From assembly GCF_900105555.1 (NCBI RefSeq), contig NZ_FNTZ01000001.1:248001-312000 (forward strand): 64,000 nt of DNA, written 5' to 3'. This stretch comes from Pseudomonas coleopterorum (lineage in GTDB: Bacteria; Pseudomonadota; Gammaproteobacteria; Pseudomonadales; Pseudomonadaceae). A model generated the notes under the pieces. It was not told the DNA's origin. It saw only the letters and a program-made list of their open reading frames with translations, and made no database searches. Of the stretch, positions 1 through 64,000 are shown in pieces. Position 1 is the stretch's first letter, and every line of letters begins with the position of its first letter. The position numbers were made by a program, and so were the translations under genes.

Positions 1-1920
1 GGGAAGCTGATTGCCGCGATCGCCGAGTTCGCTACGGGCAGTGAGCCAGCGCCTGCCAACCTGCCCAAGCCTGCGGCTGCCGAACCGGTGGCGGCGGAGC
101 GTGGTCCGGTCGATGTGATCAAGGTCGGCGCCGAGCTGCTCGACGAGTTGGGCAACCTGGCTGGCGAGACATCCATCTTTCGCGGGCGCATCGAACAGCA
201 GGTCAATGACGCGCAGGTGGCGTTGCAGGAAATGGAAACCACCATCGAACGCATGCGCGACCAGTTGCGCCGTCTGGACACCGAAACCCAAAGCCGCATC
301 CTCAGCCGCCAGCAGGTGGAGGGCCAGGGTTACGAAGATTTCGACCCATTGGAAATGGATCGTCATTCGCAGTTGCAGCAGCTGTCACGTGCCTTGTTCG
401 AATCGGCGTCGGACCTGCTCGACCTCAAGGAAACCCTGGCCGGACGCAACCTGGAGGCGCAGACCTTGCTGCAGCAGCAGGCGCGGGTCGACAGCCAGTT
501 GCAGGAAGGCCTGATGCGTACGCGCATGGTGCCGTTCGAGCGCCTGGTGCCGCGCTTGCAGCGGGTGGTGCGGCAGGTCGCCGAGGAGTTGGGCAAGGAG
601 GTCGAGTTCGAAGTCAGCGAGGCCCAGGGCGAGATGGACCGCAGTGTGCTGGAGCGCATGATCGCGCCGCTCGAACACATGCTGCGCAACGCCGTCGACC
701 ATGGCCTGGAGCCGGTCGAGATGCGAATGGCGGCCGGCAAGCCCGCCGTGGGGCACATTCGCCTGGCCTTGCTGCACCAGGGCGGCGACATCGTCATCGA
801 AATGAGTGACGACGGTGCCGGGGTGCCCCTGGCTGCGGTGCGGGCCAAGGCGATCAAGCGCGGCTTGCTGGATCCGCACAGCGAGCTCAGCGATCACGAC
901 GTGCTGCAGTTCATCCTGCAACCCGGTTTCTCCACGGCCACCAAGGTCACACAGATTTCCGGCCGGGGCCTGGGCATGGACGTGGTCCATGAAGAGGTCA
1001 AGCAGTTGGGCGGCGCCATGAGTATCGACTCGCGGCCAGGGCAGGGCGCACGGTTCCAGATTCGCCTGCCGTTCACTGTGTCGGTCAATCGTGCCTTGAT
1101 GGTGCAGTGCGGTGAGGAACAGTACGCGATCCCGCTGAACAGCATCGAGGGCATCGTGCGGGTCTTGCCCGGCGAGTTGCACGACGCCTACCAATCCGCT
1201 CCACCGCGCTACGGCTACGCCGGGCGGGTCTACGACCTGCGCTATCTGGGTACCTTGCTGCATGGGCTTGCCGTGCCCTCGCTGACCGCGCAAAGCCAGC
1301 CTTTGCCGGTGCTGCTGGTGCGCGCCTTCGATCAGCAGGTGGCGGTGCAGGTCGATGCCCTGGCCGGCTCCCGCGAAATCGTGGTGAAGAGCCTGGGCGC
1401 CCAGTTCGCGGCGGTACCAGGCCTGGGTGGGGCGACCATTCTCGGCGATGGCAGCGTGGTGCTGATTCTCGATCTGCTGGCGCAGTTGCGTGCCCGCCAA
1501 GGGGTGGCTGCGCCCCGCACCGGCTACCAGCACGGCGCGCAGGTGCGGCGCTTGCAGGTACTGGTGGTCGACGACTCGGTGACCGTGCGCAAGGTCACCA
1601 GCCGCCTGCTGGAACGCCACGGCATGCAGGTGCTGACGGCCAAGGATGGGGTCGATGCCATGGCGCTGTTGCAGGAATACAGCCCCGACATTCTCCTGCT
1701 GGACATCGAGATGCCGCGCATGGACGGTTTCGAAGTGGCGCGGCGTGTCCGCCGGCATCCCACGCTCAGGCATCTGCCGATCATCATGATCACCTCGCGC
1801 ACCGGCCAGAAGCATCGCGAGCGGGCGATGGCCATCGGCGTAAACGAATACCTGGGCAAGCCCTATCAGGAGAATCAGTTGCTCGAATGCATCGAACGCT
1901 GGGGTGAACCCCATGCTTGA
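1..1920 (+). CDS. chpA: ChpA-type hybrid chemotaxis histidine kinase, C-terminal part (5' end outside window)
   Basis: The frame is open from base 1, so the gene begins upstream; about 640 C-terminal residues are visible. In order they show a dimerisation-like helical region, a CheA-type HATPase domain (N-box HMLRNAVDHG, then DDGAGVP and GRGLGMDVV), a CheW-like regulatory domain from about base 1080, and a fused receiver domain from about 1555 with the phospho-acceptor Asp in LLLDIEMPRMDG. This order matches the kinase of the Pil-Chp system that controls type IV pili and twitching; the multiple Hpt domains expected in the N-terminal part cannot be seen. The stop overlaps the next gene, a CheW-like adaptor, which supports a shared operon. 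Family assignment is firm; pilus control is inferred from the family. Confidence 0.9.
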   Translation, partial: GKLIAAIAEFATGSEPAPANLPKPAAAEPVAAERGPVDVIKVGAELLDELGNLAGETSIFRGRIEQQVNDAQVALQEMETTIERMRDQLRRLDTETQSRILSRQQVEGQGYEDFDPLEMDRHSQLQQLSRALFESASDLLDLKETLAGRNLEAQTLLQQQARVDSQLQEGLMRTRMVPFERLVPRLQRVVRQVAEELGKEVEFEVSEAQGEMDRSVLERMIAPLEHMLRNAVDHGLEPVEMRMAAGKPAVGHIRLALLHQGGDIVIEMSDDGAGVPLAAVRAKAIKRGLLDPHSELSDHDVLQFILQPGFSTATKVTQISGRGLGMDVVHEEVKQLGGAMSIDSRPGQGARFQIRLPFTVSVNRALMVQCGEEQYAIPLNSIEGIVRVLPGELHDAYQSAPPRYGYAGRVYDLRYLGTLLHGLAVPSLTAQSQPLPVLLVRAFDQQVAVQVDALAGSREIVVKSLGAQFAAVPGLGGATILGDGSVVLILDLLAQLRARQGVAAPRTGYQHGAQVRRLQVLVVDDSVTVRKVTSRLLERHGMQVLTAKDGVDAMALLQEYSPDILLLDIEMPRMDGFEVARRVRRHPTLRHLPIIMITSRTGQKHRERAMAIGVNEYLGKPYQENQLLECIERWGEPHA

Positions 1921-2368
1921 CCGGGCGATTGGCCGCCGCGACAGCCTTACCGCGCTGTTGTTGCCCCTTGCCGACCGCAATCTGCTGCTGCCCAACGTGG
2001 CGGTGGCCGAGTTGATCGACTACCTGCCCGGTGAGCCGGTGTTGGGAGCCCCTCGTTGGCATCTGGGGATGATCGAGTGGCGCAACCTGCGCCTGCCGCT
2101 GGTCAGCTTTGAGGCTGCCAGCGGCGGCGAGGCGGTGATCGGCGAGCGCGCACGCATCGTCGTGCTCAACGCCTTGGGCGAAACCTCGATGCGTTTCATC
2201 GCCGTGTTGATCCAGCACGTGCCTCGCTCGTGCCGGGTCGACAGTCAGTTGAGCTACGTGGACGTGCCGCTCAAGCCGCTGGAAATGGCCGCCGTGCAGG
2301 TCGGCGAAACCGTGGCCCGGGTGCCGGACCTGGCCGCTCTGGAAAACCTGCTGCACAGCGCGTTGTAG
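1904..2368 (+). CDS. chpC: CheW-like adaptor of the Pil-Chp chemosensory system
   Basis: A 154-residue single-domain CheW-like protein expected to couple receptors to the ChpA kinase in the cytoplasm. The visible pattern is that of CheW folds: a hydrophobic N-terminal strand (LLLPLADRNLLLPN), the WHLGMIEWRNLRLPLV segment and a C-terminal VARVPDLAALENLL helix. Two starts are possible, GTG at 1904 or ATG at 1913; both overlap the end of chpA, so translational coupling is likely. The symbol rests on position directly behind chpA; the related PilI adaptor is the main alternative name. Confidence 0.8.
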   Translation: MNPMLDRAIGRRDSLTALLLPLADRNLLLPNVAVAELIDYLPGEPVLGAPRWHLGMIEWRNLRLPLVSFEAASGGEAVIGERARIVVLNALGETSMRFIAVLIQHVPRSCRVDSQLSYVDVPLKPLEMAAVQVGETVARVPDLAALENLLHSAL

Positions 2369-2455
2369 ACACATTGTCGCGTAATCGTTGCAGCGCTTTA
2401 CAGCGGTCGGCGCGCCCGGCACTCTGGCCATTGTCATTGTTGCAGGGACCTCGTA

Positions 2456-3214
2456 ATGCTCCACCGCACCTTTCTCGCCTTCGCCCTCTGTGCTGCGCTG
2501 TTCAGTGGCAGTGCCGTGCGCGCCGAAGTTCCGGCGGGCTATTCGATGGTGTTGCTGACCGAGAACTTTCCGCCCTACAACATGGCCAGCAACGACAAGA
2601 ACTTCGCCCAGGAAGACAACATTCGCGGCATCGCGACCGAGCTTGTGCAGGAAATGTATCGGCGGGCCGGGATTCCCTACAGTATGACCCTGCGCTTTCC
2701 CTGGGACCGTATCTACAAGCTGGCCCTGAACAATCCCGGCTATGGGGTATTCGTCACCGCCCGTCTGCCCGAGCGCGAACAGGCCTTCAAGTGGGTCGGT
2801 CCTCTGGGGCCGGATGACTGGATCATGCTGGCCCGGGCAGACAGCTCGATCACCCTGGAGAATCTCGACCAGGCCCGGCCCTATCGGATCGGCGCCTACA
2901 AGGGCGATGCCATCGCGCAAAGTCTGGCCGAGCGGGACATGCGTCCGATCCTCGCGCTGCGCGACCAGGACAACGCGCGCAAGCTGCTCGACGGGCAGAT
3001 CGACCTGTGGGCCACGGGTGACCCGGCGGGTCGATACCTGGCTCGTCTGGAAGGGATCAATGGGCTCAAGACGGTGCTGCGTTTCAACAGCGCCGAGCTG
3101 TTTCTGGCGCTGAACAAGGAGACACCGCCGGAGGTGGTCGAGCGCCTGCAGCGAGCGCTCGATGACATGCGTCGCGAAGGCGTGGTCGATCGGGTCTTCG
3201 CCAAGTATCTATGA
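2456..3214 (+). CDS. periplasmic solute-binding protein, SBP_bac_3 family
   Basis: A 252-residue protein with an N-terminal signal peptide (hydrophobic core LAFALCAALFSG, probable cleavage after VRA). The mature part has the family 3 solute-binding fold: the TENFPPYNM segment near the mature N-terminus, FPWDRIYKLALN, and a C-terminal helix VVERLQRALDDMRREGVVDRV. Such proteins usually bind amino acids for ABC import, but no permease or ATPase lies nearby, so it may be an orphan binding protein or a sensor-associated one. It is 87 bases downstream of chpC and ends convergently, 16 bases from the next gene. The ligand cannot be told from sequence. Confidence 0.75.
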   Translation: MLHRTFLAFALCAALFSGSAVRAEVPAGYSMVLLTENFPPYNMASNDKNFAQEDNIRGIATELVQEMYRRAGIPYSMTLRFPWDRIYKLALNNPGYGVFVTARLPEREQAFKWVGPLGPDDWIMLARADSSITLENLDQARPYRIGAYKGDAIAQSLAERDMRPILALRDQDNARKLLDGQIDLWATGDPAGRYLARLEGINGLKTVLRFNSAELFLALNKETPPEVVERLQRALDDMRREGVVDRVFAKYL

Positions 3215-3230
3215 CACTCGGCAGCGTGGA

Positions 3231-3986
3231 TCAGTGGTAGATCCCGCCCTTGCCGTGAGCGGCCGTCGCGCGGTTGCCGCGCTCGCCGATCATCTGCCGG
3301 ACCGGTATCCACTCCACTCCCTTGGCCTTCAAGCGCGGTAGTTCGCGCTCCAGCACTTCCAGGGTCTGTGGATAAGGGTGGCCGATGATCACCACCGTGC
3401 CCTGCTTGTGCGCCAGGGCAATGGCTTTCTCGAGCTGGCCAGCGATCGCCTCGACGGTGCGCGTGTCGTCCAGGAAGACATCCCGCGACAGGCTGGCCAG
3501 GCCAATGCTCTGGGCCTTGGCGGCGGCCACGGTGGCTGCGCTGGTGCGGCTGTCGACGAAGAACATGCCGTGCTGCTGCAATTCGTTCATCAGCAGGGCC
3601 ATGGCCTCGGGCTGCGACGTCATGCGGCTGCCCTCGTGGTTGTTCAGGCCGGCGGCATAGGGCACGGCTCGCAAGGCAGCCTGCAGGCGGCCAAGCAATT
3701 CACTGGCAGGCATGTCGGGACGCCAGGCGAACGGGCCGGTCGCGGGGTCCATGGGCATGTGCACCATCACGGTCTTGCCGGCCTTGTGCGCCTGACGAGC
3801 GAAATCGGCCGCATGCGGGGTATCGGGCATGATCGCCAGGGTCACCGGACCGGGCAGGGCCAGGGTGCGACTGTCTCGGGCCGGCGACTGGCCAAGGTCG
3901 TCGATGATCAGGCTCAGGTAAGCCGGACCGGCGAAGGCCGGTCCGGCCGTCAGCAGCAACATGGCCAGCAACAGAACGCGGCGCAT
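3231..3986 (-). CDS. divergent polysaccharide deacetylase family protein (DUF610/YibQ type)
   Basis: A 251-residue secreted protein; the N-terminus MRRVLLLAMLLLTAGPAFAGPA is a clear signal peptide. The mature part carries the YibQ-type signature: LSLIIDDLGQSPARDSR at the start, VTLAIMPDTPHAADFA, VMVHMPMDP, NNHEGSRMTS and VIIGHPYPQTLEVL. These are the conserved blocks of the divergent polysaccharide deacetylase family, a NodB-like fold whose substrate is not settled. The ATG lies one base after the CtpA stop, so it is the last gene of a leftward gpmI-envC-ctpA operon, a context seen widely in gamma-proteobacteria and pointing to a role in cell-wall or envelope maintenance. Confidence 0.85.
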   Translation of the reverse strand: MRRVLLLAMLLLTAGPAFAGPAYLSLIIDDLGQSPARDSRTLALPGPVTLAIMPDTPHAADFARQAHKAGKTVMVHMPMDPATGPFAWRPDMPASELLGRLQAALRAVPYAAGLNNHEGSRMTSQPEAMALLMNELQQHGMFFVDSRTSAATVAAAKAQSIGLASLSRDVFLDDTRTVEAIAGQLEKAIALAHKQGTVVIIGHPYPQTLEVLERELPRLKAKGVEWIPVRQMIGERGNRATAAHGKGGIYH

Positions 3987-3987
3987 G

Positions 3988-5313
3988 TCAGTTGCCGCGC
4001 GTCACGCTCAGGCCCTTGAGCAGGCTGAGAGCCTGGCTGATCTGGAAGTCGTCGTCCTGCGGCCGCGCCTTGCGGGCGCCGATCGCTGTCTTGCCCGATG
4101 GCCGGTCGGCGCCACCGTTGCCGTTGCCAAGGTGACCCTGCAGGTCGGCTTCCTTGAAGCTTTCGGTATCGGCGTCGCGGGTCACCTTGCCCTGGCGCAC
4201 TTCGACGTCCGGGACGATGCCCTGGGCCTGGATCGAGCGACCATTGGGCGTGTAGTACAACGCCGTGGTGATTTTCAGGGCGCGGTCGTTGTTCAGCGGC
4301 AGCACGGTCTGCACCGAGCCCTTGCCGAAGCTGTCGGTGCCCATGAGGATGCCGCGCTTCTGGTCCTGCAGCGCACCGGCGACGATTTCCGCCGCCGAGG
4401 CGCTGCCGCCGTTGATCAATACGACCAGAGGCACGCGCTCGCTGGCGTCTGCCGGGTCGGCGGAGAAGCGCAGTTCAGAGTTGGCGATACGGCCCTTGGT
4501 GTACACGATCAGGCCCTTGGTCAGGAAGTGGTCGGCCACCTCGACCGCGCTTTGCAGCACGCCGCCGGGGTTGTTGCGCAGGTCGAGGATCAGCCCCTTG
4601 AGCTTGCCGTTGTTGTCCTTGCGCAGCTTCGCCAGGGCCTTGCCGACTTCTTCGCCGGTTTTGACCTGGAACTGAGTGATGCGCAGGTAGCCGTAGCCGT
4701 TTTCCAGCAATTGCGCCTTGACGCTCTTGACCTGGATGGTGGCGCGCGCAAGCGTCACGTCGAAGGGCGTGCCACCGTCGCGCACCAGGGTCAGGGTGAT
4801 CTTCTCGCCGAGCTTGCCGCGCATCAGGTCGACGGCTTCGGTCATGCTCAGGCCCTGGGTGGGCTGGTTGTTGATCTTGACGATCAGGTCGCCCGCCTCG
4901 ATGCCGGCCTTGGAGGCTGGCGTATCGTCGATGGGCGAGACCACCTTGATCATGCCGTTGTCGCTGCCCACTTCGATGCCCAGGCCGCCGAACTCGCCGC
5001 TGGTGCTTTCCTGCAGCTCCTGGAAGTCCTCGGGGCCCAGGTAGGCCGAGTGGGGGTCCAGGTTGCTGAGCATGCCCTTGATGGCGTTTTCCAGCAGGGT
5101 CTTGTCATCCACAGGCTCGACATAGGCCGCCTTGATGCGGTCCATCACCTCGGCGAAGGTCCGCAGCTCGTCCAGCGGCAAAGGCGCTGCGGCCGGGGCC
5201 GCACTCGCCGCCCGGGCGGGCTGGGGGGACAGATCGGCAGCGACCACCGCAGGGGCGGCGGTGGCCACGGCGATCGTCAGGGCCAGCGAGGTAAGGCGGG
5301 ACAGATGCGGCAT
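3988..5313 (-). CDS. ctpA: C-terminal processing serine protease CtpA (S41 family)
   Basis: A 441-residue exported protease. The start at 5313 is chosen because AGGAG sits 10 bases upstream and the product then begins with a signal peptide (MPHLSRLTSLALTIAVATA); the longer reading overlaps envC. A PDZ domain spans about residues 95-180 (EFGGLGIEVG, AGDLIVKINNQP). The S41 catalytic dyad is visible as Ser304 in NGGSASAAEI and Lys331 in GTDSFGKGSVQ. CtpA-type proteases degrade periplasmic cell-wall hydrolases with an outer-membrane lipoprotein partner in Pseudomonas. The gene sits between envC and the deacetylase-like gene, consistent with control of peptidoglycan hydrolysis. Confidence 0.93.
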   Translation of the reverse strand: MPHLSRLTSLALTIAVATAAPAVVAADLSPQPARAASAAPAAAPLPLDELRTFAEVMDRIKAAYVEPVDDKTLLENAIKGMLSNLDPHSAYLGPEDFQELQESTSGEFGGLGIEVGSDNGMIKVVSPIDDTPASKAGIEAGDLIVKINNQPTQGLSMTEAVDLMRGKLGEKITLTLVRDGGTPFDVTLARATIQVKSVKAQLLENGYGYLRITQFQVKTGEEVGKALAKLRKDNNGKLKGLILDLRNNPGGVLQSAVEVADHFLTKGLIVYTKGRIANSELRFSADPADASERVPLVVLINGGSASAAEIVAGALQDQKRGILMGTDSFGKGSVQTVLPLNNDRALKITTALYYTPNGRSIQAQGIVPDVEVRQGKVTRDADTESFKEADLQGHLGNGNGGADRPSGKTAIGARKARPQDDDFQISQALSLLKGLSVTRGN

Positions 5314-5375
5314 GTCTAACAGACTCCTGATACGGGTTCGCGCCTTTGAGGGCTGCTTTTGAACGACTGCGCCAG

Positions 5376-6668
5376 TCAACCGCGACACCACTGCGAAGGG
5401 TCGGTCGGTTTGCCTTGCTGGCGTATTGCAAAATACAGCGCTGGCGTGCTCTGCCCGCCGCTGGTTCCTACGGTGGCGATGGCATCACCGGCCTTGACCA
5501 CGTCGCCGGCCGATTTGAGCAGGGTCTGGTTGTGGCCGTACAGGCTGAGGTAACCGTTGCCATGGTCGAGAATGACCAGAAGCCCGGCGCCGCGCAACCA
5601 GTCGGCGAAGACCACGCGGCCACCGTGCACCGCATGCACCTGGCTGCCGGCCGAGGCACTGATCATCACCCCATCCCATTTGGTACGAACGTCGTCACCG
5701 CGGGTTTCCCCGAAGCGTGCCAACAGTCGACCATCGACAGGCCATGGAAGTTTTCCCCGCGCCGAGGCAAATGCACCGCCGAAGCTCTCGCCGCTGCTCG
5801 ACGCCATGGGGCCCGTTGGTGCACGAGGCGCCTGGGGCGCGGGTGTCGGCGCCTCTCGGGCGGCGGCTGCAGCCGCTTCACGCTGGCGACGCTGTTCGGC
5901 CTCCTGAGCGGCGAGCAGGGCCTTCTGCCGCGCTTCCTCGGCCTCGCGTGCCTGGCGGGCCAGGGTTTCCTCGATGGTCTTGAGCACCTTGGCCAGGTCT
6001 TCCTGATCCTGTTGGCGGGCCTGCAGCTTCTGATCGCCTTGCTTGTACTGGTCGTTGAGCTTGGCCAGGGCGACCTGGCGCTCCTTGCGCACCTTGTCGA
6101 GGTCTTCGCGCTGGCTGTCCAGGTTGCCTTGCTGCACCAACAGCTGCGCCTGCTGCAGATTGATGTCCTTTTCCACACCGGCCAGCTTCTGCAAGGTCTG
6201 GTTGAAGCGTTTCAACTGTTCCAGGCGGGCCTGGCTCAGGTAGTCGTAATACGTCAGGGTGCGGGCGAACTTCTCCGGGTTCTGCTGGTTGAGCAGAAGC
6301 TTGAGGTATTCCTGGCGCCCGCTCTGATAGGCCGCGCGGGCCTGGATGGCAATGAGGCGTTGCTGTTCGACCCGGGCGGCCTGGAACTTGGCTTTCTCGC
6401 CATCGAGACGCTCCAGCTCGCCCTCAGTCTTTTTTAGTTCTTTCTGCAGGGCCTCCACCTGCTTTTCCAGCTTGCCCATCTCGGTTTCGGTCGTGCGCAG
6501 CTCTTTCTGCACCCCGGATCTTTCTGCCTGCAGCGTGCCAAGGGTTTTCTGCAGCTCGGCGATGTCCTTGCGGGTGGCATCGATCTGCTGCTGGGTTTGC
6601 GCGCGCTCGTCGGCGAAGGCCGGGCCGAGCAGGCAGGTCAGGGTCAGGAACGTCAGGGCGCGGAGCAT
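5376..6668 (-). CDS. envC: murein hydrolase activator EnvC (LytM-like coiled-coil protein)
   Basis: A 430-residue periplasmic protein with signal peptide (MLRALTFLTLTCLLGPAFA), a long coiled coil over roughly residues 20-255 (repeated E/K/Q/L heptads starting RAQTQQQIDATRKD) and a C-terminal LytM/M23-like domain (KLPWPVDGRLLARFGE, ILDHGNGYLSLYGHNQ). EnvC recruits and activates division amidases at the septum. The segment VMISASAGSQVHAVHGG contains VHG but the first metal-site HxxxD of active M23 peptidases is missing, as expected for a non-catalytic activator. The ATG is three bases before the gpmI stop on the same strand, so the genes are probably cotranscribed. Confidence 0.92.
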   Translation of the reverse strand: MLRALTFLTLTCLLGPAFADERAQTQQQIDATRKDIAELQKTLGTLQAERSGVQKELRTTETEMGKLEKQVEALQKELKKTEGELERLDGEKAKFQAARVEQQRLIAIQARAAYQSGRQEYLKLLLNQQNPEKFARTLTYYDYLSQARLEQLKRFNQTLQKLAGVEKDINLQQAQLLVQQGNLDSQREDLDKVRKERQVALAKLNDQYKQGDQKLQARQQDQEDLAKVLKTIEETLARQAREAEEARQKALLAAQEAEQRRQREAAAAAAREAPTPAPQAPRAPTGPMASSSGESFGGAFASARGKLPWPVDGRLLARFGETRGDDVRTKWDGVMISASAGSQVHAVHGGRVVFADWLRGAGLLVILDHGNGYLSLYGHNQTLLKSAGDVVKAGDAIATVGTSGGQSTPALYFAIRQQGKPTDPSQWCRG

Positions 6669-6671
6669 GGG

Positions 6672-8207
6672 TCAGCCTTGTACCAGGATCGAGGTGCCGG
6701 TCATTTCTTCGGGCTTGGGCAGGCCCATCAACCAGAGCATGGTCGGCGCCACGTCGGCCAGCACGCCGCCTTCGCGAACCTTGACGTCGCGCTTGCCGAC
6801 GTAGATGAACGGCACCGGCTCGGTGGTGTGCGCGGTATGTGCCTGACCGGTGCAGACGTCTTCCATCTGCTCGCAGTTGCCGTGGTCGGCGGTGATCAAC
6901 GCTTCGCCACCGACCTTGTCGAGTGCGGCGGTGATACGGCCTACGCAGGTGTCCAGGCACTCCACCGCCTGGATCGCGGCGGCCATGATGCCGCTGTGGC
7001 CTACCATGTCGCCGTTCGCGTAGTTGACCACGATGACGTCATAGCGCTGCTGCTCGATGGCTTCGACGATGCGGTCGGTCACTTCCGGCGCGCTCATTTC
7101 CGGCTGCAGGTCGTAGGTTGCAACCTTCGGCGAGGGCACCAGAATGCGTTCTTCGCCGGGGAACTCTTCTTCGCGGCCGCCGGAAAAGAAGAACGTCACG
7201 TGGGCGTACTTTTCGGTTTCGGCGATGCGCAGCTGGGTCTTGCCGTTCTTCGCCAGGTACTCGCCCAGCACGTTGTTCAGGCCGGTAGCGGCAAATGCCG
7301 CCGGTGCCGGAATCTTCGCCGAGTATTGGGTCAGGCCGACATAGCCGGCCAGCTTGGGCTGGCGTGCGCGTGGGAAATCGTTGAAATCGTCTTCGACGAA
7401 TACGCGGCTGAGCTCGCGCGCGCGGTCGGCGCGGAAGTTCATGAAGATCACGGCGTCGCCGTCTTCGACACGGACGGGCTCGCCTACCGTGGTGGCCTTG
7501 ACGAATTCGTCGCTCTCGCCACGCTCGTAGGCGGCCTGCAAACCCTGCACGGCAGTGGCGGCATGGAATTCCGAGGTGCCGTCGACAATCAGGTTGTACG
7601 CAGCGCTGACGCGATCCCAGCGGTTGTCGCGATCCATGGCGAAGTAACGCCCGATCAGGCTGGCTGTGCGACCGTGGCCGAGACGGGCGAAGGTCGCGTC
7701 CATCAGTTCCAGCGAGGCCTGCGCACTCTTGGGCGGTGTGTCGCGACCATCGAGGAAAGCATGCAGGTAGAGCTTCTGCGCGCCGCGACCGGCGGCCAGC
7801 TCGGCCATGGCGACCAGGTGGTCCTGATGGCTGTGCACGCCACCGTCGGACAGCAGACCCATGAAGTGCACCGCCTTACCGGCTGCGACGGCCTTGTCCA
7901 CGGCCGCGCAGATGGTGGGATTGGTGAAGAACTCGCCATCGCGGATGGCCTTGGTCACGCGAGTGAAGTCCTGATACACCACACGCCCGGCGCCCAGGTT
8001 CATGTGGCCGACTTCCGAGTTGCCCATCTGCCCGTCGGGCAGGCCGACATCCATGCCCGAGCCCGAGATCAAGCCGTTGGGCTGGCTTGCCGTGAGTGCA
8101 TCGAGCACCGGCTTGCGAGCCGAATAGACCGCGTTGTACTCGTGGTTTTCGCTGTGACCGAAACCATCGAGGATGATCAGGACCAGGGGTTTGGGCGTGG
8201 TTGTCAT
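6672..8207 (-). CDS. gpmI: 2,3-bisphosphoglycerate-independent phosphoglycerate mutase
   Basis: A 511-residue cytoplasmic glycolytic enzyme interconverting 3- and 2-phosphoglycerate. Family features seen: the N-terminal metal-binding [13 protein letters not shown], the active-site serine in [12 protein letters not shown], the HSHQDH motif, [12 protein letters not shown] and the C-terminal [10 protein letters not shown] with [10 protein letters not shown]. Length is typical of the family. The ATG at 8207 gives the conserved short N-terminus; an in-frame GTG at 8216 is the only nearby alternative. It heads the leftward gpmI-envC-ctpA-deacetylase group and is divergent from the rhodanese-grxC-secB group across about 215 bases. 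Confidence 0.97.
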
Positions 8208-8365
8208 GGATCCCACTCGCTATGTCAGAAGAGCATTCAGGAGAAGCCCGGCATTTTAGGGCATTGCGGGGCTGTGTGACGAATCATGGCGGTTTATTTC
8301 ATCGCGGACGCAAGAACAACAAGCACAGACCCGCAATGAGGCCGAGCGGTTCCGTCCGGCGGGCT

Positions 8366-8393
8366 TTGGCCGGACTTGGCGGCTGTGTATACT
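8366..8393 (+). promoter_or_regulatory. candidate sigma-70 promoter of the rhodanese-grxC-secB group
   Basis: TTGGCC at 8366-8371 and TATACT at 8388-8393 are separated by 16 bases, about 30 bases before the rhodanese gene start. The -10 is a near-consensus hexamer, the -35 is moderate. The rest of the divergent gap with gpmI shows no other clear element. Confidence 0.45.
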
Positions 8394-8424
8394 GGCCGAC
8401 ATTTTAACGCCCTGGAACCCGCTG

Positions 8425-8838
8425 ATGGTTGCTCACCTGATTGAATTCGCCACAAATCACTATCTGCTCGTGACCGCGTTCGTGGTCCTGCTGGTCATGC
8501 TGATCATGCTGGAAATGAGCAAGGGTGCCAAAAGCCTCAGCCCCCGCGAGCTGACTGCGCTGGTCAACAGCGAGCAGGGCGTGGTCGTGGACATCCGCAA
8601 CAAGAAGGAATACGCCGCTGGCCACATCGTCGGTGCCTTGAGCATTCCTCAGGACAAGCTGGCCAGCCGCATCGGCGAGCTGGAAAAGTACAAGGGCAAG
8701 ACCCTGATCGTGGTCGACGCCATCGGCCAGCACGCCGGCACTGCCTGTGCCGAGCTGGTCAAGGCCGGCCACACCGCCGCCAAACTGGCCGGTGGCGTAT
8801 CGAGCTGGCGTGCCGACAACCTGCCCGTGGTGAAGTGA
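8425..8838 (+). CDS. membrane-anchored rhodanese-like protein (YibN type), catalytic Cys missing
   Basis: A 137-residue protein with one N-terminal membrane helix (about residues 13-32, LLVTAFVVLLVMLIMLEM) followed by a rhodanese fold: VVVDIRNKKEYAAGHIVGAL and LAGGVSSWRADNLPVV. At the position of the usual active-site loop Cys-X4-Arg the sequence reads VVDAIGQHAG, so no catalytic cysteine is present and sulfurtransferase activity is unlikely. The E. coli homologue YibN also lies next to grxC-secB. The conserved linkage to a redox protein and an export chaperone suggests a scaffold role at the membrane; this is inference. It ends one base before grxC. Confidence 0.85.
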   Translation: MVAHLIEFATNHYLLVTAFVVLLVMLIMLEMSKGAKSLSPRELTALVNSEQGVVVDIRNKKEYAAGHIVGALSIPQDKLASRIGELEKYKGKTLIVVDAIGQHAGTACAELVKAGHTAAKLAGGVSSWRADNLPVVK

Positions 8839-8839
8839 C

Positions 8840-9094
8840 ATGAAGCCGATCGTCGTCTACTCCAGTGACTATTGCCCGTACTGCTCGCGCGCCAAGTACC
8901 TGCTGGAAAGCAAGAAAGCGAAGTTCACCGAGATCAAGGTCGACGGCAAGTCCGATCTGCGCCGCGAAATGGCCGCCAAGGCCGGCCGCACCTCGGTGCC
9001 ACAGATCTGGATCGGCGACTTGCACGTCGGCGGCTGCGACGATCTGTTCGCCCTCGAGCGCACCGGCAAACTGGACGCGTTGCTGGGGGCCTGA
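8840..9094 (+). CDS. grxC: glutaredoxin 3
   Basis: An 84-residue glutaredoxin, full length for the GrxC type. The dithiol active site CPYC is at residues 12-15 (SSDYCPYCSRAKYLL), with the cis-proline block TSVPQIWIGDLHVGGCDDL that forms the glutathione site. It reduces disulfides and glutathione mixed disulfides in the cytoplasm. The gene follows the rhodanese-like gene by one base and precedes secB by 47 bases, the usual order in gamma-proteobacteria. Confidence 0.95.
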   Translation: MKPIVVYSSDYCPYCSRAKYLLESKKAKFTEIKVDGKSDLRREMAAKAGRTSVPQIWIGDLHVGGCDDLFALERTGKLDALLGA

Positions 9095-9141
9095 TTCGGT
9101 CCCCTCTACCCCCACACCTCTGAAGATCACAAGGATCAGCG

Positions 9142-9624
9142 ATGACCGATCAAGCGAACAATGGCGCTGCCGCCGAAAACGAACCGCAGTTCTCGCTGCA
9201 GCGCATCTACGTGCGTGACCTGTCGTTCGAAGCCCCGAAAAGCCCGGCGATCTTCCGCCAGCAGTGGGAACCCAGCGTTTCCCTGGACCTGAACACCCGC
9301 CAGAAAGGCCTGGAAGGCGACTTCCACGAGGTCGTGCTGACCCTGTCGGTCACGGTCAAGAATGGCGAAGAAGTGGCGTTCATCGCCGAAGTGCAACAGG
9401 CCGGTATCTTCCTGATCAAGGGTCTGGACGAAGGCTCGATGAGCCACACCCTAGGTGCTTTCTGCCCCAACATCCTGTTCCCGTATGCCCGCGAGACCCT
9501 GGACAGCCTTGTGACTCGCGGTTCGTTCCCGGCGCTGATGCTCGCTCCGGTGAACTTCGACATGCTCTACGCGCAGGAACTGCAACGCATGCAGGAATCG
9601 GGCGAAGCCCCTTCTGCCCAGTAA
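9142..9624 (+). CDS. secB: protein-export chaperone SecB
   Basis: A 160-residue cytoplasmic chaperone that keeps precursors unfolded and passes them to SecA. Diagnostic blocks: [19 protein letters not shown] near the N-terminus, [23 protein letters not shown] and [27 protein letters not shown] at 9142 follows an AAGGA about 8 bases upstream. An intrinsic terminator starts 21 bases after the stop, so this closes the rhodanese-grxC-secB transcription unit. Confidence 0.97.
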
Positions 9625-9644
9625 GCATGGCCGTGCTGTGAACG

Positions 9645-9671
9645 AAAAGCGCCTTCCGGGGCGCTTTTTTT
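9645..9671 (+). terminator. intrinsic terminator after secB
   Basis: Nine-base stem AAAAGCGCC / GGCGCTTTT with a TTCCGG loop, continuing into a run of T. It lies 21 bases after secB and, with the A-run on the left, may also act for the leftward trmL transcript. Confidence 0.85.
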
Positions 9672-9684
9672 GTGTGTGCGTGCT

Positions 9685-9718
9685 GCCTCTTTCGCGGGCC
9701 CTCTGCCCGCGAAGAGGC
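9685..9718. repeat. REP-like palindrome (GC-rich family B)
   Basis: Imperfect palindrome: the left arm begins GCCTCTT and the right arm ends AAGAGGC, around a CGCGGGC / GCCCGCG core. It is a solitary member of the family that forms arrays elsewhere in the window, placed between secB and trmL, which converge. Confidence 0.7.
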
Positions 9719-9727
9719 CCTCAAGCC

Positions 9728-10183
9728 CTACTCAAACCCCAGCTGTCGCCACGCCTCATACACCGCCACCGCCACGGTATTGGACAGATTCAAGCTGCGG
9801 CACCCCTCGCGCATCGGCAGGCGCAACTTGTGCTGGCTGTCCAGCGCGTCCAGCACCTCGGCCGGCAGCCCACGGCTTTCCGGACCGAACAGGAATGCAT
9901 CGCCCTTCTTAAAGCTGGCATCATGAAACGGTCGCGAACCCTTGGTGGTGAACGCGAACACCCGTGGCTGCCCCAGGCTTTCCAGGCAACTGGCCAGGTC
10001 GGCATGGCGCTGCAGCGTGGCATATTCGTGATAATCCAGGCCGGCCCGACGCAAGCGCTTGTCGTCCAGCTCGAAGCCGATCGGCTCTATCAGGTGCAAG
10101 GCACAACCGCTGTTGGCACACAGCCTGATAATGTTGCCCGTATTGGGTGGAATCTCTGGTTGAAAAAGGATCACGTGAAACAT
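9728..10183 (-). CDS. trmL: tRNA (cytidine(34)-2'-O)-methyltransferase TrmL
   Basis: A 151-residue SPOUT methyltransferase that methylates the wobble ribose of certain leucine tRNAs using S-adenosylmethionine. Family motifs: the N-terminal FHVILFQPEIPPNTGNIIRL, LHLIEPIGFELDDKRLRRAGLDY, FGPESRGLP and the C-terminal LPMREGCRSLNLSNTVAV that forms the knot. The ATG at 10183 gives the canonical MFHVILF start; longer readings add unrelated sequence. Its start codon overlaps the ATG of the next gene on the opposite strand. Confidence 0.96.
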   Translation of the reverse strand: MFHVILFQPEIPPNTGNIIRLCANSGCALHLIEPIGFELDDKRLRRAGLDYHEYATLQRHADLASCLESLGQPRVFAFTTKGSRPFHDASFKKGDAFLFGPESRGLPAEVLDALDSQHKLRLPMREGCRSLNLSNTVAVAVYEAWRQLGFE

Positions 10184-10622
10184 GCGCGGCACCGAACTGA
10201 AGGACGGGCAGCATTCTACTCCTGATCCGAGCGAGCGTTCGCAACTGTGGCCACGGGTCTTGGGCTCGCTGGCCCTGTTCGGCCTATTGATCGGCCTGAT
10301 GATCGGCCGCCTGACCAATCCCGAGCCTGCTCGTCTGGACAACATCGAAGTGCACCGCGACCAGTTGGTGCTGTGGTTCAACGACGAGCCGAAGGTGCAT
10401 GCCGAGGTGGTCGAAGGAACGGTGGCGATGCTGTTCGACGCCACGGGTGCGCCGGCCAGCGGGCGGTTGCTGGTGGACGGCAAGCCGGTGACCTGGCGCA
10501 TTCAGCGCAGTGAGGAGGGGTTGTTGTTGACCGCCGTGGCGGCGCGTCCCTTGCAGATGCAATGGCGCGCGGTGCAGGTCGATGGACGTTGGCAAACCAC
10601 CATCGAGCTGGGCGAGCAATAA
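10182..10622 (+). CDS. conserved hypothetical protein with one membrane helix
   Basis: 146 residues, not assigned to a named family. It has a hydrophilic N-terminus of about 25 residues, one membrane helix (about 26-44, VLGSLALFGLLIGLMIG) and a periplasmic domain of about 100 residues rich in strands (LDNIEVHRDQLVLWFND, LLVDGKPVTWRIQ, MQWRAVQVDGRWQTTIELGEQ). AAAAAGGA at 10163-10170 is a good ribosome-binding site for this ATG and lies inside trmL on the other strand. The position between trmL and ntrC is conserved in pseudomonads. Function unknown. Confidence 0.75.
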   Translation: MRGTELKDGQHSTPDPSERSQLWPRVLGSLALFGLLIGLMIGRLTNPEPARLDNIEVHRDQLVLWFNDEPKVHAEVVEGTVAMLFDATGAPASGRLLVDGKPVTWRIQRSEEGLLLTAVAARPLQMQWRAVQVDGRWQTTIELGEQ

Positions 10623-10835
10623 AAGAGGGGACTCCAGCCTGCCTGTACCGAAGCCCCCCAAGCGGGGATGAAATACCTGGCGCGGGGCCAGGTGTTTCGG
10701 TGTAAAGAAGGGGAGTCCCGGCCTGCCTGTACCAAGGTCCCCAAAACAGTTGTGCGGTATTCCAGCCTTGGCTGGAGTCGCGGTGTAAAGAGGGAATCCC
10801 CGGCCTGCCTGTACCAAGGTTCCCGAAACTGGGTA
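10622..10835. repeat. imperfect tandem repeat, period 82-83 bp, with changing inner hairpin
   Basis: Three units start with AAAG at 10622, 10704 and 10787. Each begins AAAGAGGGG-like, then has the shared block GCCTGCCTGTACC. Units 1 and 2 then carry a hairpin of different sequence (ACCTGGC/GCCAGGT in unit 1, TCCAGCC/GGCTGGA in unit 2) before CGGTGT closes the unit. The third unit is cut after about 45 bases. It begins at the stop codon of the preceding gene. Confidence 0.75.
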
Positions 10836-11075
10836 ATGATTAGTACATTGCAGCGCGCGTGCCAGTTTTGTTGCAGAAGCTTTCTGAGCACCCCAGAAAT
10901 TTTTATATGCTTTCTATCTGATTGAAATATAAGAAAAAATAATTTTTCTCGGATATCGGTCTTTTAGCTCATTGAAACGAACGAGGTTTTATCCGAACGG
11001 TCAGCGATGTTCAGCAGCGCATCGTGTGGGTGCACTGCACAAGGCCAATGCACAAAAGCGGAGAGTTTCTACAAG
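10836..11075. other. AT-rich intergenic stretch, no gene seen
   Basis: Between the 82-bp repeats and the REPIN. Bases 10890-10990 are strikingly AT-rich for this genome (runs such as AAATTTTTATATG and AAAAAATAATTTTT). No frame has a credible start, ribosome-binding site and coding bias. It could hold a promoter, a small RNA or an old insertion; nothing can be called from sequence alone. Confidence 0.5.
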
Positions 11076-11171
11076 CCCCTGTAGCAGCGGCGCGAGCCGC
11101 GTCGGCGGTATATGCGGTCTATCTGACCCACCGCGGTGAGGCCGGACGCGGCTTGCGCCGCTGCTACAGGG
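11076..11171. repeat. REPIN (family A: CTGTAGCAGCGGCGC palindrome pair)
   Basis: Two inverted copies, 11076-11103 and 11145-11171, of a REP whose core reads CTGTAGCAGCGGCGC followed by AGCCGCGTC (AA or GA at the joint). The copies face each other across 41 bases. It lies just after the ntrC stop. Such REP doublets are non-autonomous elements moved by RAYT transposases, none of which is in this window. Confidence 0.85.
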
Positions 11172-11202
11172 ATCGGGTATGCCCGTGGCGGTGTGCGCGA
11201 CG

Positions 11203-12639
11203 TCAGGCTTCCTCGACTTCGTCCTCGTCGGCGCCATCGACTTTCATGCCCAGCTCCTTGATCTTGCGGGTCAGGGTGTTGCGTCCCCAACCCAGGAGCA
11301 CGGCGGCGTCGCGACGGCGTCCGGCGGTGTGCTTCAGGGCCGTCTCGATCATGATCCGCTCGAAACTGGGCACGGCGCTGTCGAGCAGGCTCGACTGGCC
11401 GCGTGCCAGGGCCTGGTCGGCCCACTGTCGCAGCGCCTGCTCCCAGTTGGTTACCGGTGCTGCGTCCTGCGGCAGGCTCAGCAGTTCGGGCGGCAGATCG
11501 CTGGTGTGCACTTCCCGGCCCGATGCCATCACGGTGATCCAGCGGCAGGTGTTCTCCAACTGACGCACGTTGCCAGGCCATGGCAGGTTCTTCAGGTATT
11601 CCTCGGTTTCGCTCTTGAGCAGCTTGGGCTCGACCGCCAGTTCCTGGGCGGCACGGCTGAGGAAATGGCGGGCCAGGGTCGGGATGTCTTCGCGGCGGTC
11701 CGACAGGCGCGGGATGTGGATGCGGATCACGTTGAGGCGATGGAACAAGTCTTCGCGGAACTTGCCGGCGTGCACCAGGGTTTCCAGGTTCTGGTGGGTG
11801 GCGGCGATGATACGCACGTCGACCTTGACCGGAATGTGCCCGCCAACGCGATAGAACTCGCCATCGGCCAGCACGCGCAGCAGGCGCGTCTGGGTATCGG
11901 CCGGCATGTCGCCGATTTCGTCGAGAAACAGCGTACCGCCGTCGGCCTGTTCGAAACGTCCACGGCGCAGGTTGGCTGCGCCGGTGAAGGCGCCCTTTTC
12001 ATGGCCGAACAGCTCCGACTCCATCAGGTCCTTGGGAATCGCCGCCATGTTCAGCGCGATAAAAGGCGAAGCGGCCCGTGGGCTGTGCCGGTGCAGGGCG
12101 TGGGCGACCAGTTCCTTGCCGGTGCCCGACTCGCCGTTGATCAGCACGGTGATGTTGGAGTGGCTGAGTCGGCCGATGGCGCGGAAGACTTCCTGCATGG
12201 CCGGCGCTTCACCGATGATCTCGGGCGTGCGGGTCAATGCCGGGACCTCGGTCAGGCCCTGCTGTTCCTGCGCGTGCTGGTTGGCGCGCTTGACCAGCGA
12301 GACCGCCTCGTCGACGTCGAACGGCTTGGGCAGGTACTCGAAAGCGCCGCCTTGGTAGGAGGCTACCGCGCTGTCCAGGTCCGAATGGGCTGTCATGATG
12401 ATCACCGGCAGGCGCGGATGCTGTTCCCGAATGCGCGCCAGCAGGTCCAGGCCACTGGCGCCGGGCATGCGGATGTCGGAGATGATCACGTCGGGCTGCT
12501 GGCGTGCCAGCCGGCTCATGACGCCATCGGCGCTGTCGAAGCTTTGGGTGGTCATGCCTTCTTGCTGCAGGGCCTTTTCCAGTACCCAGCGGATGGAACG
12601 GTCGTCATCGACGATCCAGACAGTTTCACTACGGCTCAT
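11203..12639 (-). CDS. ntrC: nitrogen regulation response regulator NtrC (sigma-54 activator)
   Basis: A 478-residue NtrC-family activator. The receiver domain has Asp55 in VIISDIRMPG; the AAA+ domain has Walker A GESGTGKE (169-176) and the sigma-54 contact loop GAFTGA (216-221); the C-terminus carries a Fis-type helix-turn-helix (RRRDAAVLLGWGRNTLTRKI). Phosphorylated by NtrB under nitrogen limitation, it activates glnA and other nitrogen genes. Its ATG overlaps the ntrB stop in ATGA, so the pair is translationally coupled. Likely targets upstream of glnA are visible at 16922-16968. Confidence 0.98.
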   Translation of the reverse strand: MSRSETVWIVDDDRSIRWVLEKALQQEGMTTQSFDSADGVMSRLARQQPDVIISDIRMPGASGLDLLARIREQHPRLPVIIMTAHSDLDSAVASYQGGAFEYLPKPFDVDEAVSLVKRANQHAQEQQGLTEVPALTRTPEIIGEAPAMQEVFRAIGRLSHSNITVLINGESGTGKELVAHALHRHSPRAASPFIALNMAAIPKDLMESELFGHEKGAFTGAANLRRGRFEQADGGTLFLDEIGDMPADTQTRLLRVLADGEFYRVGGHIPVKVDVRIIAATHQNLETLVHAGKFREDLFHRLNVIRIHIPRLSDRREDIPTLARHFLSRAAQELAVEPKLLKSETEEYLKNLPWPGNVRQLENTCRWITVMASGREVHTSDLPPELLSLPQDAAPVTNWEQALRQWADQALARGQSSLLDSAVPSFERIMIETALKHTAGRRRDAAVLLGWGRNTLTRKIKELGMKVDGADEDEVEEA

Positions 12640-13721
12640 GACGAAGCGGCTCCTTGTTCCAGCGGCAGGAAGATCGAAAAAGTGGTGTGGCCGGGGTGGC
12701 TTTCACATTCGATCAAGCCTTGGTGCTGACTGATGATGTTCTGGGTAATGGCCAGCCCCAGGCCGGTGCCGTCGGGACGACCACTGACCATGGGGTAGAA
12801 GATGGTTTCCTGCAGTTGGGCCGGAATGCCCGGACCGTTGTCGGTGATCTCGATCTTGCTCACCAGGCGGTGGCGCACATGGCCGATGGTGAACTGGCGC
12901 ATGGCGCGGGTGCGCAGGCTGATGCGGCCCAGGCGCAGCTCGTTCTGGCCGCTGATGGCCTGCATGGCGTTGCGCACGATGTTGAGCACCGCCTGGATCA
13001 TCTGTTCGCGGTCGATCAGGACATCGGGAATGCTAGGGTCGTAGTCGCGCACCAAGGTGATGCAGCCCTGGCTTTCGGCCTCGACCAGATTGGCCACCCG
13101 CTCCAGCACCTCGTGGATGTTGGTCATGGCCAGCGAGGGCAGCTTGTTCGAGCCAAGCATGCGGTCGACCAGGTTACGCAGGCGGTCGGCTTCCTCGATG
13201 ATGACGTTGGTGTAGTCCTTGAGACTTTCCTCGGGCAGCTCGCGGGCCAGCAGTTGGGCAGCACCGCGGATGCCGCCGAGTGGGTTCTTGATTTCGTGGG
13301 CCAGGCCGCGCACCAGCATCTTGGTGGTTTCCTGCTTGGACAGCTGAGCCTCTTCCTTGGTGATGCGCAACAGGCGATCGCGCGGGTGCACTTCGAGCAG
13401 TAGCCACGTTGCGCCGTTGCTGAGAATCGGCGTCACGGCATAGTCGACCGTCAGCGTCTGGCCAGCCAGCGCGGTCAGCATCGCTTCGCGCTTGGTGAAG
13501 GGATGCGCCTGCTCCACGGCTTGGCGCAGGGAATTCAAGGCTTCGGTCGATTCGGTGAACAGTTCGCTGATGAATTGACCATGGCTGCGCTGGCCACTGA
13601 TCGCCAGCAACATCTCGGCTGCGGGGTTCATGTACTCAAGGCGCAGGTCGGCATTGAGCAGAATGGTGGCAGTGGTGAGGTTGTCGAGTAACAGTCGGTG
13701 CAGAGCATCGCTGATGGTCAT
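12636..13721 (-). CDS. ntrB: nitrogen regulation histidine kinase NtrB
   Basis: A 361-residue soluble kinase/phosphatase for NtrC, controlled by PII protein. A PAS domain fills the first ~115 residues; the HisKA motif RGLAHEIKNPLGG gives the phospho-accepting His142; the HATPase has NIVRNAMQAI, ITDNGPGIP and DGTGLGLAITQN. The ATG at 13721 is preferred to upstream in-frame codons because it gives the usual short N-terminus before the PAS domain and has AGAGG upstream. It follows the DUF4124 pair on the same strand after a 270-base gap. Confidence 0.97.
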   Translation of the reverse strand: MTISDALHRLLLDNLTTATILLNADLRLEYMNPAAEMLLAISGQRSHGQFISELFTESTEALNSLRQAVEQAHPFTKREAMLTALAGQTLTVDYAVTPILSNGATWLLLEVHPRDRLLRITKEEAQLSKQETTKMLVRGLAHEIKNPLGGIRGAAQLLARELPEESLKDYTNVIIEEADRLRNLVDRMLGSNKLPSLAMTNIHEVLERVANLVEAESQGCITLVRDYDPSIPDVLIDREQMIQAVLNIVRNAMQAISGQNELRLGRISLRTRAMRQFTIGHVRHRLVSKIEITDNGPGIPAQLQETIFYPMVSGRPDGTGLGLAITQNIISQHQGLIECESHPGHTTFSIFLPLEQGAASS

Positions 13722-13991
13722 GGGGACAGGTGACCTCTTTTGGCACAGGGCGCCCGTGGCAATGCCCGGGTTCGCGCGCGAAACAAACTCGCTGGTGCAG
13801 GGAAAATGCAAGAACCAAACCAAGGCTCCGAAAAGAAGCGTCGATCGTACAAATGAGTGCTACAGGTGCTCAGCACCAGCGCGAAAACCCGCGGGGTGCA
13901 GCGAGATCGAACCAAAATGGCCCGTTCCGACATTCGGCAGCCGTGATAGTGCACCAATCAAGTGCGCCAGTGTTAGCCGCCGGGTCGCGGC

Positions 13992-14591
13992 TCAGTCGTC
14001 TTCGGGTTTGTCTTTGAGCGGGCATTCCGGACGTACGCCGTAATCGGCAGTCCGGCAAGGATGAACACGGCGCTTCTGGATCAGCGAGATGCGCTGCAGA
14101 TGAACCGGCTGGGCAGGTGTGCGCTCGATCACATGGTCCTCCTGATCGATGATCTCGGCAGCCAGGGTATGGGTGCCGCGGTCAACATTGCTCAGGGCGA
14201 ATACCGGGCTACGGCCCGGAGCCTGCGCGATTTCACCGTCCAGCAGCAGGCGGTAGCGATGGTTCGGCTGCAAGGCCGGCTCGCTGGTGAGGGTGACGAT
14301 CAGTGAACCGTCTTCCTCGCGCACGGCGGTGTCCGGCAGCGGGCCGAGGATGCGCAGCATCTGGTAGCGCATCACCGTCGATTTGCTCGGCACGACCACC
14401 TTGCCGGTGCGTGGCGGTGTGACGGTCGCCGGTGCGCTGGTGCCGGAGCGTGTCGGCATCGGCACGCGTTCGGCGCCTTTGCCGGGCTGGTCGGTGAACA
14501 CCCGGTTGCCGTTGGCGTCGACGTAGGTGTACACCGCAGCCTGTGCGGATGCAGCGATCAATATCAGCCAGAGCAGGGCAGGGTACCTCAC
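13992..14591 (-). CDS. DUF4124 domain-containing exported protein
   Basis: 199 residues beginning with a signal peptide (MRYPALLWLILIAASAQA) and the DUF4124 signature VYTYVDANGNRVFTDQPGKG. The middle is Pro/Thr-rich and the end carries an immunoglobulin-like segment (YRLLLDGEIAQAP, TLAAEIIDQEDHVIE) with two cysteines near the C-terminus. The start is a GTG overlapping the previous stop in GTGA. It is similar in plan to its upstream neighbour, so the two probably arose by duplication. Role unknown; periplasmic location is inferred. Confidence 0.8.
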   Translation of the reverse strand: MRYPALLWLILIAASAQAAVYTYVDANGNRVFTDQPGKGAERVPMPTRSGTSAPATVTPPRTGKVVVPSKSTVMRYQMLRILGPLPDTAVREEDGSLIVTLTSEPALQPNHRYRLLLDGEIAQAPGRSPVFALSNVDRGTHTLAAEIIDQEDHVIERTPAQPVHLQRISLIQKRRVHPCRTADYGVRPECPLKDKPEDD

Positions 14592-15103
14592 GGCAGGTGA
14601 ACCCGCTGCACCGTGAAGGTGACGGTGGCGCTTTCCTGGATGACCGCTTCCTGGCTGTCGACCACCTGCACCGCCAGGCTGTGTTCACCGCGATCGACGT
14701 TCACCAGTTGCAGGCGCGGCACGTTGGTCGGCTGACCATAGGGCTGGCCGTCGAGGACCAGGCGTAGCCGGTCTCCCGAGCGCAGGCGGGGCACGATCGC
14801 TACGCCGACATCGAAGGTACCGTTATTGGCGCGCAGGGCTTCGTCACTCGGCAGGCCGGTCAGTTCCAGCTGGCTGTACTGAGTCTGCGGCACCTGGACG
14901 GCCGTGCTGGGCAGGGTCACCGGCGCCGGCTTGCGCGGCGAGTCGACGCTGTTGAGCGGCGGCAGTTCGACCGTCTGGCTCGCGCGCCCCTCGGGAGGCT
15001 GGTTGCTGTAGGCGGTGTTGCCCTGGGCATCGGTGTACTTGTAGATCTGCGCGGCGGCAGGCAGCGAACACAGCAGTAAAAGCGAGGCTAGGGGTGAGCG
15101 CAT
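14588..15103 (-). CDS. DUF4124 domain-containing exported protein
   Basis: 171 residues from ATG 15103, with signal peptide (MRSPLASLLLLCSLPAAAQ) and the DUF4124 block IYKYTDAQGNTAYSNQPPEG. The C-terminal half resembles that of the downstream protein (LRLVLDGQPYGQPT, HSLAVQVVDSQEAVIQ). It lies between glnA and ntrBC on the same strand; the terminator at 15195-15218 separates it from glnA, so it probably has its own promoter. No function is known for the family. Confidence 0.8.
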   Translation of the reverse strand: MRSPLASLLLLCSLPAAAQIYKYTDAQGNTAYSNQPPEGRASQTVELPPLNSVDSPRKPAPVTLPSTAVQVPQTQYSQLELTGLPSDEALRANNGTFDVGVAIVPRLRSGDRLRLVLDGQPYGQPTNVPRLQLVNVDRGEHSLAVQVVDSQEAVIQESATVTFTVQRVHLP

Positions 15104-15194
15104 GGAAACTTCTCTGAGTGGCGCTTGCATGAAGGCCAGCATAGAGCAAATGGCAGGTCGGGTGCACCGAGGCTGTGGCGACCGCGCAACGAAA

Positions 15195-15218
15195 AAAGGC
15201 CACCCGAGGGTGGCCTTT
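15195..15218 (-). terminator. intrinsic terminator after glnA
   Basis: On the minus strand the stem AAAGGCCACCC / GGGTGGCCTTT is followed by a six-base T run (the A run at 15192-15197 on the plus strand). It lies 18 bases after the glnA stop. Confidence 0.88.
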
Positions 15219-15235
15219 CTGTCACATCACAGGGA

Positions 15236-16642
15236 TCAGACGCTGTAGTACAGGTCGTATTCCAGTGGGTGTACGAAGGTACGGACCTTGATTTCTTCTT
15301 CGCTCTTCAGAGCGATGAAGGCATCGATGAAGTCGTCGCTGAACACGCCGCCCTTGGTCAGGAACGCACGGCCCTTGTCCAGCTCTTCCAGGGCTTCCTT
15401 CAGGCTGCCGCAAACCTGCGGGATTTCCTTGGCCTCTTCAGGCGGCAGGTCGTACAGGTTCTTGTCGGCGGCATCGCCAGGGTGGATCTTGTTCTGGATG
15501 CCGTCCAGGCCAGCCATCAGCAGGGCCGCGAAGGCCAGGTACGGGTTGGCTGCCGGATCCGGGAAGCGGGCTTCGATACGACGGCCCTTAGGGCTGTTGA
15601 CGTAAGGAATGCGGATCGAAGCGGAACGGTTGCGAGCCGAGTAGGCCAGCATCACTGGTGCTTCGAAGCCTGGGACCAGACGCTTGTAGGAGTTGGTCGA
15701 CGGGTTGGTGAAGCCGTTCAGTGCCTTGCCGTGCTTGATGATGCCGCCGATGAAGTACAGGGCGGTATCGGACAGACCGGCATAGCCTTCGCCAGCGAAG
15801 GTGTTTTTGCCTTCCTTGGAGATCGACATGTGCACGTGCATACCCGAGCCGTTGTCACCGTACAGTGGCTTGGGCATGAAGGTAGCGGTGCGGCCGTAGG
15901 CGTCGGCAACGTTGTGCACGACATACTTCAGGGTCTGCACTTCATCGGCCTTGGCGACCAGGGTGTTGAACTTGACGCCGATTTCGTTCTGGCCGGCAGT
16001 CGCCACTTCGTGGTGGTGAACTTCGACGACCTGACCCATCTCTTCCAGTGCGTTGCACATGGCAGTACGGATTTCGTGGTCATGGTCGACCGGTGGCACT
16101 GGGAAGTAGCCGCCTTTCACGCCTGGACGGTGGCCCTTGTTGCCGCCGTCGACGTCCTGGTCGGTCATCCAGGAAGCCTGTTCCGAGAAGATCTTGAACA
16201 TGGAGCCGGAGATGTCCGACTTGAACTTCACTTCGTCGAAGATAAAGAACTCAGGCTCGGGACCGACGAACACGGTGTCACCGATACCGGTCGACTTCAG
16301 GTATTCCTCGGCACGGTGGGCAATGGCGCGCGGGTCGCGATCGTAGCCTTGCATGGTCGACGGTTCGATGATGTCGCAGACCAGAATCAGGGTCGGCTCT
16401 TCGGTGAACGGGTCGAGCACGGCGGTGCTGTCGTCGGGCAGCAGGATCATGTCGGAGGCTTCGATGCCTTTCCAGCCTTCGATGGAGGAGCCGTCGAACA
16501 TCTTGCCGACTTCGAAGAAGTCGTCGTCCAGTGCATCGCGCGCTGGCATGGTCACGTGCTGCTGCTTGCCTTTGGTATCAGTGAAGCGCAGATCAATCCA
16601 CTTGACGTCATGATCTTTGATGAGTTGAACCGACTTCGACAT
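15236..16642 (-). CDS. glnA: glutamine synthetase, type I
   Basis: A 468-residue enzyme making glutamine from glutamate, ammonia and ATP; dodecameric and cytoplasmic. Seen: [18 protein letters not shown], the [13 protein letters not shown] metal site, [12 protein letters not shown] and NRSASIRIP. The adenylylation tyrosine of GSI-beta enzymes is Tyr397 in NLYDLPPEE, so GlnE control is expected. ATG 16642 has a strong GGAGG 7 bases upstream; upstream in-frame codons are not used. A sigma-54 promoter and NtrC-like sites lie upstream, and a terminator follows. Confidence 0.98.
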
Positions 16643-16741
16643 GTTGTCCTCCGGGGTGGAATAGGGCCGATTATGGTGAGGGCCCCAAATATGAGTGATG
16701 CCGGGCCCGATAGTCGGCCAAGGCAACCTGCCTCACAAGGG

Positions 16742-16757
16742 AGCAATTTGCATGCCA
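16742..16757 (-). promoter_or_regulatory. sigma-54 promoter of glnA
   Basis: Minus-strand TGGCATGCAAATTGCT has GG and GC exactly 10 bases apart, matching the -24/-12 consensus (TGGCAY-N5-TTGCW). The expected transcription start is near 16731, about 90 bases upstream of the glnA ATG. Confidence 0.8.
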
Positions 16758-16812
16758 GTGCCCCGTGATGGGCGCAATGCCGCTGTGCCTGATCCCTATG
16801 TTCGAGCACATT

Positions 16813-16904
16813 CCCCTGTAGCAGCGGCGCAAGCCGCGTCATGCTTTGTTTAAGGCATCGATGTGTATAAAGGCGGGACGCGGCTTGCGCCGCTGCTACA
16901 GGGG
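16813..16904. repeat. REPIN (family A) inside the glnA-thiI regulatory region
   Basis: Inverted copies at 16813-16840 and 16877-16904 with the same core as the element at 11076 (CTGTAGCAGCGGCGC), separated by 36 bases. The doublet lies between the sigma-54 promoter and the NtrC-like sites of glnA. Confidence 0.88.
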
Positions 16905-16921
16905 GCGGTGGTGAATGTGGG

Positions 16922-16968
16922 TGCGCTGGTTTGGTGCGGGGTGTTTGTGAGCGGTCCAGAATGGTGCG
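16922..16968. promoter_or_regulatory. two NtrC-like enhancer sites for glnA
   Basis: Site 1, TGCGCTGGTTTGGTGCG at 16922-16938, fits the NtrC consensus TGCACY-N5-RGTGCA except for A-to-G changes in the outer half-sites. Site 2 at 16952-16968 has a good right half (ATGGTGCG) and a weak left half. Centres are 30 bp apart, about three helical turns, as in enterobacterial glnA enhancers. Confidence 0.6.
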
Positions 16969-17014
16969 TTCGGCCGTTCGTACGATAACTGGTCAAACCT
17001 TGAGCAATTTCCGC

Positions 17015-17020
17015 TATAAT
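17015..17020 (+). promoter_or_regulatory. candidate -10 element for thiI
   Basis: A perfect TATAAT lies 42 bases before the thiI ATG. The matching -35 is poor (GTCAAA about 17 bases upstream), so the promoter is only tentative. Confidence 0.4.
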
Positions 17021-17062
17021 CCGCGCCCCTCTTTTCAGGCTGGCATTTCGCGCGCTGTTTTC

Positions 17063-18517
17063 ATGAAACTTATCGTAAAAGTCTTCCCAGAGATCACCAT
17101 CAAGAGCCCGCCGGTGCGCAAGCGTTTCATCCGCCAGCTCGCCAAGAACATCCGCATGGTGCTCCGTGACCTGGACCCGCAGCTGGTGGTCAATGGCGTG
17201 TGGGACAACCTTGAAGTCCAGACCAAGCTGACGGACGCCAAGGTGTTGCGCGAGATGACCGAGCGCCTGAGCTGCACGCCAGGTATCGCGCATTTCCTGC
17301 AAGTGGACGAATACCCGCTGGGCGATATGGATGACATCGTGGCCAAGTGCAAGGCGCACTTCGGCCCGCTGCTGCCTGGGAAGATCTTTTCGGTGCGCGC
17401 CAAGCGTGCCGGCAAGCATGCCTTCAGCTCGATGGACGTGGAACGCACCGTCGGCAGTCAATTGCGCCGTGAGTGCGGCGCTGCCGGCATCGACCTGAAA
17501 AAGCCCGACGTCGTGGTGCGCCTGGAAATCCGTGACCAGCGCCTGTTCGTCATCCATGACCAGCACGATGGCCTGGGCGGCTACCCGTTGGGTGCTCTGG
17601 AACAGACCATGGTTCTGATGTCCGGTGGTTTCGACTCCACCGTCGCGGCCTACCAGATCATGCGTCGCGGCCTGATGACCCATTTCTGCTTCTTCAATCT
17701 GGGCGGTCGCGCCCATGAACTGGGTGTGATGGAAGTCGCGCACTTCCTGTGGAAGAAGTACGGCAGCTCCCAACGCGTGCTGTTCATCAGCGTGCCGTTC
17801 GAAGAAGTGCTGGGCGAGATTCTCGGCAAGGTCGACAACAGCCACATGGGCGTGATCCTCAAGCGCATGATGCTGCGTGCCGCCACGCGCCTGGCCGACC
17901 AGTTGAAGATCCCTGCGCTGGTCACCGGCGAGGCCATCTCCCAGGTCTCCAGTCAGACCCTGCCCAACCTGTCGGCGATCGACAGCGCTACCGACAAATT
18001 GATGTTGCGTCCACTGCTGGCCAGCCATAAACAGGACATCATCGATCAAGCAGTTGAAATTGGGACTGCCGATTTTGCCAAACACATGCCAGAATATTGC
18101 GGCGTGATTTCGGTCAACCCGACCACCAGCGCTAAACTGCCGCGCGTTGTCCATGAAGAGAAGTCTTTCGACATGGCCGTGCTCGAGCGAGCGCTGGAGC
18201 GTGCCAAGCTGGTGTCCATCGATGAAGTCATCGACCAGCTGGGCCGGGATATCGAAGTCGAAGAGGTCAGCCAGGTGCTGCCCGGACAGGTCGTCATCGA
18301 TATCCGCCACCCCGATGCGCAGGAAGACCAGCCATTGTCACTGGCCGGCATCGAGGTCAAGGCAATGCCTTTTTATGCCCTGAACAACCGCTTCAAGGAA
18401 CTGGACTTCACACGCCAGTACTTGCTGTATTGCGACAGGGGCGTCATGAGCCGACTGCATGCTCACCATTTGTTGAGTGAGGGACATGCCAATGTGCGCG
18501 TTTATCGTCCGACATAG
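17063..18517 (+). CDS. thiI: tRNA 4-thiouridine synthetase ThiI with C-terminal rhodanese domain
   Basis: A 484-residue enzyme that adds sulfur to U8 of tRNA and, in many bacteria, supplies sulfur for thiazole synthesis. Domains: ferredoxin-like plus THUMP (about 1-165), PP-loop ATPase with SGGFDST at 187-193, Cys346 in EYCGVIS, and a C-terminal rhodanese domain with the persulfide Cys457 in [14 protein letters not shown] 17063 gives the conserved [11 protein letters not shown] start; longer readings run back into the regulatory region. It is divergent from glnA and stands alone. Confidence 0.97.
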
Positions 18518-18594
18518 AGTTCCGGGGTTGAATGGCGGATCCATCCGCCATCGCCCTCCCGATTGCAGGTAGCGCGGGAGTCACTGCGCCGCTT

Positions 18595-18621
18595 GACCGA
18601 ATTCGCTGTTTATTAATATTC
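18595..18621 (+). promoter_or_regulatory. candidate sigma-70 promoter of typA
   Basis: TTGACC (18595-18600) and TAATAT (18616-18621) with a 15-base spacer, about 48 bases before the GTG start. The spacer is short; AATATT one base further on would give 16. Confidence 0.45.
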
Positions 18622-18668
18622 GCCACGTAGAATGCGCGGCAACCGAATCCTCTGATCGAGATACACAA

Positions 18669-20489
18669 GTGATCGAAAATCTACGCAACATCGCCATCAT
18701 TGCTCACGTTGACCATGGTAAAACCACCCTGGTAGACAAACTCCTGCGTCAGTCCGGCACTCTGGAGCGCAACGAGCTCAACGACGAGCGCGTGATGGAC
18801 TCCAACGACCAGGAAAAAGAGCGCGGCATTACCATTCTGGCGAAAAACACCGCCATCAACTGGAACGGCTACCACATCAATATCGTGGACACCCCGGGCC
18901 ACGCCGACTTCGGTGGTGAAGTAGAGCGCGTGATGTCGATGGTCGACTCCGTGCTGCTCCTGGTCGATGCCCAGGACGGCCCTATGCCGCAAACCCGTTT
19001 CGTGACCAAGAAGGCGTTCGAAGCCGGCCTGCGTCCGATCGTCTGCATCAACAAGGTCGACCGTCCGGGCGCGCGTCCTGATTGGGTTCTGGACCAGATC
19101 TTCGATCTGTTCGACAACCTGGGTGCCACCGAAGAACAGCTGGACTTCAAAGTCGTCTACGCCTCGGCCCTGAACGGCATCGCCGGTCTGGACCACAACG
19201 ACATGGCCGAAGACATGACCCCGCTGTACCAGTCGATCGTCGACAACGTTCCAGCGCCAGCCGTGGACCGTGAAGGTCCATTCCAGATGCAGATTTCCGC
19301 TCTGGACTACAACAGCTTCCTGGGCGTCATCGGTGTTGGCCGTATCGCCCGTGGTTCGGTCAAGCCGAACACCCCGGTTGTGGCCATCAGTGCCGACGGC
19401 AAGAAGCGCAACGGCCGTATCCTCAAGCTGATGGGTCACCACGGTCTGCACCGTGTGGACGTCGAAGAAGCCGCTGCTGGCGACATCGTCTGCATCAGCG
19501 GTATGGACTCGCTGTTCATCTCCGACACCCTGTGCCACCCGGACACCGTCGAGGCGATGAAGCCACTGACCGTCGACGAGCCGACCGTTTCGATGACCTT
19601 CCAGGTCAACGACTCGCCGTTCTGCGGTAAGGAAGGCAAGTTCGTCACCAGCCGTAACATCAAGGACCGTCTGGACAAGGAACTGCTCTACAACGTGGCT
19701 CTGCGCGTTGAAGAAGGCGACTCGGCCGACAAGTTCAAGGTCTCCGGCCGTGGTGAGCTGCACCTCTCGGTACTGATCGAAACCATGCGTCGCGAAGGCT
19801 TCGAAATGGGTGTTGGTCGTCCGGAAGTGATCATCCGCCAGGTTGACGGCGAGAAGCAGGAACCGTTCGAGAACGTCACCATCGACACCCCTGAAGAATC
19901 CCAGGGCAAGGTCATGGAAGAAATGGGTCTGCGTAAAGGCGACCTGACCAACATGGTGCCGGATGGCAAGGGCCGTGTTCGTCTGGAATACAACATCCCT
20001 GCTCGTGGTCTGATCGGTTTCCGTAACCAGTTCCTGACCCTGACCAACGGTGCTGGCATCCTGACCTCGATCTTTGATCGCTACGCTCCGATGAAGTCGG
20101 GCCACATGTCCGGCCGTCAGAACGGCGTACTGGTTTCGGTCGAAACCGGTAAGGCGCTGACCTACTCCCTGGAAACCCTGCAGGCGCGCGGCAAGCTGTT
20201 CGTCGAGCACGGTCAGGAGATCTACAACGGTCAGATCGTCGGCCTGAACAGCCGTGACACCGACATGGGCGTCAACCCAACCAAAGGCAAGAAGCTGGAC
20301 AACATGCGTGCCTCGGGTAAAGACGAGACCATCGCTCTGGTTCCGCCGGTTCGCTTCACTCTGGAACAGGCCCTGGAATTCATCCAGGACGACGAGCTGT
20401 GCGAAGTCACGCCGAAGTCGATCCGTCTGCGCAAGAAGATCCTGGACGAAGGCGAGCGTACCCGCGCTGCCAAGAAAGCCAAGAACTGA
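18669..20489 (+). CDS. typA: ribosome-associated GTPase TypA/BipA
   Basis: A 606-residue translational GTPase of the EF-G type that binds ribosomes under stress and in subunit assembly. G motifs: [10 protein letters not shown] (G1), [12 protein letters not shown] (G3) and NKVD (G4); domain II begins near residue 200 and the BipA-specific C-terminal domain includes [15 protein letters not shown]. The start is GTG ([17 protein letters not shown]), which fits the family's short N-terminus. An intrinsic terminator follows 20 bases after the stop. Confidence 0.97.
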
Positions 20490-20509
20490 TTCGTAGTTCA
20501 GGCTGATCG

Positions 20510-20547
20510 AAAAAGCCCCCGGCGCGAAAGCGTTCGGGGGTTTTTTT
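20510..20547 (+). terminator. intrinsic terminator after typA
   Basis: Stem AAAAGCCCCCG / CGGGGG-TTTT around GCGCGAAAGCGTT, followed by seven T. It lies 20 bases after the typA stop. Confidence 0.88.
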
Positions 20548-20573
20548 ATGGCGGTGGGTGCTAGCAGGTCTGG

Positions 20574-20713
20574 CTTCTTCGCGGGCAGAGACCCGCTCCC
20601 ACATTAAGCTTGGGGTGTGTCAAGGAGGGCGAGGTGCGGCCTTCGCGGGCGGAGGGCTCGCCGCCACTGTGGGAGCGGGTCTCTGCCCGCGAAGAGGCCG
20701 GCTTTGGCACCGC
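20574..20713. repeat. REP cluster (family B) upstream of the chemoreceptor gene
   Basis: An inverted copy at 20574-20603, a variant half-copy at 20641-20665 and a forward copy at 20668-20699 (TGTGGGAGCGGGTCTC, then TGCCCGCGAAGAGGCC). The right copy continues into GGCTTTGGCACC, a tail shared with the cluster after the same gene. The remaining ~80 bases before the gene show no clear promoter. Confidence 0.85.
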
Positions 20714-20795
20714 AAAGCCCTCTATCGTTCGCCCTCCAGTTTTCCACCCCCAGGCCGATAGCGCAGGCAATATCGATTCCCTCCGAAGGGGGCCC

Positions 20796-22793
20796 ATGCG
20801 CCTGCTACCCACCAAGATCATGTCCCGCTTCAGCCTGGGCATCGTGTTTATCCTGCTGGTAACTGCGGCCGCCATCTATGCGGTCATGGTGCTCAGCGGC
20901 GAGCCCAAGCTGATCCAGTCCAACACCAAGAGCGCCGAGCAGTCGGCCACGGCCATCGCGCGGCAACTGTCGGTCGAACTGGCCGAGATCGAAGGCCGCG
21001 TCGCTGCCTTGGCGAGCCTGGGAGCGACGCTGCCAGCGGATGTCGAGCTGGTGAAAGGTACCTTGGCTCCAATCATCGATTCCCAGGGCAATACCGCCAT
21101 CGCCGGCGGTGGCCTGTGGCCCGAGCCGGACGCATTCAGCGCAGGCGTGGCCCGTCGCAGTTTCTATTGGGCGCGCAGCGGCCAGAGCCTGGGGTATTCG
21201 GAGGAGTACAACGCCAGCACTGTGGATGACTATCACACCGCCGACTGGTACTTGCAGGGCAAGGCCTCCACGCCCGGTCGCTGCGCCTGGTCGGATGCCT
21301 ACGAGGACCCGGTCAGCAAGATTCTGATGACCACCTGTACCGTGCCCTACAGCCACGACGGCCGTTTCGCCGGCGTGGCGACTATCGACCTGACCCTCAC
21401 GGGCCTGGCCGACTTCCTCAAGTCCAATGGGCAGGTCACCGGTGGCTATGCCTTTGCGATCGATCCGTCCGGCAAGGTCCTGTATTTCCCGGCCACCGGC
21501 GAGCAACCGGCGCCTGCTGACGAAACGGCACTGCTCGCCGCCTATCCCTGGTTCAAGGCCGTCACCCAGTGGCGCAGCAGCGGCCAGCGTGAGGCGCAGA
21601 CCTTTCAGGTGGATCATGATGCGCAGCTGGGTGGGGCAGGTTACATCAGCCTCACGCGGGTTCCGGCCAGTGGCTGGACAGTGGGCCTGGCCACGCCCCA
21701 GGCACACATGACCGGCATTGCCAGCAAGTTGACCATCGATATCCTCACCACCCTGCTGCCGATCCTGGCACTGGTATTTGGCCTGGCTTGGCTGGCCGGA
21801 CGCGCGGTGTTCAGTCAGATCAACGAAACCACGGCACAGATCGACAAATTGGGCGAGCAGGGCGGTGGCACCAGCGCAGAACTGGACGTGGCACGGGCCG
21901 ATGAGATCGGCCAGTTGCGCGGCGCGGTCAACCGCTACGCCGGCAACCTGCGCAACATGCTCAAGGCGATTGCCGATGAGGCGCTGCGCTTGCAGCAGCA
22001 GTCCGATGATGTCGCGCGGCTGTCAGTGATCATGGCCGAGCGCGCGGAAACCCAGCGCCAGGACAATACCTTGCTGGCCACCGCGATCACCGAGATGTCG
22101 TCCAGCGCCCAAGAGGTTGCCTCCAACACCACGGAGTGTTCCGACACCGCGCAGCTGTCGCTGTCAACGGCGCGCGAGAGTCAGGGGCATGTGGAGCAGA
22201 ACAGTCAGACGATCGATTCTCTGACCGGCGATATTGCCAGCGTGGCTCAGGCCATCACCCGCTTGGGTCAGGACATCGAGAGCGTCAGCGGTGTGCTCGA
22301 CGTGATCAAGTCGATTTCCGCGCAGACCAACCTGCTGGCGCTCAACGCCGCCATCGAAGCGGCTCGCGCGGGCGAGCAGGGCAGAGGCTTTGCGGTGGTC
22401 GCCGATGAGGTGCGCACTCTAGCCGGGCGCACCCAGGCGTCGGCCGACGAGATTCAGCAGATGATCGGCGAGCTGCGTCAGGCGTCGGTAAAGGCGGTCG
22501 ATACCATGGTGGCGGGCGAGGACCGGACGCGCACCGTGGCGCAGCAGGCCGGTGTGCTGAGCGTATCGCTGGGCAGCACGGTGGTGGGTTTCGACGACAT
22601 CGTCCAGCGCACCCAGCAGATCGCCGTGGCGGCCCAGGAGCAGAGCCATGTCACTCAGGAGATCACCGAGCTGGCGGTGCGCATTCACGCGGCCAGTGAG
22701 GACGGCGCGCGTGACGCGTCCAGTCTCAGCGAACTGAGCCAGGGCATGCAGGCGCTGTCGACGCGGCTGGCGGGGTTGAGTCGGCAGCGGTGA
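20796..22793 (+). CDS. methyl-accepting chemotaxis protein with periplasmic Cache-type sensor
   Basis: A 665-residue chemoreceptor. Membrane helix 1 spans about residues 11-33; a ~275-residue periplasmic domain follows with Cache-like blocks ([58 protein letters not shown]); membrane helix 2 is about 312-332; then a HAMP-like linker and the signalling domain, whose tip is [23 protein letters not shown] at about 505-525. The end lacks a CheR/CheB pentapeptide. The layout is that of double-Cache receptors, often amino-acid or organic-acid sensors; the ligand is unknown. ATG 20796 is chosen because longer starts read through REP DNA. Confidence 0.88.
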
Positions 22794-22816
22794 CCGGCGG
22801 TCATTCGGCGGCGCCC

Positions 22817-22943
22817 CCTTCGCGGGCAGAGACCCGCTCCCACAGATGATCACCGCCATTGTGGGAGCGGGGCGGTCTGCCTGACACACCGCAGCTCAGT
22901 GTGGGAGCGGGCCTCTGCCCGCGAAGAGGCCGGCTTTGGCACC
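22817..22943. repeat. REP cluster (family B) downstream of the chemoreceptor gene
   Basis: An inverted copy at 22817-22843, a truncated forward copy from 22860 and a full forward copy at 22900-22931 ending in the GGCTTTGGCACC tail also found at 20702-20713. The 60 bases from here to the YkgJ-like gene stop show nothing else. Confidence 0.85.
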
Positions 22944-23001
22944 CTGCGCTCACATTGAACTGGGGTAGGTCAGGCAGGCCCTGCTCAGGGCGTGTGGCGA
23001 C

Positions 23002-23412
23002 TCAGCCTTGGCGCGATACCGGCTTGGGCTGGTAGGCGCAGTAGCCGGGGCGAGGTCCGATCCTGGGGTGGTTGCGGCAGGTGTCCGGGCGCTTTTCGTA
23101 GATCGTGCACAGGCGGCTTTTCTTGTCCAGGTACAGGCAGTCGTTGTTGCTCATGCGCGTCAGGGTGAAAATGCCCGACTTCTGGTTGAAACGCTCGACG
23201 ATGCCTTCCTTCTGCAACCGCTTGGCGACATTCTTGGGCGGATCGCCTTTCTCGAACTCGTCCACCACACCGATACGGATCAGGTCCTTGATCTTCACTT
23301 CCACCGGCAGCGTGCAGCAGGTCGAGATACAAGCGCCGCACATCGGCGCAGAATATTTCTGCCAGGTGTCCAGGCGGTCCACTTCGGCGGCGGCAATCAA
23401 AGAGCTTTTCAT
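23002..23412 (-). CDS. YkgJ-family cysteine-cluster protein
   Basis: 136 residues with a cysteine pattern typical of the YkgJ/Fli-like zinc- or iron-binding family: CGACISTCC near residue 30, then DCLYL, LCTIYEKRPDTCRNHP. Such proteins probably bind a metal or Fe-S cluster, but no function is established. ATG 23412 is preferred; a TTG six codons earlier is possible. It stands alone, divergent from glgP. Likely cytoplasmic: no signal peptide or membrane helix. Confidence 0.8.
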   Translation of the reverse strand: MKSSLIAAAEVDRLDTWQKYSAPMCGACISTCCTLPVEVKIKDLIRIGVVDEFEKGDPPKNVAKRLQKEGIVERFNQKSGIFTLTRMSNNDCLYLDKKSRLCTIYEKRPDTCRNHPRIGPRPGYCAYQPKPVSRQG

Positions 23413-23599
23413 CGTCAGGTCATCAGGCAAGATGGATCAGGGCGCGCGATCATACCGGCATTGGTGAAAAAGTGAACAACCTTCTGCCCGAAACCCCGCG
23501 AATGGTGCAAAGTTACGAACCTGAGCATTGAGTGTGTGTCGAAGCGTCTAGGCTCAGGTATTCCATCCAGTATCGTCAATTTCCCCGAGGACGCATTGC

Positions 23600-26050
23600 A
23601 TGTCTCAGGAACCGCTTGTCCGTGACGCCGAGGTGGCCGATTTTCGCGCTGCTGTACTCGCCAAACTCACCTACGCGGTGGGCAAGGACCCCGATCACGC
23701 ATTCGACCATGACTGGTTCGAGGCCATCGCCCTCGCAGCGCGCGACCACATGGTCGAGCACTGGATGGATCACACCCGGCAGATCTACCGCAAAGGTCAG
23801 AAACGGGTCTATTACCTCTCCCTGGAATTTCTCATTGGTCGGCTGCTCTACGACAGCCTGAGCAACCTCGGCCTGCTGGACATCGCACGTGAAGCATTGA
23901 CCGACTTGGGCGTGGATCTGGAGCGCATTCGCCTGCTCGAACCCGATGCGGCGCTGGGCAACGGCGGCCTCGGACGCCTGGCGGCCTGCTTCATGGAAAG
24001 CATGTCGACCCTGGGCGTCGCCGCCCACGGCTATGGCATCCGCTACGAACACGGTCTGTTCCGCCAGGCCATCGTCGATGGCTGGCAGCAGGAACAGACC
24101 GAAAACTGGCTCAATTTCGGCAACCCCTGGGAGTTCGAGCGTCCCGAGGTGATCTACCCGATCAGCTTCGGCGGCCATGTGGAAACCGTCACCGACAGCG
24201 AAGGCCAGCAAAAGCAGGTCTGGTGGCCCAGCGAGACCGTACGCGCGATCGCCTACGACACCCCAGTGGTCGGTTGGCGTGGTTCCAGCGTCAATACCCT
24301 GCGCCTGTGGCGCGCGCGGGCGATGGAAGACCTGCACCTGGAGCGCTTCAATGCGGGCGACCACCTCGGCGCCGTGGCCGAAGTGGCCCGTGCCGAGAGC
24401 ATCTCGCGGGTGCTGTACCCGGCCGATAGCACCGAAGCCGGCCAGGAGTTGCGTCTGCGCCAGGAGTACTTCTTCGTTGCAGCCTCCCTCCACGACTTGT
24501 TGCGTCGTCACCTGAACGGCAACGACAGCCTGCTCAACCTGGCCGACAAGGCTGCGATCCAGCTCAACGACACTCACCCGTCCATCGCCGTGGCGGAATT
24601 GATGCGCCAGTTGGTGGACGAACATGGTCTGGCGTGGGAAACCGCGTGGGAAATCACCGTCAACACCCTGGCCTACACCAACCACACGCTGTTGCCCGAG
24701 GCACTGGAAACCTGGCCGGTGGGCCTGATGGAGCGCGTACTGCCGCGCCACATGCAGATCATCTACCTGATCAACGCCTATCACATCGACTCGCTGCGCG
24801 CCAAAGGCCAGCACGATGTCGATGTCTTGCGCGCGGTCTCGCTGATCGAGGAAGACAACGGTCGCCGCGTGCGTATGGGCAACCTGGCGTTCCTCGGTTC
24901 GCACAGCGTCAACGGGGTGTCCGGCCTGCATACCCAGCTGATGCGCAGCACGGTGTTTTCCGAGCTGCACAAGCTCTATCCCGATCGGATCAACAACAAG
25001 ACCAACGGCATCACCTTCCGCCGCTGGCTGTATCAGTCCAACAGCGAGCTGACCGCGATGCTGGTCGACAAGCTTGGCCCGGAACTGCTCGACAATCCGG
25101 AAGGGCTGCTCAAGAACCTCGAGCCGTATGCCGAGCAACCCGAGTTCCGCAAGGCCTTCGCGGCGCAGCGACTGAACAGCAAGAAAGCGCTGGCTCGCAT
25201 CATTCATGAGCGCGTCGGCGTGACGGTCAATCCGGAGGCGATGTTCGACGTTCAGGTCAAGCGTATCCACGAGTACAAGCGTCAGTTGCTCAACCTGATG
25301 CACACCGTGGCGCTCTATCAGGCGATTCGCGCCGAGCCGGAAACCGCCTGGGTACCCCGGGTGAAGATCTTCGCCGGCAAGGCGGCGGCCAGTTATCACC
25401 AGGCCAAGCTGATCATCAAGCTGGCCAACGACATCGCTCGGGTGGTGAACAACGATCCGACCGTACGCGGTCTGCTCAAGGTGGTGTTCCTGCCCAACTA
25501 CAACGTCAGCCTGGCCGAAAGCATCATTCCGGCGGCCGACCTGTCCGAGCAGATTTCCACGGCCGGCTACGAAGCGTCGGGCACCAGCAACATGAAGTTC
25601 GGCCTCAATGGCGCGTTGACCATCGGTACGCTGGACGGCGCCAACGTGGAAATGTGCGACTTCCTGGGCAAGGAGAACATGTTCATCTTCGGCATGACTG
25701 CTGCCCAAGTCGAAGAGCGCAAACATGCCGGGGGCTTCAGCGCCCATGGTGATGTCGCTGCTTCTCATCGTTTGAACGACGTTCTGCAGGCCATTCGTGG
25801 CGGTGTGTTTTCGTCCGACGATCCATCGCGCTACGCCGGTCTGGTCGACTCGTTGACCAGCTATGACCGCTTCCTGCTGTGTGCCGATTTCGATGCGTAC
25901 TGGGATGCGCAGCGCAAAGTCGAGGAGACCTGGCACGACGCCGACAAGTGGTGGCGCATGGCCGTGCTCAATACGGCGCGCATGGGGTGGTTCTCGTCCG
26001 ACCGGACCATTCGCGAGTATGCGCAGGACATCTGGCAGGCGCTGGAGTAA
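23600..26050 (+). CDS. glgP: glycogen/maltodextrin phosphorylase
   Basis: An 816-residue pyridoxal-phosphate enzyme releasing glucose-1-phosphate from alpha-1,4-glucans. Seen: YYLSLEFLIGRLL, LGNGGLGRLAACFMES, QLNDTHPSIAVAELMR, RIHEYKRQLLN and the cofactor lysine Lys666 in GTSNMKFGLNG. Length is normal. No other glycogen genes are next to it; fbp follows after the REP array, a pairing that fits carbohydrate storage and gluconeogenic carbon flow but not necessarily one operon. Confidence 0.96.
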   Translation: MSQEPLVRDAEVADFRAAVLAKLTYAVGKDPDHAFDHDWFEAIALAARDHMVEHWMDHTRQIYRKGQKRVYYLSLEFLIGRLLYDSLSNLGLLDIAREALTDLGVDLERIRLLEPDAALGNGGLGRLAACFMESMSTLGVAAHGYGIRYEHGLFRQAIVDGWQQEQTENWLNFGNPWEFERPEVIYPISFGGHVETVTDSEGQQKQVWWPSETVRAIAYDTPVVGWRGSSVNTLRLWRARAMEDLHLERFNAGDHLGAVAEVARAESISRVLYPADSTEAGQELRLRQEYFFVAASLHDLLRRHLNGNDSLLNLADKAAIQLNDTHPSIAVAELMRQLVDEHGLAWETAWEITVNTLAYTNHTLLPEALETWPVGLMERVLPRHMQIIYLINAYHIDSLRAKGQHDVDVLRAVSLIEEDNGRRVRMGNLAFLGSHSVNGVSGLHTQLMRSTVFSELHKLYPDRINNKTNGITFRRWLYQSNSELTAMLVDKLGPELLDNPEGLLKNLEPYAEQPEFRKAFAAQRLNSKKALARIIHERVGVTVNPEAMFDVQVKRIHEYKRQLLNLMHTVALYQAIRAEPETAWVPRVKIFAGKAAASYHQAKLIIKLANDIARVVNNDPTVRGLLKVVFLPNYNVSLAESIIPAADLSEQISTAGYEASGTSNMKFGLNGALTIGTLDGANVEMCDFLGKENMFIFGMTAAQVEERKHAGGFSAHGDVAASHRLNDVLQAIRGGVFSSDDPSRYAGLVDSLTSYDRFLLCADFDAYWDAQRKVEETWHDADKWWRMAVLNTARMGWFSSDRTIREYAQDIWQALE

Positions 26051-26070
26051 GGCCTGGAACCGCGGTGTGC

Positions 26071-26381
26071 CCTTCGCGGGCAGAGCCCGCTCCCACACGT
26101 GCCGACTGTGGGAGCGGGCTCTGCCCGCGAAGGACGTGCGGCGGCGCACTTGATACATCCTGCTCCCACACCTGCCAACTGTGGGAGCGGGCTCTGCCCG
26201 CGAAGGGCATGCGGCGGTGCACCTGATACACCTCGCTCCCACACGTGCCAATTGTGGGAGCGGGCTCTGCCCGCGAAGGACGCGCGGTGCTACCCCTGAT
26301 ACACCCTGCTCCCACATGTGCCAACTGTGGGAGCGGGCTCTGCCCGCGAAGGGCATGCGGCGGTGCACCTGATACACCCCC
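26071..26381. repeat. tandem REP array with exact 73-bp period
   Basis: After an inverted REP at 26071-26098, four forward copies start (TGTGGGAGCGGGCTCTGC) at 26107, 26180, 26253 and 26326, each exactly 73 bases apart. Each unit also repeats the linker (GCGGCGGTGCACCTGATACA-like) and a GCTCCCACA half that pairs with the next TGTGGGAGC across about 9 bases. The last ~130 bases before fbp are unique. Confidence 0.9.
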
Positions 26382-26510
26382 TTACCGAACTATCTCCATT
26401 GATAGCCATCTGATAGCTGCCGCGGCGTGGCTAGCGCTCGCTAGGTTTGACCGCACCCGTGTAAACTGTGCGGGCTTTCCCCAACCCCCTTTTCTACTCC
26501 GGAGTCGTCC

Positions 26511-27521
26511 ATGTCCCGCGTTACCCTGAGTCGCTACTTGATCGAGCAGACCCGTAGCAACAACACGCCGGCCGATCTGCGCTTCCTGATCGAAGTGGTG
26601 GCGCGCGCGTGCAAAGAGATCAGCCATGCGGTGTCAAAGGGCGCCCTGGGTGGCGTGCTTGGCAGCATGGGCACCGAAAACGTCCAAGGCGAAGTGCAGA
26701 AGAAGCTGGACGTGCTGTCCAACGACATCCTGCTCGAAGCCAACGAATGGGGCGGTCACTTGGCCGGCATGGCGTCCGAAGAAATGGATAACGCCTACCA
26801 GATTCCTGGCCAGTACCCCAAAGGGGCGTACCTGCTGGTGTTCGACCCCTTGGACGGCTCCTCCAACATCGACGTCAACGTCTCGGTCGGCACCATCTTC
26901 TCGGTGCTGCGCTGCCCTACCGAGCACCTGAGCCAGAACGACAGCCTCAAGGAACAAGCCTTCCTGCAGCCTGGCACCCAGCAGGTCGCTGCCGGTTACG
27001 CCATCTACGGCCCGCAGACCATGCTGATCCTGACGCTGGGCAACGGCGTGAAGGGTTTCACCCTGGACCGCGAGATGGGCAGCTTCGTGCTGACCCACGA
27101 AAACATTCAGATCCCGGAAACCACTGCCGAATTCGCCATCAACATGTCCAACAAGCGCCACTGGGAAGCCCCGGTGACCCAGTACGTGGACGAGTTGCTG
27201 GCCGGTCAAGAAGGCCCGCTGAAGAAAAACTACAACATGCGCTGGATCGCTTCGATGGTCGCCGATGTGCACCGTATCCTGACCCGCGGTGGCCTGTTCA
27301 TGTACCCACGCGACAGCCGCGAGCCGGAGAAGCCAGGCAAGCTGCGTTTGATGTACGAAGCCAACCCGATGTCGTTCCTGGTGGAGCAGGCCGGTGGCGC
27401 TTCGACCGACGGCCGCCAGCGCATCATGGACATCAAGCCCGAAGGCCTGCACCAGCGCGTCGCGGTGTTCCTGGGCTCCAAGCAGGAAGTCGAGCGTGTG
27501 ACCGGCTACCACACCAAGTAA
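26511..27521 (+). CDS. fbp: fructose-1,6-bisphosphatase, class 1
   Basis: A 336-residue gluconeogenic enzyme hydrolysing fructose-1,6-bisphosphate. Diagnostic class 1 blocks: the metal-binding [21 protein letters not shown] at about 105-125, [15 protein letters not shown], and [19 protein letters not shown] near the end. ATG 26511 follows a CTCCGGAGT block that serves as the ribosome-binding site. The gene is flanked by REP DNA on both sides. Essential for growth on organic acids in pseudomonads, which lack a full Embden-Meyerhof route. Confidence 0.96.
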
Positions 27522-27566
27522 AGGTCGCGCGGCTAGCACGCTCCGGCAGATTCCCGCCCCCCCTTT

Positions 27567-27655
27567 TGTGGGAGCGGGCTCTGCCCGCGAAGGCTTCACC
27601 TCGATCTGCCTGATATACCGCGCTGCTCTCTTCGCGGGCAGAGCCCGCTCCCACA
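27567..27655. repeat. REPIN (family B) after fbp
   Basis: A forward copy at 27567-27592 and an inverted copy at 27631-27655 (GCGGGCAGAGCCCGCTCCCA), facing each other across about 38 bases, between fbp and the lipocalin gene. Confidence 0.88.
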
Positions 27656-27763
27656 GGCCACAACCCCCAAGCCACAAGCCATGAGGGTCGCAATTGGAAC
27701 CCGCGCCGCTTGCGCTCTTCTAAGCAGCACACACCCTGTGTCTGCCGTTCAAGGAGAGCCCCC

Positions 27764-28333
27764 ATGTCGTTGCGCAAGTTCGCCTTGCTACCTTTGTGCC
27801 TGTCGCTGATGATCGCCGGCTGCAGCAACGCCCCCGACGCCAGCATGGCGCCACGCACCGTCGACAGCGTGGACCTGCAACGCTACCAGGGCACCTGGTA
27901 CGAAGTGGCCAGATTGCCCATGTTCTTCCAACGCAACTGCGCCCAGTCCGAAGCCCACTACACCTTGCAAACCGATGGCAATATCGGCGTGCTCAACCGT
28001 TGCCGTACCGAAAGTGGTGAATGGAGCGAAGCCAAGGGCACGGCGTCGCCACAGGTCCCGGGCAAGACCGACAAGCTGTGGGTAGTGTTCGATAACTGGT
28101 TCTCCCGGATGGCGCCAAGCCTGGCCAAAGGCGACTACTGGGTTTTGGACGTGGACGACAGCTACCAGCATGCGCTGGTCGGCAGTCCAAGCCGCAAGTA
28201 CCTGTGGCTGCTGTCACGTACTCCCCAGGTGTCCACCGCAGTGCGCGAGCGGATGTTGGCGAAGGCACGTCAGCAGGGCTATGACACCAGTCGCCTGATC
28301 TGGCGCGCGGCGGATGCCGACATCGGCAAATAA
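27764..28333 (+). CDS. blc: outer-membrane lipocalin (Blc type)
   Basis: A 189-residue lipoprotein. The lipobox is in LSLMIAGCS, with the lipidated cysteine about residue 22. The lipocalin fold is marked by the first conserved block YQGTWYEVARLPMFFQ, then YWVLDVDDSYQHALVG and KYLWLLSRTPQ. Blc-type lipocalins bind fatty acids or lysophospholipids and help maintain the envelope. ATG 27764 has AAGGAG 7 bases upstream; the longer reading would bury the signal peptide. Confidence 0.92.
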   Translation: MSLRKFALLPLCLSLMIAGCSNAPDASMAPRTVDSVDLQRYQGTWYEVARLPMFFQRNCAQSEAHYTLQTDGNIGVLNRCRTESGEWSEAKGTASPQVPGKTDKLWVVFDNWFSRMAPSLAKGDYWVLDVDDSYQHALVGSPSRKYLWLLSRTPQVSTAVRERMLAKARQQGYDTSRLIWRAADADIGK

Positions 28334-28358
28334 GGCCTGTCGCGACTTGCGCCCGGCA

Positions 28359-28398
28359 CGAGTGGCGTTACAGCCCAGGCGCGAGTCGCGTTACAATG
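28359..28398 (+). promoter_or_regulatory. direct repeat and -10 element upstream of hutC
   Basis: CGAGTGGCGTTACA (28359-28372) and CGAGTCGCGTTACA (28382-28395) match at 13 of 14 bases, 23 bases apart, about two helical turns. The second copy overlaps TACAAT (28393-28398), a good -10. This may be a regulator site over the promoter; it does not look like the known HutC operator. Confidence 0.35.
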
Positions 28399-28436
28399 TC
28401 GCTCGCTGTGCCCTACGAATCAATCAAGGAATTCCC

Positions 28437-29186
28437 GTGCCGACTCCGCCTGTTGTCCCTGCGCTGGCTGCCCAGATGGGCGAAAGTCCGGCGCCCTTGT
28501 ATGCCCGCGTCAAACAGATGATCGCGGTGCAGATCCTCAACGGCACCTGGCCACCGCACTACCGGGTGCCGTCGGAAAGCGAGCTGGTCAATCAGCTGGG
28601 CTTCAGCCGCATGACCATCAACCGTGCCCTGCGCGAGCTGACGGCCGAAGGCCTGCTGGTGCGCATGCAGGGCGTGGGTACGTTCGTGGCCGAGCCGAAG
28701 AGCCAGTCGGCGTTGTTCGAGGTGCACAACGTCGCCGACGAGATCGCCGCTCGCGGCCATCGTCACAGCAGCCGCCTGGTGCTGCTGGAGGAGGAGGCGG
28801 CCGGTGCCGAACGCGCCCTGACCCTGAACATGCGCGAAGGCCAGCGGGTGTTTCATTCGATCATCGTGCACTACGAAAACGACATCCCGGTGCAGATCGA
28901 GGACCGTTACGTCAACGCACAGATCGCCCCGCAGTACCTGCAGCAGGATTTCGTCGAAGAAACCCCCTATGCCTACCTGACTCGTGTGGCACCTTTGACT
29001 GCCGGCGAGCACGTGGTCGAAGCCATGCTGGCCAACCCCAGCGAGTGCGAGCTGCTGCAGATCGAGCGTGGCGAACCATGCCTGCTGATCCTGCGGCGTA
29101 CCTGGTCGGGCAAGACACCCGTCACCGCCGCGCGCCTGATCCACCCCGGATCGCGCCATCGCCTGGAAGGCCGCTTCACCAAATAG
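28437..29186 (+). CDS. hutC: histidine utilization repressor HutC (GntR family)
   Basis: A 249-residue GntR/UTRA regulator. The winged helix is at about 20-90 (VPSESELVNQLGFSRMTINRALRELTAEGLL), followed by a UTRA effector domain with the HutC-typical VFHSIIVHYENDIPVQIEDRYVN. HutC normally represses hut genes and is released by urocanate. The GTG start has AAGGA 6 bases upstream. No histidine-degradation gene lies nearby; the next genes encode an ABC transporter of the kind found in some hut clusters, so it may control histidine uptake here. No canonical TGTATATACA operator is visible. Confidence 0.85.
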   Translation: MPTPPVVPALAAQMGESPAPLYARVKQMIAVQILNGTWPPHYRVPSESELVNQLGFSRMTINRALRELTAEGLLVRMQGVGTFVAEPKSQSALFEVHNVADEIAARGHRHSSRLVLLEEEAAGAERALTLNMREGQRVFHSIIVHYENDIPVQIEDRYVNAQIAPQYLQQDFVEETPYAYLTRVAPLTAGEHVVEAMLANPSECELLQIERGEPCLLILRRTWSGKTPVTAARLIHPGSRHRLEGRFTK

Positions 29187-29299
29187 GCCTCCCCACAGCA
29201 CAAATATGCCAATCTGCCGTTCGTCGCGCAGAACAATGGCTCATCGTGCGGTCACACCCATAGATCGCCGTGACCATGGCCTATGTGGAGCAGGACCCG

Positions 29300-30268
29300 A
29301 TGAAACTGAACAAGACCCTCCTGGCAACGACCCTGTCCCTGGGCTTGCTGGCCGGTGCCACCAGCAGCCAAGCCGCTGGCTGGTGCGAATCGGGCAAGCC
29401 GGTGAAATTCGCCGGCCTGAACTGGGAGAGCGGCATGCTGCTCACCGACCTGCTGCAATTCGTTCTCGAACACGGCTATGACTGCAAGACCGACAGCCTG
29501 CCCGGCAACTCGATCACCATGGAGAGCGCCCTGGGCAGCAACGATATCCAGGTGTTCGCCGAGGAATGGGTCGGCCGCAGCGAAGTCTGGAACAAAGCCG
29601 AGCAGGCGGGCAAGGTGGTCGGGGTCGGCGCACCGATCACCGGCGCCGTGGAAGGCTGGTACGTGCCGCGCTACGTGATCGAAGGCGACGCCAAGCGCGG
29701 CCTCGACGCCAAGGCCCCCGACCTTGCCGCCATCGCCGACCTGGGCAAATACGCCAAGGTGTTCAGGGACCAGGAAGAGCCGAGCAAGGGCCGTTTCTAC
29801 AACTGCCCGGCCGGTTGGACCTGCGAGCTGGAAAACAGCGAAATGCTCAAGAGCTACGGTCTGCAGGACAGCTACACCAATTTCCGCCCCGGCACCGGGC
29901 CAGCCCTGGATGCGGCTGTGCTGTCGAGCTACAAGCGTGGCGAACCGATCCTGTTCTACTACTGGTCACCGACCCCGCTGCTGGGTCAGGTCGATGTGGT
30001 CAAGCTGGCGGAAAAGCCCGGTGTGGACAAGACCATCAGCATCAAGGTCGGCTTGTCGAAAGCCTTCCACGAAGGTGCGCCGGAATTGCTTCCCGTGTTC
30101 GAGAAGGTCAACCTGCCCATCGACCTGCTCAACCAGAACCTGGCGCGCATGAGCCGCGAGCGTATCGAGTCGCCCAAGCTGGCGCGCTTGTTCCTCAAGG
30201 AGCACCCGGAAGTCTGGAAGCCATGGGTCAGTGAAGCGGCAGCCAGCAAGATCGAAGCGGCGCTTTGA
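29300..30268 (+). CDS. OpuAC-family periplasmic binding protein of an ABC transporter
   Basis: A 322-residue exported binding protein (signal peptide LLATTLSLGLLAGATSSQA). The mature part has the glycine-betaine/proline-type fold: FAGLNWESGMLLTDLLQFVLE, VFAEEWVGRSEVWN, AVEGWYVPRYV and FYYWSPTPLLG, in which aromatic residues form the ligand cage. Two cysteine pairs (near the N-terminus and NCPAGWTCE) could form disulfides. GGAG about 10 bases upstream supports ATG 29300. The next two genes supply permease and ATPase. Substrate is either a quaternary amine or, given hutC, histidine. Confidence 0.88.
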   Translation: MKLNKTLLATTLSLGLLAGATSSQAAGWCESGKPVKFAGLNWESGMLLTDLLQFVLEHGYDCKTDSLPGNSITMESALGSNDIQVFAEEWVGRSEVWNKAEQAGKVVGVGAPITGAVEGWYVPRYVIEGDAKRGLDAKAPDLAAIADLGKYAKVFRDQEEPSKGRFYNCPAGWTCELENSEMLKSYGLQDSYTNFRPGTGPALDAAVLSSYKRGEPILFYYWSPTPLLGQVDVVKLAEKPGVDKTISIKVGLSKAFHEGAPELLPVFEKVNLPIDLLNQNLARMSRERIESPKLARLFLKEHPEVWKPWVSEAAASKIEAAL

Positions 30269-30313
30269 CCTTGCCTGCTGTTTTGACGAAGCCCCTTGCA
30301 CCGAGAGCGCTCA

Positions 30314-31165
30314 ATGTTTCCTGAGAGTTTCACCTTCTCCATCGCCGACTGGGTCAACGACGGCGTCGATGCGCTGGTCACCCGCTACGGCGATGTGTTC
30401 CGGCAGATTTCCGACACGCTGCTGTGGGCCATCGTCAATCTGGAAAGCCTGCTGCGCATGACGCCTTGGTGGCTGATGCTGGCCATCGTCGGCGGCATCG
30501 CCTGGCATGCCTCGCGCAAATGGCTGACCACCGTGGTCATCGTTGGCCTGCTGTTTCTGGTGGGAGCCGTGGGCTTGTGGGACAAGCTCATGCAGACCCT
30601 GGCCTTGATGCTCGTCGCCACGGTGATTTCCGTAGTAATCGCAATACCCCTGGGCATTCTTGCCGCGCGCAGCGACCGGCTGCGTGCGGTGTTGATGCCG
30701 CTGCTCGACATCATGCAGACCATGCCCAGCTTCGTGTACCTGATCCCGGTGCTGATGCTGTTCGGCCTGGGCAAGGTGCCTGCCATCTTCGCCACCGTCA
30801 TCTACGCGGCACCGCCGCTGATTCGCCTGACCGACCTGGGTATTCGCCAGGTGGACCGTGAGGTCATGGAAGCGATCAACGCCTTCGGCGCCAACCGCTG
30901 GCAGCAGCTGTTCGGCGTGCAACTGCCGCTGGCACTGCCCAGCATCATGGCCGGTATCAATCAGACCACGATGATGGCGCTGTCCATGGTGGTGATCGCC
31001 TCGATGATCGGCGCGCGCGGCCTGGGCGAAGACGTGCTGGTCGGCATTCAGACACTGAACGTGGGCAAGGGCCTGGAGGCAGGGCTGGCGATCGTCATTC
31101 TGGCGGTCGTGATCGACCGCATCACTCAGGCCTATGGTCGTCCCCGTCACGAGGTAGGCCGATGA
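30314..31165 (+). CDS. ABC transporter permease (OpuAB/ProW type)
   Basis: A 283-residue inner-membrane permease with about six or seven helices, including [31 protein letters not shown] and the BPD family block [31 protein letters not shown], which contains the EAA loop that contacts the ATPase. ATG 30314 is chosen over an upstream TTG. It overlaps the ATPase gene in ATGA, so the two are translationally coupled. Confidence 0.92.
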
Positions 31166-31983
31166 ACCCACCCAAGATCCAAGTGCGCAACGTCTACAAG
31201 GTATTCGGCAAGCGCGAGAAAGAGGCGCTGGCGCTGAGCCAGCAAGGGCAAAGCAAGGAGCAGGTGCTGGCCGCAACCGGTTGCGTGGTCGGCGTCGATG
31301 ACCTGTCGTTGTCGATCGCAGCGGGCGAGGTGTTCGTGATCATGGGCCTGTCCGGTTCGGGCAAGTCGACATTGGTGCGGCATTTCAACCGACTGGTTGA
31401 CCCTTCCAGTGGCCAGATTCTGGTGGATGGCGAAGATATCCTGCGCTATGGCATGCCAGCGCTGCGCGAATTTCGCCGTCGCAAGATCAGCATGGTGTTC
31501 CAGAGCTTCGGCCTGTTGCCGCACAAGAGCGTGCTCGACAACGTCGCCTATGGGCTCAAGGTTCGCGGCGAGAGCAAGGCGCTGTGTCAGGAGCGGGCGC
31601 AGCAGTGGGTCGAGGCGGTCGGTCTCAACGGCTACGAGCGTGCCTATCCCCAGCAGCTGTCCGGCGGCATGCGCCAGCGCGTGGGCCTGGCACGGGCACT
31701 GGCGGCGGACACCGACATCATCCTCATGGACGAAGCGTTCAGCGCTCTGGACCCGTTGATCCGCGCAGAAATGCAGGATCAGTTGCTGGAATTGCAGACC
31801 CGCCTGCACAAGACCATCGTGTTCATCACCCACGACCTGGACGAGGCGATTCGCCTGGGCAACCGGATCGCCATCCTCAAGGATGGCCGCTTGATCCAGG
31901 CTGGGACCGCCAGGGAAATTCTGCACAACCCGGCTGATGATTACGTCGACCGGTTCGTGCAGCGTCGCAGCGTTGCGGTTTGA
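31162..31983 (+). CDS. ABC transporter ATP-binding protein (OpuAA/ProV/HutV type)
   Basis: A 273-residue ATPase: Walker [11 protein letters not shown]-loop [13 protein letters not shown], signature [15 protein letters not shown], Walker [14 protein letters not shown] and switch His in TIVFITHDL. The extended N-terminus before the core ([18 protein letters not shown]) is typical of quaternary-amine and histidine importers. No C-terminal CBS domains are present, unlike osmotically gated ProV/OpuA, which favours nutrient uptake over osmoprotection. It closes the transporter unit; a long inverted repeat follows 58 bases later. Confidence 0.93.
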
Positions 31984-32040
31984 GGCAACCGGTGGTGGGG
32001 TCTGGAACGCGTCTGCCGACATCGCTGCCAGACATTTCTG

Positions 32041-32080
32041 TCGGAAGTTTCTGAAAAGTGCCTCTTTCAGAAACTTCCGA
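32041..32080. repeat. perfect 16-bp inverted repeat before the PheS-like gene
   Basis: Arms TCGGAAGTTTCTGAAA (32041-32056) and TTTCAGAAACTTCCGA (32065-32080) are exact complements with an 8-base loop AGTGCCTC. No T run follows on either strand, only TTGTTG on the plus strand. It is either an unusual terminator of the transporter unit or a regulatory hairpin or operator for the next gene. Confidence 0.85.
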
Positions 32081-32108
32081 TTGTTGTCCCGCAGTACCCT
32101 GCCTAGCG

Positions 32109-32143
32109 TGCAGGCATCCGTTCAGGAACAAGGAATGCCTGCA
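32109..32143 (+). promoter_or_regulatory. inverted repeat enclosing the ribosome-binding site of the PheS-like gene
   Basis: TGCAGGCAT (32109-32117) is the exact complement of ATGCCTGCA (32135-32143). The 17-base loop holds AGGAACAAGGA, the ribosome-binding site, and the right arm ends on the first base of the ATG. In RNA this could hide or expose the start site. Confidence 0.55.
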
Positions 32144-33288
32144 TGCCCGTCACCAAGCACTACCTCAGCCATGAAGCCATCCACAAGGCGTTGCGCATTG
32201 CCGACTTGACCGATGCCTGCGAACCGCCCCACGCGGTACGCCTGCTGGTCAGGGATCTGCTCGCGGGTCTGGTGCGCCAAGGCTGGCCCCTGGCCGAAGT
32301 GCACAAGGGACCGCGGATCATCTCCGCAGTGGAAAACTTTCAGCTGTGCGGTGACGATCCCCAAGTGATGGATGAAGTCAGCACTCACAGCTGTTGGGTC
32401 GATGATGAATTGCTGCTGCGGACCCAGACCAGCAGCGCGGTCATCACCGGCCTGCAGGCGGCGGCGGGGCGTCGCGCGCCGGGCGAAACCATCATGCTCG
32501 CCGCGCCCGGCATCACCTTCCGTCGCGACATCCGCGATCGCTGGCACTGCGCCGAACCGCACCAGATGGACATCTGGGTAGTGGGCGACGCCGCGCTGGG
32601 CAATCGTCAGGAGCTGCTGCGGCTGGTAGGCGACGTGCTGGACATCGCCGTGCCGGGACGCATGTGGGCGCACAGCTCGGGCGTCTGTGGTTTTACCCGC
32701 GATGGCCTCAATGTCAGCCTGGTCACCCGCCAGGCGCCGGTGGACATTCTGGCTTGCGGTTGCATCTGCCCGGCGTTCCTGCAACGCCTGGACGTCGATC
32801 CCCAGGCCCATGGCGGTCTGGTGCTGCGCCTGGGGCTGGATCGCCTGGCGATGCTGCGCAAGGGCGTTCCGGACATTCGTCTGCTGCGTGACGGCCATCC
32901 TCAGGTCCAGGCGCAGATGGGCGACCTCAAGGCCTGGCAACCGCTGTATCGCCAGCCTGCCATCAGCCGTGACCTGTCGCTGGCGGTGGAACCGGGATTG
33001 GGTATCGAGGACATCACGGAGCATGTCCTGCAGGTGGCCGGCTATCGCGCCGGCTGGATCGAAGAGCTGCACATACGGGGCTGCTGGTCGTTCGAGGAAT
33101 TGCCTTCCCCGACCATCAAGCGTCTGGGTATCGTGCGTGGACAGCACAACCTGGTGCTGCAGGTGGTGCTGCGCGACCATGCCCAGTCCTTGACCGCGCA
33201 ACAGGCCGATGACCTGTACCGGGACATCCGCGCTGCCCTTCACCAAGGCGTGCCCGGTGGCGCCTATCTGGTGGGGGAGCGCTTGTGA
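32143..33288 (+). CDS. single-chain PheS-like ligase with C-terminal FDX-ACB domain (unknown substrate)
   Basis: A 381-residue class II synthetase-like protein. LLRTQTSS (90-97) resembles the HTS block of PheS; HCAEPHQMDIW (135-145) matches the motif 2 region (HxxEFHQxEG in PheS); GLDRLAMLRKG (231-241) is motif 3. From residue 271 (QPAISRDLSL) to the end it is an FDX-ACB domain, normally the C-terminus of bacterial PheT. The N-terminal tRNA-binding coiled coil of PheS is missing. This order resembles one-chain mitochondrial PheRS, but as a bacterial paralogue it probably charges something other than tRNA-Phe. I recall similar proteins being annotated as PheS-related mystery ligase (SrmL); not verified. 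Confidence 0.8.
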   Translation: MPVTKHYLSHEAIHKALRIADLTDACEPPHAVRLLVRDLLAGLVRQGWPLAEVHKGPRIISAVENFQLCGDDPQVMDEVSTHSCWVDDELLLRTQTSSAVITGLQAAAGRRAPGETIMLAAPGITFRRDIRDRWHCAEPHQMDIWVVGDAALGNRQELLRLVGDVLDIAVPGRMWAHSSGVCGFTRDGLNVSLVTRQAPVDILACGCICPAFLQRLDVDPQAHGGLVLRLGLDRLAMLRKGVPDIRLLRDGHPQVQAQMGDLKAWQPLYRQPAISRDLSLAVEPGLGIEDITEHVLQVAGYRAGWIEELHIRGCWSFEELPSPTIKRLGIVRGQHNLVLQVVLRDHAQSLTAQQADDLYRDIRAALHQGVPGGAYLVGERL

Positions 33289-33378
33289 AACCCTGCAATG
33301 GATAGGGAGAATGCGCCGAGTGGTCATTCGGGTTTATGATGGCCGACGGCAGAGACCCAACTTCCAACGGAGCGCACG

Positions 33379-34350
33379 ATGCAAACCTTGTACCCGCAGA
33401 TCAAACCCTACGCCAGGCATGATCTGGCCGTGGAAGAGCCGCACGTGCTGTATGTCGACGAGAGCGGTTCGCCGCAGGGCTTGCCGGTGCTCTTCATCCA
33501 CGGCGGCCCGGGTTCGGGGTGCGACGCGCAGAGCCGTTGCTACTTCGATCCCAACGTCTATCGCATCGTCACCTTCGACCAGCGCGGCTGCGGCCGTTCC
33601 ACCCCCCATGCCAGCATCGAGAACAACACCACCTGGCGGCTGGTGGCAGACATGGAGCGCATTCGCGAACACCTGGGCATCGACAAGTGGGTCCTGTTCG
33701 GCGGCTCCTGGGGCTCGACCCTGGCGCTGGCCTATGCCCAGACGCACCCCGAGCGCGTGCATGGCCTGATCCTGCGCGGAATCTTCCTGTGCCGCCCGCA
33801 GGAAATCGAATGGTTCTACCAGTGCGGCGCCAGCCGCCTGTTCCCCGACTACTGGCAGGACTACGTCGCGCCGATTCCACCGGAAGAGCGCGGCAACCTG
33901 TTGCAGGCCTTCCACAAGCGCCTCACCGGCAACGACCAGATCGCCCAGATGCACGCTGCCAAGGCGTGGTCCACCTGGGAAGGCCGTACCGCGACCCTGC
34001 GACCCAACCCGTTGGTGGTCGACCGCTTCTCCGAGCCGCAACGTGCACTGTCGATTGCCCGCATCGAGACCCACTATTTCGTCAACAACGCTTTCCTGGA
34101 GCCGGATCAATTGATCCGCGACATGCCGCGTATCGCCCATTTGCCGGCGGTGATCGTGCATGGCCGCTATGACGTGATCTGTCCGCTGGACAACGCCTGG
34201 GCGCTGCATCAAGCCTGGCCCAACAGCGAACTGCAGGTGATTCGCGACGCCGGCCACGCCGCCTCCGAGCCGGGCATCACCGATGCGCTGGTGCGTGCCG
34301 CCGAACAGATGGCGCGCCGTTTGCTGGATTTGCCTCTGGAAGAGGCATGA
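33379..34350 (+). CDS. pip: proline iminopeptidase
   Basis: A 323-residue alpha/beta-hydrolase (S33 family) that removes N-terminal proline from peptides in the cytoplasm. Oxyanion-hole HGGPGSG (41-47), nucleophile Ser110 in GGSWGS, acid Asp265 in GRYDVICP and His293 in AGHAASEP form the catalytic set. GGAGCG lies just before the ATG. It overlaps dtd in ATGA, a linkage conserved in pseudomonads, so the two are probably cotranslated. Confidence 0.95.
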
Positions 34351-34784
34351 AGGGGCTGCTGCAGCGGGTCAGCCAGGCCCGTGTCGAGGTCGCCGGGCAG
34401 ACCATAGGCGCCATCGATCAGGGCTTGCTGGTACTGGTGGCCGTCGAACCGGACGACACGGCCGCCAGTGCCGACAAGCTGCTGCACAAACTGCTCAACT
34501 ATCGGGTGTTCAGCGATGAGCAGGGCAAGATGAATCTGTCGCTCAAGGACATCGGCGGCGGGTTGCTGCTGGTGTCGCAATTCACCCTGGCGGCGGACAC
34601 CCGCAGCGGTCTGCGCGCAGGCTTCTCCACCGCAGCGCCGCCGGCCTTGGCGCAGGCGCTTTTCGACCACCTGGTCGAGGCTGCAAAAAAAGCGCACGGG
34701 CAGGTTCAGGTGGGGCAATTCGGTGCCGATATGCAGGTAAGCTTGACCAACGATGGGCCTGTAACCTTCTTGTTACAAATTTAG
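34347..34784 (+). CDS. dtd: D-aminoacyl-tRNA deacylase
   Basis: A 145-residue cytoplasmic proofreading enzyme that hydrolyses D-amino acids from tRNA. The two active-site motifs are present: SQFTLAADT near residue 78 and the cis Gly-Pro motif NDGPVTFLL at the C-terminus. Full family length. Its start overlaps the pip stop. A 263-base gap to opgG follows; apart from a short AT-rich tract near 34825 (GCATAAATAC) it shows no clear feature. Confidence 0.96.
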
Positions 34785-35047
34785 TGGCCTATTGATGGCG
34801 AGTTTGCGGTCGTCGACCTCTCTTCGTAGCATAAATACTTGGGCTACCCTGATGCGTTGTGACGCGACGTACTAGATAATCGCGCGCCAGGGGGGCCACG
34901 TTTTGCTACCCGGTATTTCCAGTTTGAAGCGCGTCTGGCTCCGCTTGGGGAATCATTAAGCCCTTTTGGAGTCGGAACAGTGCTCGCCAACCCGGCGCAA
35001 GATTGCTGGCCGTTGGTTTTTCGATATGTTTTCGGCGAGGGTTGCTC

Positions 35048-36805
35048 GTGATTGTTAGTCCTTTAAATGCTTCAAGAACACCCCGCACTCGGTTGCGCAA
35101 AGCGATGCTGGCCGGGTCTGCACTGTTCTGCCTGTTCAGCGCCAGCCAACTCTGGGCCTTCAGCCTGGACGATGTTGCCGGACGCGCCAAGGAGCTTGCC
35201 GGTCAGAAATTCGAAACCCCGCGCAGCAACTTGCCCAAAGAGTTTCGCGACATGAAGTTCGCGGACTACCAGAAAATCCGTTTCCGCAACGAGAACGCAG
35301 AATGGGCCGATGCCAAGACCCCGTTCAAGCTGTCGTTCTATCACCAGGGCATGCATTTCGACACGCCGGTGAAGATCAACGAAGTCACCGCCACTGCTGT
35401 CAATGAAATCAAGTACGACCCTGCGCGTTTCGATTTCGGCGACCTGCAGTTTGATCCCAAGTCCACCGAGCAGCTGGGCTACGCCGGTTTCCGTGTGCTG
35501 TTCCCGATCAACAAGGCGGACAAGCAGGACGAGATCATGACCATGCTGGGCGCGAGCTACTTCCGCGTCATCGGCAAGGGTCAGGTCTATGGCCTCTCTG
35601 CCCGCGGCCTGGCCCTGGATACGGCACTGCCGTCGGGTGAAGAGTTCCCGCGATTCCGCGAATTCTGGGTAGAACGTCCGAACGAAGGCGACAAGCAGCT
35701 GGTGATCTTTGCCCTGCTCGATTCGCCACGTTCCACCGGCGCCTACAAGTTGACCCTGCGTCCGGGCAAGGACACCACCGTCGACGTCGAGTCGCGGGTG
35801 TTCCTGCGTGACCGCGTCAGCCGCCTGGGTATCGCGCCGCTGACCAGCATGTTCCTGTTCGGTTCGAACCAGCCGTCCCGTGTGCAGAATTATCGCCACG
35901 AGCTGCATGACTCCACCGGCCTGTCCATCCATGCCGGCAACGGTGAGTGGCTGTGGCGCCCGCTGAACAATCCCAAGCACCTGGCCGTGAGCAGCTTTAC
36001 CGTCGAGAACCCCAAGGGCTTCGGCCTGCTGCAGCGTGGCCGCGAGTTCTCCCGCTACGAAGATCTCGACGACCGCTACGACAAGCGCCCAAGCGCCTGG
36101 ATCGAGCCGAAGGGTGATTGGGGCAAGGGCACCGTCGACCTGGTGGAAATCCCTACCGCGGACGAAACCAACGACAACATCGTGGCGTTCTGGAACCCGG
36201 AGAAGATCCCGGAGCCGGGCGTGGCGCTGGAGCATAACTACCGCCTGCACTGGACCATGGACGAAGACGAGTTCCATTCGCCCGACATTGCCTGGGTCGA
36301 CCAGACTCTGCGCTCGACTGGCGACGTGAAGCAGTCCAACCTGATTCGTCAGGCCGATGGCAGCATCGCCTTCCTGATCGACTATCAAGGTCCGGTGCTG
36401 GCCGCTCTGCCTGAAGACGCCGCCGTTCGCAGCCAGGTCAGCGTCGATGACAACGCCGAGCTGGTCGAGAACAACGTCCGTTACAATCCGGAAACCAAAG
36501 GCTGGCGCCTGACCCTGCGGGTCAAGGTCAAGGATCCGAACAAGGCCGTGGAAATGCGTGCGGCGCTGGTCAAGGATCTGCCGGTAGAGCCCGCCAAGGC
36601 TGCCGAACCGGTCGAAGACAAGGCTGCGCACAAGCATGACAAGGTGCACGGCAAGACCGACAAGCCGGCCGAAGTGGCCCAGGCCCCTGCAGCGACCGCG
36701 CCGGAAGCCGCTGCCGAAACCGCTCCTGTCACACCTACCGAACCGGTCAAGACCGAACAGGTCCTGACTGAAACCTGGAGCTACCAGTTGCCCGCCGATG
36801 ACTAA
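35048..36805 (+). CDS. opgG: periplasmic glucan biosynthesis protein OpgG
   Basis: A 585-residue periplasmic protein needed for osmoregulated periplasmic glucan backbone formation. A signal peptide follows a basic leader ([23 protein letters not shown]), then the conserved start [14 protein letters not shown] and blocks [24 protein letters not shown] and [15 protein letters not shown]. The C-terminal ~70 residues are an unusual Lys/Ala/Pro/Glu-rich tail, common in Pseudomonas OpgG. GTG 35048 with GGCGAGGG upstream is preferred; ATG at 35105 is possible. It overlaps opgH by 8 bases. Confidence 0.94.
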
Positions 36806-39374
36806 TTCTCCAGCTCGGCCAGAATCGCTTGGCGAATACCTGGCTCAATTGCCCTTGGGGGACGCACAGCGCGCAGAACTTGCCGACTGCACGTCCTTCA
36901 CCGAACTGCACGAGCGCCTGTCCGGGCGCCCGGCGCACGATGCCGTGCTCGGCGCACAGAACTCGGTCGAACAGCGCCTGCGGCTGGATTCGGCTGCCGA
37001 ACTGGAAGAGGCCGAGATGTTCGGCGTCGACGCCAGCGGCCGCCTGCAGCTCAAGGCCACGCCACCGATCCACCGCACGCTGGTGGTTCCCGAGCCGTGG
37101 CGCACCAACGTCCTGGTTCGGGCATGGCGCAAGCTGACCGGCAAGGCCAGCAAGCCCGAGCCCACCAGCGACAAGCGCGAGCTGCCGAAAGCGCGCTGGC
37201 GCTGGGTCGGCTCGATGCGTCGCTACATCCTGCTGGTGCTGATGCTCGGCCAGACCATCGTCGCCGGTTGGTACATGAAAGGCATCATGCCGTACCAGGG
37301 CTGGGGCATGGTCGACCTCGACGAAGTGGTTCGTCAGCCAATCATGCAGACAGCCACCCAGGTCCTGCCGTACTTCCTGCAGACCAGCATCCTGATCCTC
37401 TTCGGTATCCTTTTCTGCTGGGTATCGGCGGGGTTCTGGACGGCGTTGATGGGCTTCCTCGAACTGCTCACCGGTCGCGACAAGTACCGTATTTCAGGTG
37501 CCAGCGCGGGCAATGAGCCGATCGAAGCCGGGGCGCGTACCGCGCTGGTGATGCCGATCTGCAACGAAGACGTGACGCGCGTCTTCGCCGGTCTGCGCGC
37601 CACGTTCGAATCGGTGAAGGCGACCGGCGATCTGGATCGCTTCGATTTCTTCGTGCTCAGCGACACCAATGACCCCGACATCGCCGTTGCCGAGCAACAG
37701 GCGTGGTTGCAGGTGTGCCGCGAAGCCGGTGGTTTCGGCCACATCTTCTATCGTCGCCGTCGTCGTCGGGTCAAGCGCAAGAGCGGCAACCTCGACGACT
37801 TCTGCCGTCGCTGGGGCAGCGAATACCGCTACATGGTCGTACTCGACGCGGACAGCGTGATGAGCGGCGAATGCCTGACCAGCCTGGTGCGCTTGATGGA
37901 AGCGACGCCGGACGCCGGCATCATCCAGACTGCGCCGAAGGCGTCGGGCATGGACACTCTGTATGCACGCATGCAGCAGTTCGCCACGCGCGTGTACGGT
38001 CCGCTGTTCACGGCCGGTCTGCACTTCTGGCAGTTGGGCGAATCGCACTACTGGGGCCACAACGCGATCATTCGCATGAAGCCCTTCATCGAGCACTGCG
38101 CCCTGGCGCCGCTGCCGGGCAAGGGTGCGTTCGCCGGTGCGATCCTCTCTCATGACTTCGTCGAGGCGGCCCTGATGCGCCGTGCCGGCTGGGGCGTGTG
38201 GATTGCCTACGACCTGCCAGGCAGCTACGAAGAGTTGCCGCCCAACCTGCTCGACGAGCTCAAGCGCGATCGCCGCTGGTGCCACGGCAACCTGATGAAC
38301 TTCCGCCTGTTCCTGGTCAAGGGCATGCACCCGGTTCACCGGGCGGTGTTCCTGACCGGCGTGATGTCGTACCTGTCGGCACCGTTGTGGTTCTTCTTCC
38401 TGGTGTTGTCCACGGCCCTGCTGGCGGTGAACACGCTGATGGAGCCGACCTACTTCCTGGCGCCACGACAGCTGTACCCATTGTGGCCGCAATGGCACCC
38501 CGACAAGGCGGTGGCGCTGTTCTCCACCACCATCGTGCTGCTGTTCCTGCCCAAGCTGCTGAGCATCATCCTGATCTGGGCCAAGGGTGCGAAGGAATAC
38601 GGCGGTCGCTTCAAGGTCACCCTGTCGATGCTGCTGGAGATGCTGTTCTCCATGCTGCTGGCGCCGGTGCGCATGCTGTTCCACACCCGTTTCGTGCTGG
38701 CCGCGTTCCTGGGCTGGGCGGCTACCTGGAACTCGCCGCAACGCGACGACGACTCCACTCCATGGAGCGAAGCGATCAAGCGTCACGGCTCGCAAACCCT
38801 GCTGGGTGCGGCCTGGGCTGCCTTGGTGATCTGGTTGAACCCCAGCTTCCTGTGGTGGCTGACGCCGATCGTGGGTTCGCTGATGCTGTCGATTCCGGTA
38901 TCGGTGATTTCCAGCCGGACCAATCTGGGTGTGCAGGCTCGAGAGGAGAAGCTGTTCCTGATCCCCGAGGAGTACGATACGCCGCAAGAACTGGTTTCCA
39001 CCGATCGCTACACCCAGGAAAACCGCGACAACGCGCTCAAGGATGGTTTCGTACGTGCGGTTGTCGATCCGCGCCAGAACGCCCTGGCCTATGGTTTGGG
39101 TACGGCACGACACGGCAAGGCCGCACCGATCGAGAGCATGCGTGCGCAGTGGGTCCATCAGGCTTTGCAAGGTGGTCCGCAGAAGCTCGATAACAACACG
39201 CGCATGTCGCTGCTCAGCGATCCGGTGGCGATCTCGCGTCTGCATGAGCATGTCTGGGCCGATCAGAACACGGCCTGGCTGGATGCCTGGCGTCAGTCAA
39301 AGCAGGCGGAACGGCAGTCGCCGACTGTGCCAACGCTGGACACCGCTCCGGCGGCAGGCTTGCAGAACGCCTGA
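36798..39374 (+). CDS. opgH: glucans biosynthesis glucosyltransferase H
   Basis: An 858-residue inner-membrane GT2 enzyme that polymerises UDP-glucose into beta-glucan. Several membrane helices flank the catalytic domain ([18 protein letters not shown] near residue 145; later [16 protein letters not shown]). Catalytic motifs: [25 protein letters not shown] (DxD), [14 protein letters not shown] and the acceptor-site [12 protein letters not shown] (a [QR]xxRW motif). The start overlaps opgG. A long REP hairpin 9 bases after the stop may act as terminator. Confidence 0.95.
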
Positions 39375-39383
39375 CCGTGTCGA

Positions 39384-39460
39384 CCTCATTCGCGGGCAGA
39401 GCCCGCTCCCACAGAAGTGCTTTTGCTACTTGTGGGAGCGGGCTCTGCCCGCGAATGAGG
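39384..39460. repeat. REP hairpin with perfect 30-bp arms after opgH
   Basis: Arms 39384-39413 and 39431-39460 are exact complements; the left arm starts CCTCATTCGCGGGCAGAGCC. The 17-base loop itself contains AAGT/ACTT. It is a family B REP doublet without spacer variation. Confidence 0.92.
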
Positions 39461-39523
39461 CACCTCGATATTCCTGCCATGCCCCTCACCAGTGCCATCC
39501 GGCACTAATTTCAGTACCAAACT

Positions 39524-39570
39524 TTGTCCAGCCCCCCGTTTGAGTTAGGATCGCACCCCGAAATGGTGCG
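39524..39570 (+). promoter_or_regulatory. candidate promoter and operator of the amino-acid ABC transporter
   Basis: TTGTCC (39524-39529), 16-base spacer, TAGGAT (39546-39551). Immediately downstream, CGCACC-N7-GGTGCG at 39552-39570 is an inverted repeat that would lie over the transcription start, a position typical of a repressor site. No regulator gene is adjacent. Confidence 0.4.
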
Positions 39571-39612
39571 CCCAGGCCGGGTCGTGCCCGAAGTTGGCTA
39601 GGGGAATTGGTG

Positions 39613-40410
39613 ATGAACAAGTATCTGTCGATGCTGCTGCTCGGCGTCATGGCCATGGCGGCCGTGGGTTCGGCGCACGCGGGCGCTATCGATGAAGCGG
39701 TCAAGCGCGGCACATTGCGCGTGGGCATGGACCCCACCTACATGCCGTTCGAGATGACCAACAAGCGTGGCGAAATCATCGGTTTCGAAGTCGATCTGCT
39801 CAAGGCCATGGCCAAGTCCATGGGCGTCAAGCTGGAACTGGTTTCGACCAGCCTGGACGGCATCATTCCCGCCCTGATGACCGACAAGTTCGACATGATC
39901 GGCAGCGGCCTGACCCTGACCCAGGAACGTAACCTGCGCATCAACTTCAGCGATCCGTTCATCGTCGTCGGCCAGACCCTGCTGATTCGCAAGGAATTGG
40001 CCGAGAAGATCAAGACCTACAAGGACTTGAACTCGGAGGACTACCGCATCACTTCCAAAGTAGGCACCACCGGTGAGTTCGTGGCGCGCAAGCTGATCGC
40101 CAAGGCGCAATACCATGGCTACGACAACGAGCCAGAAGCGGTACTCGATGTGGTCAACGGCAAGGCCGACGCATTCATCTACGATTCGCCCTACAACGTG
40201 GTGGCGGTGGATAAGGTCGGCAACGGCAAGCTGGTCTACCTCGACGAGCCCTTCACCTACGAACCGCTGGCGTTCGGTTTGAAGAAGGGCGACTACGACA
40301 GCCTCAACTTCATCAACAACTTCCTGCGCCAGGCCCGTGAAGACGGCAGCTACGATCGTATCCACAAGAAGTGGTTCGTGAACAAGAACTGGCTCAACGA
40401 AATGCAGTGA
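39613..40410 (+). CDS. amino-acid ABC transporter periplasmic binding protein
   Basis: A 265-residue family 3 binding protein with signal peptide (LSMLLLGVMAMAAVGSAHA). The ligand-binding blocks are clear: LRVGMDPTYMPFEM, GFEVDLLKAMAKSMG, LDGIIPALMTDKFDMIGSGLT, INFSDPF and VGTTGEFVA. The acidic aspartates and the DPTYMPFE start are those of polar amino-acid binders; the exact substrate is not determinable. ATG 39613 follows AGGGGA. The permease and ATPase genes follow on the same strand, making a complete importer. Confidence 0.92.
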   Translation: MNKYLSMLLLGVMAMAAVGSAHAGAIDEAVKRGTLRVGMDPTYMPFEMTNKRGEIIGFEVDLLKAMAKSMGVKLELVSTSLDGIIPALMTDKFDMIGSGLTLTQERNLRINFSDPFIVVGQTLLIRKELAEKIKTYKDLNSEDYRITSKVGTTGEFVARKLIAKAQYHGYDNEPEAVLDVVNGKADAFIYDSPYNVVAVDKVGNGKLVYLDEPFTYEPLAFGLKKGDYDSLNFINNFLRQAREDGSYDRIHKKWFVNKNWLNEMQ

Positions 40411-40485
40411 CTGCGCCTCTGGCCAGACTCTCCCTGACGCGCGGGTTTTGTCCGCGCGTCGGTCTTCTAGCGGATTGAACCCCCT

Positions 40486-41448
40486 GTGATCAAACACCAC
40501 AAAGCCCAATGGCCCTGGCACGGGCTGACCGCGCTGGTGCTCATCGGCCTGGCTTTCAGCTTGTACGCCGCGACCTCGCGCATCTCCTACGAGTGGCACT
40601 GGAATCGTGTGCCGCAATACTTCGTCTACCAGGCCGAACAGCCGCAGCGCGCCGAAGGTTACGGCAGCGTCGAACGGATCACTCGGCAGGGTGGGCAGGC
40701 GCAAGTGACCCTGCGCGACGAGGACGGCGGCGAGCAGGTGTTGCGGGTGGACGCCAGCAGTGTCGTGCTGCAGGAGGGCGATGACGTGTCCGAAGGCGAC
40801 CAGATCGGCGTAACCCGGCACTGGACGGCCGGACCGATCGCCTGGGGCTTGTGGACCACCCTGTGGCTGTCGCTGGTGTCGGGTGTGGTCGGGCTGCTGC
40901 TGGGTTTGATCACCGGTCTGTGCCGGCTGTCGAGCAACCCCACCCTGCGCCATCTTTCCACCGTGTATGTGGAGCTGGTGCGCGGCACGCCGCTGCTGGT
41001 GCAGATCTTCATCTTCTACTTCTTCATCGGTACCGTGCTCAACCTCTCGCGCGAGTTCGCCGGTGTTGCGGCACTGGCGCTGTTCACTGGCGCCTACGTC
41101 GCCGAGATCGTGCGCTCGGGCGTACAGTCCATCGCCAAGGGGCAGGGCGAGGCCGCCCGTTCGCTGGGCCTGGATGCCGGCCAATCGATGCGTTACGTGA
41201 TCCTGCCCCAGGCGTTCAAGCGTGTATTGCCACCGTTGGCAGGGCAGTTCATCAGCCTGGTCAAGGACACGTCGCTGGTTTCGGTGATCGCCATCACCGA
41301 GCTGACCAAGAGTGGTCGCGAGGCCATCACCACGTCGTTCTCGACGTTCGAGATCTGGTTCTGCGTGGCAGCCCTGTACCTGGTCATCAACCTGCCGCTG
41401 TCGTATTTCGCCAGCCGGCTCGAGCGGAGGCTTGCGCAAAGTGATTGA
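40486..41448 (+). CDS. amino-acid ABC transporter permease
   Basis: A 320-residue permease of the His/Glu/Gln/Arg/opine family. After membrane helix 1 ([14 protein letters not shown]) there is an unusual ~75-residue soluble insert ([26 protein letters not shown] and following) before the five-helix core ([21 protein letters not shown]). The EAA loop is [33 protein letters not shown] start at 40486. It overlaps the ATPase gene by 8 bases. The periplasmic insert is larger than usual for the family. Confidence 0.9.
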
Positions 41449-42175
41449 AGTACGCGACCTGTTGAAGGTGTTCAATACCCGCGGTCAGGTGGTACGTGCG
41501 GTGGATCAGGTCAGCACTCAGGTGGCCAAGGGCGAGGTGCTGGTGGTCCTGGGTCCTTCGGGTTCGGGCAAGTCCACGTTCTTGCGCTGTCTGAATGGCC
41601 TGGAGGCGTTCGATCAGGGGTCGGTGAGCATCGACGGCCTGCGTCTCGATGATCCCAAGACCAATATCAACGCCTATCGGCGCGAAGTCGGCATGGTGTT
41701 CCAGCACTTCAACCTGTTTCCGCACATGACCGTGCTGGAAAACCTCTGCCTGGCGCAGAAGGTGGTGCGCAAGCGCGGCAAGGCCGAGCGCGAGGCCAAG
41801 GCCCGTGCGTTGCTGGTCAAGGTCGGCATCGGCGAGAAGGCCGATGCGTTTCCGTCACGGCTGTCCGGCGGCCAGCAGCAGCGCGTGGCCATTGCCCGCG
41901 CGTTGTGCATGGACCCCAAGGTGATGCTGTTCGACGAGCCGACTTCGGCGCTCGACCCAGAGATGGTCGGTGAAGTGCTGGAAGTGATGAAGACCCTGGC
42001 CGAGGAAGGCATGACCATGGTGTGCGTTACCCATGAGATGGGTTTCGCTCGGGAAGTGGCGGACCGGGTGCTGTTCTTCGACCACGGCCGCTTGCTGGAA
42101 GACGCGCCTCCGGCCGAGTTCTTCGATGCACCCAAGGACCCCAGGGCACAGGCGTTCTTGCGGCAGGTGTTGTAG
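41441..42175 (+). CDS. amino-acid ABC transporter ATP-binding protein
   Basis: A 244-residue ATPase of the GlnQ/HisP type: Walker [11 protein letters not shown]-loop [17 protein letters not shown], signature [15 protein letters not shown], Walker [16 protein letters not shown] and switch [10 protein letters not shown]. The GTG at 41441 is preferred because GGAGG lies upstream and the product then starts [10 protein letters not shown] like its relatives; longer readings overlap the permease in another frame. It ends the importer unit, followed by a large REP array. Confidence 0.94.
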
Positions 42176-42200
42176 TTCTGCTGCTTGGGTGACCGTAGGG

Positions 42201-42700
42201 CCTCTTCGCTGGCAGAGGGCTCGCCGCCGCCCCGCTCCCACAGGAGTACGGCGGGATTTGTGGGTCTGTTGCCTGCTGACTGGCTGTTGGCCTCTTCGCG
42301 GGCAGAGACCCGCTCCCACAGGAGTACGGCGAGAGTTGTGGGTCTGTTGCCTGGCTGCCTGGCTGCCTGGCTGTGTTGGCCTCTTCGCGGGCAGAGACCC
42401 GCTCCCACAGGAGTACGGCGAGAGTTGTGGGTTTGTTGCCTGGCTGACTGGCTGTTGGCCTCTTCGCGGGCAGAGACCCGCTCCCACAGGAGTACGGCGA
42501 GAGTTGTGGGTCTGTTGCCTGGCTGATTGGCTGTGTTGGCCTCTTCGCGGGCAAAGACCCGCTCCCACAGGAGTACGGCGAGAGTTGTGGGTTTGTTGCC
42601 TGGCTGACTGGCTGGGTTGGCCTCTTCGCGGACAGAGATCCGCTCCCACAAGAATCTGCGGCGATCTTGTGGGAGCGGGTCTCTGCCCGCGAAGAGGCCC
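42201..42700. repeat. tandem REP array, six units of 79-90 bp plus one inverted copy
   Basis: CCTCTTCGCG recurs at 42201 (variant), 42291, 42380, 42459, 42540 and 42621, spacings 90, 89, 79, 81 and 81. Each unit carries an inverted family B REP (CGGGCAGAGACCCGCTCCCA) and a shared linker (GGAGTACGGCGAGAGTTGTG, then GTTGCCTGGCTG) whose GGCTG-type short repeats vary in number. A forward copy at 42669-42700 closes the array. It fills the gap between the convergent ATPase and chemoreceptor genes; no gene is present. Confidence 0.92.
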
Positions 42701-42719
42701 GCAAGCCCACCACCCAACC

Positions 42720-44636
42720 TCAAACCTTGAACTGCCCCACCAACCCCTGCAGGTGTGTCCCCAGCCGCGCCAGCTCGATGCTCGACGCTGCGGTCTCCTC
42801 GCTCGCCGCCGACGTCTGCTCGGAAACCTCGCGCACATTGAGCACGCTGCGGTTGATCTCGTCGGCCACCACGCTCTGCTGCTCCGCCGCTGCGGCGATC
42901 TGCTGATTCATGGCCTGGATCGCCGACACCGTGCGGGTGATGTCGCTTAACGACTGGCCGGCACGGCGAGCCAGTTGCACGCTGCTGTCGGTCATTTCCC
43001 GGCTGCTGTCCAACGCGCTCGACACCTGATGAGTCCCGGTTTGCAGGGACGCGATCAGCGCCTGGATCTCTTCGGTCGATTGCTGGGTACGTTGGGCCAG
43101 GCTGCGTACTTCATCGGCCACCACGGCGAATCCACGACCGGCCTCGCCGGCGCGGGCCGCCTCGATCGCCGCGTTGAGGGCCAGCAGGTTGGTCTGCTGG
43201 GCCACGGAGGTGATCACATCGAGCACACCGCCGATCTTGCTGCTTTCCTGCTTCAACTGGTTCATGGCTTCGCTTGAATGCAGCACTTCGGCCGCCAGAC
43301 GTTCGATCTGGCCCACCGCCTGGCTGACCACCCGATCGCCTTCGCGTGCCTGCTGATCGGCAGCCACAGCGGCCTCGGACGCTTCTTCGGCATTGCGCGC
43401 GACTTCCTGCACGGTAGCGGCCATCTCATTCATGGCGGTGGCGACCTGATCGGTTTCGACCTTCTGCGCATTGACCCCGGCACTGGTCTGCTCGGTGACC
43501 GCAGACAACTCCTCGGCCGCGCTGGCCAATTGCGTCACGCCTTCGCTGATGCCGCCCACCAGTTCACGCAGGTTCAAGGTCATGCGCTGCAAGGCCAGCT
43601 GCACCTGGCCCAGTTCATCACGCCGGGTAATGGCGGGCGACTGCCTCAGATCACCGGACGCAACCCGTTCGACGCTGACCAGGGTCTGACGCAAGGGGCC
43701 GACGATCTGCGCGGTAATGGCCCATGCCGCGGCAATGCCGAGCAGGGTCGCCAACGCTGCCGCTGTGGCCAGCCACGCTTTGGCGCGGGCCGTATCGGCA
43801 TCGCGCTTGGCGGTCTGCGAATCGCCGAGTCGGTCGCTCAGATCGAGCAGCGAGGTCCCCAACGTCGTCATCTTGTCGATGCTCTGAAGAGTGGCCTGCT
43901 GATTCTCGCTGAATTGCGCCACCGCAGCGCGGTAGGCGCTCAAGGCTTCCCCAGCCTGCTGCAGGCGCCCGATGAGTTCACTGGATACGCTGGCCTGTGC
44001 AGCGGCGACCGAGGCGATCGCCTGGTCGATGGCCGTCAGGGCCGGCTGGCGCGCGTCGTCCTTGGCGCTGTAGGTGTAGCCACGCACCTGGAAGCGAGCT
44101 TGCTGAATCAGCCGACTGGTTTCCACCAGCGTGCTGAAAGCCGACAGGTCGCCTTGGCCGAGCAGGGCTGCCTGAACCTGATTGACTTCGGCGACGGCGC
44201 GGTCGGCGGTGCTGCCCAATTGGCTGCGCGCGGCCTCGCGACCCTGGATCGACAGCAGCGACGCGGCGAACGCCTGGCGATAGGCTTGCGTGGCGGCTAT
44301 CTCCTGCTCGACCAGCGCAATGTCTTCGGACATCACGAGGGTGTGCTGTGCGATCACCAGGTTGGCATCGAGGTCATCGAGCAGGCGATTGACGGTGTCG
44401 GCACCGGAACTGCCTTTCTGCAATTCGAACGATTGAGCGGCGATGCGCAGGTCGCGCATGCGGTCATCGAGTATGGAAATGCTGGTGATCTTGTCGGCCC
44501 GCTCGATCAAGCGGGACAAGCCAAACCAGCCGGTGGCGGCGATCAGCAGCGTAAGCAGCAGCACCAGCCCGAAACCGATCCCCAGTTTCAGGTTGACGCT
44601 CAGATTGCCCAGGTAACGGGCAAAGGTGTTCGACAT
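42720..44636 (-). CDS. methyl-accepting chemotaxis protein with HBM-like sensor domain
   Basis: A 638-residue chemoreceptor. Membrane helix 1 is at about 17-40, then an all-helical periplasmic domain of ~245 residues ([51 protein letters not shown]) of the helical bimodular (HBM) kind known from organic-acid receptors such as McpS; membrane helix 2 about 285-309; a HAMP domain; and a signalling domain with tip [19 protein letters not shown] near residue 480. The C-terminus lacks a CheR-binding pentapeptide. HBM assignment is by overall pattern, so the ligand class is only a suggestion. Confidence 0.85.
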
Positions 44637-44765
44637 GATTGAAGCTCCCTTTCAGGCCGACGGCGTGATTGTCGGCAGTTCAAGGGCATCGGCGTGAATG
44701 GAAGAAACTCGATAGTGGCATGTAACTAAATGCGGCCGGCGCTGTTGCTCCGAGCCATGGCTGCT

Positions 44766-45473
44766 TCAGAACAGCCGGGCCAGCAGTACCGCCACGGCAG
44801 TTTCAACCCGCAGGATGCGTTCGCCCAGCTGGACAGGCTGCAGGCCCGCCTCCTTGAGCAGATCGATCTCGTAGGGAATCCAGCCGCCTTCCGGGCCGAT
44901 AGCCAGCGTGACCGGCTCGACGAGCTGGCGCGGGCAGGGCGGATAGTCGCCGGGATGCCCGACCAGGCCCAGGGTGCCAGCGCACAGGGCCGGCAGGCGA
45001 TCTTCGACGAAGGGTTTGAAGCGCTTTTCGATCACCACTTCCGGAAGCTGCGTGTCGCGGGCCTGTTCCAGACCCAGTACAAGCTGTTCGCGAATGGCGG
45101 CGGGCTCCAGAAACGGGGTCTGCCAGAAGCTCTTCTCGACCCGGTAACTGTTCACCAGCACCACCTTGGCGACCCCCATGGTGGCAATGGTCTGGAATAC
45201 CCGACGAAGCATCTTCGGCCGGGGCAGCGCGAGGATCAGGGTGAGCGGCAGCTTGGCCGGTGGTGCCTGGTCGAGCACCACGTCCAGCTCGGCTTCGTGA
45301 CCCTCGAGGCGGACCACTTCGGCACGGCCCATCAGGCCGTCGAGCTTGCCCACCCGCAGGCTGTCGCCCAGCTCCACGCGGTGCACGGCCTGCATATGGG
45401 TAAAGCGGCGGTCACGCAACACCACCTTGTCCGGCGCGATGAAATCGGCCGTTTCGAGCAGCAGCAGGTTCAT
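44766..45473 (-). CDS. rsmE: 16S rRNA (uracil(1498)-N3)-methyltransferase RsmE
   Basis: A 235-residue SPOUT methyltransferase acting on the assembled 30S subunit. Family blocks: [23 protein letters not shown] at the PUA-like N-terminus, [41 protein letters not shown] and the C-terminal [16 protein letters not shown]. The start overlaps the tatC stop by four bases, so it is the last gene of the tatABC-rsmE stretch. Directly upstream of the chemoreceptor on the same strand, with a 129-base gap. Confidence 0.95.
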
Positions 45474-46258
45474 GCCCGGGTCGCGGGCGGCTGGTCGTTG
45501 CGATCGTCTTCCTGGGCGGGTTCGTCACCCCGCTTGCGGATCAGGGCGCCGAACAGGATGCCGATCTCGAACAGCAGCCACATCGGCACTGCCAACAGCG
45601 TCTGCGAGAAGATGTCCGGTGGGGTCAGGATCATGCCGACCACGAAGCAACCGATGATCACATAGGGACGAATCTTGCGCAGGTACTTCACGTCGACCAC
45701 GCCGATCCACACCAGCAGCACCACTGCTACGGGAATCTCGAACGCCACGCCGAAGGCGAAGAACAGCGTCATGACGAAATCCAGGTAGCTGGCGATGTCG
45801 GTGGCCATGGTCACGCCCACGGGCGTGGCACTGGCGAAGAACTTGAAGACCAGCGGAAAGACCAGGAAATAAGCGAAGGCCATTCCGGCATAGAACAGAA
45901 AGATGCTCGATACCAGCAACGGTATGGCGATACGCTTTTCATGCTTGTACAAGCCCGGCGCGATGAAGCCCCAGACCTGATGCAGGATGATCGGCACGGC
46001 CAGGAACAGCGAGACCATCATGGTCAGCTTGAACGGGGTGAGGAACGGCGAGGCCACGTCGGTGGCGATCATCGTTGCGCCAGCCGGCAGGTATTCGCGC
46101 AGCGGCGCCGATACCAGGGTGTAGATCTGTTGGGCAAACGAAAACAGCCCGGCGAAGACCAGAAAGATCACGGCAACACAGCGCAGCAGCCGCGTGCGCA
46201 GTTCGGTCAGGTGCGAGACCAGCGGCATCGGCTGGTCATTTTCCGGAATTTCGCTCAT
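45470..46258 (-). CDS. tatC: Sec-independent translocase subunit TatC
   Basis: A 262-residue inner-membrane protein with six predicted helices; it recognises the twin-arginine signal. Conserved: [17 protein letters not shown] at the N-terminus, [44 protein letters not shown] and the family end-block [26 protein letters not shown]. The C-terminal tail is rich in D, E and R. It overlaps tatB by four bases and rsmE by four bases. Confidence 0.96.
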
Positions 46259-46731
46259 GGGGCTCGCGGTGGCTGTGTAGGTTCATTGGAGGTGACGGGT
46301 ATCGCGACCGCTGCGGCGCTGCTGGTATCGCGCTCGAGCACGTCGGCCTGTTGCGCGGCAGTGGCCACGCTGGTCGGGGTGACGGCGGCGCTCACCGCAT
46401 CGCGGTCCAGCACCGGCTGTGCCTGAGCTCCGGGCGCGATGGGATCGGCCAGTGGCGCAGGAGGCTCGCTCGGCCGCGCAGGACGCTGCGGGTCGAGGAT
46501 CTTGCGCGCCTGCTCCTCCAGCGACAGCACGTGCTCGTTGTGCAATTGACGACGAATCTCGTCGGCGCCTATCTCGCGTTCGACTTCGGTCTTGATCGCA
46601 TTGAAGCTGCGCTTCAGACGCCCGATCCACAGCCCTGCGGTTCGCGCGGCACCGGGCAGCCGTTCAGGGCCCAGCACCAACAGGGCGATGAGGCCCACGA
46701 GCATGAGTTCACTGAAGCTGATACCGAACAT
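46255..46731 (-). CDS. tatB: Sec-independent translocase subunit TatB
   Basis: A 158-residue subunit: N-terminal helix with the TatB signature [26 protein letters not shown] start, PERLPGAAR hinge, amphipathic helix ([21 protein letters not shown]) and a long Ala/Pro-rich tail. It forms the receptor complex with TatC. It starts three bases after the tatA stop. Confidence 0.95.
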
Positions 46732-46734
46732 TGA

Positions 46735-46995
46735 TCAGTCTTTCCTGATGGATTCTTCGACTTTCTGATGCTGGCCGTCGAGGGTGTGCGGCGGGGTCAG
46801 CGGCGAGCTGGCCTGCGGGTGCACCGGCTGGGTGGGCTGTTCGGCAGCCGGTTTGTCATCGTCGTTCATGGCCTTGCGAAAGCCTTTGATCGACTCGCCC
46901 ACGTCGGTGCCCAGGTTCTTGAGTTTCTTGGTGCCGAAGACCAATACCACGACGATCAGGATGACGATCCAGTGTTTCCAATCAAACAGACCCAT
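46735..46995 (-). CDS. tatA: Sec-independent translocase subunit TatA
   Basis: An 86-residue pore-forming subunit. It has a short helix ([14 protein letters not shown]), the FGTKKL hinge, amphipathic helix [18 protein letters not shown] and a hydrophilic tail. It follows hisE by 25 bases on the same strand, the order hisI-hisE-tatA-tatB-tatC being common in pseudomonads. Confidence 0.95.
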
Positions 46996-47020
46996 GATTC
47001 AACTCCTCCAAAAAGACATT

Positions 47021-47356
47021 TCAGGCTGACGGCAGGCGGGCGGCTTTTTCATCGTGACCGGACAGACCGAAGCGGCGGTCCAGTTCATCGAGTACAGCCT
47101 GTGGGTGTTGGCCGAGTTGTGCAAGCATGACCAGGCTATGGAACCACAGATCGGCGGTTTCGTAGATGACATCGCTGCAGTCGCCGCTGTGCGCGGCGTC
47201 CTTGGCGGCAATGATGGTCTCGACCGATTCTTCGCCCAGCTTTTCCAGAATCTTGTTCAAACCCTTGGCGTACAGGCTGGCGACATAGGAACTGTCGGCG
47301 CTGGCGCCCTTGCGTTCTTCGAGTACCGCGGCAACGCGGTCCAGGGTGTCATTCAT
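47021..47356 (-). CDS. hisE: phosphoribosyl-ATP diphosphatase
   Basis: A 111-residue enzyme for the second step of histidine synthesis (PR-ATP to PR-AMP). Core block: [30 protein letters not shown], then [17 protein letters not shown] with the metal-binding acids. ATG 47356 is preferred to the in-frame ATG two codons earlier because the AGG is then well spaced. It overlaps the hisI stop by 8 bases; in many other bacteria the two activities are fused as HisIE. Confidence 0.94.
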
Positions 47357-47750
47357 GGCCATGGCCTGTGTGATAGATGGCGTCGGGGTCCTTCAGAACC
47401 GGATCGACGACGGTCCATTGGCCGTCCTCGAAGACCCGATAGAAGCAGCTTTGGCGGCCGGTGTGGCAGGCGATGTCGCCGATCTGTTCGACGCTGAGCA
47501 CGACCACGTCGGCGTCACAGTCCAGGCGCAGTTCATGCAGCTTCTGCACGTGTCCGGACTCCTCGCCCTTGCGCCACAGCTTGCCACGCGAGCGTGACCA
47601 ATAGATGGCCCGGTTTTCGGCGGCGGTCAGCGCCAGTGCTTCGCGGTTCATCCAGGCCATCATGAGGATGCGCCCGGTCTTGTGATCCTGGGCAATCGCC
47701 GGCACCAGGCCGTCGCGGTCCCATTTGATCTCGTCCAGCCAGTCTTTCAT
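47349..47750 (-). CDS. hisI: phosphoribosyl-AMP cyclohydrolase
   Basis: A 133-residue enzyme for the third step of histidine synthesis. Conserved blocks: [49 protein letters not shown] and [11 protein letters not shown], whose cysteines bind zinc. ATG 47750 gives the conserved [10 protein letters not shown] start; the longer reading adds five residues. Lies 52 bases after ubiB and overlaps hisE. Confidence 0.95.
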
Positions 47751-47802
47751 GTGCGACTCCGACAACAGAGAGGGCTAGTGTGCCAGCCGATGGCGCCACT
47801 GG

Positions 47803-49410
47803 CTATCGGCGCACGACCAGGTACAAGCCCGATGCCAGCATCAACCAGGCCGGCCAAGCCTGCACACTGTCCAGGGCAATGCCGGAGACGGCGGTCACTG
47901 TCCCGCCCACCAACAAGGCACCGCCGAGCAGCCGCAGGGCCCACCGATCATGGCGTTGCTCCCAGGGCGGTGGTGGATCCTTGCGATGAGGCTGAGACAT
48001 CCGTTCGAGTAGATCGCGGGTCATGTTGGCCAGATGCGGCAATTGCTCGACCTGCGATTGAACATTCTGAAACAAAGATTTCGGACTGACCCGCTCGCGC
48101 ATCCAGCGTTCGAGGAACGGCTGGGCGGTGCTCCACAGGTCCAGGTCCGGGTACAGCTGGCGGCCCAGGCCTTCGATATTGAGCAAGGTCTTCTGCAACA
48201 GCACCAGTTGCGGCTGCACTTCCATGTTGAAGCGCCGCGCGGTCTGGAACAGACGCATCAACACCTGGCCGAAGGAAATGTCCTTGAGCGGCTTCTCGAA
48301 GATCGGCTCGCACACGGTACGGATGGCCGCTTCGAATTCGTTGAGCTTGGTTTCTGCCGGCACCCAACCCGAATCGATGTGCAATTGGGCGACGCGGCGG
48401 TAGTCGCGCTTGAAGAAGGCGAACAGATTGCGCGCCAGGTAATCCTGGTCTTCGGGGGTCAGGCTGCCGACGATGCCGCAGTCGATGGCGATGTAGCGTG
48501 GGCTCCAAGGCGCCACGGTACTGACGAAGATGTTGCCCGGGTGCATGTCGGCGTGGAAGAAGCTGTCGCGAAAGACCTGGGTGAAGAAAATCTCGACACC
48601 GCGCTCGGCCAGCAGCTTCATGTCGGTGCGCTGGTCGGCCAGGGCGGCCATGTCGGTGACCTGCACGCCGTAGATGCGCTCCATCACCAGCACCTTGGGC
48701 CGGCACCAGTCCCAGTACACCTGGGGCACGTAGAGCAGATCCGAATCTTCGAAGTTGCGTCGTAGCTGGCTGGAGTTGGCCGCCTCGCGCAGCAGGTCGA
48801 GCTCGTCGTAGATAGTCCGCTCGTAGTCGGCGACCACGTCCACCGGGTGCAGCAGGCGGGCGTCGGCCGACAGTCGCTCGGCCTGGCGGGCCAGCAGGAA
48901 CAGCCAGGCCAGATCCTGGCCGATGACCGATCTGAGCCCTGGGCGGATGACCTTGACCACCACCTCTTCGCCGGTCTTGAGCCGCGCGGCGTGCACCTGG
49001 GCCACCGAAGCCGAAGCCAGCGGCTCGACGTCGAAGCGACTGAACACGTCGGTGATCTTCGCCCCCAACTGCTGCTCGATCAGGGCCATGGCCTGCTTGG
49101 GATCGAACGGCGGTACGCGGTCCTGCAGCAGCATCAGCTCATCGGCGATGTCTTCGGGCAGCAGGTCGCGGCGGGTGGAGAGGATCTGCCCGAACTTGAT
49201 GAAGATCGGCCCCAGGTCCTGCAACGCCAGGCGCAGGCGCGCACCGCGGTTGAGCTCCTGGCGGCTGCGCGGCAGCCAGCGCCAGGGCATGGCGAAACGG
49301 GTGATCTTCAGCCACCACGGCAGTGGCAGCGCGAACATCAGGTCATCGAGGCGGTAGCGGATCACGACGCGCTGGATGCGCAACAGACGGCGGACGGCAA
49401 GCAGCTTCAT
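47803..49410 (-). CDS. ubiB: ubiquinone biosynthesis regulatory ATPase UbiB
   Basis: A 535-residue member of the atypical kinase ABC1/ADCK family required for ubiquinone synthesis. The hallmark KxGQ block is [18 protein letters not shown]; the Ala-rich nucleotide loop is [11 protein letters not shown]; the catalytic region reads [13 protein letters not shown] and [11 protein letters not shown]. Two C-terminal membrane helices anchor it. The start overlaps the ubiJ stop in ATGA, making a ubiE-ubiJ-ubiB operon. Confidence 0.96.
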
Positions 49411-50030
49411 GCGTTATCGCTGGAGTTGTGGGATCGGGCGAGGCGCTCAATACGCGCCTCGAGGCGTTCGACATCGACTTTCAAAGCATCCAGCTCATTG
49501 AAACGGGCCTGGGCTTCCTGCTCGCCTACCAGAGTACGCGCTTCCTCGGCCAGGTATTCGCCCAAATTCTGGGTCGCCGTGGCCAGACCTTCACGGGTCC
49601 AGCCCGTGCGGCTGCGCAGGTGCCCGGCCAGCAACGAGGTCGGCACCGGGCCAAGCCAGCGTGAGACTTCGTATTCCCAGTCCAGTTCAAGGTCCTGCAG
49701 CACCTTCACCAGCTCGAGCAGGGCAGCGCTGTCGCCGTCCAGATCGACCTGGGGGCTGTGCAGCACGGCGGTCTTGTCCTTGCGCAGCGCCAACTGCACG
49801 AGACTGGCGGCCGGCGCCCGCAAGGTGCAGTCGGCCGGCGTGGCCCATTGCTGGGCCAGCATCAGGCCATTGGCGCTGGGCAGGACGTAGAGCGTAAAGG
49901 AAGGCTGGCGGCCCTGGATGGCAATCACCTTGCCATGCAGGTGCGCCAGGCGCGGCAGCGCCGTGGCGTCCAGACGCAGCACACGGTTGAGGCCGTGTTC
50001 GACACTGGCGATCAGGCCGCCGAGCAACAT
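49407..50030 (-). CDS. ubiJ: ubiquinone biosynthesis accessory factor UbiJ (SCP2 domain)
   Basis: A 207-residue accessory protein that binds lipid intermediates and, with UbiK, organises the ubiquinone-synthesis complex. The SCP2-like domain fills about 15-120 ([43 protein letters not shown]); a C-terminal coiled coil follows ([19 protein letters not shown]). ATG 50030 overlaps the ubiE stop in ATGA; the much longer frame upstream only runs antisense-like through ubiE. Less conserved than its neighbours but identified by position and domain. Confidence 0.92.
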
Positions 50031-50800
50031 CAGGGCTTGATCCCGCGGTGCAGCGCGACGATGCCGCTGGTCATGTTGTGGTAGGTGACGCGGTCGAAAC
50101 CGGCCTGCACCATCATGGCCTTGAGGGTTTCCTGATCGGGGTGCATGCGGATCGACTCGGCGAGGTAGCGGTAGCTTTCCGAATCGTTGGTGATCAGTTT
50201 GCCGGCCAGCGGCATGAACGCGAACGAATAGGCGTCGTAGACCTTGGACATCAGCTTGTTGGTGGGCTTGGAGAACTCCAGCACCAGCAGGCGACCGCCC
50301 GGCTTGAGCACACGCAGCATGGAGGCGATGGCCGCTTCCTTGTGCGTGACGTTGCGCAGACCGAAGGCGATGGTCACGCAATCGAAGTGATTGTCGGGGA
50401 ACGGCAGCTTTTCGGCGTCGGCCTGGACGAACTCGATATTGCCGGCCACGCCACGGTCGAGCAGCCGGTCGCGACCGACCTTGAGCATGGAGGCATTGAT
50501 GTCGGCCAGTACGACCTGACCGGTCGGCCCGACCAGATCGGAGAACTTGCGTGCCAGATCGCCCGTACCGCCAGCGATGTCCAGCACCCGGTTACCCACG
50601 CGCACGCCGGACAGTTCGATGGTGAAGCGCTTCCACAACCGGTGCATGCCGCCGGACAGCACGTCGTTCATCAAGTCGTACTTGGCCGCTACCGAGTGGA
50701 ACACCTCGGCGACCTTTTCGGCTTTCTGGCTTTCCGGTACGTGCTTGTAGCCGAAGTGAGTGGTGGGTTCGGCATCGCCGCCTTTGCGCTGATCATTCAT
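50030..50800 (-). CDS. ubiE: ubiquinone/menaquinone C-methyltransferase UbiE
   Basis: A 256-residue S-adenosylmethionine-dependent methyltransferase acting in quinone synthesis. Conserved: [24 protein letters not shown], motif [13 protein letters not shown], and the family blocks [13 protein letters not shown] and [23 protein letters not shown] 50800 gives the conserved MNDQRKG start. First gene of the leftward ubiE-J-B run; divergent from the PHA-granule regulator-like gene. Confidence 0.97.
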
Positions 50801-50927
50801 ATCGCTGTCACCAGGAAAAATTACGCACCATTCTAAGCCGCACAAGGGCGCTTTGTCTTGGCGCGATGGATTGCCAGGGCATCCGCGTTAAACTGTGCGC
50901 CATTGAACCCATTACCCGGAGTCCCCG

Positions 50928-51206
50928 ATGACCCAGATCAACGTCGAACGCAAACACAATCTGGGCCGCGATGCGGCTCGGCAGAAGGCTGAAGTGGTGG
51001 TGCAGAAGCTGATCGACCGCTATGACGTGCAGGCCACCTGGCAGGGCGATACGGTGGCGGTCAAGCGCAGCGGCGCGCAGGGGACCGTGCAGATCGACGA
51101 CGAAGCGATTCGAATCGACCTGAAGCTGGGCATGATGCTGGCGATGATGAGCGGTACGATCCAGAGCGAGATCGAAAAGGCGTTGGACAAGGCCCTGGCG
51201 GCCTAG
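50928..51206 (+). CDS. polyhydroxyalkanoic acid system family protein (PHA granule regulator-like)
   Basis: A 92-residue protein matching the small PHA_gran_rgn family: IDRYDVQATWQGDTVAVKRSGAQGTVQID, IDLKLGMMLAMMSGTIQSEIEKAL. In other pseudomonads this gene lies beside phaI and phaF at the edge of the medium-chain PHA cluster. Here the PHA genes are absent and the stop codon shares CTAG with the convergent DUF971 gene. Function is unproven. An ATG with GGAGT upstream supports the start. Confidence 0.85.
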   Translation: MTQINVERKHNLGRDAARQKAEVVVQKLIDRYDVQATWQGDTVAVKRSGAQGTVQIDDEAIRIDLKLGMMLAMMSGTIQSEIEKALDKALAA

Positions 51207-51580
51207 AGCATCAACCTCACCACGGATTCGGCGGGGTCGCGGGATTTGCCGGCGGCGCGCAACTGTTCCAGGTAGTCGGCCCAGAGCTGCTCCTGGCGCA
51301 GCGCCAACTGGTACAGGTAGTCCCAGGTGAACAGGCCGCTGTCATGGCCGTCGTCGAAAGTCAGCTTCAGGGCGTACTGGCCAGCCGGTTCCACCTTGGT
51401 CAGGCCGACCCCCAGTTTACCTACCTGCAGAATCGGCTTGCCGTGGCCCTGGACCTCGGCGGACGGCGAGTGCACGCGCAGGAACTCGGCGGGCAGGTGG
51501 AACACCTCGTCGGGGCCATACGTCAGGCTCAGGGTCTTGGAGGCCTTGTGCAGGTTGATGGCACTCGGGATTTTGCTCAT
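51203..51580 (-). CDS. DUF971 domain protein (gamma-butyrobetaine hydroxylase-like N-terminal domain)
   Basis: A 125-residue protein with the DUF971 fold: PSAINLHKASKTLSLTYGPDE, LPAEFLRVHSPSAEVQGHG, LTFDDGHDSGLFTWDYLYQLAL. Known relatives are N-terminal zinc-binding modules, but this one lacks the cysteines typical of that zinc site. In pseudomonads it lies between hslU and phaC1. Function unknown. Confidence 0.85.
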   Translation of the reverse strand: MSKIPSAINLHKASKTLSLTYGPDEVFHLPAEFLRVHSPSAEVQGHGKPILQVGKLGVGLTKVEPAGQYALKLTFDDGHDSGLFTWDYLYQLALRQEQLWADYLEQLRAAGKSRDPAESVVRLML

Positions 51581-51665
51581 GGTCGACTCTCGCAGGCGCG
51601 GGGAGCAGCGTGTCAGTCAGAGCGCGGAGCGGCTGTGAAGGCCGCTCCGCGCATGACAGGCCGTA

Positions 51666-53003
51666 TTACAGAATGTAGCGCGACAGGTCTTCGTTCTGCG
51701 CCAGCTCGCCCAGATGGCTGTTCACATACTCGGCATCGATCTGGATCGGCGCTTCGCTGTGCGCGGCAGCCATGTCACCGGCGCTGAACGAGACTTCCTC
51801 CAGCAACCGCTCCAGCAGCGTGTGCAGGCGACGGGCACCGATGTTCTCGGTCTTTTCGTTGACCTGCCAGGCGATCTCGGCCAGGCGCTTGATGCCTTCG
51901 GGCACGAACTCGATGTTCAAGCCTTCGGTCTTCAGCAACTCGCGATACTGTTCGGTCAGCGACGCATGGGGCTCGCTCAGGATGCGCTCGAAATCCTGCG
52001 GGCTCAATGCCTTGAGTTCGACGCGAATCGGCAGGCGACCCTGCAGCTCGGGCACCAGATCGCTCGGCTTGCTCAGGTGGAAGGCGCCCGAAGCGATGAA
52101 CAGGATGTGGTCGGTCTTGACCATGCCCAGCTTGGTGTTGACCGTGCAGCCTTCGATCAACGGCAGCAGGTCGCGCTGCACGCCTTCACGGGACACGTCG
52201 GCGCCACCCACGTTGCCGCGCTTGGCCACCTTGTCGATTTCATCGATGAAGACAATACCGTGCTGCTCGACCGCTTCCAGCGCCTTGGCCTTGAGCTCTT
52301 CTTCATTGACCAGACGACCGGCCTCTTCGTCGCGGACCATTTTCAGCGCGTCCTTGACCTTGAGCTTGCGGCTTTTCTTCTTGCCCTTGCCCATGTTGGC
52401 GAACAGGCTCTGCAGCTGATTGGTCATTTCTTCCATGCCGGGAGGGGCAGAGATGTCCACGCCGCCCATCTGCTCGGCCACTTCGATCTCGATTTCCTTT
52501 TCGTCCAGCTGGCCTTCGCGCAAGCGCTTGCGGAACAGCTGGCGGGTGTTCGAATCGTTGCTCACCGGCTCTTCGTTGAAGCCTGCACGGGCAGCAGGCA
52601 ACAGCGCGTCGAGAATACGCTCTTCGGCTGCGTCTTCGGCACGATGGCGGACCTTGACCATTTCCTGCTCACGCAGCAGCTTGATGGCCGCATCGGCCAA
52701 GTCGCGGATGATCGATTCGACATCGCGGCCCACGTAGCCGACTTCAGTAAACTTGGTCGCTTCGACCTTGATGAACGGCGCATTGGCGAGCTTGGCCAGG
52801 CGACGGGCGATTTCAGTTTTGCCGACGCCGGTCGGGCCGATCATCAGGATGTTCTTGGGCGTCACTTCGATGCGCAGCTCTTCGGGCAGCTGCATGCGCC
52901 GCCAGCGGTTGCGCAGGGCAATGGCGACGGCGCGTTTGGCATCGTCCTGGCCAATGATATGGCGATTGAGTTCGTGGACGATTTCGCGGGGGGTCATGGA
53001 CAT
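51666..53003 (-). CDS. hslU: HslUV protease ATPase subunit HslU
   Basis: A 445-residue AAA+ unfoldase. Start block [31 protein letters not shown], Walker [10 protein letters not shown], the GYVGRD pore loop, Walker B IVFIDEID, and a sensor-2 region near the end; the C-terminal YIL docks into HslV. An I domain lies in the middle third. It follows hslV by 74 bases on the same strand. Confidence 0.97.
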
Positions 53004-53077
53004 GGTGTGTTCCGGACTCGAAGGTTCAGTGCGCGTGGTCTTCTATGAAGATCATCCCAGGTGGGCGCGGCGACTGA

Positions 53078-53608
53078 TCACTGGGCGAGATCCTGCTCCT
53101 CGATGGTCATGTTGTGATTGGTGAACACGCAGATGTCGCCAGCGATGCCCAGGGCGGTCTCGACGATTTCACGGGCGCCCAGCTCGGTCTTCTTCAGCAG
53201 TGCGCTGGCAGCGGCTTGCGCGAAGGCGCCGCCGGAGCCCATGGCGATCAGCCCGTCTTCGGGTTCGACGACGTCACCGTTGCCGGTGATGATCAAGGAC
53301 GCATCCTTGTTGGCCACGGCCAGCATTGCTTCCAGGCGGCTCAGCGAGCGGTCGGTACGCCACTCCTTGGCCAGCTCCACGGCGGCACGGACCAGATGGC
53401 CCTGGTGTTTCTCGAGTTGACCTTCGAAACGTTCGAAGAGGGTGAAGGCGTCGGCGGTGGCACCGGCAAAGCCGGCGATGACCTGACCGTGGTACAGGCG
53501 CCGGACTTTCTTGGCGTTGCCTTTCATCACGGTATTGCCGAGGGAAACCTGGCCGTCGCCGCCCATGACGACTTTGCCATGACGGCGGACTGAAACGATG
53601 GTGGTCAA
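53078..53608 (-). CDS. hslV: HslUV protease catalytic subunit HslV
   Basis: A 176-residue threonine protease. The start must place Thr right after the initiator, because the mature enzyme uses Thr1 as nucleophile; the sequence TTG ACC ACC ATC gives [19 protein letters not shown], so TTG 53608 is the start although an in-frame ATG exists five codons earlier. GGAGA lies upstream. Conserved [21 protein letters not shown] and [12 protein letters not shown] follow. Pairs with hslU in heat-shock proteolysis. Confidence 0.96.
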
Positions 53609-53742
53609 GGGGAGAGTCTCCACGCAGCGGGGCGAAAATGCCCTGATGGAAACGGATATGGGGGTGGGTGAGGGGATTTCAACCTTTGCGGGTTGTGGGG
53701 TGCGTGGAGACAGCTTGCGGCGTATCAGGAAATTTGCGGTGG

Positions 53743-53858
53743 GTCCTTCGCGGGCAGAGGGCTCGCCGCCCGCCCCGCTCCCACAGATGCTGCGCGCGCC
53801 TGTGAGCGCGGGCTGTGTGGGAGCGGGGCGGGCGGCGAGCCCTCTGCCCGCGAAGGAC
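53743..53858. repeat. REP doublet with perfect 43-bp arms
   Basis: Arms 53743-53785 and 53816-53858 are exact complements; the left begins GTCCTTCGCGGGCAGAGGGC and includes an unusual extension CTCGCCGCCCGCCCCGC. A 30-base loop contains GCGCGC-type palindromes. It sits between the SPOR gene stop and hslV; nothing else is seen in this gap. Confidence 0.92.
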
Positions 53859-53877
53859 GCCCCGCCGATGCATGCAC

Positions 53878-54567
53878 TTACTGCCGAATCTGCCTTTGCT
53901 GCAACAGCAGGTTACTAAATCCACTGCCCGCCAGTTGCTTCTGCGCCACGGTCAGTTGCTCGCGGTTGCTGAACGGACCCACCAGCACCCGGTACCAGGT
54001 GTCCTCCTTGACCGTCCCGGACTCGACGTTCACCGACTGCCCCAGCAGGATGATCTGCGCCCGCACCCGGTCGGCGTCCGCCTGCTTGCGGAACGAACCG
54101 GCCTGCAAATAGAACTGGGTGGTCGCTGCGGGCTTGATCACGGGTGGGGCCGGCGGCGGAGTCGCACCGCTGAGCGCCGCCTGGGCGCGTGCCGTATCGA
54201 TCTTGGCCGCTTCGGCTGGCGTGACGGGGGCCTGGGCCGGAATCGGTGGTGTCTTCTCGGGAACCGCCTCGGGCGGCACGATGACCTCCGATTCCGGCAG
54301 CAGGGTGTAGAAGTCGTACTTGGGCTTGACCGGTGCCTGAGGGCTGGGCGGGGTCTTGTTCGCCTCGGCGATCTTCTCTGCCTTCGCCTGCTCGGCCTTG
54401 ACGCGCTTCACGTCGCCGTTGCCCGGCTCCAGCTTCATCAGGAACACCACGAACGCGCCCACGCTCAGGCCGATCGCCAGCCACAGCCAGCCTGGGATGG
54501 GCTTCTTGGCAGGTGCGGAATTGCGGCTGGCGCCACGTTTGGGTGCAGGTTTCTTCTTGGCAGCCAA
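53878..54567 (-). CDS. FtsN-like SPOR-domain protein
   Basis: A 229-residue bitopic protein: basic N-terminus ([12 protein letters not shown]), membrane helix at about 25-43 ([21 protein letters not shown]), a Pro/Ala-rich periplasmic linker and a C-terminal SPOR domain ([20 protein letters not shown] through [19 protein letters not shown]) that binds denuded glycan at the septum. The start is TTG 54567, one base before the argS stop region, giving MAAKKK; no ATG is better placed. Coupled to argS. FtsN role is inferred from topology. Confidence 0.88.
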
Positions 54568-54568
54568 C

Positions 54569-56305
54569 TTACATACGCTCCAGTGTTTCCAGGCCCAACA
54601 GAGCCAATCCTTGCTTGAGGGTGCGGCCGGTCAGCGCCGCCAGGCGCAGGCGGCTTTGTTGCTGAGCGGGGTTTTCGGCCGCCAGGATCGGGCAGTTCTC
54701 ATAGAAGCTGGAGAACAGCCCGGCCACATCGTACAGGTAAGTGCACAGCACATGGGGCGTGCCTTTCTCACCGACGGTGTTCAGCACTTCGGCGAATTGC
54801 GCCAGCTTGGCCGCCAATTCCTTCTCATGTTCGGCTTCCAGCACGATCTGGCCTTCGACGTCCGCGAAATCCTTGCCCAGCTTGCGGAACACGCCAGCCA
54901 CGCGGGTGTAGGCGTAGAGCACGTACGGTGCGGTATTGCCTTCGAAGTTGAGCATCAGGTCGAAGTTGAAGCTGTAGTCGCTGGTGCGATGCTTGGACAG
55001 GTCGGCATATTTCACCGCGCCGATCCCCACGGCCTTGGCGATCACCCGCAGGTCAGCCTCGGCGACCTCGGGGTTCTTTTCCTTGACCAGGGTGTAGGCG
55101 CGCTGCTCGGCTTCGTCGAGCAGGTCGACCAGCTTCACGGTGCCGCCGTCGCGGGTCTTGAACGGGCGGCCATCGGCGCCGTTCATGGTGCCGAAGCCCA
55201 TGTGCTCGGGCTGCATGCCATTGCTGATGAAACCGGCGCGCCGCGCCACCTCGAACACCTGCTGGAAGTGCAGGGCCTGACGCTGATCGACGAAGTACAG
55301 CGCGCGGTCGGCCTTGAGCACGTTGCTGCGATAGCGCAGCGCAGCCAGGTCGGTGGTGGCATACAGATAGCCGCCACCGGCCTTCTGCACGATCACCGGC
55401 AGTGGGGTGCCTTCGGCGGTCTTGAATTCTTCGAGGAACACGCACTGCGCGCCGTTGCTTTCCACCAGCAGGCCCTTGGCGCGCAGGTCGGCGACCACGT
55501 TGGCCAGGTCGTCGTTGTAGGCGCTTTCGCCCATCACGTCGGCCGGGGTCAGCTTGACGTTCAAGCGCTCGTAGGTGCTCTGGCAGTGGGACAGGGAGAT
55601 TTCGTTGAAGCGCTTCCACAGCGCCAGACACTCGGCGTCGCCGGCCTGCAGCTTGACCACCAGACCGCGGGCACGCTCGGCGAACTCCTCGGACTCGTCG
55701 AAACGCTGCTTGGCTGCGCGATAGAAATTCTCCAGGTCGGAGAGTTCGTCGCTGGTAGCGGGTTTTTCCTGCAGGTAGGCGAGCAGCATGCCGAACTGCG
55801 TGCCCCAGTCACCGACGTGGTTCTGGCGGATCACGGTGTCGCCGAGGAACTCCAGCACATTGGCCACGCCATCGCCGATTATCGTCGAGCGCAAGTGGCC
55901 CACGTGCATTTCCTTGGCCAGGTTGGGTGCCGACAGATCGACCACCACGCGCTGCGCCGGGCCGGCCTTGCGCACGCCGATGTGGGCATCGGCCAGTGCA
56001 GCATCCAGGCGCGCGGCGAGGGCGGCACTGTTCTGGAAGAAGTTGAGGAAGCCGGGACCGGCGATCTCGACCTTGCTCACTCCCTCATCGGCCGGCAGCG
56101 CGGCAATCAGCTTTTCTGCCAGGTCACGTGGCTTCATGCCGGCAGGCTTGGCCAGCATCATGGCGATGTTGCTGGCGAAATCGCCGTTCTTCTTGTCTCG
56201 CGAGTTTTCCACCTGGATTGCCGGCGTCAGACCTTCTGGCAGCACACCTTCGGCGACGAGGTGGGTCAGGGCTTGTTGAATCAGCTGGCGAATGGTGTCT
56301 TTCAT
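54569..56305 (-). CDS. argS: arginyl-tRNA synthetase
   Basis: A 578-residue class I synthetase. The N-terminal Add1 domain precedes the HIGH-equivalent [12 protein letters not shown]; the signature [17 protein letters not shown] is complete. The region [24 protein letters not shown] stands in for the KMSKS loop, as in most ArgS proteins. The C-terminal anticodon-binding DALR domain includes [23 protein letters not shown] 56305. It is between priA and the SPOR gene; the gap to priA carries a solitary REP. Confidence 0.96.
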
Positions 56306-56420
56306 GGGGTTCTCGGTCGACCGCGGGTACGGCGGTGCTGGATGCGCGGGTGGAAAAACTGGGCATTATCCGGTTGTTGGCAGGGGTTGCCAACCCGCAA
56401 ATCCCCCCTGCAAGCCACCA

Positions 56421-56448
56421 CCCCTGCAGCAGCGGCGCAAGCCGCGTC
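56421..56448. repeat. solitary family A REP
   Basis: One copy of the family A sequence (CCCCTGCAGCAGCGGCGC, then AAGCCGCGTC), with CTGCAG in place of CTGTAG. No inverted partner is present, so this is half of a REPIN or a decayed one, between priA and argS. Confidence 0.75.
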
Positions 56449-56486
56449 AGCAGACGCCGCCGATCCTTGCCCCAAGCGCGCCTATC

Positions 56487-58706
56487 TCAATACAAATCCA
56501 CCGGGTCCACATCCAGCGACCAGCGCACCTGGCGCCCGCTCGGCAGTTGCTCCAGTTGCAGCATCCAGGAATTGAGCAAGCGGTGCAGCGGTGCTCGAAA
56601 CGTCGCCTGCACCAGCAACTGCGCCCGGTAACGTCCGGCGCGGCGTTCCATGGGGGCAGGCACCGGCCCCAGCAGTTCGAGGCCGCCCAGTGCCAGTTGC
56701 GCCACCAAGGCTTCGGCGGCGGCGCAGGCTTCGTCCAGAAAGGCTTCGGCCTGGCCCGGCTTGTGGGCCTCGGCGCGCAGCAGCGCCAGGTGCGCGAAGG
56801 GTGGCAGGCCGGCGGCGCGGCGTTCGGCCAGGGCCTGCTCGGCAAAGGCGAAGTAACCCTGCTCGGTCAATTGCACCAACAGCGGATGGTCGGCCAGGTG
56901 CGTCTGGATGATCACCTTGCCTGGCTCTTCGGCACGCCCGGCGCGGCCGGCCACCTGAACGATCAATTGCGCCATGCGCTCGCTGGCGCGGAAGTCACCG
57001 GAGAACAACCCACCGTCGGCATCAAGGATCGATACCAGGGTGACCCGCGGAAAGTGGTGCCCCTTGGCCAGCATCTGGGTGCCGATCAGGATGCACGGTT
57101 GGCCCTTCTGGATGGTCGCGAACAACTGGTTCATCGCGTCCTTGCGCGAGGTGCTGTCGCGGTCGACGCGCAGCACCGGGTAGTCCGGAAACAGGATCGC
57201 CAGGCGTTCCTCGGCGCGCTCGGTGCCGGCGCCCACCGGCCGCAGGTCCACCGTGCCGCACTTGGGGCACTGGCGCGGCACGCGTTCGACGTGGCCACAG
57301 TGATGGCAGCGCAGCTCGCTCGAGCGCTGGTGAACGGTCGTGCGCGCATCGCAGCGCGGGCACTCGGACAGCCAGCCGCAATCGTGGCACAGCAGGGTAG
57401 GGGCAAAGCCGCGGCGGTTGAGAAACACCAGCACCTGCTGGCCGTTGGCCAAGGTCTGGCCAATGGCCTGCTGCATCGGTCCGCTGATGCCGCTGTCCAG
57501 CGGTCGGCTCTTCACATCCAGGCGCAGGAACTTGGGCTGCTGGGCGCCGCCGGCGCGATGGTCGATGCGCAGCAGGCCGTAGCGACCGGTATAGGCGTTG
57601 TGCAGGCTTTCCAGGGACGGCGTTGCCGAGCCCAGGACAATGGGAATGTCTTCCTGGCTGGCGCGTACCAGCGCCAGGTCACGGGCGTGGTAGCGCAGGC
57701 CTTCCTGCTGTTTATAGGAACCGTCGTGTTCTTCGTCGATGATGATCAGCCCAGGGTTCTTCATGGGCGTGAACAGCGCCGAGCGGGTGCCGATGATGAT
57801 GTCGGCCTCGCCGTCGCGGGCGGCCAGCCAGGCGTCGAGACGGTCGCGGTCGTTGACCGCCGAATGCACCAGCGCGATGCGTGCGTTGAAGCGCTGTTCG
57901 AAGCGCGCCAGGGTCTGCGGTCCCAGGTTGATCTCCGGGATCAGCACCAGGGCCTGCTTGCCGGCCTCCAGGCATTCGTGAATCAGTTGCAGGTACACCT
58001 CGGTCTTGCCACTGCCGGTCACGCCCGCGAGGAGAAACGCGTGGAAGCCGCCCAGGCTGGCGCGGATCGCCTCGAAGGCGGCGCGTTGCTCTTCGTTGAG
58101 CGGCAGTTCCGGTTGCGCCAGCCAGTGTTCCGCGCGTGGGCCGGGGCCATGGCGACGCACTTCGACGCTGACCAGTTGCTTGGCCAGCAGCAGGTCGAGG
58201 CTGTCCTTGTTCAACTGCAGCTTGCTCAACAGCTGATGCGCCACGCCATGGGGATGCTGGGCCAGGGTCTTGAGCGCGTCGCGCTGCTTGGGCGCGCGGG
58301 CGATGCGCGGGTCGTCCAGGCGCGCATCGGCGGCGGCGTGCCAGAAGCGCTCCTGGCGGGCCTCGGCCGGTTCCCCCTGGCGCAGCAGCACAGGCAGTGC
58401 CCAACTGAGGGTGTCGCCCAGGCCGTGCTGATAGTACTGCGAGGTCCACAGGCACAGCTTGAACAGCGCCGGCGGCAGCGGGCTGACCGGATCGAGCAGG
58501 GCAATGGCCGGCTTGAGCTTGTCGGCCGGTACCTCGCTGTGGCTGACCACCTCGACCAGTATGCCGATCATCTCCCGCCGCCCGAACGGTACCCGCAGGC
58601 GCATGCCCGGGGTGAACACGGTCTGCGCCGTGTGGGCAGGCGCCTTGTAGTCGAACAGGCGTCGCAGCGGCGAGGGCAGGGCGAGGCGCAGGATGACGTC
58701 GGGCAC
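56487..58706 (-). CDS. priA: primosomal protein N' (replication restart helicase PriA)
   Basis: A 739-residue SF2 helicase that restarts stalled forks. N-terminal 3'-binding domain (LRLALPSPLRRLFDYKAP), Walker A GVTGSGKTE near residue 228, DEEH box IIIDEEHDGSYKQ near 322, and eight cysteines in two zinc sites between about 440 and 490 (CHDCGWLSECPRC; CHHCGHVERVPRQCPKC). GTG 58706 gives the family-typical start PDVILRLALPSP; an ATG 18 codons earlier is possible but adds unrelated residues. Confidence 0.96.
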   Translation of the reverse strand: MPDVILRLALPSPLRRLFDYKAPAHTAQTVFTPGMRLRVPFGRREMIGILVEVVSHSEVPADKLKPAIALLDPVSPLPPALFKLCLWTSQYYQHGLGDTLSWALPVLLRQGEPAEARQERFWHAAADARLDDPRIARAPKQRDALKTLAQHPHGVAHQLLSKLQLNKDSLDLLLAKQLVSVEVRRHGPGPRAEHWLAQPELPLNEEQRAAFEAIRASLGGFHAFLLAGVTGSGKTEVYLQLIHECLEAGKQALVLIPEINLGPQTLARFEQRFNARIALVHSAVNDRDRLDAWLAARDGEADIIIGTRSALFTPMKNPGLIIIDEEHDGSYKQQEGLRYHARDLALVRASQEDIPIVLGSATPSLESLHNAYTGRYGLLRIDHRAGGAQQPKFLRLDVKSRPLDSGISGPMQQAIGQTLANGQQVLVFLNRRGFAPTLLCHDCGWLSECPRCDARTTVHQRSSELRCHHCGHVERVPRQCPKCGTVDLRPVGAGTERAEERLAILFPDYPVLRVDRDSTSRKDAMNQLFATIQKGQPCILIGTQMLAKGHHFPRVTLVSILDADGGLFSGDFRASERMAQLIVQVAGRAGRAEEPGKVIIQTHLADHPLLVQLTEQGYFAFAEQALAERRAAGLPPFAHLALLRAEAHKPGQAEAFLDEACAAAEALVAQLALGGLELLGPVPAPMERRAGRYRAQLLVQATFRAPLHRLLNSWMLQLEQLPSGRQVRWSLDVDPVDLY

Positions 58707-58829
58707 GCGGGAATTCTCTTGAGTGGAGGCGACTGCAATCGTGGGCGGAGCCAGGGTCACGGCGGGTGACCGCGCTCGAAGGATTCGAGGTGCGCAGCCT
58801 AGCAGACGACGGTCGGCGCAAGCGACAAC

Positions 58830-58857
58830 TTGCGTGTTCGCCGGATTCTGTTAATAT
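58830..58857 (+). promoter_or_regulatory. candidate sigma-70 promoter of rpmE
   Basis: TTGCGT (58830-58835), 16-base spacer, TAATAT (58852-58857), leaving about 60 bases of leader before the rpmE ATG. Confidence 0.55.
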
Positions 58858-58926
58858 ACGCGGCCTAATTACGTGCGGTACTCGACAATGGTGTCGGGTG
58901 GCGGCACGCAGCCTGAGGAAGTCACC

Positions 58927-59145
58927 ATGAAAGCCGATATCCATCCAGTATACGAAGCCATCGACGCTACCTGCAGCTGCGGTAACGTCATCAAGACCCG
59001 TTCGACTCTGGCCAAGCCATTGAGCCTCGACGTCTGCTCCGAATGCCACCCGTTCTACACCGGCAAGCAGAAAACCCTGGACGTTGGCGGTCGTGTTGAC
59101 CGTTTCAAGCAGCGTTTCGGCGGTTTCGGCGCCAAGAAAGCTTGA
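58927..59145 (+). CDS. rpmE: 50S ribosomal protein L31 (zinc-binding type)
   Basis: A 72-residue ribosomal protein with the four zinc-ligand cysteines of the primary L31 type: CSCGN near residue 16 and [14 protein letters not shown] near 37. The end [16 protein letters not shown] is family-typical. GAGGAA precedes ATG 58927. Its stop overlaps the possible TTG start of the next gene, and its terminator lies inside that gene. Confidence 0.97.
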
Positions 59146-59951
59146 TTGGTTTGCTCTCGCTGTTGAAGAAGGCGCCCCGTGTGGGCGCCTTTTTTGTGGG
59201 CGTCTTCTGGCTGGTCGCCGCACAGGCGGAGGTCTACTGCCCGGCTCCGGGCGGGCTGAGCACCGCTCAGGTACGGCAGGTCATCGACGGCGATACCCTG
59301 CGCCTGCAGGATGGCCGCAGCGTTCGGCTGATTGGTATCAACGCGCCGGAGATCGGGCGCAAGGGGCAGAGTGACGAGCCCTACGCGGTGTCTGCCCGGC
59401 GCCGGTTGCAGGCGTTGGTCGATGACAGCGACGGCTTGGTTGGCCTGCAGCTGGGTCGCGAAAGCAAGGATCGCTATGAGCGTACCCTGGCCAACGTCTA
59501 TGGCCGCGGCGGCTTGAACTTCGAGGCGCAATTGCTGGCCGAGGGGCTGGCCTTGCAGGTCGCGGTGGCGCCCAACGTCGACCAGGTCGCGTGCCAGCAA
59601 AGTGCCGAACGTGCGGCGCGACAGGCCGGGCTGGGCATCTGGCGTCAGTCGCCGGCCATTGCTGCCGCGCAGGTGGAGCGCGCCGGTTTTGCCCTGCTCG
59701 GTGGGCGCGTCAGCAAGGTCGAGCGCAACCGCGCCGGGGCCTGGATCGAACTCGACGACTCGGTGGTGCTGCACGTCGCGCCCAAGGTGTTCGGGCTGTT
59801 CCCGGACGGCTGGCTCGATACCCTCGAAGGTCGTCAGGTCGAGGCGCGCGGCTGGGTGCTGGATCGCAGCCGGCGCGGCAATCAGGGCGCAGGGCAGTTG
59901 CGCTGGATGCTCCCGGTCAGCGACCCCGCCATGGTGCAGATACAGCCCTGA
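59142..59951 (+). CDS. secreted staphylococcal-type nuclease (thermonuclease) with C-terminal OB-like domain
   Basis: A 269-residue exported nuclease. Signal peptide [22 protein letters not shown], then the SNase fold: [22 protein letters not shown] carrying the catalytic Arg and Glu, and [12 protein letters not shown] with the second catalytic Arg. About 95 further residues ([25 protein letters not shown]) resemble an OB-fold. TTG 59142 overlaps the rpmE stop (TTGA); TTG 59151 is an equal option. The rpmE terminator hairpin is inside the signal-peptide codons. It probably degrades extracellular or periplasmic nucleic acid. Confidence 0.85.
59169..59195 (+). terminator. intrinsic terminator of rpmE, inside the nuclease signal-peptide region
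   Basis: Stem AAGGCGCC (59169-59176) / GGCGCCTT (59184-59191), loop CCGTGTG, T run to 59195. It lies 23 bases after the rpmE stop but within the next reading frame. Confidence 0.8.
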
Positions 59952-60141
59952 GCCTGTCGACGGCGGCGAGGCATTGGTTGATCCGCAGGCCTTGAACAGG
60001 CCTTTCGCGGACCTGGCCATACCCGCCGAAAGTCGTAGGCCAGGGGCCTTGACGCAAGTGACTGGGTAGTCTTGTCGGGTGTAGGCATCTTGCGTATCCT
60101 CGCGGGTCTCGTCAGACCAACAGTAAAAGCGGAACGCCCCC

Positions 60142-61410
60142 ATGTCAGATTTGAAAACTGCCGCTCTCGAGTACCATGCCCATCCGCGCCCAGGCAAACT
60201 GAGCGTCGAACTCACCAAGCCCACTGCCACCGCCCGTGATCTGTCGCTGGCCTACAGCCCAGGCGTGGCCGAGCCCGTTCGCGAAATCGGTCGCGATCCC
60301 GAACTGGCCTACAAGTACACCGGCAAGGGCAACCTGGTAGCGGTCATCTCCGACGGCACCGCCATCCTGGGCCTGGGTAACCTCGGCCCACTGGCTTCCA
60401 AGCCGGTCATGGAAGGCAAGGGCGTTCTGTTCAAGCGTTTCGCCGGCATCGACGTCTTCGACATCGAAGTGGACTCGGAAAGCCCGCAGGCCTTCATCGA
60501 CACCGTCAAGCGCATCTCGATCACCTTCGGTGGCATCAACCTGGAAGACATCAAGGCGCCCGAGTGCTTCGAGATCGAACGCGCCCTGATCGAACAGTGC
60601 GACATTCCCGTGTTCCACGATGACCAGCACGGCACCGCCATCGTCACCGCGGCCGGCATGATCAACGCCCTGGAAATCGCTGGCAAGACCCTGGAAGACG
60701 CCAAGATCGTCTGCCTCGGCGCCGGCGCTGCGGCCATCTCCTGCATGAAGTTGCTGGTGAGCATGGGCGCTCGCATCGAAAACATCTTCATGATCGACCG
60801 CACCGGCGTGATCCACGCCGGCCGTGACGACCTGAACCAGTACAAGGCGGTCTTCGCCCACACCACCGACAAGCGCACCCTGGCCGATGCCTTGCAGGGC
60901 GCCGACGTGTTCGTCGGTCTGTCGGGTCCGAACCTGCTGAGCGCCGAAGGCCTGAAGTCGATGGCGGCCAACCCGATCGTGTTCGCCTGCTCCAACCCCG
61001 ATCCGGAAATCTCCCCGGAATTGGCGCACGCCACCCGTGACGACGTGATCATGGCCACCGGCCGTTCCGACTACCCGAACCAAGTCAACAACGTCCTGGG
61101 CTTCCCATTCATCTTCCGTGGTGCCCTGGACGTCCGCGCCAAGCGCATCAACGAAGAGATGAAGATCGCCGCTGCCAACGCCCTGCGCGAACTGGCCAAG
61201 CTGCCGGTCCCTCAGGAAGTCTGCGATGCCTACGGCGGCATCTCTCTGGAATTCGGCCGCGAGTACATCATTCCCAAGCCAATGGACCCACGCCTGATCA
61301 CCCTGATCTCCGACGCCGTGGCCAAGGCCGCGATCGAGACCGGTGTGGCCACCCTGCCGTACCCCAAGCACTACCCGCTCAAAAGCGTGGATGACGTGTT
61401 CAACGGCTGA
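60142..61410 (+). CDS. maeB: NADP-dependent malic enzyme (oxaloacetate-decarboxylating)
   Basis: A 422-residue enzyme converting malate to pyruvate with NADPH. Conserved: KLSVELTKPTATARDLSLAYSPGVAEP, HDDQHGTAIVTAAGMINAL, the nucleotide loop VCLGAGAAAISC and FVGLSGPNLLSAEG. It has only the malic-enzyme part; the phosphotransacetylase-like extension of E. coli MaeB is missing, as is usual in pseudomonads. ATG 60142; a terminator follows. Confidence 0.96.
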   Translation: MSDLKTAALEYHAHPRPGKLSVELTKPTATARDLSLAYSPGVAEPVREIGRDPELAYKYTGKGNLVAVISDGTAILGLGNLGPLASKPVMEGKGVLFKRFAGIDVFDIEVDSESPQAFIDTVKRISITFGGINLEDIKAPECFEIERALIEQCDIPVFHDDQHGTAIVTAAGMINALEIAGKTLEDAKIVCLGAGAAAISCMKLLVSMGARIENIFMIDRTGVIHAGRDDLNQYKAVFAHTTDKRTLADALQGADVFVGLSGPNLLSAEGLKSMAANPIVFACSNPDPEISPELAHATRDDVIMATGRSDYPNQVNNVLGFPFIFRGALDVRAKRINEEMKIAAANALRELAKLPVPQEVCDAYGGISLEFGREYIIPKPMDPRLITLISDAVAKAAIETGVATLPYPKHYPLKSVDDVFNG

Positions 61411-61428
61411 TTCCTTGAACGCCCCATG

Positions 61429-61464
61429 AAAAAAGCCCCGGCTCGCGAGAGTCGGGGTTTTTTT
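61429..61464 (+). terminator. intrinsic terminator after maeB
   Basis: Stem with AAAAGCCCCG and CGGGG-TTTTTTT around GCTCGCGAGAGT; it lies 18 bases after the maeB stop. Confidence 0.85.
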
Positions 61465-61479
61465 GGCCTGCTCTGTGTG

Positions 61480-61545
61480 TTCGCGGCCACTGGCCGCTCC
61501 TACGGGTGTACGCGATCCATGTAGGAGGGGCCAGTGGCCGCGAAG
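61480..61545. repeat. REPIN of a third family (CGGCCACTGGCCGC)
   Basis: Inverted copies at 61480-61503 and 61521-61545: TTCGCGGCCACTGGCCGCTC on the left and its near-complement on the right, 17 bases apart. Related in plan but not in core sequence to families A and B. Confidence 0.85.
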
Positions 61546-61564
61546 GGGTCGATACGGTTCGGGA

Positions 61565-64000
61565 TCAGAACAGATCGATCGGCGCCGATTCATCGGCTGG
61601 GAGCGGGCTGCCTGGTGCGCTGCCGCCGCCGAACTCGCTGTTGGAGGGCGGGGTGTCTTCGCTCTTGAACAGTTCGAAGTAGGCGCCGGGTGTGCCCGGG
61701 GCAGCCGCGCGGCCGCTGATCGGGTCCACCCGCAGGCTGAGGATGCCTTCGGGCTCGGGCTGCACGTGGGCGGGCTTGTCTTTCAGCGCGGCCCCCATGT
61801 AGGTCATCCAGATCGGCAGCGAGACGGTACCGCCAAACTCGTGCCGGCCCAGGGTTTCGGGCTGGTCGAAGCCGGACCACACGGTGGTGATGTAGTCGGC
61901 GTTGTAGCCCGAGAACCAGGCGTCCTTCGAGTCGTTGGTGGTCCCCGTCTTGCCGGCCAGATCGGTTCGGCCCAGCGCCATGGCGCGGCGCCCGGTGCCC
62001 TTTTTGATCACGTCCTCGAGCATGCTGGTGAGGATGAACGCAGTGCGCCCGTCGATGACGCGCTCGGCGATCACCGGTGCCGGTGGCGCGCCTGGAGTCA
62101 GGGTCGCATCGACGCCGATCGGTGCCGGTTCCGGCGCAGGCGTGCCTGGCGCGGGCTGGGGCGACGCGGCCGCGACTTCGTCAGCCGGTACGGTCGGCGG
62201 ATTGGCGCGGAACAGGGTTTCACCGTTGCGGCTGTCGATCCGCTCGATCAGGTAGGGCGACACCTTGTAGCCGCCGTTGGCGAACACGCTCCAGCCGGTG
62301 GCGATTTCCATCGGTGTCAGCGTCGCAGTGCCCAGCGCCAGCGACAGATTGCGCGGCAGGTCCTGCTTGTTGAAGCCGAACTTGCTGATGTAGTCGATGG
62401 TGCTGTCCACGCCCAGGCTCTGCAGAACCCGGATGGACACCAGGTTGCGCGACTTGTACAACGCTTCGCGCAGGCGGATGGGGCCCAGGAAAGTGTTGGT
62501 GTCGTTCTTCGGTCGCCAGACCTTGTCCACCGATTCGTCGACGAAGACGATGGGCGCATCGTTGACCAGGCTGGCGGGCGTGTAGCCCTTGTCCAGTGCG
62601 GCACTGTAGATGAACGGCTTGAAGCTCGAACCAGGCTGGCGCTTGGCCTGCATGGCGCGGTTGTAGTTGCTCTGCTCGAACGAGAAGCCGCCGACCAGGG
62701 CGCGGATGGCACCGGTACGCGGGTCCAGCGAGACCAGCGCGCTCTGCACGGTCGGTACCTGGCTGAACTTCAAGGTGCCATCGTCTTGACGCTGCACGCG
62801 GATCAAGTCCCCGACCTGCGCGACGTCCGCAGGCTGGGTCGGCATGCGTCCGACGCTGTTGGTGTTCATGAACGGGCGCGCCCATTTCATGCTGTCCCAG
62901 GCGATCGATTCCTGCTTGTCGTCACGGGTGAGCACGACGATCCCGGTCTTGTCGACCTTGGTCACGATGGCCGGCTCCAGGCCGTTGAGTGGACGCTGGC
63001 GGGTCAGTTCGACCGCCCACTCGCGTGGCGTCTTGCCCGGCAGGCGCGCTTCGGGTCCACGATAGCCGTGGCGCTGATCGTAGGCGATCAGCCCGGCACT
63101 GATGGCGTGGTTGGCGTCTTCCTGCAGGTTGCTGGGCACCGTGGTGGTGACGTTGAAACCCTGGGTGTAGGCGTCGCTGCCGTAGCGCCCGACCATCTCG
63201 GCGCGGGCCATCTCGGCGATCCACGGCGCGCTGACTTCCGGCGTGGGCACGTGGTAGCTGGCGTTGAGTGGCTCGTTGATGGCGGCGTTGTAGCTGGCTT
63301 CGTCGATCTTGCCCAGGCGGAACATGCGCCCCAGGATCCAGTCGCGACGCTCCTTGCTGCGCACCGGATTGGCCAGCGGGTTGAAGCGCGATGGCGCCTT
63401 GGGCAGGCCGGCGATCATCGCCATCTGCGCCAGGCTGACGTCGCGAATCGACTTGCCGTAGTACACCTGTGCAGCGGCTTCGATACCGTAGGCCCGGTTG
63501 CCCAGGTAGATCTTGTTTACATACAGCTCGAGGATCTCGTCCTTGGTAAGTTGGCGCTCGATTTGCAAGGCAAGAAGGATTTCAGTGATTTTGCGGGAAA
63601 AACTGCGTTCGGACGTCAAGAAATAGTTCTTGGCGACCTGCATGGTGATGGTACTGCCGCCGGTCTGGATATGACCGCTGCGCACCAGCTGCGAGGCGGC
63701 GCGCATCAGGCTGCTGGGGTCGACGCCGTAATGGTTTTCGAAATTGTCGTCCTCGGCGGACAACAGGGCTTGGATGAAATGTGGCGGAATCTCGGCGAAC
63801 TTGATCGGCGAGCGGCGCATCTCGCCGAACTCGGCGATCAGTTTTCCGTCGCTGCTGAACACCCGCAGGGGGATCTGCAGCTCTACGCTGCGCAGGGCGT
63901 CGACAGACGGCAGGCTGGGGCTAAGATACAGAAATGCCCCACTGAGCACGAGCAACAGCCCGCAGAACACGGCGAGGAAAGACCACCAGAAAAACTTCAG
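61565..64000 (-). CDS. ponA: penicillin-binding protein 1A (5' end outside window)
   Basis: The frame is open to the window edge (LKFFWWSFLAVFCG before the visible helix), so only the first few residues are missing; about 811 are seen. N-terminal membrane anchor, GT51 transglycosylase with catalytic EDDNFENHYGVD and GGSTITMQVAKN, an OB-like insert, and the transpeptidase with SSFK serine motif (RQPGSSFKPF), SRN (KSRNLVS) and KTGT (AGKTGTTND). A Pro/Ala-rich loop interrupts the transpeptidase after residue ~600 (PQPAPGTPAPEPAPIG). It polymerises and cross-links peptidoglycan. Confidence 0.95.
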   Translation of the reverse strand: MKFFWWSFLAVFCGLLLVLSGAFLYLSPSLPSVDALRSVELQIPLRVFSSDGKLIAEFGEMRRSPIKFAEIPPHFIQALLSAEDDNFENHYGVDPSSLMRAASQLVRSGHIQTGGSTITMQVAKNYFLTSERSFSRKITEILLALQIERQLTKDEILELYVNKIYLGNRAYGIEAAAQVYYGKSIRDVSLAQMAMIAGLPKAPSRFNPLANPVRSKERRDWILGRMFRLGKIDEASYNAAINEPLNASYHVPTPEVSAPWIAEMARAEMVGRYGSDAYTQGFNVTTTVPSNLQEDANHAISAGLIAYDQRHGYRGPEARLPGKTPREWAVELTRQRPLNGLEPAIVTKVDKTGIVVLTRDDKQESIAWDSMKWARPFMNTNSVGRMPTQPADVAQVGDLIRVQRQDDGTLKFSQVPTVQSALVSLDPRTGAIRALVGGFSFEQSNYNRAMQAKRQPGSSFKPFIYSAALDKGYTPASLVNDAPIVFVDESVDKVWRPKNDTNTFLGPIRLREALYKSRNLVSIRVLQSLGVDSTIDYISKFGFNKQDLPRNLSLALGTATLTPMEIATGWSVFANGGYKVSPYLIERIDSRNGETLFRANPPTVPADEVAAASPQPAPGTPAPEPAPIGVDATLTPGAPPAPVIAERVIDGRTAFILTSMLEDVIKKGTGRRAMALGRTDLAGKTGTTNDSKDAWFSGYNADYITTVWSGFDQPETLGRHEFGGTVSLPIWMTYMGAALKDKPAHVQPEPEGILSLRVDPISGRAAAPGTPGAYFELFKSEDTPPSNSEFGGGSAPGSPLPADESAPIDLF

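Follow-up and report, generated by a model that had tools for sequence, protein, structure and literature searches.

In the sections of the literature covered here, several proteins derived from aminoacyl-tRNA synthetases have a job outside or beside normal charging, among them PoxA/EpmA, HisZ, and the SerRS, IleRS, and TrpRS forms associated with resistance; the protein analyzed in this work would resemble them in both respects. EpmA transfers directly to EF-P. The available part of a paper on second synthetase copies presents these as an established route of antibiotic resistance and contains 0 matches for PheRS, phenylalanyl, or PheS, that is, for a stand-alone paralogue derived from PheRS (PMC9437257). 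PEARLs, as described in the part of the source at hand, use aminoacyl-tRNA supplied by ordinary synthetases and activate the C terminus of the peptide (PMC11962472). In crocagin biosynthesis, the peptide-binding protein CgnB has a two-zinc site (Glu161, Glu252, Glu274, His280, His291, and Asp293) that is partly lost in CgnE, as reported in the accessible part of the study; its main text mentions no Pseudomonas, synthetase, or ligase, and the Gammaproteobacteria counted there among the holders of CgnB homologues may include Pseudomonas (PMC10070186).

The NCBIfam collection contains a family named "PheS-related mystery ligase SrmL" (NF051887), so the gene as such is already known. No publication on SrmL as a protein was found in the literature searched, which left most subscription papers outside its scope. 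As far as we can see, two configurations presented below are undescribed: a cassette of srmL, a small peptide gene, and a CgnB-like gene, and an orphan srmL with a rewritten substrate pocket. The orphan lies in a 64,000-nt stretch of the Pseudomonas coleopterorum genome (contig NZ_FNTZ01000001.1, positions 248,001 to 312,000), which was analyzed as a whole and is called the window.

The window protein and its substrate pocket

The gene and its domains are located in the window as follows:

32143..33288, + strand: srmL, a 381-aa PheRS-like ligase and divergent SrmL member, assigned by profile scores, model, fold, and tree
32398..32904, + strand: match to the class II core, Pfam PF01409, residues 86-254
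32953..33246, + strand: match to the FDX-ACB domain, residues 271-368, below the cut-off in Pfam and visible in the predicted model

The initial annotation had read this gene as a PheS core fused to an FDX-ACB domain, and this reading is confirmed: the gene is real, and the FDX-ACB domain is visible in the predicted model. It had also treated the protein as an unnamed paralogue, whereas it is a divergent member of SrmL, scoring 371 bits against NF051887 (curated cut-off 300). It has the length of the other SrmL proteins and the same order of core and FDX-ACB domain, but five pocket residues that are invariant in the family are changed in the window lineage. A genome search bore out the expectation that normal PheS and PheT are encoded elsewhere in the same genome, and the expected separation from ordinary PheS was recovered in the phylogeny, where SrmL forms a clade with support of 100/99.

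With the core and the FDX-ACB domain in one chain, the window protein has the architecture of one-chain PheRS of the TIGR00469 type, and the best fold match of its predicted model is the tRNA-charging mitochondrial PheRS (human FARS2, 3cmq). Architecture and fold would suit a tRNA-Phe-charging enzyme of the FARS2 kind, present as a spare one-chain PheRS. However, the scores against the mitochondrial-type family TIGR00469 (46 bits, cut-off 258) and the PheS family TIGR00468 (52 bits, cut-off 237) are far below the cut-offs, the Phe pair of the PheS pocket is His/Tyr in 58/58 other SrmL proteins and Cys/Phe in the window protein, and normal PheST is present. On the scores and the pocket residues, an ordinary PheS or a spare PheRS was rejected, the spare PheRS being very improbable.

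The following segments were compared in an alignment of 61 SrmL proteins, consisting of the window trio (the window protein and its relatives at loci L052 and L053) and 58 others; the 58-row pocket table does not include L106, cut by a contig end, or L201, a partial copy:

32521..32529, + strand: motif 2 residues R127, R128, and D129, kept in 58/58 other SrmL proteins and in the window trio
32554..32577, + strand: EPHQMDIW, residues 138-145, the SrmL signature replacing MFHQxEGL of PheS, kept
32686..32697, + strand: CGFT, residues 182-185, a rewritten pocket segment (HxYT in the family, FPFT in PheS)
32752..32754, + strand: A204, replacing a family-invariant Glu (ECG)
32821..32829, + strand: V227-L228-R229, replacing the family-invariant A-x-G ahead of GLDRL of motif 3
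32840..32848 (bounds approximate), + strand: motif 3 D-R-L with the kept R234, residues 233-235

At the positions of F248, F250, G271, A294, and G296 of E. coli PheS (numbering counted by hand on the alignments), the residues are H, Y, E, A, and G in all 58 SrmL proteins that do not belong to the trio and C, F, A, V, and R within it. These five residues are a conservation reading of the present alignment, and NF051887 is not defined by them. In PheRS, F248, F250, and A294 form the lining of the Phe side-chain pocket. This pocket was inspected in the window protein and is not kept, so a substrate other than Phe, as had been suggested, is likely. The ATP-binding motif residues, for which a check had been proposed, are kept on the alignment. 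R127, R128, D129, H140, Q141, D143, W145, and R234 are unchanged in 61/61 proteins, and both class II arginines, R127 of motif 2 and R234 of motif 3, are thus present in the window protein.

srmL, a small peptide gene, and a CgnB-like gene in Pseudomonas

A contig search with the window protein, which picks up close relatives only, yielded 55 loci: 48 in Pseudomonas, 5 in cyanobacteria, and 2 in Falkowbacteria. Matches over the family cut-off were present in 1 of 398 genomes of the phylum sample, the window's own, and in 5 of 57 near-relative genomes. With a canonical SrmL as the query, 24 of the 249 Pseudomonas genomes sampled gave a match at E 1e-40, one of them (G464) with a fragment, and in the cyanobacterial phylum sample the centre genome itself was the only match (1/292). 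Three plasmid records contain srmL, the phage records gave one full match and two ordinary phage pheS genes, and IMG/VR contributed two copies. These counts over genome, plasmid, phage, and IMG/VR samples show that srmL is rare, patchy, and mobile; within Pseudomonas, it changes sites.

Clustering of the neighbours of the 55 loci revealed one gene, encoding about 315 aa and divergent from srmL, that is constant beside srmL while the others vary. Pfam recognized 0 families in two of these proteins, and NCBIfam nothing in the copy of locus L087. The L087 sequence matches the structures 6zsv (E 1.7e-11) and 6zsu, which is CgnE (E 1.8e-5); according to the part of the source that was accessible, these are the peptide-binding proteins CgnB/CgnE of crocagin biosynthesis (PMC10070186). 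All six zinc-site residues of CgnB are identical in the L087 protein (hand count, chain numbers minus 8). A nearly full-length CgnB-like partner, defined by tblastn pieces from three pooled queries that together cover 300 or more query positions, is encoded at 26 of the 48 Pseudomonas loci; at 4 loci the partner is partial, and at 18 it was not found. For L079, only 1.2 kb of upstream sequence was available. Viewed as single ORFs, 23 of the 26 nearly full-length partners comprise at least 307 aa, the L056 partner has 249 aa, and those of L057 and L096 are split in two. The 18 loci without a partner and the four with a partial one suggest that it was lost repeatedly.

Between the CgnB-like gene and srmL lies a small ORF on the partner's strand, with a purine-rich stretch ahead of it. 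By a pattern that was widened to permit Gly for Trp after inspection of L076, the encoded peptide was found in 26/26 loci with a nearly full-length partner, in 2/4 with a partial one, and in 0/18 without a partner (28/48 overall). It mostly has 33 aa, with the core FGWAPLAWA and the consensus ...NRITSGP[ED]NFGWAPLAWA..ED; the peptides of L078 and L091 stop at the second Trp motif. The median dN/dS of the peptide is 0.16, and all 216 pairs retained are below 1 (216 of 378, pairs with dS outside 0.1-2 or failing having been left out); hence, the peptide is translated and conserved. Common to the 26 cassette intergenic stretches is a likely promoter or operator element around GGTTATTTgtGT...CTGTAG...TCTGAAA; searched as one exact pattern, it has 0 matches in the window. 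Of the 249 Pseudomonas genomes, 24 contain srmL, 19 contain the CgnB-like gene, and 11 contain both, in every case no more than 2 kb apart (Fisher p 2.7e-8, uncorrected for relatedness). Taken together, the results show that Pseudomonas relatives of the window carry a mobile cassette of three genes, namely srmL and, divergently, the peptide gene followed by the CgnB/CgnE-like gene. The initial annotation had proposed a survey of neighbours across pseudomonads, and the telling neighbours did emerge, but only in these relatives.

The cassette is reminiscent of CgnA/CgnB/CgnE of the crocagin pathway in that a CgnB/CgnE-like protein is encoded beside a short peptide with conserved Trp. This likeness is confined to the relatives, and nothing of the crocagin type is present in the window. 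Unlike the crocagin genes, the cassettes contain srmL and no recognized CgnC-like oxygenase, and the C terminus of the peptide is unlike Ile-Tyr-Trp.

A comparable plan was found in Falkowbacteria, in two related loci that make up this second context. Divergent from srmL, there is a gene for a conserved peptide of 37 or 38 aa, followed by radical SAM/SPASM and amidohydrolase genes (identified by Pfam on the L105 copies):

L105 9770-9883 and L099 2246-2362, - strand: peptide of 37/38 aa ahead of the radical SAM/SPASM gene, matching no NCBIfam family

The peptide has the pattern ...VQQEW.G......IVVRECSCLFD. Short peptide, maturation-type enzyme, and divergent srmL are arranged as in Pseudomonas, whereas the peptide and the enzyme are unrelated to those of the Pseudomonas cassette. 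NCBIfam gave 0 families for five small peptides. The peptide/CgnB-like loci of Pseudomonas, together with the peptide/radical SAM loci of Falkowbacteria, indicate that srmL probably has a role in a RiPP-like pathway or in protection against one.

Our main reading, to which we assign a probability of roughly 45%, is that SrmL adenylates a carboxylate, that the acceptor in the cassette is the small peptide, and that the window copy has been retargeted to another substrate. In this scheme, SrmL would bind ATP and a carboxylate, form an adenylate like the class II synthetases, and hand the acyl group to a nucleophile. In the cassette, the acceptor or final recipient would most likely be the short peptide with its Trp residues, which the CgnB-like protein would present, and the transfer might be direct or proceed via a tRNA held by the FDX-ACB domain. 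SrmL would then, like the PEARLs, attach an amino acid to a ribosomally made peptide without the ribosome, with the difference that SrmL is itself synthetase-like. A more specific version is possible, if somewhat unlikely: SrmL might constitute a new class of peptide-modifying ligases that arose from one-chain PheRS and that activates an amino acid other than Phe and places it onto a Trp peptide bound by the CgnB-like protein. The mobile three-gene cassette would then be minimal and unlike the known RiPP classes, and the window ligase would show the next step, departure from the cassette and retargeting to a new and perhaps acidic substrate. Should SrmL charge or modify the peptide, this would make it a RiPP enzyme of synthetase origin; in any case, the NCBI "mystery ligase" family gains a testable context, the three-gene cassette with a likely substrate peptide, which is compact enough for expression in E. 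coli.

The window copy and its neighbourhood

The close kin of the window srmL are limited to L052 and L053, with 95% and 94% identity and the same neighbours. In a tree of 34 rows with a midpoint root, which includes six one-chain PheRS rows from CPR bacteria, the window copy is placed inside Pseudomonas SrmL with support of 100/100; its stem has a length of 0.88, and the tips measure 0.011-0.019. The window's genome contains no match to the CgnB-like partner at E 0.1, and the best match to the small peptide is at the level of chance (E 1.47). Within the trio, the three comparisons of srmL gave dN/dS values of 0.057, 0.055, and 0.080, which shows that the rewritten pocket is under maintenance and rules out a decaying orphan gene; the corresponding values for the neighbours pip, dtd, ATPase, and permease are 0.017-0.044 (ProX was omitted because of alignment gaps). 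The GC3 of the window srmL, 0.79, is like that of its neighbours, so the gene has long resided in its host. For 45 Pseudomonas srmL genes that do not belong to the window lineage the median is 0.57, compared with 0.77 for 46 other genes at six of these loci. Altogether, these data show that the window lineage lost the CgnB-like partner and the peptide, replaced five pocket residues, and was then held by purifying selection.

A burst of change in the pocket followed by constraint, with the ATP motifs spared, is what retargeting would look like, and a retargeted adenylate-forming ligase is the best reading of the window copy. In such an enzyme, the A-to-V and G-to-R replacements beside motif 3 and the disappearance of the His/Tyr/Glu set of the family would have altered the substrate, and the enzyme would work without its old partner. 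An ATP-binding pseudo-enzyme would give the same pattern, however. The window copy could have lost catalysis and, like HisZ, adopted a binding or regulatory role, as might be suspected from the five changed family-invariant positions, the stem of 0.88, and the lost partner and peptide; the Arg at the invariant Gly before motif 3 could block the pocket and, by making the protein a non-enzyme, also counts against our main reading. Such a loss of catalysis is nevertheless rather doubtful, given that R-R-D of motif 2, H140, Q141, D143, W145, and R234 of motif 3 are kept, that purifying selection covers the whole gene, and that GC3 is host-like, in contrast to the other Pseudomonas srmL genes. As a retargeted ligase, the window copy would represent a natural experiment in enzyme retargeting.

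The window srmL is placed between a HutC-ProX-permease-ProV-type block and pip:

28314..31983, + strand: genes for a HutC-type regulator and a ProX / permease / ProV-type importer, upstream neighbours, not shown to be part of a system
32041..32080, strand not assigned: perfect inverted repeat with 16-bp arms between the importer ATPase gene and srmL, candidate terminator or regulatory site
33379..34784, + strand: pip and dtd, downstream neighbours

From these neighbours the initial annotation, which was partly supported overall, had derived an amino-acid theme. This theme is weak: the neighbourhood is common to the window and only 2 of the 48 Pseudomonas srmL loci, and the hut/importer and pip/dtd genes were set aside as a functional clue. 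The RNA fold of positions 32000-32142 has a z score of -5.0, with 0/200 shuffles as good. At the place of the inverted repeat, L052 and L053 have a different sequence that by eye looks self-complementary.

A CgnB-like gene without srmL was found in 8 Pseudomonas genomes and lies between pip and hutG in 6 of them (L163-L168; the names pip and hutG were confirmed in L163 only). No peptide was recognized beside these orphan CgnB-like genes of the pip-hutG site. The window srmL and the pip-hutG CgnB-like genes may be remnants of one old cassette or may represent two independent arrivals. Elsewhere in the window, at about 25860-26530, 27430-27680, and 39210-39540, ORF translations on both strands contain strings resembling SRAEPAPT and FAGRARSH, as repeated palindromic elements between genes would give.

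Origin and other genomic contexts of srmL

The initial annotation had regarded one-chain PheRS as a mitochondrial form only, which did not hold. In the Falkowbacteria phylum sample of 286 genomes, 18 matches were obtained at E 1e-35, two of which (G459 and G1109) are SrmL-like. The other 16 CPR genomes (L176-L191 region) encode a one-chain PheRS with FDX-ACB and contain no PheT over the cut-off; 9 of the 16 also encode, no more than about 1.2 kb away, a short piece resembling the N-terminal part of PheT (about positions 40-150). The pocket segment, read in the 7 correctly framed rows of the 16, is FPYT in six and YPYT in one. This enzyme looks like the normal PheRS of those bacteria. It keeps [FY]PYT in 7/7 read rows, whereas SrmL has HxYT and the window protein CGFT, and, in contrast to the situation of FARS2 and the CPR one-chain PheRS, the SrmL hosts checked keep a full PheT. 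In the tree, SrmL is apart from PheS and from the six CPR one-chain rows, which are its nearest outgroup. The plasmid and phage SrmL branch next to Pseudomonas, on long branches that were flagged by the tree program.

Stand-alone srmL genes are frequent. Neither a CgnB-like partner nor a known peptide was seen at 18 of the 48 Pseudomonas loci, at the 5 loci of cyanobacteria, or with the plasmid and phage copies; thus, the peptide is not the sole context of srmL, a point against our main reading. In one megaphage record, srmL follows a HisRS-like gene after 9 bp and is near SerRS and Trp/Tyr-type synthetase genes:

L202, about 0.6-11.5 kb: translation island with 18 tRNAs, SerRS, Trp/Tyr-type, and HisRS-like genes, and srmL

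This island fits tRNA charging and counts against our main reading. SrmL could be a genuine tRNA synthetase that has switched to another amino acid and charges a tRNA by means of its catalytic core and FDX-ACB domain. The ribosome would use this charged tRNA, or, in the cassettes, a peptide would be modified from it, and SrmL would represent a new synthetase specificity. Other observations agree with charging as well: the best fold match is a tRNA-charging enzyme, the CPR one-chain PheRS forms the nearest outgroup, and the three phage records showed no PheT besides the FDX-ACB of SrmL itself (two records may be fragments), L202 among them. The FDX-ACB domain is kept throughout the family, with C-terminal columns that are invariant in the SrmL alignment, which favours some RNA role and argues, also against our main reading, that RNA binding still matters. 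On the other hand, in 30 of 32 scanned loci there is no tRNA gene beside srmL in the manner of pylT beside pylS (L203 has only a tmRNA call), no enzyme that uses aminoacyl-tRNA was recognized in the cassettes, and no synthetase neighbours were recognized within about 4.5 kb of the phage copies L203 and L204. We therefore consider a true tRNA synthetase rather unlikely. In a search of six loci (L087, L091, L105, L199, L200, and L204), no Rfam family exceeded its gathering score.

The plasmid copies offer a different context. On the Glutamicibacter plasmid pGnB68, srmL adjoins a Cmx chloramphenicol efflux gene and is about 8 kb from tet(33), and on a Corynebacterium diphtheriae plasmid, a partial srmL match lies between erm(X) and tet(65); these are the plasmid loci near resistance genes (L199 and L201), and their copies are stand-alone or partial. 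They fit protection, which again runs counter to our main reading: SrmL might be a protective or self-immunity ligase that inactivates a toxic peptide or a translation inhibitor, or replaces its target, encoded beside the peptide in producers and alone on plasmids and phages, and would then be a new kind of resistance gene. The orphan srmL genes of 18/48 Pseudomonas loci are in line with this role, and there is an established precedent in second synthetase copies, as presented in the available part of the source (PMC9437257). The Azotobacter srmL, moreover, has a short upstream ORF and a hairpin ahead of its start (z -3.8, 0/200 shuffles as good), with one terminator-like site on the + strand, but no resistance gene within 9 kb in the listed annotation. 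An attenuator ahead of the Glutamicibacter srmL was rejected: there is no terminator-like site, and the fold is ordinary (z -1.5, 17/200 shuffles as good). Since the Phe pocket is lost, SrmL is not simply a drug-proof PheRS, and on balance a protective role appears unlikely. Because the plasmid and phage contexts favour tRNA charging or protection, our confidence in SrmL as a peptide ligase is limited.

For the cyanobacterial loci, no peptide precursor is claimed, as the compared pairs are too alike to separate small genes from noise. At the CPR locus L192, a precursor was sought among many small ORFs and none was singled out. The srmL gene of this locus lies beside genes for a class II D/K/N-type synthetase-like protein, an S66 carboxypeptidase, a carbamoyltransferase, and a C-N hydrolase.
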